A stretch of 64,000 nt of DNA from Albula goreensis (lineage: Eukaryota; Chordata; Actinopteri; Albuliformes; Albulidae). The translations under genes and the position numbers were made by a program. A model generated the notes under the pieces. That model worked only from the letters and a program-made list of their open reading frames with translations. It made no database searches and had not been told where the DNA came from. Below, piece after piece: positions 1-64,000 of the stretch (positions within the stretch are counted from its first letter, which is position 1; every line of letters starts with the position of its first letter). The stretch covers positions 6,963,581 through 7,027,580 of the forward strand of contig CM040751.1 of the NCBI GenBank assembly GCA_022829145.1, written 5' to 3'.

Positions 1-1182
1 TGTGGGTATTTATAGATGTCCCTCCAGAGAAAATTGTGGATGCAGGAGCAGGTCTTGTGTAGATTATACTTCCTAAGGTCTATATTTGAATGTTAAAGTT
101 GCCCCAGCATGGGAACTTTGTACAGTCGGATATCTGATCACGTAGATTGTCTTTGCCCTCCCTAAGTGCCCCAACCTCTCCCCCGAAACCTAGAACCAGA
201 CCAGGGGGGTGGATTCATGGACAGTGATGACAGTAGGTTAGGGTTATGTAAGCTTCCCCACAACTAAATTAGGAGGATAAAAAAAAGTTTTCATCTGTGC
301 CTCACCAGAAACAACAGAGCTCAAATGTAATTATAAATGTCTAAAAGGGCAATGTGAAAAAAATTTATTGCTGAATTTGAAACAGTTGTGTACATAAATT
401 GCGACTTGAAATCAAGTTAGGCGGATAAAGCAAGCTCTTATATGCTCACATATAATGTTGTATGTTGAAATAGGTTGACAGACACTAGCCATTCCTCTAA
501 GTTCAAAGTATAGGCATCAACTCCCCTTAATAAGGGGTAGAAGAGTGTACGTGATTGGTTTGTACCTAAAATATAGTATAATGATAAAGACAAGTCTGAG
601 TATCTCTGTTGTATCCTATAAAGAGCAGAGAGCCTCAGCACTGACCCATGGGGCTGGCAGTAATTTTCTGGTTTAATTATCTCATAGATAATTGATTGAT
701 TAATGTAACTGAATGATGATTCTTCTCACCTGATGTTTCAGGGTTAATCAGTCTCTGATTGGACTGATTAGGAAATGAAAATTAGAGACTGAAAACCAGC
801 TGTACAATTTGCCCATCCCTGACCTTGCATGTGTTATACACTAATCGTAAGATATACAAATGTTGGTAGTTCTATTCCCCAGATGATTTTAAGATGAAAA
901 TCAAGCACATGTTACATTAAGTGTGAAATATTCTATGTTACAGATGTTCTCATATATGCGTATGAATTGCTGTATGTCTTTTCATTCTGTCTGCCCTCTT
1001 AGCCACATCTCCCTGGAAACCATGTTTTATTTTGGGATTTCCTGGCAAAGTAGAAGAAACGAAGGAGATTGTTTAGTTTGCTCCAGATGGTTATCATCCT
1101 TACTTACTGTTTCGTATTGTCCCATGTTTTGGCTTTTTGTAATCTAAACACACTTTTTATGAATAAAATTTGCATTCCTCAG
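1..1182. other. 5' flank, no supported gene
   Basis: No coding exon can be supported here. The missing 5' exons of the cytokine gene that begins at 1183 (signal peptide and helix A) should lie here or before the window. A short hydrophobic stretch is open from about 1069 into the 1183 exon, but it does not look like helix A of the IL-15 family and has no clear start context. Confidence 0.5.
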
Positions 1183-1329
1183 GTCTTTGTTGTGTCCTTG
1201 TCTCTTGGGCAGAAATGTCCCTATTCCACGCTGAACTGTTTCACAAAGGAGATGAAGGTCCTGATGTACCACAGCACTGTCGAAGGCATCGAAGTGATAA
1301 GCAAAGGACTGGATCACATTCCTAAACAG
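1183..1329 (+). CDS. il15l: il15l penultimate coding exon
   Basis: The exon is 147 nt (49 codons), with acceptor CTCAG at 1178-1182 and donor GTGAGC at 1330. It carries the cysteine pair C-x6-C and the following helix (EMKVLMYHSTVEGIEVIS), which corresponds to helices B and C of IL-15. The first ten residues are hydrophobic and lack the usual polar pre-cysteine segment. Confidence 0.75.
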
Positions 1330-4300
1330 GTGAGCATCTCTGCCCAACATAAGACCTTTACCACACACTCTTCTCTGTAGTTAATGTGTTTCCTTGTGTT
1401 TGGAAACAGCTTACTCAAAGCATACAAGTAGCTCCAGCAGATGTTTTCTTCATGGCTTGGTGATTCATCGATTCCAGTAGCGTTTTCTGTAATGAAGAGG
1501 TCCAGCAGCGACAGTTTGCAGTTGCGAAGCAGCCTGAGTTTACCTTTGCCATATGGTTTCCTGTCACTACACTTGTGCTTGCTTGAGTAGCATAATTTTA
1601 TCTGTTGAAAGAAAGCAGTGGGGGGCCTGGTAGCTCATCTGGAAGAGCGCATACCACATAAGGCTGAGACCCCACCACAGCAGCCTGGGCCCAAATCCAG
1701 CCCAGGCCCCCGCCCCATGCCAGACCCCCTCCCCCCCAACGCCACCATCCAACAAAGCAAAAAAAAATGCCAATAAAAGGACGCAGTGAAAGTAACAAAA
1801 ACATATTTATTGTTGTTGTTTTAAATGTACTGTCTGAATATGTATAGATAATATGTATAGGTAGTTATAGACTTAAACTGTATAGAGCTCTTTGTAATGT
1901 CAGAGGAAAAAGACAGATAGCTGTGGCTTTATCTGCATATGTTGTGCAGTTTCACTTTTCAACTTGCACCTTTATTGCAGTGTTCTCAGCATATGGTCAC
2001 CGCCCTGCTTTTAACTTCATGGTGGTATAAGCAAAAGAGCACACCTGATAATATCTCATAGCACAGTTCAGATCAGAGGGAACACAAGGGAAAAGACTAA
2101 CAAGAAACCAAAGAGTTAATTATGCTTAACACACAGAAATTAGAGCACTGTTCTCAGGCTGTCCTACTGCATTACTGTGGATTGCAATGCAATTGGCGTT
2201 TTACCACATAGCAATTATAGAGAGGCTTCAATCAAATGTGTTTAGTGTCTGAAAGGGCATGTAGTACTCAGTCATTAATTTGGTGCATTATGAAGCACAT
2301 GTCTTGTTTATGTCTTCATAATTGGCATTCTAAAACTCGGATTGCTCCACTGTTTGTGTACTTCTATGTCACCCGGCTGTTCACTGCAAAATCTAATAAT
2401 TCAAACCATACAGGTGCAAAAGGACCAGTCGACCCTTACTACCAGGTGCACAGGGCAATATCAAGTAATACAGTCCTACATGGTGTGAACATGCCCAATA
2501 CCATGTTGATGCGGTTTGTGTGCATTTCTGCAAGCAGAGAGCATACCCAATTCCACTTTAAAGATAGCTCAATGTTGTGGAGGAAGTGAGACATTGTAGC
2601 CAACTGGACTTTGCACTCATTGAGCAGTTGGAACCATGGACTGCATGTGATTCACAGAGCTATAAAAACAGACTGTTGCATCTATTTCAAGATGGTATTT
2701 TGGCTCAGTAAGTTTGTAAAATTAAGGAATGAATGAATGTGTGCACAAAATAAACATTATTTACTTATCTAGCTATATAAAACCCAATCAATGCATAACA
2801 TACATGTGAAGTTATATATAATAGTTTGATTGTTGTGTAATATCATCATTTTCAATATATTTTTTGATATATCAAATTATAACACTATGCTTTGGGTCTG
2901 TTCATCTAGTCTGTGGCTTTGGCCAAAGTTCTCAGAGACCAAATATTAATGTACATGAGATACAGGGGTGAGTACACTGAGAGGGACCTGTAGTTTTGCA
3001 AATTAATAGTTAGCTGCTATTTTGAGGGACACACCTGTCATCATTATACTTTTCCTACATTTCTTCATTAACTTGACAGTGAAGTATTTAAGGGTAACGT
3101 GATCCAAACATATACATACATAAATACACACACACACACACAGTTTGTCCGGGATGGGAAAGGGAGAGAGAGAGAGGTGGTGGCCGCCTGTGGTTAATGA
3201 CCTCACCTATTTACTTTAGCAAACAGACCAACCAAAAAAGGCAGAGTACTTGAATATTATGTGATAAAGGTTTGGTCACTTTCAAATTAAACCAAACATG
3301 GCTGTTGGGAATATTTATCAAAGGAATGTACATTTGGGGGGCACATTAGCGCCTGAACAAGGGTTGTACCGTGCCCTATTCCACTTTCAATTGGTAACAC
3401 CAAATGTAGATTCATATTGGCCATCAGTAGTGTGGCATTTTAGGTATTTGATTGGGATTTTGAGAACGTGATTGTTAACTTTAATTAGGCAAGTGACCTG
3501 TGGTGACGGATTTGGAAGTATTCATGACTGTGAGCCATTTCTCACCCCTGAACTCTGCTGGCTTGTCTTATCTGCCCTTAGTTTGACCTTGAGCAGAGCA
3601 GATGACTGTACAGGAAACAGAGCAGGGCAAATAACCATTAACATGCAGGTTACTCTCCCAATAAGGGCACAAACATTATCAGTAGTTACCTTGGAGTTTG
3701 TGGAAACAACTAATGCAATTTAGTTAGGTGATTTGAACTTGCACTTGTGAGAAGGGTGTTTTAAATGACAGACCAGGGGAAAGAAGTTTGTTGGAGTAGT
3801 GCTGATTTGAACATGAACAAGTCTGAACAGACAATAAAATGCTGTCAAGATATCTGGTTTTGCTACTGTATGACCCTGTTTTATGACAGAACAAATGTGT
3901 TTGATGTTGCTAGCTTTATGTATTGAATCACATAAAAATTGTGGATCCAAGATAATTCATCTATACATCATGGTACATAAGGTATTCTTGGATGCAATAG
4001 GCTGCAATACATTTAGCATTGTAGATTCCATTAGTAATTGGAATAGATTCTATGGCAGATCCTTATGAGTGCTGGTTTATTGAATTACATATACCCTTAA
4101 AGAAACTAAAGTTTATTTCGGTCAATAGCATGCATCCTTCAAGACGCTAAGTGCATTTGATTAAATCCTGACTGCTGTTCTTCAACCATATGGCAAAACT
4201 TCAGGGTGAGTGTGTTTGTATGAAAATTTGTCAGGGAGGGACACTGTCTGGTCAAGGGCCTCTTATTAAAACTGCAAGAATATGTTTTGATGATACGGAT

Positions 4301-4775
4301 ACTGTACCCTGCATTCAAAAGACTTGAATAGCCTACTTTAGAGTTTGCTTACTGTAGAATGGAAATTGTTTTTGCACACCCAAAGAATTTAATGTGCCTG
4401 ATAGTAAAGCATGTAGTTATAACACTAATGGGTATGCCAAGAACTGTAAGGAGTGTGCTGTTGCCCTGTCCTAATAGACCATACAGTCAAAACTAGCAAG
4501 GAAGGTTTGCAGCAATAACTCGATAGCTCCATTTCATTGGTCTGGAACTCTTCTGGAACTCTTCTGGAACTCCCACCCAGGTCACATTTTTGGATCCTTT
4601 GCCTTAATGTATCACATAAATTTGTTGGCACTAACAAGGTTATATCTGTGTGGTTCTCCAGGAGGACAGTGTGCACTGTCCACAGTGCGAGGTCCACAGA
4701 GAGAAGCCTGTGATAGCGTTCCTTCAAACGCTCAAGCAAATCATGCAGAGGATGAATGCGCAAAGCTGTCGGTAG
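1183..4775 (+). CDS. il15l: interleukin-15-like cytokine (partial, last two coding exons)
   Basis: Two exons, 1183-1329 and 4662-4775 (stop TAG), are both in phase 0, the phase rule of the IL-2/IL-15 family. The first encodes a C-x6-C-F motif (CPYSTLNCF) followed by E and V at the spacing of human IL-15 CKVTAMKCF. The second encodes C-x2-C-E (CPQCEVHREK) and an amphipathic last helix (AFLQTLKQIMQ), matching human IL-15 CKECEELEEK and FLQSF. All four disulfide cysteines of the IL-15 fold are therefore present. Family knowledge: these are secreted four-helix cytokines that signal to lymphocytes through IL-15R alpha-type receptors. Choosing IL-15L over IL-15 or IL-2 rests on the linkage to supt5h and is inference. 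Signal peptide and helix A exons were not found. The gene could be incomplete or use unseen upstream exons. Confidence 0.72.
1622..1760 (+). repeat. tRNA-derived SINE-like element
   Basis: The stretch begins like a tRNA gene, with an A-box match TAGCTCATCTGG at 1631-1642 followed by GAAGAGCGC. A degenerate B-box-like segment lies near 1686-1697 and a C-rich tail follows. It is too diverged, and its B box too poor, to be a working tRNA gene. It lies in the intron between the two recognised il15l exons. Confidence 0.55.
4542..4573 (+). repeat. 12-bp short tandem repeat
   Basis: About 2.6 copies of a 12-bp unit (CTGGAACTCTTC) lie roughly 90 bp upstream of the last il15l exon. Confidence 0.8.
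4662..4775 (+). CDS. il15l: il15l terminal coding exon
   Basis: The acceptor is TTCTCCAG ending at 4661. The exon has 37 sense codons and TAG at 4773-4775. It encodes EDSVHCPQCEVHREK, then a helix with FLQ and a C-terminal NAQSCR. The C-x2-C-E motif is the family hallmark for the second halves of both disulfides. The additional cysteine near the C-terminus has no counterpart in human IL-15. Confidence 0.78.
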   Translation, partial: EDSVHCPQCEVHREKPVIAFLQTLKQIMQRMNAQSCR

Positions 4776-7371
4776 AGCCTGGAGAGTCAAGGTGTTTCCT
4801 GGGTGCAAACGATCGCTGGATGGCTGCACTTCAGACTGCTTTCCGTCTCTTGCCCCCTTACCACCTACCACACCCCCACCTTTACCTGCCAGTGGAAGGA
4901 AGGACATAGGCAATGGGATCACTTCTCAAAGGGATAGTGCATTTCACAGGTAAGATCTATGTCACTGCCATAAGCCTATGATAAAGTGAAAACTGAGTTG
5001 CACTTCTGCATGGTTTTTTTAAGTTCCTCCTCTTCAGTGGAATCTCTGGAATTACTTGTCTGGAAGCTGAAAATAAGAATAACAGTTTTCATTGGAATGC
5101 TTTCAGTAGGATCAGGTCAGACCAGCTTTGGCCAATTCCACAGAACTACTACAGAAGTGAATTGGCATCTCACACATTTATCCCTGTCCTGTGAACTTTC
5201 TATTCCTAAAATATGATGGAGCCTGAGAGCAATTCATTTTTCAGTTGGCCCTAGAACAAGTATATATCTAGTGCCAATCAATTTAACAACAGAAATGTTC
5301 AGTCAGCAACTTAATGTGTTGTCTTCATAGAGAGATCGAAATGAATTCTTCTTTCAAAGGTATATGTGCAGCAGTGTACCATCTTTGTAATGAAGTGAAA
5401 AAGTGAAAGAAATATTACAGGCTACAAGAGTAGAAGATTTTTAGGTTTTATCAAAATTATGCTTTCATATTTTCACAAATAATTGTGAAATGGTGTGAAA
5501 CTGTATTGTCCCCATAGGAATAATAGGCCTACAATATGTTATTATTTTATGGGTTTCCTTATGAGTGTCATCTATTATAACATGTTTATGTTTTTATTTT
5601 TAGTTTTGAAACCTCATGAATGAGAGGGATGTAATTCCATCATCATTAAGTCTGCAAAGCATGAAAAAGGGAAGCAGAAGGAAGCAGCATTTATCTGTTT
5701 TTACTTCGGTTCACTTGAAGCTAAATTTAATTGACTTGTTTAGGCCAACTTGAGACTTCCTGGAAGCCGGACACTTTGAAGCACAAAGGCGGCGGTAATG
5801 GATATACTTTGGTCTGAAAAAAAGAAAAAGAAAGAAAGGTTAAAGTTGCTCTGAACATATTTTCCAGGCATTTCCTCTGATTTGCAGTGCACAGTCTTAA
5901 TCCCTCATGATACACCAGGATGTAGCTGTGTAAAGGAAACATGGATGAAATGAGGATTGTCCATGTCTCATTGCTGCCAGAAGCAGTGAGAAATTACTGC
6001 CAAGAAACTGAGTTTATCAAAGGATCTGCTATTTTTCTTGGAACCACTCTCAATGATCTCAGCAGAGAAATATATAATTGGTTTTTGATAAACAGTGTTA
6101 TTAAGTAAATGTTTGCATTCAGCTTCAGTCCAAATTTAGTTACCCTTTCTCAGCAGGTTACCTGTCTGATTAATAACCTTTGGGGGAACAAAGAATAGGA
6201 GACTCATAAATTACCCATATGAATAAAAATGAACAAATTAAGAATTCTGAACTATTATTGAATAATTCTATTTGAAGCTTTCAAATGTAACATGTTAATT
6301 TGTCAGTTTAACTACTGGTGTCAACCTGCAAGGCACAATTATCTCAGAGTCAAGCTTTTAAATCAGAACATTTTATTCAAAACAACGAATGATATTTGAC
6401 AAAATGACAAACTGAGAAATGCTACACCCAATGGCTATAGGCTTACTGAGTCTATTTAGATTATACTAGTCTAAAAATATACTTTCAAGATTATCATTTT
6501 GTTACTTGTCTCTAAAGGAGTGTCACTGGCACTCCCAACATGGCCTATGAAAATATGAGTTTGCTCATTTCTAAATGGTGGTTGTGCTTCGATGTTGATA
6601 AGCTAGCTCAGGCAATAATGTATGACCAAAGCCAGTGGTAACACTAGTCTCTGATATGAAAACTTAATTCAAGTGTTCTTACGTGTATGCAAAAATGTAA
6701 GCATGCACATGGATACAAAAGACACATATGTACATACCTGTGTATACACACACGCACACATTATCTTAAAGAGCCATAAAGAAGAATTTGTATGATGATA
6801 TTTCTATCGTCTGATTCTCTGCATTTGTATTCAAGAAGTTACTGTTAAATTTTCAGAAACAAGACTAATTACCAAACTGTCTTTCTGAAAGAGACCGAAC
6901 ACAAATATGATCGTTAACAAACGTGATGGTGAAATCTTGAAAGTAGAAATTGTAACAAAGGTGAAAGTGAGGCTTTACCTTTTATATGTGGTATTTGTGG
7001 TGCATGAGACCAGACAATTAGCTTTTTTGTTGTTGTGATGACACTGTGTTTTTTAACACAATTGTGAATTTTTATTAATGCTTTAAACACTTAAATTGTC
7101 TCTTATCAAATGTTGTAATTAAAGAATTGTGCATTTTTACATAGATCTTACCAGAGTCATACACCACATGACGTTTGGCAGACCTAGCAATTGGATTTTG
7201 AGACCAGACCTTTCAAGAAAAAAGTTTGCATATAGTGTTTCTTTAACTTTTAAGGCTTGTATTTTCAGTTAACAGTCACTGAAAACAGCTGAAAGCTCAA
7301 CAGAAAGATCTTATAAACAATTAGAAATACTTGTGCTCTGTTATGTGATGTCTTCTTCTGTTGACACATTG

Positions 7372-7475
7372 GCTGTGTCCCAAACTACATGCTTCCATAC
7401 TACCAAGTGTGCATCTCAGATCAGGTTGGAGCGTACATACTTCAGAGTGTGGAAGGAAGCGATCTGGGACACAGC
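7372..7475. repeat. MITE-like element with 11-bp terminal inverted repeats
   Basis: GCTGTGTCCCA at 7372-7382 is the exact reverse complement of TGGGACACAGC at 7465-7475. The 104-bp interval has no coding potential. Size and structure fit a non-autonomous DNA transposon. The family is not identified. Confidence 0.55.
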
Positions 7476-9059
7476 AGCTGGTTCATTTTAGTATGTAGAT
7501 TCTGGGATTTCAGTGTCAATATGCTGTTGTTTCCTGTTCATAATTAGAATTTTCCGAAACCCTATGTACCTATGACTCTTGTCCTGATCGCCTGCACACA
7601 TGAGTTACTGCCATACATTTGTATGAATGGGGGGGAATCTCTTCAATCTGCCATACGTTATTAATTCAGTGTGTGAGTCCTTACTTCACAATGATTACCA
7701 GTCTTTGAATGGTGCTACCTCACTGTCTACGAAGATCCCAAGGATCAAGAACAGCTTCTTCCTCTCTACAATCTGGAGATCAGGCTCCTTTCACCTGGCA
7801 TACCACTCCTGAGCTACTTAAGGACCTATTGCACTCTATTTTGAAATATTACACTGTCATACTTGTTCTTTTTCATGAATACTGTTTCTTGTCCATACAT
7901 TTCTTGAAGTATTTGGCTAATGTGTTTTTTTATGAAGCCCTGTACTGAATGTATTGTTATATTATACTGATGCCTATACATTGTTTTTTCTGTATTTTGT
8001 AAGAGTTTTTATACAGTGAAAGCTATTACTTCTGGCTTTGGCCATGTGACAATAAAGAATGTTATTTTGTATGTTGTGGGTAGCTAGCTGCATACCAAAG
8101 GTAAAGTTCCAAGGAAAGGAGTACCCCCATCTCCTCTCTCTGTTTTCATCTTTGTTTACATACCTACAGGTTATTAGCAGAACATTAGTCATAACAAAAA
8201 GCATTCCACAGATGTGAATTCGGCAGTAATGGGTGGAGGCTTATTTTCAAATGTTCAGTTGCACTGAGTGATAAAGAAGAAAATAAACCATTAAAATGTT
8301 CAGTTATGTGCAAGGAGTACACCGAGATGGGCTGTGGTGTGATGATGCAGTCCAAAGACAGGGGCTTGAGCATATGAGCTATACTAAAGTTATTTATTTT
8401 CAAAGAATCACGTTTCCCATCTTTGTTTTTTCCTTACGAACTACAGGACTAAGCAAGATCGTGCAATCAGGCTCAGAGGAGAAGGCACTCATATACTTAA
8501 GACATACACTTATCCGAAGAGAAATAAATGCAACATCCTATACATGTGACAAACATTTAGTTGGGTTACATTGTTGATAAAATGCAAGGTAATAGAGTTT
8601 GCAAAGTTAATTTCGATGTAGCTGGATTGCTTCATAATCCCACATTTTTACACTAATGTTATGAGACCTGCAACATGTTACACAACATCATCAAGTAGGT
8701 CTGTAACCTACCTATCGTAACTTCATATTTAGCAGACGCCCTCATCTGGAGCGAATAGGCTACAGTTAACACTCCTACACACCACCCATGTAGGCATGTT
8801 TTAAACCCCACAGTCAAAGTATCCTTCATTGAAAGTATCAAATAACAACTTTACATTTTTCCTCAAGACCTCAGTCTCCGCTCCTGGCAGAGAATAAGGC
8901 AACGAGTGGCGACAGCGAGCTACTGTCTAATACTCACACGGCTCTGTTTTTTTTTTTTTTTTTTTTGATTAGGAAGTCCACTTTATGCATTTCGTTAGAA
9001 CATAACTTCACCACTGGTACGAAGCCAAATCCAAATTTCCTTTGAATTTCCTGGACCAG

Positions 9060-9212
9060 TTTTAGATTTCAAGACCACAGTCCAGTGGTTCTCAGCTGTA
9101 GTCAAGGAAGGTGAGCAAACTTCTAGTTTTAGATTTCAAGACCTGTTTTAGATTTCAAGACCATGATCTAGTGTTTCTCAACTGTAGTCAAAGGAAGGTG
9201 AGCAAACTTCTA
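9060..9212 (+). repeat. imperfect tandem duplication, about 67 bp per copy
   Basis: Copy 1 (about 9060-9126) and copy 2 (about 9145-9212) both run from TTTTAGATTTCAAGACC to GGTGAGCAAACTTCTA with scattered differences. A short partial copy of the start of the unit (near 9127-9143) lies between them. Confidence 0.8.
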
Positions 9213-9899
9213 AAATCCAAGATAAACTTCCAGTCAGTGTCCAAAAACACCAGTTGTTGTACCATGAGTAATACACTGTCAAAATGCATGTAGACTACAG
9301 CCAATTTTCTCAAGAAATCCAATACTATACATAAATAGTATCACCTAAATACAACAATCAGGCCAATCTGGAAAAGTATGTATAACTAACAATAACCAAT
9401 AGGTCTCCATTAAAAAGTGCAAGGATGGCAGCGGGAGCAAAAGCAAACAATTGTTCCTAGCCAGCTGTGGTCTTTGAGTGAGGGGATTTAGTTTAATGTT
9501 GTTTGACGTTCTGCTTGCCTTAACTTAAATCTGGTTATTGAAGGTAAGGTGGCCTGTATCTATCTATAACGATAAGGGAGAAGCCAACACTTTTAAAAAG
9601 AATACTGGGGAAAAACATTACTGTATAACCACAATCACAGCTTATTTCGTATTTTCAGCCCGAATATCACTTGGAAAATAGGCTTAACGTTTGTGTAATC
9701 ATTAATATTCATTATATAATTCGGGAAAATATATAATACCTATTTTGATATCAATATTTATCTCCAGTGGAAAACTGAACATGACATGAGACCACTGATC
9801 ATTTACGCTACCATACTAAATAGCGAACGTTCTAGCAAAATGAACACAATCTTATGTGCGGTTTTTCACCCCCACTTGGCCCATGGCCGTGAGATAACG

Positions 9900-10026
9900 G
9901 AAGTATCATACCTAACGTCATTACTTTCTCGCGATAGTTTCGTTTCGAAGCGCCCTAGCGAGGGACGTGGAAGTAAAACAACGTTTAATTGAACATTGTG
10001 TTGAATTTGCTTCTTATTTTCCAAAG
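9900..10026 (+). promoter_or_regulatory. supt5h: supt5h promoter region and non-coding first exon (end at 10026)
   Basis: This is a locally CpG-rich stretch just upstream of a strong donor (CCAAAG|GTAAGC at 10027). It contains TCTCGCGATA at 9927-9936, one base from the vertebrate palindrome TCTCGCGAGA used by housekeeping promoters (BANP). It also has an ACGTCA half-site near 9914. The first exon probably ends at 10026. The second exon, which holds the start codon, may begin near 10540 after ACTTGACAG. The transcription start is not visible from sequence alone. Confidence 0.45.
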
Positions 10027-10668
10027 GTAAGCGACCGAGTTTGATGATTGGGGCCCCTAATTCATTGAAAAGCTAACAACTTGCATGCGGTTATCCCTAT
10101 CAAATATTTCAGCGAGATATTTATGTTATAGCAAGCTAGCGTCGTTAACTAGGCAGATGTTTGTAAAGCTGGGCAACTAGCAGTAGGCCCAAAGACAATC
10201 ACGGAGTACTAAACCATTGTTTAAACTGCGCTAGTTAGCTACAGTTAGCTGTTTGTAAGAACTTATTGATAGCGTGTAGCAGGTTAAGAGTTAGCTCGTA
10301 TATCTGGATTTTTAGTAATTATTACATATTGACTTGGAAACAGGCCATGTTAGCTAGATAATGCTAACTGTATAGCTTGTGGGTAAGGAACAGTGGCTTA
10401 CACAAACTAAATATTGCGGGCAATGTTTTTTTAAGCAATGCTTGGAGTTGTTCGTAATGTTGCTTGCTAGTTATTTTCTTAAGAACGCATTGCTGAATTA
10501 ATTCAGTTGCCAGATTTGTGAAAATTAATTACTTGACAGGTTCCACAAACGCTAAGGAAGACCGCTTGGTTTTCGTTAAGTTCCATAGATTGTTGTTGGC
10601 TTTCCAAACACGTGTAGCAAATCTAAACCTTGGAACTGTACACTTTCTTCTGAATTGAGTGGTCCAAG

Positions 10669-34771
<24,103 letters not shown>

Positions 34772-35059
34772 CCCCACCCCCAACCCCTCCTCCCACTGGC
34801 TTCCCCAACCGCCGCAGGACAATGTCGAAACAAGCAGACAAAGAATATGTGCTTTTACTGTGCTGTGGGTTTATTTTTTCCCTGTCCCCCCAAACCCCCG
34901 TCTCACCCCCCTGCCAGAGATTTGAAATTTGATTGTAGGCAGTGTATTCAGCAATTTTTCATTTAGATTTAAAACATGTCAAGTTATTTGCTCTCTTTGA
35001 TGTTGTACATGTAATTTTTTCGTGTAATGATTTTCTGTTGGGAAATTAAATTAGACCTC

Positions 35060-35065
35060 AATAAA
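35060..35065 (+). terminator. supt5h: supt5h polyadenylation signal
   Basis: AATAAA lies 289 bp after the supt5h stop codon, which ends at 34771. The 3' end is therefore expected near 35080-35095. A second AATAAA lies near 35134. Confidence 0.7.
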
Positions 35066-35338
35066 TTTCTGAAATAGATAAGTAGTATCACTGTCATCAC
35101 AAGTCAGTGCCATAACACAGTCGCTAGAAAGTAATAAAAGAGAATTCTCTGTAATGTATAGTATCATGCATCACACAACATCACAATTATTGGGTACATA
35201 ATCTTGTTAGTTGTATGTCATTAGGAAAAAAAGAAGTGATACCATTACGCTCAACAGCTTAAGGGTAGAATGGTACGTAAAAAACCTATGACTTTACATA
35301 GATACAATAAAACTGGTTCGCACATGGCAATGCATTCC

Positions 35339-35500
35339 TCAAATAATGCTTATATACTTCTTAATCTGTGAGCCGCAGGGGAACAAAACACACAAACGTT
35401 TCGGCAAGCGGCCTTCTTCAGTGTGTGATGAAGAGTTTTTCAAATGCAGTTTGCTATACGTATAGCACAGGTATATAATAAGTATATAAACATTGTTTGC
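35339..35500 (-). mobile_element. Penelope-like element fragment with hammerhead ribozyme motif
   Basis: Read on the minus strand, 35427-35389 gives CACACA, then CTGAAGA, a GGC/GCC stem with loop, GAA, ACGT, T, then TGTGTG. This is the order of a type I hammerhead with a minimal stem III. An inverted repeat encloses it (AATGCTTATATACT near 35346, AGTATATAAACATT near 35480). Penelope-like retroelements are known to carry such ribozymes in their terminal repeats. No reverse transcriptase is present. Confidence 0.55.
35389..35427 (-). ncRNA. candidate hammerhead ribozyme (type I, minimal stem III)
   Basis: The conserved core CUGANGA is present at 35421-35415, GAA at 35402-35400, and the cleavage triplet GUU follows. 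Stem I pairs CACACA with UGUGUG exactly (6 bp), stem II is three G-C pairs, and stem III is two pairs. Position 7 is A rather than the usual U, which the consensus allows. Activity is inferred, not shown. Confidence 0.5.
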
Positions 35501-35691
35501 AGAAGTGCGTTGCTGTGTGTGGCCCATTTTCTGTCTATTCATAGTTGCATTTTATTGCAACTGAGTCAACATGTCCTGACAGTAACCTTAATTTGACAGA
35601 CTGATTGAAGTCTAATGAGAATCACATGGTGATAATGGATGAACTGGTTTTGAAGGACTGTGGCAGAACATCATGTGTTTTTGGCTCAGAA

Positions 35692-35697
35692 TTTATT
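35692..35697 (-). terminator. rnaset2: RNase T2 gene polyadenylation signal
   Basis: AATAAA on the minus strand lies about 190 bases beyond the stop codon at 35888-35890. The supt5h and RNase T2 transcripts would end about 600 bp apart, tail to tail. Confidence 0.5.
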
Positions 35698-35887
35698 TGC
35701 GCCCTAAATGAAGATGAGCAGAAAAGGCTGTACAATACAAACAGCACCAACAAATAAATATTTTATGCTCAAACATGGGAAATCTATATTCTTTTAACAT
35801 TATTAAAAAGGGTTCTCCAGATGCTTCCCCCACCGCCGCCCAACCCCCACCCCCCACCCCACCTTCCATGGCTTGGCCGTGGTGTCC

Positions 35888-36085
35888 TCAGTCACAGGGC
35901 TGGTCTGGGTGTTCGTGACTGATGGGGAAGTAGTAGAGCGGGATGTTCTGGGGGCAGGGGTGGCCGGGAGGCTGACTCCAAACCGTTTGGGCTTCCATTG
36001 GTTCCCCTCGGCCATGTCTGTGATGACACCCCAGGGTGAAGTTCTTGAACAGGGGGATCTTCACCTGGATCACCACCTCACGATC
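35888..36085 (-). CDS. rnaset2: RNase T2 terminal coding exon
   Basis: The acceptor is CTGGCAG and the stop TGA is at 35890-35888. It encodes 65 residues starting DREVVIQVKIPLFKNFTLGC, which aligns with human IGQIELCLTKQ...LQNC. A tail with GHPCPQNIPLYYFPISHEHP follows. Confidence 0.85.
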   Translation of the reverse strand, partial: DREVVIQVKIPLFKNFTLGCHHRHGRGEPMEAQTVWSQPPGHPCPQNIPLYYFPISHEHPDQPCD

Positions 36086-39000
36086 CTGCCAGTACAGTGG
36101 ACCAGAGAAAGAAGAGAGGGACAGGTACACTGAGGGGGTTTGAGATTTTAAATTATTTGATGATAGTTACACACTTATAACACTCTAGGTGATATCAAAA
36201 CGTGACATAGTGTTTCAGAGAATACCAAGGATACTAATTGTATGTATATCATAACATGACTTTAAATTATTTAATTGATGTTATTATTTAATTATGCCAA
36301 TTTCTGTAATACATCACCTTGCTGGTGATCAACAGACCAACATTGTGAGTCTTGGTAGTGGGCTAGTTTGTTATATACTGTCCCAGTCATTCCAGTCGCC
36401 ATGCAAATTACTTCCATTTTATATTAATGAATATGAAATCATGCTTAAGAGTGCGTGAACCCCTTTGGAATGATCTACATTAAGTAATATTTGGACTGCA
36501 GTTATATTAAATCTTTGTGAATTTTGCAATACAAAAGTCATTCTGATTAATGGGGGAAAACATGAAAGCATACAGCATCCTCTTAGCTTATTTAGCAAAA
36601 TGGTCCAACAAAAACAGTATTTATTTTCATAGTCTATCAGTGTCTTGTGCCATATCACAAGCTTCTTGCTCACAGAATTGCTTCATCTCTGACTTTTGGG
36701 GGTTTCCTTTAATGGGTAGCTAGCTTTCGGTCTGGCCAGAGCAGTTGACCCATACATAAATATTACTCCAAAGACTTACATCTACTTGGGTAGACGTTCT
36801 GTTGATCTGCTTGGATATTTAGGATAGTTATGTCTGGATGGCCCACTTTTTGCAAAGCTTCTGCTAACAGAAGACCTGATCCACCCCTTTTGGACTTTCT
36901 GGCAAAAACGTAGAACTAATGATAGCCTCTTTACTGACGTCATCAAGAGATACATTACTCTGGCAACAAAGCAGTCCCAAACCATGGCAATTACATTACA
37001 ATGCTCGGATGAGAAGGATGGGCGTATACTTCTGTAGGACCTGTTTTTCCACCATAAATTATTGCAGCCAACAAATTTTTCCAGTGGGTCATGAAGACAG
37101 AAAACTATTTAAGCAGACTGTAAAATGTTCCATATTTGAATTTATGAAGGCGGTGACCAAAATTCCAGTGAAGGAAGCAGATGGCATATGACAATTGTAA
37201 TGAAATGAAGTTTCAAGTTTTAAGATTCATAGGAAAGCAAACCCTCAAAAATCAGATGTGAAGCAATTCTGCAAGGAAGAGGGGCTGAAATTTCTCAAAG
37301 CAGATGCCAAACACCACCGATAAACTTTTTCCTTTTGCTGTCACTGCTGGTATTTCACTTTCTGGAAAAAAAAAGTTCACATATTTTTGTCCACAAGGAT
37401 ATGTAGTGTTGGAACTTTTTGTTAATGAATTTTAAAAATATATCCAAGTAATACAGTTGGCATTTCTTACTGAGATTTAATTCACAAAGACAACATATTT
37501 TAGTTTAAAATATGTTAAAATACGTATGATTCCAAACAGTTCACAGCATCTAAGCTGTCTGGTTTGGCTGGTTAACTTTGAAATATGATTGTATGCATAT
37601 TTTGTCTGTAAACCTTTTAAAACATATTTTTAAATGTACTAAGAGTCATTTAGGGTTTTTGTTAGCACTAGTGTGTTAGCTGCATCAAAATACAAAACAG
37701 CTGTATTGTTTGCATGTGATGGGCATGGCATGGGAGAAACTGGTTCATTCTCACATCGACATATGAATATGCTGGAATATGTCATTTTGGAGAATGTTAT
37801 CCCATTATCTCTTGTAGCTTTACTAGCTTTTTTGTACTGTTCTTGCAAGACTTCTGTTTGTAGTTATCAGATAACAGTACATTTATGCCACAATTAGTCT
37901 TTTATTCCATGTTAAACCTCTGATGGTAGTGTCTTTTCTCCCTTACTTCATCTTTTTGCTGACCTGAGGTGACCACCGATTGACTGATTGAGGTTTCTTA
38001 TTTAGACTGCCTGAGAATGCATAAAAAATGCCCATTTGTGTGAAAGCGGCAACAGTGTTAGAAAGGGTGTGGAGAGATACAATGATTTCAGTGTTCAAAT
38101 TTCCCTCTTTAAAACCAGAATGACCAGTAAAATATGGAGCCAGAACAAGGTTGCTTAGTGTCTGGTTCTGGTTCCTATTCTTGTTTCCATTCCACAGCTC
38201 TTGCCCACCACCAAGACCCTAGATATAAAATTTAAATGGAAAAAAGGATTCAGTCAAGGAACTCGGAAAAATAAAGTAAGTATATATTGCTGAACACAGA
38301 ACTGTATAGAAATGTCACTTCTCTTATGCTCATAAAATCCTCCCATGGTTGTGTAGCTACTCTGCAGCCTCTAAGAGACTGCAGCGTGTAATGCCACTGG
38401 CCGCATACTAACTCTTAACAATTGCACAGATGTTTAAAAAAACTATCAACTTTCTGCAAAAAATTGTAATGTTGACCACATTCTGAACGTACTGTTTTTT
38501 TCAATACCCCCCCAGCAGAGAGAAAACAATGGACAAGTGGTGTTTCCCATTGCTGCGAAATAGTAAGGTGAAAAATATTTTTTGATTAGACTGTTATTGT
38601 TTGACATGATTTGCTTCATAATTAAAATGGTTTAATTCAGGTTTTGAAACACAGCGATAAGCTCACCTGACTGTCCTTCAGACATTAGATCTCACCTGAC
38701 TGTCTTTCAAACACTGAATCTCACGTGACTGTCCTTCAGACACTGGATCTCACCTGACTGTCCTTCAGACACTGAATCTCACCTGACTGTCCTTCAGGCA
38801 CTGGATCTCACCTGACTGTCCTTCAGACACTGGATCTCACCTGACTGTCCTTCAGGCACTGGATCTCACCTGACTGTCCTTCAGACACTGAATCTCACCT
38901 GACTGTCCTTCAGACACTGGATCTCACCTGACTGTCCTTCAGGCACTGGATCTCACCTGACTGTCCTTCAGAAACTGAATCTCACCTGACTGTCCTTCAG

Positions 39001-42000
39001 ACACTGGATCTCAAGATGATCTCCCATCATTGGGGCCAGGGCTGAGTGGAGGTCATCAAACTAAAGATACAGCATTAGAGAAACACATGCTCTCAAACTA
39101 AAGATACAGTTTCACATGCTCTCGTTTGTGGAGAAATGTCCGCACACTAAAATATGGACATGACAAACATCCATGAAGTTGCAATATTTCAAATATAATA
39201 TGCACCACAATTACAAGCTGTAAAATTACATCATTGGTTCATATAGCAAATGTTTACTGCATCTATGTGAAACTTTAAGAGACACTATAGGGGCACTATA
39301 ATCGCCGAAGAAGGTGCTAATATTGAATATACAATGTAAAGTATCCACAGAAAAGTAGTGACAGTAGCAATAGCAAAGGAAAAACACAAAGCAATGTAGC
39401 ACAAGGCATACACTGATAAGAATGGAAGTGCAACAGCAAGAATGGATACTCAGTAATAATAATGGATAGGCAGGATGGATTCAAAAAAATGGGCGAATGC
39501 CAAATTCCTCATTAAGCCCCTGTGGCATTTAAGTGTTTAGTGGGCATATGGAGAAAGTCTTCCCACTTAGGAGGTAAGCATTCAGTGAACATTTGGGTAT
39601 TACCTTGTAAGTGCTGTTGCAGGATGGCTTAATTCCTGCGTCCATCAAAGCTCTAAGAGATGAGGAGTGAGTGTGGTCAGCAACATTTCGAGTTCAGCTA
39701 AACGTTTCACACAGATGCTTATGAATTATGAATTCCAGGGATTTATACCTGCATGTTCACATTCACAGACTCTGTTGGTGCGCTTTAAAGGTCCGCTGGA
39801 CTTCACAAAATCTGTTCCGCTCACCCCGATTTCAACCCACATTAAAACACAGCTAAGGACTCTTATCAAGAGTATCGTTCAAACTGACACGGCTTGGGCT
39901 CGATTGTCAGGTGTTTTTGACAAGGACTGGATCTGTTGACTCTCTTCCCCCAAGGCGTCATGCTCACCGGTCGATATCAAACCTGCCTCTTAACTTGAGG
40001 GAAGCTTGGAAATATCTGGTCGGGGAATTCATCCCTTCTACACAAGCAGCACAGGAGCCGTGCTTGATCCACTCCTGCTTCCTGCAGGAAAGAAGACACA
40101 CCCGTGAGTATAAATGTAACAGCAACGAACCATCAATGTAAATTAACTATGCTAACCACAATTAAAATACAAATCCAGCTACATACAGAATACTCAGAGA
40201 ATACATTCATATCAAGCCCTAATTAGAGAGACGTGAAATCATAAGAATATGGATATAAGCCAGTAAAACACAATAGTCTCTCTGAGTTGAGAAGATGATG
40301 GTATCACCACTACAGGGCAAGCACAGTCATGCATCCAGAGGGATGTGGTAGGCTTTGATTTATTCTAGGCATGGTGGAGCTGTCCAATTGTCAAATCTCA
40401 AATTGCATCACTCTCTTGTGCTCTCCAAGGGCTAGCTGGGCACAGAACTGTTGATCTTGTGTTTCTCTGACTAAATGGGTAGTACACGATAAGTCCTGCA
40501 TCTGCAGTGTGAAAAACTGTAGTTAGTTGCCATATGAATCAGAGAACTCGACAACATAGATCCAGGTAAGTAAAGTGAGGAAACATACTGTAACATATAA
40601 GTCCGTAGTCTTGTTATCTGAGATTTTCAGTAGTGCAAATATTTTTTGTTACAAAAGTAAATAGATGAAAACAATGTCCCATTATTGTGGGACATATATT
40701 GGATTCTGCATTGTCAGTTTTTTTTGGCAGAAATAGTTGTAACTTGAGAAAAATGAAGTAAGCTGTGAGGGCTCAACACTTTTCTATCACAAGAAAGCTC
40801 TGCCACTAGGCACTACAGACTGTAGTTAATCTCTATCCTTCAACGACGCAGCTCTTTATAAAGTGAAGCAAAATGCTTAACAGCCAATGCTATTTTGAAC
40901 ATTTGCATAATGTTACTGTAACATACAAAGTATTTAATGCTGAGAAAAGGGTATTTCAAGGAACATGATTCAGAACATGTGACAGACACTGCCCCCTAGT
41001 GCACCTCACCCTACACTGCACAGACCTGTCCCAATACCATCTGATAAGATATAATTTATGGCTACTGCGCCCTCAGCCAGGAGCACATACCAAAAGGTGA
41101 AGCTTGTCTTGGTTTTCAGCAGTGTTGGCCACAGATCAGAGATCTCAGGCTCCAGTTCCTGGAATTGGAGTGCCGGGGGCATTTGTGGTTAACATTGCAA
41201 TCAAATAGGACATTTTCTGTTGTAAATTGTTTTTAAAGAGGGTGTCATCCCGAGCTTGAACATGCTACATACAAGCGCAAACATGAGGCTCAGAATGGAC
41301 TAAAACACTGTCTGGATTCTCACCTTGAGGTCTGATTCGAAGATAGGCCAGCAGGAACAACATCTGCCTGTGTTCATTGGCCTGAGCCAAAGAGAGGGGG
41401 GTGTTAGAGTAGCGTACCGGTGAACAAGCGACCTGCTAATTGGTCTGGTCCTGAGGTCAGGACAGAGATGTTCTCTTAAAATGTTAAAAGAAAGAATTCC
41501 CTCTGGGCTAAATGTTATCAGGTTTATTAGTTAGTTTCTTTTTCTAACCTGGGTTTTTATTTTTAATTCTAAAATTGACTTAAAGTGTAAAAATGCTTAT
41601 AGCCTAAAAACTGGTGAAAATCAGTTTCAATGCTAACATTTCAATGCTACTTCCCATTGTAGGCTTTGTTAATGGGATATTGACATGGGAATTGGTCAGT
41701 GGAGCCTTAGCCAAGGCGACATTGTGTTATGTTCCACATTGTCCGTTTTGCCAGAAGAGCACCAAAATGTCACAGTGATCTCATACAAACCACAGCAACT
41801 GTAAACAATGTATTGTATGTAACTATTTTAAAACACTAAAAACAGTCCCTTGACATAAGACCAAAAATGAATGTTGATGAAAGAGTATGGTGCTTGGTGT
41901 AGTTCAGTGGTCTCTTACCACAACCCATGGATGGTCCAGCTCTTTACGGTCCGTGGAACATTGCATCCAAGCTCCTTCTTTAGACCCTGAGAATACACAA

Positions 42001-43151
42001 ATGTGTCATCATTTTCATCTGCAAGGGACAACACCTGTAGAGCGCCCCCTTGTGTCATAACAATGGTTGTTCTCAGCAAGCTTGACAGAGTTGCAAAGAT
42101 AACTGGGCAGAGCACCATAGATAATCTATTGTACATGATGCATTTTATCTGGCTTACTCTTTCCTGTACCAGAAGCCAATTTACCTTTTCAAAGTGAGAA
42201 GATTCAAAATCAGGCTGACCAGAAGGGATCCTTGGTATGCAATGACTATAGCTGATCCGTGATGGGCACTGTGGCACTACAGCCAATCAAAGTGATGGTG
42301 AGTTTGCAGTGTTGCATTCTGGACTAGGCACAGGACTGAGAGACCTGGGTGTGTATTGGAACAGTACAGCCCAAATAGGATAGGCCTCTTGAAAATGGGT
42401 CAAATGGCTCAGGTTGCTGTCAGTTACTGATCATAACATTATTTAAGTCATAATGTTATTTAAATTATTCCATAGCCGTTACAAAAAAAGAATAAAAACT
42501 TTTTTCCATGGTAGCAGCAAATTAAATACACATCACAATGGACATAATCACACGTCAGAATATTCAAGCACATATTCTGTACAGAATAGGATGAATGTTA
42601 TTCTTTAGCTCACTCTTGGTTGGACAAGCTAAGTCCATGCCACACACAGCCACATGCTCACCTTTCATAAGTGCTTGGTGTGTCCAGCCAAATGTTTGAA
42701 GTGTAAAACATTATACAACTTGTGATAAAAACAATGAGAAGAGATTCCAAACCAGTGCACACTCACCACACAGAAGGATCCAGGCCACAATAAAGCAAAC
42801 CTCATGCATTCCCAGTCACAAAATCTGGACAGAAAAATACATTTTGATCAAATGAAATCAATTCATAGAGAATGAAAAATCCACAATTCACCCACACCGA
42901 TGGCAACAGTCTGCAACATGCATGTTCCATTCAGCTCCTTGGAGATAAGGCCTCTAACGAAGGTAAACAGCAACAAGCAAGCCCAATCAGTAAGTAAGTG
43001 GACTAGTCTTATTTCGGAACAGTGCTTTCATACACAGAGTGTGCGAAGGGGGCCCTTACGTTATGTCCGTCTGGAAAAGTTCATCGGCATGTTTGAGAGT
43101 AAGAGCTGGGCCACACAGCAGAAAAGCAGCCAACAGACAGACCACAGCCAT
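35888..43151 (-). CDS. rnaset2: secreted acid ribonuclease T2
   Basis: Coding exons in transcript order: 43151-43060, 42824-42767, 41986-41919, 41381-41324, 41158-41091, 40081-39968, 39652-39604, 39060-38986, 36085-35888. They sum to 780 nt, 259 aa, with every phase matching. MAVVCLLAAFLLCGPALT is a signal peptide. Active-site segment CAS I is W67TIHGLW73 and CAS II is F114 to C125 (FWKQEWIKHGSC). Family role: endonucleolytic RNA cleavage through a 2',3'-cyclic phosphate in lysosomes or outside the cell. H70, E118 and H122 match the catalytic human H65, E114 and H118. Residue 117 is Q where human has H113. The C-terminal half has paired cysteines (IQC, LGC, HPC, PC) as in fish RNase T2-like proteins. 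It could be annotated as an rnaset2-like paralogue. Confidence 0.9.
36086..38661. other. rnaset2: last RNase T2 intron, remainder
   Basis: AT-rich intron sequence without a recognisable gene. Open frames around 36780-37190 are short and match nothing I know. Confidence 0.6.
38662..39009 (-). repeat. 29-bp minisatellite, 12 copies, built from an exon end and its splice donor
   Basis: There are twelve contiguous 29-bp units. Read on the minus strand each unit is 24 bases ending in CAG followed by GTGAG. The unit at 38981-39009 is the true 3' end of coding exon 8 (I-Q-C-L-K-D-S-Q) plus the first five bases of its intron. The other eleven continue into the intron. Variants cycle roughly every three units (87 bp): ATCCAGTGTCTG, ATTCAGTxTCTG, ATCCAGTGCCTG. 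All keep GT. The unit at 38720-38748 reads CACGTGAG instead of CAGGTGAG. Confidence 0.95.
38986..39060 (-). CDS. rnaset2: RNase T2 coding exon 8 (origin of the minisatellite)
   Basis: The acceptor is ATCTTTAG and the exon has 25 codons in phase 0 on both sides. It encodes FDDLHSALAPMMGDHLEIQC and then LKDSQ. This aligns with human FKDALARVYG...KIQCLPPSQ and supplies a family-conserved cysteine. Its last 24 bases are the repeat unit amplified downstream. Confidence 0.9.
39968..40081 (-). CDS. rnaset2: RNase T2 coding exon 6 (CAS II)
   Basis: The acceptor is CCTGCAG and the donor GTGAGC. It encodes KQEWIKHGSCAACVEGMN and then RYFQASLKLRGRFDID. The catalytic Glu and His of CAS II are present. 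Gln occupies the position before Glu that is His in the human enzyme. Confidence 0.92.
41919..41986 (-). CDS. rnaset2: RNase T2 coding exon 3 (CAS I)
   Basis: The acceptor is TATTCTCAG and the donor GTAAGA. It encodes GLKKELGCNVPRTVKS and WTIHGLW, the diagnostic first active-site segment with the catalytic His. Confidence 0.93.
43060..43151 (-). CDS. rnaset2: RNase T2 first coding exon (signal peptide)
   Basis: The ATG at 43151-43149 starts MAVVCLLAAFLLCGPALTLK, a classic signal peptide. The donor is GTAAGG. The exon ends in phase 2 and joins the 58-nt exon at 42824. Confidence 0.85.
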
Positions 43152-43795
43152 GTTGGACCTAGAAGACTACACACAAACACAAGAGGGAGGTGGAAAAAAG
43201 ATGTGAGGTTTGATGGAATGTGTGTGGGTGTGTGTGTCAGTTAATTAAACTTGCTCCAAATCAATTTGATCAATTCAACAACAGTTAGGGACGAACTGTC
43301 TATGCACTAAAACATCCTCTTCAATATTTTTACTTTAGCAGGTTCATCGAGGTTAGCCAGCTAAGCCAGCTTCATACTTTACCTTCCTATCCCCTGGAGG
43401 GTCACAGTATGTGCCAGTACAGTGAGGAAACACTTAATTAAGGGTTCATTTTCAGAATGTACTGGTTTTAAATGAAAACATGCTTTTCAAAGCAACTGCA
43501 AATAACATAATGCAAGATGTATGATGTGAGAATGTCTCAGAACTCCTCACTGAGAACATGTCCAGTCTGTTTGAAAATACAGTTTTGCCAATGGTAGTGT
43601 TTCATACTGAGGAACTTAAAAAATAAACTGAGCTGTGAAACGGGTCACCCTCCAGAAAGGATGAACTGAACACATATGGCAATATTCATATCACTTTAAC
43701 TCGATTGAAAAAGCCCACTTCCACAGAAACAACACTCAGATTACTCATTTTTGAGCTGAAGGACAGTGGTGAGCTGCATATACGTTCGGACTTAC

Positions 43796-43895
43796 CGAGC
43801 AAAAGCAAACGTGTGGATCTCAGCGGATATCTTGCCTGCCGCGGCTCAGATGTCTGTCCTATTGAAAGAGAAGGAAAAGTTTTTTTAACCATCTA
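43796..43895 (-). other. rnaset2: probable non-coding first exon of the RNase T2 gene
   Basis: A strong donor (TTGCTCG|GTAAGT) at 43796/43795 on the minus strand precedes the coding start by 0.65 kb. Joining it to either candidate acceptor of the next exon gives stops before the ATG in the only open frame, so it is best read as 5' UTR. The upstream limit is a guess. Confidence 0.4.
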
Positions 43896-44626
43896 GATCA
43901 TGTGATGAGGCCGAAAGTACAATCGATCCCCTCACTTCCTTTTTTTAAATTCACCTAACTGTATCTTCCCCTTCCATGTGACAAAGTATTTTTTAGCCCT
44001 GCTACCTGAGTTATAGTCAATCTGCTTAAAGAGAATTTGTTCATATTTATATTTTAATATCCTTCTCAGACTCAGATTTTTCCACACAGAGTACTGTGGG
44101 GAATTCATTTGACAAATGTCAATTTAAAGGCAGTTATTCCCTTTCATTTTAACTGGATAACTGCAGCAAAATGCAGCACTAGAATGAATCACATTCAGCC
44201 ATCGCCCTCTAGGCAAAGGCAGCAACATACAGAAAAGCCTTTATATTTTGTAGCTTCTCAGATACACTGTGTCACCAACTTGCCAGCATGGTTTTGAAGA
44301 TAAACTGGTACACTCTAACCCTATAATATAAATAGTACTTCTCATGTCTCCACTGGCCTGGGGAACAGAAGTTGAGGCAAAGAGTAGTGATGTAGGAGTT
44401 TACTGAACAGGCTGGAAAAGTAACTGGACATTTCTCTGAAGCAATTCAGGTGAAAGGGTACACAGCAGTTACCTACCTGAAAATTTATGGGATACCAATC
44501 AAAATTCAGTCAGTCCACTTGCTCCTGGTGTATAGCTTGTCTCTGAGATTGACAATTTCAAGACTTTGCGTGGAAGCAGATTGATGGCATACAAAAACAA
44601 TTGGCAGAGTCCATTCAGCATCTGTC

Positions 44627-44659
44627 ATTTATTTATTTATTTATGTATTTATTTATTTA
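44627..44659 (+). repeat. (ATTT)n microsatellite
   Basis: About eight copies of a TTTA/ATTT unit with one G interruption. Confidence 0.9.
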
Positions 44660-44781
44660 CTTTGACATACGACTGGATAAGAATGTGATGTTGTCTTGTT
44701 AAACAAAATAACAGTTTCAGTACGTTAATTTCCATGCTTGGTGAATTCACCAAACCTGTATCGGTGCAGTCAAAATAAACA

Positions 44782-44913
44782 GGAATAAATCACGACTGGT
44801 TGTGCAGTTCTATGAGAATAAATCACTTCAGGGTGGTTTCGCCTCGGGGCTGCATCACACCATCCTGTCCTGGTTTATTTCACAGAACTGCATCACCAGC
44901 CGTGGTTTATTCC
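44782..44913. repeat. long-hairpin MITE
   Basis: The left arm (44782-44837, starting GGAATAAATCACGACTGGT) and right arm (44856-44913, ending GCCGTGGTTTATTCC) are near-complete inverted repeats of about 56 bp. They are separated by an 18-bp loop containing CGCCTCGGGG. Transcribed, the element would fold into one long hairpin. Confidence 0.8.
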
Positions 44914-45310
44914 TTACCTATACCACAGCTTGGTTAAATACCTGTTTATGATTGGCTGGAGGGTGTCCATTATTTCGCAGTGAATGCACAGCAATAATGC
45001 AAGACTATTATCACCTTTCGAAATTAAAACGCAAGCTCATTCAGCTTCACTGAAGATTCCATTGACAACCGAACATAACACCGCAGTGAAATCACAATCT
45101 CAAACATCAAGTCTCCCACATACCTCGTTTGATCTACCATGTTCATTGTCACATTTTACAATAAATGGAAACGTTCGATTTATGTCAATAAAGAACGATG
45201 CAGCTTACTGATATAGCCAGCTACACAGTGTCCGTTTAGCTAGTGAAGTGGATAACCTTACGTTCTTGTTAACTGTTTCCACATAGGTACGTATGACGGA
45301 CACGAATGTC

Positions 45311-45392
45311 TTCGGGGCCGCATCACACCACCCTGACGTGGTTTATTTCCACAGAAGTGCGCCGCCAGTCGTGGTTTATTCCTTACTTAGTG
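45311..45392 (+). repeat. half copy of the hairpin MITE
   Basis: The stretch repeats the loop and right arm of the element at 44782-44913 (TCGGGGCCGCATCACACCAC to GTCGTGGTTTATTCC) in the same orientation, without the left arm. Confidence 0.8.
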
Positions 45393-46027
45393 TATCACTT
45401 ATTCATCGGCTTGTCTAAGTATATTATTAAACAAGAAACCAGAAAAGGGGAGGATTTGGCGTCTAGCCAAATGTGGATTACAGAACAGTGTGAGTTTCAC
45501 AACATGAGTTTGAATACATAACTTCATTTTTTTTTTTACTGATGAACTATTAGGACGTCAATTATGTGATTATTTCTGACAATAAAAACGTGAGAATCCG
45601 TTTGCCTGCGAGGGTGAAAACAAGCATCACGCAGGCGCCCTAACTGTGTTTGAAAAGCTGCTGTTCCTTGCGGGTAATTCTGGAAGTCGAAGACATGATT
45701 TAACATTTCAGTCAAGACCTGTTTATATTTTCACCTGAGGCCATTCGTACGATGCTCTACAATATAGCATAATTTACAAAGAACTGCCAAGATGTAATAG
45801 GAAAGTTTATTATTATTACGCCGACTGAATGTGCTAATGCACCCACCGATTCTGAGTTTCAGCAATGTGATTACTATATATCTGGAAATGCAAACAAATG
45901 TAACATGATCACACATATATTAATACATACATAAAATGATTATGAAATCTTATGTTGAGATTAAAAGAATTGTCCCGCCTCAGATCTGTTTCAACAAAAT
46001 CCAAATTCTTAATTTGCAACAAAGGGC

Positions 46028-46031
46028 AAAA

Positions 46032-46062
<31 letters not shown>

Positions 46063-46067
46063 AAAAA
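46028..46067 (+). repeat. (AAAT)n microsatellite
   Basis: About nine perfect copies of the tetranucleotide unit, ending in a run of A. Confidence 0.95.
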
Positions 46068-47327
46068 TTTACTGTTGCTGACGTAAATTCAGGACAAACC
46101 ACTTTTTAATCAACTTTTAGTTAGTTTACTACGAATTTATGCGATTCACAATTCTGCGACTTCTGGGAAAAAGATCTGCAAATTGTTACTTATGTCCAGA
46201 CTGCTCTCAAAGGGTTACAGTTGTTTCTAAATCATTATCTTTAGCCAAGGTCTCTTGCCTCCTTACCACTTCAAATACAAATAGCTATACAGTATTAGAT
46301 ATTGTTTGTTTTGAATGAGTTTAGTTTGACAAAATTCAGGATCTGTTCATAATGATACAGTTAGCTGTAAAATTTACGTTAACAAATCGGGGAAGAACCA
46401 AAACGTAAAACTTTCCTGCTGTTTCAGATATAAGCATAGCTTTACGCCTGAAGCCAGAAATCATTTTTACAATATTTCGTTTTAACAACATTTTTATCAA
46501 TCACTGACTATTGAAATATATCGTATGTGCATGCTACTTGTACCACTTCACAGGGCTTAGAGTGTCTCACAGTGCATTGCGTTTCTTTACAAATACCGAA
46601 CAATTACCTAATCAGTGTAATTCTTACGAATGATCTGTTTTAACTTCACTTTATTTGCGAAGTCCTTATTAGTATCTATTTACTTACGAATCAGTTACTG
46701 CGAAAATTGATTTAACTAAGATTGAGTAATCTTCGCAATTAATGTACATGAATGTTAATTCCGTTCTACACCTTTTTTACTCATTGATTTTAAGCCTGCC
46801 TTGTTATATTTCCCTTAATTGTCCCGTCATTGTGAATCCTACTGTGTGTAGTGTATGACTCAGCTGTTGTGACAAACCACACCGGTGCATTGCCGATTAT
46901 CACTCCGATAAAAACATGAATACCTGGGGGTTTTCTGTTGGGCTAATAATGACCAACATTGGGTTATACCGATGTATTTACATTTTTTTGGTTGGTGGGA
47001 GTTAACTTTACATCTGAAGTGAGACAAGCTTACCCCACACCTGTCATACTCATGATATCTAAATGAAAAAGAAATGTTTGTAAATTGAGTATGCTACTGA
47101 GTTTCCATTGTCTAAATGATACCAATGGCAACAATCTATGAATGAATCAATCAGTGCTGCCCTGCTCAGAAAAGCTGACTTGTACTTGCAGCTTGAAGGC
47201 TGAGTTTGTTCTATCCTGGAGGCCATACTTTGGCTCCAGTTCAGGAGTGCTGCAATATCTGCTCCTGTCTGCAGCTGAGCCGTGATATCAAAAACAGGCA
47301 GAAGTGTAACGCAGGCCAACGTTCAGT

Positions 47328-50300
47328 ATGAGACACTTGCAGGTAAAAGTATAACATTTCTTCAATCTTTTTTTTAGCTAGATATTGTTACTAAGGTGTC
47401 AGATTAGAAGCAGGCAGACATAAGAGACCTACCATAGTTGGAAATGAAAGTATTGTTATGACCTCATTCACTGTCTGGACTATGTACTTTTATTTGTCTG
47501 ATCCGAAATAGTAGAGAAGTCATGTTGCTCAGATTTGGCACTTAACAAGCTTTGCTTGGGCGATAAGATAATCACAGCATTTTTTTATGAAAGGGGTTAG
47601 GAAGCTTGTATTTTGAATGTTGAATTTAAAAGGATTCTGAGAGAGAGCCTTTTTTGTTTGCCTGAAGTTTCGATGTTGCTGTATGTTCTAGTTTTCCCTG
47701 GAAGTGTCTTGAATCTGGTCTATCTGCCCTTGCAGATGTCCTCTGATGCATGGAGGCCCGTTCGACTCTTGCAGCTTGTTCTAATAGCCATACTTAGTTT
47801 TTACAGCTTAAAAAGTACATGTTGTTTCCCCACATAACCCGATTTTAATGTGTCATTATTTGTTTCTGGCAGGAATTGCAAATATTTCCAGTTAAGTTTA
47901 TCTATCGAAGGAAATGCACCAGAACAAAGTGTACAAAATGGATATAGATATGCTTAAGTTTCATCAGAACTTCCTTTGTTACAAACAATGCTCTGGCAAT
48001 GTGACTGGCCTGAGAACCACAGCCAAACGTGGCATGCCTCCCATAAGACCGACCCTAAGTTGTTTCCACTTTTAGTTGTCGCAGTTACAACTGCAGCAAT
48101 GGCTGGTTAGAAGTTTACCCAGACACATGACGTGTGCCATTCCCTACCGCCTCCCATCTGGAATGAGTCACCTGATTGGATAGTGCAGAAATCTGGGTGG
48201 CACCCATTGGTTGGTAGGCTTGTCCACCTTGGTCATATTAGTTCACTGTCCCAATTTGACCTTGACAAGAATGGAAAATAATACAAAATTAAAGTGGCAG
48301 TGTCCTAACAAATGTGCCAAGCAAACCTGTGTATCCATCTTAGTGTGTTCTGGTGGAAATGGGGGGAGCTAAAATTGCAAATAACTGAAATACAGCCTCA
48401 AAACATAAAAACTATTATTTCAGTCTTAAGTGCTGGGCTGTGCATGCTAGCATTTAAAGGTGTTGGGTTTTCATATTACCTTCATAACAACAGAGTACAG
48501 CTGATTCGGCTCTTTGGTATCATGGCAGATAAACGGGAAATGAGAGTTCATTTACTCTCTTTCCCTGCCCTCAAAAGGGAAGTCTTTTCTATTTTTAACA
48601 AGTGTCAGATGCTCCAGAAAGTGAAACTGTACTTTGATGCAGGTGTTCAACCACATATAGTTGTTTCCCCCTTTTGTTCCCATTTATGATGCTGCTCTAC
48701 AATTTCTCAGTGACTCATAGCTCCTATATTCCAGTTATTGTTCAGTACTTCTGTACCAAAAGCATGCCAGTGGCAAGACTGAAATCAAGTATTTGTCTGA
48801 TAGGTAGGTCAGATTATCAGTCTATGGGAGATACATGTAAAAAATCAGCAGATTTTGGATAGAAATCGAAAGTTAACGTTATCTCCAGTTCTTAGCGAAA
48901 GTGTTCAGGCTCCTCCACAATGCTCACATTTGGTTGGCTGCATAAGAGCTTGAAGTTGTCACACTTTAAAATTGAGTACACTTCTGATTCATTAAAAGTA
49001 CTCCACACCATCGAGCATATAGATTTCCTTATTGTATGGTAAACCATAGCAAATGGTCTGAATGCCTTAGAGAAAGTCATATGGGAGACCATGTGAGCCA
49101 TTTGCATTCATACAGAGGTTATCCAACAAATCTGTGTGAATCTATTTATAACATGCTTCAATAATTGTGAACTCATTCTGTTTGCCAAACCAAAGGGGAT
49201 GAATACTTTATGCAATCAAGACATCAGTTTTATTTGGGATTTATTTAACATATACTTTTTTATTTTTCATTCAAATCTAAATGAAGGACAAATGTTGATT
49301 TGTTGATTGAATTCCAGCCCCCGTGTTTTCCATGAAGCATAACTGATTGTGGCTCAGTAATCTCCACTGAAGAGGGGCCAGGGGACAACCCCCGCCCCAA
49401 AAAAAAGGACCCTGCTTTTAGGCCCAGGCCCTCTGTAATAACAAATCGCTTGATGTGGCTGCATGGGTCAGAATAAGGGCGCTGATGCTCGGCCAAGAAA
49501 TTTTTTTTTCACCTTGAAACTGCCCACCTTAATGTGGTGGTGGGTGGGGGGTTGCAAAGTCCTCTTTCTTAGCTATCTTAAATCTTTTCCCCATTTCCAG
49601 ATTGTTCCGCAGTTCGTCACCCGTGCCTTCAGCACCACTTCTAGGCAGATGAAGAACAGGGTACCCGAGTACCAGAGGTTATTCCAGGTGGGTCCCCCAC
49701 GGAAGACGAATGTATTCTTCATTTTAAAAATGTATGCAAATATTTGAAATGGGTACTAGAAACACGTGCTAAAAATATGGATACGTGTTTGGAAATACAC
49801 TGCAATATATTTTTAGACTAGACTGCAAAACATGTTGAAATAGGAATGCATTCAGTTAATAAATGTTTAATGTTTTTTTAAACACATTTAAATCTGCTCA
49901 AAAAAAATGGATGTACATTTTGAAATGTGTTTTGAGTCAGTTTCTAATAGTTATATGTCTGCATCCAAGTAGACTGAGTGATTAAAAAAAAAACCTGCTC
50001 CACAGAAGAAATCCTGTTGCCGTTTATGAGTAATGTGGTGGATTTCTCTGTAAAAATGCGGTGATAAAAAATCTGATTCATATAATTGCACATTACCTTG
50101 CAAAGCATAGTTATTTTTGGGTGAGATGAAAGCTCAGTAAATTAGGCTTGTCATTATCAGTAAGCTGATGATTATAGGATTGCTGTCATTTGATGAATTT
50201 ATGGCTCCACAAAAAAAGAAAATAAAAGAAAAATAAAATACTGACATGTTAATTTTGGAATATGTTCAGGGATGTCCCCCACCAATTCCCCCACCCCCAC

Positions 50301-50591
50301 CGCTGTGGATTGTGCCCCTTTTTTTATTTATTTATTTTTGTTGTTGTTTCAGGCCAACAACGACCTGCCTGTCCACATCAAGGGAGGGACAACCGATGTC
50401 GTCCTCTACCGCTTCACCATGGCGATCACTCTAGGAGGTAATGTTGCCATGGTAACAATATGATGCTTTTTCGATCTTCAGCGTTTGAGTCCACAGGATA
50501 TGACAATTTTTCCATGTCGATTCCTTGCCTTTTAGGAACCTGTTTGTCCTTGTACTGGCTCCTAACTGCGTGCCAGCCCAGGAACAAGTAG
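47328..50591 (+). CDS. cox7a1: cytochrome c oxidase subunit 7A1, mitochondrial
   Basis: Exons 47328-47342, 49601-49687, 50353-50437 and 50536-50591 sum to 243 nt, 80 aa (human COX7A1 79 aa). The five-codon first exon (MRHLQ) matches the human start MQALR in length and boundary. The N-terminal part (IVPQFVTRAFSTTSRQ) is an Arg/Ser-rich mitochondrial presequence. NRVPEYQRLFQ, the HIKGG turn and DVVLYRFTM match the family. The C-terminal membrane helix (TMAITLGGTCLSLYWLL) ends in QPRNK, like human FPRN. Family role: a small nuclear-encoded subunit of respiratory complex IV in the inner membrane, with the A1 form enriched in heart and muscle. The A1 rather than A2 call rests on the PRN ending and on synteny. 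Confidence 0.9.
50536..50591 (+). CDS. cox7a1: cox7a1 terminal coding exon
   Basis: The acceptor CCTTTTAG lies only 98 bp after the previous exon. G|GA ACC joins to give GGTCLSLYWLLTACQPRNK and TAG. The alignment to human GGTVYSLYSLGWASFPRN needs only one added residue. Confidence 0.85.
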
Positions 50592-50677
50592 ACAAGAGGG
50601 GAGAAGGGAAAACTAAATTTAAATACATACTTACTCATGAACTGTATCCAAGTCATTATCACTGTGTGTGTTTGTGA

Positions 50678-50683
50678 AATAAA
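50678..50683 (+). terminator. cox7a1: cox7a1 polyadenylation signal
   Basis: AATAAA lies 87 bp after the cox7a1 stop codon. Confidence 0.65.
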
Positions 50684-50699
50684 ATGTGGTAATGTGCTC

Positions 50700-53600
50700 C
50701 AAATTCATGGAGAAATTATTTCCTTTAATGTCAAAAAGTAGGAGTTAAAGTTTCTCTGGAAACAATAAATTAAAAATGTTAGTCATGAAAATGTTAATTA
50801 CATACAACTTTTTCAAACACCTTTCCCATAAAAGATGGTTGTTCCACTTCCAGAGCCAGAGATTTGTGTCTTTTCAATGGAATTTAGTATTTTTGTTCCT
50901 CTTGGCAGTTGGTCTTAATGGTTGGTCAAAATCTTAGCCAATGAAATGAGGGAAAGCATTTCCAGACTTTCACTGGAATTTCAGCTACATCCCTTATCCC
51001 TGTTGCATTTGGGACCCACATGAATGCAGCTGCTCCCTATTAGAGCACCATCATTTTGCTTCTGCATTTGGGCTGGAACTCAGCAACAATGGTTGAAACA
51101 TTCCAGATGCTCCCAGCTGCTCCCATGGATTTCCCAATGTTTCTGAATGCGTTTTAAGGCCTCATCTGCCATCTAGTGGTCAAACTGAGATACTGCCTTT
51201 GGTACTTTTGCATCTCTGTTTGACCATTTGGTCCATTGGTGAGCTGTTGAATTCCGTGCTGCTCTGGACTTAATATTATAACAGTAAGCTGACCAGTCAT
51301 TACACATAAAGCACTGCTGGAAATGTGCCTGCAGTTACGTTAAATGTTTAGACAGTGCTGATCAAAACCATTTGCTCAATACAAATTGGAACTGAAATAT
51401 AATTTATTGTCTTAATGAAATTCATCTTAAGCACAGCTCCAAGACAGCTGGCTGGTTGAGCTGAATGGCCGTTTATCATTTTATGTTCTTATTAAAATAA
51501 GCTATTAACTCCAGGACTACTTTAATAAATCAAATTTAGATTTTTATTTTCTCCAAAACCCTCCATAAAAATGTGTGGTAAAGGGGTTTCCATAGAAATT
51601 AAATTAAACAGGCTTATAGGTTTAGCATAAGGCTACATTTATGGGTTGCACTCAATGTGGCAAAAGTGTTTGAGCATGTTTCCCCAATATGTTTCTTTTC
51701 TTCATTATATCACTCAACTACTTAGCAGTTTGAACAAGAGTTAATCCAATGATAAAAATGCCATACAAGTGAAGGGTAATTCTCAGAATCATTTCACACT
51801 GGTAGATAACAATAAAAGTTTAATATGTAAGAAGCAGTCAAATCACAAACAAACAAACAATATTGTCCCCACATACATTACTGTTTTGTACATAATGTTA
51901 CAGCATTTAAGTAAGTTCACAATACATTCACATACTGGCATGGGAAAGTTCAGTTACTGACATGCATTGCAGTTCTGTGATGGAAAAAGTAAAGAAAACA
52001 TTCATTGTACTTAAATTCTTTCACTTGAACAAATCCATCAGGGTAAACATTGTGTCTTCACATTCTCCCTTAGTAACAGTTTTGGTAGCCATGTTTTCTT
52101 CAGTATGAAGCAGTCAATGTTAAATTGAGTGCAAAAAAAGATTTTATTTGTGTGCAAAGCATATGATTCACACAACAATTTGTCCATAACCACCAGCAAT
52201 TGACCCCATCAATTTCACCTGCCAGTTCATAACCATCAATGAAAAGATTTGACATCTTTTGTCATATAGCACATTTAGTGAAAAAGGAAATAATTGGCTG
52301 AACTGGCAGAAACAGTCCCATGCCTTAAAAAATAATTTTTTTCAAATACATGCAACCATTTCTGAAATGTTTGCTTAATCTCAAATTCTGTGTGTGGGAA
52401 GTCATTTTAGACCTAATTTCAAAATCACAAGGTGCTCAGTTTCAAACTGACTTGGGAGTGGGGAGTTGTACTTGATCAGTTTATCAGAATCTAGGCACAG
52501 TGCTGCAGCAGTTCAAAATTCCAACAGGACACTGGGATTTATTGGGAAAGATACAGAATGAAAAGCAAATGCACCACAGTTTACTGTGCTGTGCGCAGTT
52601 CCGGCCACCACGCTATGAGAACACTATAGAGGCTCCTGAAAAAGAACAAAGAGCTACTTGGTTACTAGTACTACTAAGAAGTGCTAAGCACTATTAAGTT
52701 CCTAGTTGCTACTATTGAGTTCCTAGAATGAAATGTATAACTAAGTTATAAGATTTGGAACACTGAACTATTCAGAATTTGCAAAATGAATCTAAGGGGA
52801 TCCAATGGAGATTTTTAAACCAAAATGGAAAATAGCAAGGTGAAGAGATTTTTCAGTCTGAGTTTTGTCAGCCAAGTGGGGTGGGGGGTGGTAGAAAGGT
52901 TGAAGGTTAATTTTACTCTGACATGAGGACAGTTATCAATGGATACACCAGCTTATCAGCTCATGTATTAGGGGCACAGAGCCACTCAGCCTGGGTTCAG
53001 AATCCAGTCCAAGAGGCCTATAGTGTCTGTGGGTTTTTGTGCTTTCCTTGTAACAGGCCTATGAAGTATGGTATGAACTCACTTAGACAGTCAGTGATCT
53101 AAGATGCTTCTAACACACTTCTTATGGCCTTAAAGGGGCAAGTGAGATTTTTTGCAGGTCCCTAAAATATGTGCATTACATAATCTGAAAAGACAAAGTC
53201 ATGAAGCGCTGCTCTAGGCTCAGTCATGAGAATGGTGTGTCACTGAACCATGCAAGATCACTATTCAATTATAAAAGTGTCCAGTTTCATAATATAAATG
53301 GTTACCTCATCAGACAATATTTCTGAGAAGGTGAGTTTTTTTTTCATCTCCTGGTTTGAAAGTTTTCTTAGCTGCACGCACCAAGAGCAGAACCTACACA
53401 AGCACTGCGGATCCAATAAGGGTGAGTATGGCATCATACAAAAGTGTATAGACTGCGCATAACTGGCCCACAGCGAATCGAAATTTGGATATATTGTTAT
53501 CATACATTTGCAACTTTGATGCAAAAAGAAAGCTATTCTATGATCAAGATCTATGCAAAAACAACTACGGCATTTTAAAGAGGTACAACAACCTTGGAAA

Positions 53601-53820
53601 TGACATCCAACAGATGTCACAGTTGTTACAATACTAAGGTTGTAGTCATGGTTAGAGGGAAAACAGCAGATCAGATTTTGGAACCACCTGTTTAGTGTTT
53701 TTATAAAGTTTATAAAAATTGAAGTCCTTTCATTCAGGACATCACAAATCATTGATAATAAACACTCTAATCTTGCATAAATTCACGATTGAAAACTTGG
53801 CTAGTGCCACCTCAGCAGGG
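50700..53820. other. intergenic region between cox7a1 and chp2
   Basis: No exon of a recognisable gene. It contains one unusually long unassigned open frame on the minus strand (53752-53261, 163 codons), rich in Cys and aromatic residues. I treat this as unproven. Confidence 0.5.
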
Positions 53821-53843
53821 CAAACGAGATGAACGCACCAAAC

Positions 53844-53849
53844 TTTATT
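53844..53849 (-). terminator. chp2: chp2 polyadenylation signal
   Basis: AATAAA on the minus strand lies about 390 bases after the chp2 stop codon. It would give a 3' UTR of roughly 410 nt. Confidence 0.5.
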
Positions 53850-54237
53850 CCAGTGCAGCAGGACATCCACAGTGTTGTTAGTGGATACTTTAACACTTAC
53901 TTCTACTTCTTTTGTGAGGTTTTAAGGTTTCCACAAAACAACCGACTTTTAAACCACTTTTAAAGTGCCAGAACTATTCAATTTTGCATGAATATACTGA
54001 AATATTAATTTATATATTGTAAAAAAAATACATGTTAAACAGAATTAAATACTTTACAATACTCAAGCAGCATAAGAATATCAGTCAGTTTGAGCTTACT
54101 GGGTGTAAATATATTCCAGACCAAAAGCATCCCTTGTCTTGAGTAATAGCAGGTTAGTTCCTCGGGCTCTTTGGAGAGTCGGTAAGTCAGATAAACACAA
54201 GGCAGGAAGTGATAGCGTAAGTCCAGCTATTCGAGGC

Positions 54238-57200
54238 TCAGCGAAGGAAACGGATGCTCATCTTATGGTCGATGTTCACCTTCTCCAGTGACTGTAAGGA
54301 CAGAGAGGTCTGCCATTAAGACCATATGGATGCATATAGATGATGCAGTCATAAAACATTACACTTTACAAGAAAAGATTAGACAAGTGTCAGTCACCGG
54401 TTGTTTATTATGAGATCCATCAGTGACACAATGAAACACTGACAATATATGAAAGTTTTCCTCTCAAAACTGAAAAAATGGTGAACCAAGGTATTTCATG
54501 TTTTTAAGATTGGAATAATACAGAAACAAAAACAGACACACATGTATATGTTTAAGATGCCAGGAATTCTTGCATAACTTCAACGTTCACGTGAAAGAAA
54601 AAATCAGTACATCAGTGTTTGTGACATGAGGTCAACAAGCCATAAACAAATCTTAGGGAACACTCAAATAAATACATTAACCTGAGTAGGATGAAACTGT
54701 GAGTATTAACTATGCTAAAACCTTAGCTGATGCTTAAAGCAGCTGTGTGTAAGACCTCTCATGTGTAAGCATGTCAACACGACACAGTATGTTCACAGTA
54801 CATACACAGCGTGTACGCTGTGCTGGGTTTTCTGCTGTACCCAAACGTCCAACAGACCCTGCAGCTGGGGCATGAGCATGCAACGTCTTCCTTCCACAGA
54901 GTCAGGAAAGAATTCCAGGAAAAGAGCATTCATAGTCCCTTCCTAGCAACTAGCTTAGCAACTGTAGCTGCTGTAGCCTGTGCAATGCCTAGCAATATCC
55001 TCATTTGAGAACAAATCAGGAGCCCTACGCTTGTGCCAGGAAATAATAAGTCAGATCGTGCGGTGTTCAATCTCCCAGGCTCCTCTGGGCTTAATAAAAA
55101 GGCTATCTTAGATGAATACTAGATGAATACTGGCGTGTCTCCCTGACCCTGCATTCACAGCATTGACCGAAGATGGAACAATCTCACTGTACAGAGGCTT
55201 CATTGAGGCTCCATTACTGGTTGATCTGAGCAGGTCATGACCTGCGTTATCTTCATGCGTTAGGGCCTCAACAGTGCATGCATGTAGAATGGGCTCTTTC
55301 AGGCACACCCACGCTGCACTGCATGGAGCACATTCAAACGATTGCAATTTTGCTTCCAGGCTGGAATGTAACTGTAGGCCTGCCACATCGCAGGACCATT
55401 GATTTTTCCATTGATTCAGGGCTGCACAGACTGGCAGGCATGTTCTCCAAAGATCCTGCAGCCTGTAACCGTACCAGGGGGAAACACCCTGTTCAGATAA
55501 AACCCTCCATCTCTTTCAATGCTTTTATTAACTAGGTCACAGAATAGAAGATTCCTGTGGATGAAACAGTGGCTTTGCTATCTTGCACTCCACTCACACC
55601 AAACGTAACTTTTTTTATGTAAAGTTCCACGATTTTACTAGAACTTGATCCAGTGTGAATGGGGCAATAGGAAAATGTGGGGGAGTGGGGGAGAGAATAC
55701 CTTCCGAAACTCGTCAAAGGAGATGGCGCTGTCCCCGTCCAGGTCGGCCTCCTGGATGGTGCGGTCAGCAATGCTCTCCAGCTGCTCCTCGGTCACCTGC
55801 ATCTCCAGCATTGTGCGTAGCACCTGTCAATCACACCCACGCTGTACTATCCATTGGTTGATTATGTCACATTCATCCACTGCATTACCATAACTAATGG
55901 ATGGATAGGGCCCCTCATAAAAATCTTCCCCATTCTGCAGATTTCTATTCTCATGATTATTCTTGGGCCACAGGCTGTCAGAGCCAGGGAGATTTCAGGA
56001 GGAGAGGTTCTCGAAGGGTGGCTGGAAGAGTGTGATGTTTATGACATATGCCTCCTCTCTCTAGCCAATCCAATAATATACTGTGTCTCATAATTTATTT
56101 ATGAATCACCGGCCTGGATCACGGCCTCCAACCCATCTTCACTCAATTTATGTCACTGATTAGAAAATATTGCTTGCATTGATGATGTGGGAAGGTTTAT
56201 CACTGCACTGGCCAGGCTTACAGAGGAGGTATATAAATCTAAAATGGGAGGCAAGCTTATGATATATGCTATATGCTTGGTTAATATAAAACGTGGGTGG
56301 TGCGTGTGCGTATGTACGTCCCTTGGTCCACTGTTACCATGGAATACAGCACAGATGCTTCTCTTTAGAGAATACCAAGCAAAAGCACTCAATGAGATAG
56401 CACTTAAAGACAAAGTGTTAAAAATGTACCGAAAACAGATTTGCCATGCTACACATACATGCCCCATGTCCTAAGATGCCATACTTTTTTAGTGGATTCT
56501 AAATGTGGTTTTAGCAACCATTTGTTCAGAGGCGATTTTGCAGATTGTTGGGGTCCTGGGCAGAAAATGCCATGGGGCCCTTCTGACTGAAATTCATTGC
56601 CATTTTGTTACCGTCATTCATGGCCCCCAGGGGCCCTTCATGTTTGGGGCCCCAAGCAGTTTTCTGCCTTGCCAGTCTCTAAAATGCACCTCAGCATTTT
56701 TTCCCACATCATGAATGACAAATCACAATCATTGAGGGTAAGGAGAAAATTTGGGGTTGTGTGTATAATTTTTGAGCGAAAAAGACAAAAAATATAGCAA
56801 ATGACTTGCCCATGGAAACACCAAGGAACACAAGTAGAGAAAAATAGGTGATGAACTGAATAATAACATATACTAAACATTCAGTGGACTCTTTACAATA
56901 TTGCAGTTACAAAAATAATTTCAGTAATCATATCAGAACCATCGCAGGGTGCTTACCTGTAGAAGCTCGGCCCGGGAGATTTTACCATCCTTATCTTGAT
57001 CATAAAGCTGGAAGGCAACTGAGGAAGAAAATGAAAGACAGAATTAAAAAAAATCCAAAGAACTTATCTGCAAACAAATAATCATGGAATAAACTTCAGT
57101 AAAAAAAATGTAAGATATTTTTAATTTAAAGTTCAATCTTTGTTTTGTTTCCATAAATACGGAAACATGCAAAGGGAAAATCACTACCTTGACTAATTGA

Positions 57201-59533
57201 AGGGATAGTTCCTGTAATCATGTGAGGCATTAGTTAAGTGTTAGCTGAATCTACACAGTCACTGACATTTTGACTAGCAAATCAAATTTTCCACTTTGAC
57301 TTCAATGAAGTCAATAATGTGTGTTTTTCCATATTCACAGATATGAAGTAGCTATCCTGCATATACATTTTATGAGACATATACTGAGGGTGTTAGCTTT
57401 CCTATTAGTTTTGGCAAACATATGTTACAAGGCCATGCTCTGCTTCCACTTTTGGCATAAGTTTTAATGAAAACCAGGAAGTGAAATTGGCTTGAGTGGG
57501 CGCTGAATCCCAGTGTGACTTATCTCCACCTGCTAAAATGTAACTCTCTGGGATTAATGTGAGAAAGCAAATAGTCTCTGAGAGACAATAAATCCTTGAG
57601 GTCCTTTGTTTTCTAGAACATCCCCTCATCTCCACTTACACCTGAGCTTGCTGGTCCGGCTGTTGATGGGCTCTGGTGTGTTCGGGTCCCTGGGTCGGTT
57701 CTTGTCCAATGGCCGGAAGTGAGCCAGAATCCTCACGAAGGAGTGGAAGTCCACGGCTTCCTGTCTATCAACAACATCACATCCTGAAAACACCTCAGAC
57801 TCCGCCCAAACCATGATGCGTCATTCACCTGAGTCCAAGCCGGTGATGCTTTGCCATGCGCCTCGCTGAGCCTACCTCAGGTAGCACACCCACACTCAGC
57901 CCCCACCCACACTTTGCCATCCTCAGCTCTCTCACACCCACTCATTCCTAAAGCATTCATGAGCTCAAGGCCTTCATTACTTCACAGTGCAGCTTAGAAA
58001 AAAAAAGCACTTCACAAAACATTTTAACAGTGTGCAACTAGGCCTATTCAGGCTCTGAACTGGGTGGCCACAAGGCCTGTGACCAACAAAGTGTCACCAA
58101 GTTCAGACAACAGAAGACAGACCAAACCTCAACATTAAAACAAGGAACCTAAAATGACTGAAAATCTTACTTCCTTTCACATTTGCAACAGGATAGTACA
58201 TTTGTGATGACAGGATAGATGACCAGGGACTGGAGCTCAAATGGACATAGGACTTTTTGATAAGGGGGCTTTCTTATGGCACTTAACAGCAACACTGCCC
58301 AAAACTTCCATTCCCCGTAGTTTTTTTTTATTCTGTATAATACTGATTAATTTTAAAGATTTTAAATATTTATTTTAAAGCAGCACTGCACATTTTAATG
58401 GCCCATGACGTTTACTATACCACGTGATCCACCTACCCTGGACTGAAGAATGCTCCAATTATACGATCTCCTATTGGGTTCATTGCCAGCTCCTTAATGG
58501 ACCCAAAATCTTGTGGACTTGGGAAACATTGGAAAAATATGGGAGACCGTTATTTAGAGCTGATTATCAGCACATTACTAAATTACAGGAAATTTCATCA
58601 AATCTTTCTATTAATATGAAGAAATGTCGAGGCCAGGGTAAATGGTGTTTGTCATACCTAAGGTGTCCTTTCCGATCTTTGTCCAGAGCCTTGAAGCGAT
58701 CGTACAAACGCACGATATGCGCAGGGGTAACTGCAAGAACAAACGACCCAGTGAACAACGTTTTCACATTACCCATGTTGATCCAAATTGTCAATGCTCA
58801 AACAACTGCTGTTAATCTGGCACATTCGTTGTTATTCTTCGTACAATGCTCCCTATTGGCTATTGGCTCTCGCAAGTCAATAACCTGTTTTTGTACAAAT
58901 ACTTTTTTTAACTATAATGTCAGACAATCCGTTTATCTTTTACTTTATTCTGAAATTAGTTGGCAGACTTGGGTACTAACAAGAAATTCTCCTCTATAGC
59001 TGCTCAGCACTATGGACAGTTAAGATCCCCGCATGTACACTCCAGCTTGTTTCAGTATCAGCTAGGCACTGGTACGTAAGCTATGCCGCTAGCCTGGAAA
59101 GTATTATAGCAGTGATTTTGACAGGGGTTATGCGAATGCGAATCAGCAGTGTTTCTTAAGAGACAAAATAAAGACAGCGCCAACAGTCCGCTAGGAAAGC
59201 ATTCCAAATGCAAGGGTCCACGCTAAACTTAGTTTTTGGTCACACAATCTAGTTTGCTAGCACATAGCCGACAAAACAGCACATGAACCGTGGTTAAACA
59301 TGAACAGCTGCTGAAGAAATCGATATCCCAAACGAGTCTTCCGCCGCATAACCAGATAGACGATGGTAACAGAAACATACAAGAAATTATTACAATACTA
59401 CTGTCCATTTGCGCATTTGAAATGGGTTGTTTTTGACGCACGGTAACACACAAAAAATGAACTTACATCCCGTTTCTTGCATCAATTCATCCACGTTTGG
59501 TATTTTTGATAGGGTGGAGTTATTCGAGCCCAT
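54238..59533 (-). CDS. chp2: calcineurin B homologous protein 2
   Basis: Exons in transcript order: 59533-59467, 58730-58658, 58517-58437, 57764-57640, 57018-56957, 55823-55701, 54291-54238. They sum to 585 nt, 194 aa (human CHP1 195, CHP2 196), with all phases matching. MGSNNST gives a myristoylation site at Gly2. EF-hand loop 1 (residues 39-50) is degenerate, and the second is lost. Loops 3 (122-133, [12 protein letters not shown]) and 4 (163-174, [12 protein letters not shown]) have full calcium ligand sets. MSIRFLR closes the protein as in human CHP. Family role: an obligate cofactor that binds the juxtamembrane tail of NHE-type Na+/H+ exchangers. CHP2 is preferred to CHP1 because of the IP-x-x-D segment before [20 protein letters not shown] and VTEEQLE. 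Confidence 0.92.
58437..58517 (-). CDS. chp2: chp2 coding exon 3
   Basis: The exon is 81 nt with an unusual acceptor (TTTCCCAAG) and donor GTAGGT. It encodes [14 protein letters not shown] and then [13 protein letters not shown], aligning with human REDFQRIPELAINPLGDRII. Both splice sites are weaker than those of its neighbours. Alignment and phase support the boundaries. Confidence 0.82.
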
Positions 59534-59900
59534 ATTCAGCACCGACTGTGTCGTCTGATTTAAAAATGATAATTATGACTTCGTGACACTCACTTTTCAA
59601 CAGCTTTTCTTTCCTCGAATTTGAAAATCACTCCCGTGTGGGCAAAAATAAACTTTGCAGTCCGCGATTACTGTCATTTGGAGTAGAAGTTCAGTCCTCC
59701 TCGATAGACATTGGTTCTGTCCAATCAGCGTTGAAATATCGTTGTCCGAAATGACCAATGGGAGTGTGTTACCGCAGGCAACTCCTGACTAGTGCCATTA
59801 CTTCAACATATGACCTATTGGTTCAAAAAATGTATCTCGCGTCAAAGAAATACGAGTTTCATTTCTAATTCAGACGATGGAACTTGCAACCAGTTAAATT
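59534..59900 (-). promoter_or_regulatory. chp2: chp2 5' region
   Basis: Upstream of the chp2 start codon on the minus strand are two CCAAT motifs on the plus strand (near 59719 and 59754), which read ATTGG in the gene's direction. No TATA box is evident and the start site is not visible. Confidence 0.35.
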
Positions 59901-60829
59901 TTATTTTGATAAAACTGAATGCTCAGGTAATATTTTTTTGCTAATTTAATTACTTGTGGCTCTGTTTAACGAATTAACCCCATTTTTTTGCTGGGGTATC
60001 AATTAAGAACATCCATATGCGGTTATCACATATCATTTACCTATCCACTGGTTTGTGGTTAAGGTAGACGTAGCATGGTTGAAATAATGGATTTTTAAAA
60101 GTTAATGGAGGAAATACTGTCGCTAAATACTTTTCCGAGCATAACTGTGGTCTGAAGTGAATTTTTTTTTTCGTCATGACTTTATCAGTTGAATTGTTTC
60201 ACCAGTCTACAACTGGTTGGCTATGCTACTTAGACGACATGCTTGCCTTAACGTTGAGAATTATGTCAAATGAACTCATTTTAGTCGTTAATAACAATGG
60301 TCTTGAATGAATAGAGTGTGCTTTAACATATTTGATGAGAGAAGAGAGGAATTTAACCAGTCACTTTCAAATTATTGCTTTGAAATGTGGGTCGCTTGTT
60401 CAGAACAATGTTAACAAGGAAAGATGGGATTAATCCAATCGATTTAATTCTGCGCGAGCTAGCACACATGCCCCCTCAGAGGAAGAGATACCAGAGAAGA
60501 TTACATTCCCAGATAAGAACAATTAATCGTATTCCTGTGTAAACCCAAATAGGTGTCCGCATAAATATGTATCTTATATCAAACCAAAGCATTGTTCCTG
60601 GTCGATATTTTCAAATGCAAACTGATCCAAACCTTTAAGAATTTTATACAGAAAGAAACTACATCGAGGCCTAATTTACTGAAGCATTTAATACGTGGAA
60701 AACTCGTTTGGTGGCGCAAAAACACTAAGAGAGCATATTATTGTGTGAGGTATCTCGTTTGCTCCAATCACAAATCCTGTCAGTACAATTGAGACATGGA
60801 TTGTATATGTTCAGGAGACTCGACTAGTG

Positions 60830-61860
60830 TCTTTGAATGAGGTATGATTGTAGGTGTTACGCAGGTCAGTTTGAATGTCTCTAGAATTGAGACGCTGCAG
60901 GGTTTTTCAAGCTCAGCAGTGTCTTGTGTGTGTCTAGAATAGTCCTCGACCCAAAGGACATCTAGCTAATGACAGGCAAGTAGTCAAAACTGGTCAATTG
61001 ATGAGGTGAAAAGAGGCTGACATGGATCGAGCAGTGCAACAGACAGTCTGCAGTTATTCATCTGACAAAATGCAGTGTGTAAAATAATGCACAACTCGTC
61101 ACAGCTTAACACAAATGCAGTATCGGAGCCACTGATTGAGGTCCACTTCTTTCAGGAAGTAGCAAGAACCTGTGGTTGCAGTAGGCAATGGAATGGAAAC
61201 ACTGGAGACTGAGGAATTGAACAATACATCTTCCGTTCTGATGAACCCTGATTACTGCTGCTTCATGGTGATTGGAGGCCCAGCACATGGAGAAAACGGC
61301 ATGGGTCCATGGAAAAAACATACATCCATCATGTGGTGAGTCAGTGTAGTAAGCTGCTTGTGGTGTGATGGTGTGGTGTGCTTTTTCATGGCAGACATTG
61401 GGGCCCTTGATAAAAGTGCAGCAAACATTTGAATTCCACTAAATATCTGAATGCCATTAACAGTCAGGCATATCTCTTCAAAGCAGTATATCCATCTGTG
61501 AATGTTTTTGTTTATTTAGGGGGATAATGCCTTGTACCACAAGGCTAAAGAATGCTTCCACAGTCAATGAATGCAGGGTAATGCAGTTGCTTGCCCAGGT
61601 ACCAGACCTTTGTCCAGTTTAATATCTGTGAAATGGGATGGAACAAGCGATTTGGGGTAGAGATCCTCTATCAGTCACCTCAACCGTGGGAAGCACCAGA
61701 GTCAGTATGGGTTAGTAACCCTGTGGAGCCATTTCAATACCATGTTGAGTCAATGCACTGACAAATTGACGTGTTTCTTACAGCAAAAGGGAGTACGATG
61801 AAATATTAGGGAGACATCTCTAATGTTTTGCATGCTCAGTGTATTGTCACTTACGAAAAT
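60830..61860 (+). pseudogene. Tc1-like transposase pseudogene
   Basis: Pieces in shifting frames follow the order of Tc1/mariner transposase. First a helix-turn-helix segment (GMIVGVTQVSLNVSRIETLQ), then a catalytic-core segment like SDEP..LLLHGDWRP and WRKRHGSMEK, then GVMVWG-like and HFNTMLSQCTDKL-like stretches. Several stops and frameshifts break it. The right end finishes in TAATGTTTTGCATGCTCAGTGTA, resembling a Tc1 inverted-repeat end. The left repeat was not found. It is inactive. Confidence 0.75.
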
Positions 61861-61869
61861 GGAATCAGT

Positions 61870-64000
61870 TTTCACATATCAAAACCGAGACAAAAATAAA
61901 GTATGAAGGGAATATGTTTCTTGGATAGTTCCACTATCTTTTCTTTTTGTCTCCCTGCGATTTATCAACCAAGGAGTATTGTTGCTGTGTTATGTTTATA
62001 TTCCACAAGATGGCGCCCTTTTCAAATGAAAATAATTTGTATCGTGACAAAAAGGAACAGGGCATTTACAATAAATACTTGGCAATGTCCCTCTGTTTAT
62101 CTCAACATGTCTTTGCCCTCAATCAAGTTAAATAAATAAATGTAATATTTAAGGAGATATACCAAGACTTATGTGCTGTGAGGAAACTGATTCCATGAAC
62201 ATATAACTATTAAACATGTAAACTATGCAAAATAAGGTTTTTGAAAAGTGCAGTGGCATGTGCCATGATTGAATGTTTGTTGCCAAGATAGCTGTCAGGA
62301 AGTCCCTTGCAGAATACTGTACTTTTGTGCAAGATTTGGTTTCTATTGTCATACAACTGTAAAAAGATGATGTGTTCTATTACTGTATTTTGAGTCACAG
62401 AAGAAATTTTCTGGTCAGGGCCCAGATGCATTAACAACCTGGGGAATATGTTTAAGGAGTTTTCACAAACATAAACAAAGTGCGGTGTACTAGCAATTCT
62501 CTACCAGTCAGACACTCTCAGAGGATGCCGAGAAAATAAATAAACAGGAAAGGAAAAATAATCTGTGCTTCACAGCTAGACAAAGTTCCCAGTGTTAAGT
62601 GGACTCTGCTCAAACAGAGTAATGGAGTACTTGTGTGTGGTTTTATTCGATTTCCCAAGAACCTATTCCTGCCATGCTCAAAGCACTTCACATCAACAAG
62701 TCTGGAACTGCAACTCGCATAGCCTCAGGCGCCTGTGGACATTGGCAAACTGTCAGCTTAGCATTAGAGCGCGTCTAAGACACACGAACAGCGTAAGCCA
62801 CGCTCCCGTCTCATTGCATCCTGCTCTCATTCAGTTCACATGAATCGCTCAGCGTTTGAAGCAAGGACTGCAGCATCATTCATGCATTTTATACAATCTC
62901 ATACAAAGGAACTATCGTACCTCTTCGCATTGAGCAAACCGATCCAAAAGCTAATTCATTATACAATACCCTTGAGATCATGTACTTCTCAGTACGTTGG
63001 CATCCTGACATGGTACACTACCCGCACAGCAAAATCACATGAATACTCACATACCAGAGAGCCAGTGTCAGACAGCACCTGGGTATTGTGCTTACCTGCC
63101 TCACTGGATTACAATCAAATAGAAGGCATTAAATTTAAATTACATTAATAATAAATCTCTTGTAACCAGCATAATGCGCGGCAAGTATGTTTCATTTGGT
63201 TGCATGACCCTTTGTTTGTAAATTATGTCACTTTTCATGGTCGATAGAGTTAATCACATTGAAATTCTTACCCGCATCTTGAATAGATCTTTCAGCATGT
63301 TAAAGCTGAAGAGAACAAACCCTTATGAGCCTAGCAAAATAGTCCAGGCCATTTAGAAGGCTTGCATTTTTTTTCATAATTATTCATGCATTTACAAAAT
63401 TTTCAAGTTAACATTTAGAGAAAATACTCAAAGATGTTTCTTCATTTTGATTTTACTAGTAAATATCCATAAAACAATTGTGATTAAATGAAGCAAGCGC
63501 ATTTTTATGATGCAGATTTGTTTCCATAAAGTCAGTAGTGTGCTGGAAACTGTAAGACATCCTGTCTCTTCCTTTTCGCTATCCAGGTAAACCTCATGGA
63601 TACAAAGTCTAGCATGAGTTGTATTGCCTCTTTAGATAGCGGAGGCTTAGGTGTCATGCTCTTTGCCAAAATACTATGAGACTATTATCCACATTGAAGG
63701 CACTTAATGTGTACAGTTTCTCTTAAATGTCTCAGTAAATGTGTTTATCATAACATGACATGATTCCTCACATATTTTTAACCTCACATGATTCCTCTCA
63801 TATTTCAAATAGGCTAAAGAACACTGCACTGAATAGAGTCAAAGTACGATAAGATGTGGTTGTAGAAAATCTAAGCCTGAATCAGCCAGCTGTCTGCTTC
63901 TTTTATTTTTTCTTTTTGTTTGTGCTGTTGTTTCCAATAAGCCACACCTTTTAAAATCAGTCCCACAATGCCAAAAAATAACAATGATACTGTGATGCAT
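61870..64000. other. 3' part of the window, no gene recognised
   Basis: AT-rich sequence with only short open frames. No exon, RNA gene or clear repeat could be supported. Confidence 0.55.

Follow-up and report, generated by a model that had tools for sequence, protein, structure and literature searches.

A frame-breaking minisatellite of splice donors at exon 8 of an RNase T2 gene in Albula goreensis

How does a gene remain able to make its full-length protein when its own 5′ splice site is repeated head to tail in the intron that follows, and how does such an array arise? Both questions are raised by a 64,000-nucleotide stretch of Albula goreensis DNA (the window), in which a sequence-only reading had described twelve copies of a splice donor inside an RNase T2 gene.

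An RNase T2 gene with a repeated exon–intron junction

We found a gene of nine coding exons on the minus strand, all open, with GT and AG splice sites and no internal stop. Its predicted protein belongs to the RNase T2 family (PF00445, E = 1.5e-40) and carries the CAS I and CAS II motifs as SWTIHGLW and FWKQEWIKHGSC. It aligns with human RNASET2 (3t0o) across the junction of exons 8 and 9 (iqclkdsq/drev in the query versus IQCLPPSQ/DEEV), the closest gap in the alignment falling after drev, and exon 8 joins exon 9 in frame at 36085. The family assignment and the placing of the repeat in coding exon 8, the eighth of the nine, were as first proposed. The second histidine of CAS II is replaced by glutamine (fwkqew versus human FWKHEW). 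In the sections of PMC2720953 available to us, the RNase Dre1 clade is described as having Glu, Asp, Gln or Asn at this position, and the coding region of zebrafish RNase Dre1 as having nine exons, a trait shared with Dre2. The Albula gene agrees with both descriptions and, judged on its sequence, looks like a member of this fish-specific clade; the comparison is with a description rather than with the zebrafish gene sequence, and those sections make no mention of a donor array at exon 8.

Tandem Repeats Finder, run on the window, reported a 29-bp unit present in 12.1 copies at 38662–39013 with 92% matches and zero indels, and the score of 613 was the highest among its 13 rows for the window. 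Twelve copies at 92% identity are no chance match. The make-up of the unit was as originally described, with 24 nt encoding IQCLKDSQ followed by GTGAG, in 12 head-to-tail units (Table 1). Units 2–12 run on contiguously from unit 1 without interruption, ending at 38662, and 8 of the 29 unit positions vary across the 12 units. With variant units present and a head-to-tail repeat in the class of about 10–100 bp, the array is a minisatellite. A three-unit higher-order pattern, also proposed earlier, was weak and marginal: identical units were found in 3 of 9 lag-3 pairs (permutation p = 0.049, unadjusted for the six lags tried). Viral contigs gave no match to a 26-base pattern of the unit, in a search that may have left aside records close to the genome of the window.

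Table 1. Features of the RNase T2 gene and its repeated splice sites (positions within the window)
Feature	Position	Strand	Remarks
RNase T2 gene, nine coding exons, Dre1-like, predicted protein 259 aa	35888..43151	-	PF00445, E 1.5e-40
Coding exon 8, 75 nt, phase 0 at both ends	38986..39060	-	homology across exon 8/9 junction
Exon 9, last coding exon (DREVVIQV...QPCD)	35888..36085	-	TGA ending at 35888
29-bp tandem array, 12 units plus leading TGAG	38662..39013	-	end of coding exon 8 into intron 8
Unit 1: ATCCAGTGTCTGAAGGACAGTCAG (24 nt, IQCLKDSQ, end of exon 8) plus GTGAG	38981..39009	-	carries the productive 5′ splice site
Units 2–12, intron 8: ten donors equal to donor 1 over CAGGTGAG, one damaged (unit 10)	38662..38980	-	
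Unit 10, donor CACGTGAG	38720..38748	-	U1 duplex −4.7 versus −11.1 kcal/mol
Upstream copy of the exon 8 3′ splice site	39093..39123	-	AG ends 39098; weaker pyrimidine tract; gives FESMCFSNAVSLV*
Downstream copy of the exon 8 3′ splice site, the productive acceptor	39056..39094	-	AG ends 39061

One productive choice among twelve donors

CAGGTGAG is unchanged in eleven of the 12 donors, all of which pair with U1 at −11.1 kcal/mol, the best energy in the gene and better than that of six of its seven other true donors. Since they equal donor 1 in strength and surpass most other donors of the gene in U1 pairing, they are not weak decoys. The exception is unit 10, whose donor (CACGTGAG) pairs with U1 at only −4.7 kcal/mol. 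The series therefore comprises 11, not 12, equal donors, spaced by 29 nt and by 58 nt across the damaged tenth, which qualifies in one unit the earlier picture of near-identical donors.

Among the 12 donors, the reading frame stays open from donor 1 only, in agreement with the sequence-only reading. All 11 others lead into the same TGA in unit 2 and give the same truncated protein (...IQCLKDSQVRFSF*). In-frame rescue by three-unit steps was considered and rejected, as it had been before: a step of 87 nt preserves length modulo 3, yet the TGA of unit 2 is still read. Truncation or decay had been expected of every downstream donor; we found that the single truncated product applies to donors 2–12 and that decay is predicted for some of them only. 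For nine of the 11 alternative donors the stop lies more than 55 nt upstream of the last junction, and transcripts using donors 4–12 are predicted to undergo nonsense-mediated decay (NMD) under the usual 50–55 nt rule. The stop lies 11 nt before the last junction for donor 2 and 40 nt for donor 3, so by the same rule these two should escape decay and yield mRNA for the truncated protein. We also considered RNA structure as a mask over the distal donors, and rejected it: the fold of 38640–39060 is no stronger than that of shuffled sequences (z = +1.82, with equal or greater stability in 96 of 100 shuffles).

The 3′ splice site of exon 8 is likewise tandemly duplicated, with a step of 37 bp. With a repeated site at either end of the exon, a single acceptor–donor pair among 24 leaves the frame open and the other 23 close it. 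This second acceptor, the weak tenth donor and the position of the donor 2 and donor 3 stops close to the last junction are additions to the earlier account.

The scan that found the acceptor repeat also returned one other short direct repeat, at 9126–9162. Reading all frames by eye, we recognised no exon there; the region holds one open stretch of 39 residues without a Pfam match. It is part of a longer block that is itself duplicated with an offset of 87 bp, a donor-like AAGGTGAG closing each copy (9108 and 9195). A splice site in this block is possible, and so is a general tendency of repeats in the window to fall on splice sites.

The array probably grew from the coding unit

The ends of the array carry a clue to its origin. 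Identity at a lag of 29 extends from a TGAG within the exon to the TGAG that closes unit 12, and the first and last bases of the array are this same TGAG, common to coding CTTGAG and to donor GGTGAG. This suggests that the duplication was born from TGAG microhomology, although a four-base match could be due to chance.

Variation among the units points in a similar direction. Read in the exon frame, five of the eight unit variants are synonymous (expected 18–26%, p = 0.007–0.035); the two other frames give 2 and 1 of 8. Two variants recur in several units, and both leave the amino acid unchanged (Ile ATC/ATT in four units and Cys TGT/TGC in three). Five of the six single-unit variants fall in units 10–12 (p = 0.007), as expected if turnover takes place at the exon end; these tests, designed after the units had been inspected, cover 8 variants only and assume unit 1 to be ancestral. 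The prevalence of silent changes in the exon frame suggests that the coding unit served as the template for further units. We infer a single-copy ancestor of the array. The direction of amplification, itself a conjecture of the first account, gains support from the TGAG ends and the mostly silent variants.

Splice-donor arrays in other systems

The human gene IFI6 (6-16, G1P3) contains a splice-donor minisatellite, of which Turri, Cuin and Porter (1995) are said to have given the original report. That report is cited in the accessible parts of PMC4526556 and PMC2572611, the first of which describes the use of two downstream repeat units as donors, giving three mRNA species. In both genes minisatellite units provide several splice donors. 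The present array overlaps and repeats the natural 5′ splice site, that of unit 1, with CAGGTGAG in 11 of 12 units, as expected of a splice-donor minisatellite. In IFI6, according to the same parts of PMC4526556, alternative donors lead to protein isoforms, whereas here all 11 run into a TGA; such isoforms are a trait of IFI6 and do not define the kind. The present array further differs in its one common stop, its unrelated gene and its duplicated acceptor, and in a 29-bp unit that breaks the frame, against the 12-bp, frame-keeping unit of IFI6. We conclude that the RNase array is a frame-destroying form of donor minisatellite, with a precedent in human IFI6. Among the literature matches listed, IFI6 was the only splice-donor minisatellite that we recognised, and a fish case may still exist in print; the accessible part of PMC3045353, on sea bream myostatin, contains nothing on repeated donors. 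Selection among identical tandem splice sites within one transcript is also described for polyomavirus late leader splicing, where, in the portion of PMC5086616 available, the repeats are genome-length and lie in giant viral transcripts, unlike the DNA minisatellite here.

Discussion

We consider it probable that the array is a minisatellite grown from a working exon–intron junction and is for the most part a by-product that the gene tolerates, donor 1 being dominant. A single short tandem duplication, probably joining the TGAG of CTTGAG and that of the donor GGTGAG, would have doubled the 24 coding bases together with GTGAG. Later slippage or unequal exchange may have raised the number to twelve, the coding unit serving as the chief source of new copies. 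We propose that the spliceosome would cut most transcripts at donor 1, since this choice keeps the exon at its shortest (75 nt), and that the downstream donors would be tolerated, and so nearly neutral, because wrong choices are mostly cleared by NMD or give a minority truncated product. Since the gene is otherwise intact, donor 1 must presumably be used enough. Where donors are equal, other systems can favour the one closest to the next acceptor. This speaks against the preferred reading, for the nearest donor here is that of unit 12, and its winning would cripple the gene.

It is possible, if rather unlikely, that the array acts as a splicing rheostat, the extra donors drawing off transcripts, in a fixed or regulated proportion, into unproductive isoforms, so that repeat number sets the amount of active enzyme and may be selected. 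Such a role is consistent with eleven equally strong donors, with alternatives that converge on one truncation and mostly carry stops beyond the NMD distance, and with the unproductive upstream copy of the acceptor. GTGAG is intact in all 12 units, although this conservation is a weak signal: with 8 of 29 positions varying overall, finding 0 of 5 variable in GTGAG is unsurprising. One donor (unit 10) is, moreover, already damaged, and there is no sign of regulation. A copy-number-tunable version, in which identical decoy donors are seeded again and again from the end of the coding exon into the adjoining intron, these decoys lead to one truncated or decayed product and unit number sets active RNase in each fish, strikes us as unlikely.

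If the distal donors often won, as the competition predicted by their equal strength would allow, the locus might instead be a hypomorph heading towards a pseudogene, or a polymorphic load allele. The closure of 23 of 24 splice-site combinations fits such damage, whereas the nine open exons with intact GT and AG sites give no sign yet of relaxed constraint, and we regard this outcome as quite improbable.

Slightly more doubtful still is a role in re-splicing. Unit junctions read AG/GT (CAG/GTGAG in 11 of 12 units), so any run of whole units could be spliced out from GT to AG like a small intron, or a second excision could put right the use of a distal donor and give normal mRNA. The array would then serve as a nursery for introns or as a buffer against errors. 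Intron gain by tandem duplication of AGGT segments has been described (the work of Rogers, ATP2A1 and fission yeast SPOG_01682, with multiple 24-bp copies, in the part of PMC4974935 available). Short tandem AGGT units, each junction a potential GT donor and AG acceptor, are a feature common to both cases, AGGT occurring here in 11 of 12 units within CAGGTGAG; the duplicated AGGT of the present array differs in having already been a working donor. No acceptor signal beyond AG, and no pyrimidine tract as in AGGT intron gain, was found in the array units: by a crude count, pyrimidines make up 45–50% of the 20 nt preceding the unit AGs, compared with 60–80% at the eight true acceptors. A single unit, at 29 nt, is also shorter than the usual minimum intron length.

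We give very little credence to an assembly error that multiplied a unit present once or a few times, since ordered point variants distinguish the units and 352 bp is short for long reads and even for Sanger reads, although the copy number given here is that of one assembled haplotype.

Choice among equal donors is usually studied in built minigenes with two or a few sites. The minisatellite at exon 8 supplies a longer set in nature. Its eleven equal donors share all eight bases, a single one of them is productive and the others lead to one and the same outcome, which provides a natural test of spliceosomal choice among near-identical splice sites. If carriers differ in repeat number, donor competition, exon definition and NMD could be followed directly across a series of doses. 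The bias towards silent sites suggests, in addition, that the history of the array can be read, as one seeded from sequence under coding constraint.

An Albula RNase T2 gene, probably of Dre1 type

All eight introns of the RNase T2 gene have GT and AG ends and compatible phases when the minus strand is read as spliced. The predicted 259-residue protein matched Pfam PF00445 (E 1.5e-40), and a shorter query with exons 1, 2 and 4 left out matched human RNASET2 (3t0o; 9.1e-24), bearing out the RNase T2 identity given by the sequence-only reading. Alignment to 3t0o showed that the CAS II motif, FWKQEWIKHGSC, has Gln in place of the His of human FWKHEW. An excerpt of PMC2720953 describes RNase Dre1 as a clade restricted to fishes in which this His is replaced by Glu, Asp, Gln or Asn in every gene analysed, and reports a nine-exon coding region for both zebrafish RNase T2 genes. 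Since the Albula gene shares the loss of the CAS II His and the nine coding exons with zebrafish Dre1, as far as that excerpt describes it, it is best taken as a Dre1-type fish gene. An exon matching SPT5 (PDB 5oik chain Z, E 1.2e-49) places SUPT5H near the RNase T2 gene, on the opposite strand.

Features of the RNase T2 locus and of other sites in the window
Feature	Position	Strand	Description
RNase T2 coding region	43151 to 35888	minus	complete; nine exons, joined into a 259-residue protein
Non-array true donors (seven)	39604-43060	minus	six pair worse with U1 than the array donors' -11.1 kcal/mol; exon 2 equal
Exon 8 acceptor duplication	39056-39123	minus	CTGTATCTTTAGTTTGA twice, 37-bp step, 17 identical bases
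Donor array	38662-39013	minus	29 bp x 12.1 copies, 92% matches, zero indels (TRF)
Unit 2 of the array	38952-38980	minus	TTT at the conserved Cys codon, giving IQFLKDSQ
SPT5 exon	20001-20468	plus	elongation factor gene
Repeat block	9030-9212		87-bp-step duplication containing an 18-nt tandem copy (GTTTTAGATTTCAAGACC)
Ends of the block's copies	9108 and 9195		donor-like AAGGTGAGCAAACTTCTA
Direct-repeat run	9126-9162		

Eleven strong donors of twelve and one predicted truncated product

Tandem Repeats Finder (TRF) recovered the 12-unit, 29-bp array previously noticed at the exon 8 donor: unit 1 consists of the final 24 bases of exon 8 (IQCLKDSQ) followed by GTGAG, and the other eleven units extend into intron 8. 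When exon 8 is joined to exon 9 from donor 1, the GTGAG of unit 1, the human protein aligns across the junction, the nearest gap lying a few residues past it, and on this basis donor 1 is taken as ancestral. The best computed U1 duplex energy among 453 GT sites on the minus strand from 43200 to 35880, -11.1 kcal/mol, was reached by 11 of the 12 array donors and otherwise by the exon 2 donor alone. The unit 10 donor (CACGTGAG) reached only -4.7 kcal/mol, and the gene's six other true donors, exon 2 aside, lay between -5.1 and -9.6 kcal/mol. Across both strands of the whole window, 26 of 7435 GT sites scored -11.0 or better.

Splicing from donor 1 gives a 75-nt exon 8 with an open frame. Donors 2-12 all run into a common TGA in unit 2, so the claim that only donor 1 makes full-length enzyme stands, and the eleven distinct mRNAs would code for a single protein ending in IQCLKDSQVRFSF. 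This protein lacks any part encoded by exon 9, including three cysteines; in human RNASET2 the IQC cysteine is, we assume, bonded to a cysteine located past the truncation point. NMD usually follows a 50-55 nt threshold. Because the stop lies 11 nt (donor 2), 40 nt (donor 3) or 69 to 301 nt (donors 4-12) upstream of the last exon junction, donors 2 and 3 are predicted to escape NMD and donors 4-12 to be subject to it.

Because the exon that it closes is the shortest of the possible forms, donor 1 would be expected to win most often, and an intact gene suggests that correctly spliced mRNA is produced in sufficient amount. Some splicing should go to the equally strong donors downstream; RNA folding gave no sign that distal donors are hidden. 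A parallel is human IFI6, whose minisatellite likewise supplies several donors, two downstream repeat units being used to give three mRNA species, according to an excerpt of PMC4526556 citing Turri et al. 1995. In the Albula gene such a share could be either noise or regulated loss.

A duplicated acceptor at the same exon

The 3' splice site of exon 8 is also tandemly duplicated. GAGAGCATGTG precedes both copies of CTGTATCTTTAGTTTGA, the downstream copy having eight extra bases between its motifs, and the pyrimidine tract is 50% in the upstream copy versus 75% in the downstream copy. Use of the upstream acceptor leads to FESMCFSNAVSLV and then a stop; pairing two acceptors with twelve donors leaves the frame open in 1 of 24 combinations. 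The doubled acceptor adjoins the donor array and was absent from the sequence-only reading. A scan of the window for direct repeats (identical runs of at least 13 bases, steps of 15-60, complexity filter) kept 21 runs: 19 in the donor array, the exon 8 acceptor and one further run (table). Inspection by eye of the block surrounding that last run revealed no recognisable exon, and a reading of 39 residues from it had no Pfam match. Since two duplications fall at a single 75-nt exon, exon 8 may be locally unstable, as judged from this one case.

Origin and turnover of the array

Identity at a lag of 29 starts at the TGAG of coding CTTGAG and stops at the TGAG closing unit 12. If the array began as a duplication between these two TGAG copies, by four-base microhomology, both its unit length and its precise borders would be explained; we infer this origin, and agreement over four bases may be coincidence. 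Eight single-base variants distinguish the units. Five are synonymous in the exon frame, where 18-26% would be expected (p 0.007 to 0.035, depending on transition bias), compared with two and one in the other frames; an alternative count in which GTGAG changes are never synonymous gave p 0.002 to 0.03. Just two variants are common to several units and both are silent, which, with the silent excess, fits repeated seeding of the array from a unit under coding constraint. Against such seeding, the other three variants create a stop (unit 12), Cys to Phe (unit 2) and Gln to His (unit 10). Of the six variants found in one unit each, five sit in units 10-12 (p 0.007), as would be seen if the array turned over next to the exon and its far end were old. 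All of these tests were designed post hoc, after inspection of the units, with few variants and unit 1 assumed ancestral. The three-unit higher-order pattern proposed earlier proved marginal (lag-3 pairs 3/9, p 0.049, one of six lags).

We conclude that the donor array is real, well placed and unusual. Its kind is already known, IFI6 being a clear human precedent in the account excerpted. What is new is the 29-bp step, which breaks the frame so that every alternative donor converges on one truncation, the acceptor duplication at that exon, the TGAG at the array edges and the indication that the coding unit served as template for other units. Were unit 2 to convert unit 1, the conserved IQC cysteine would be lost.
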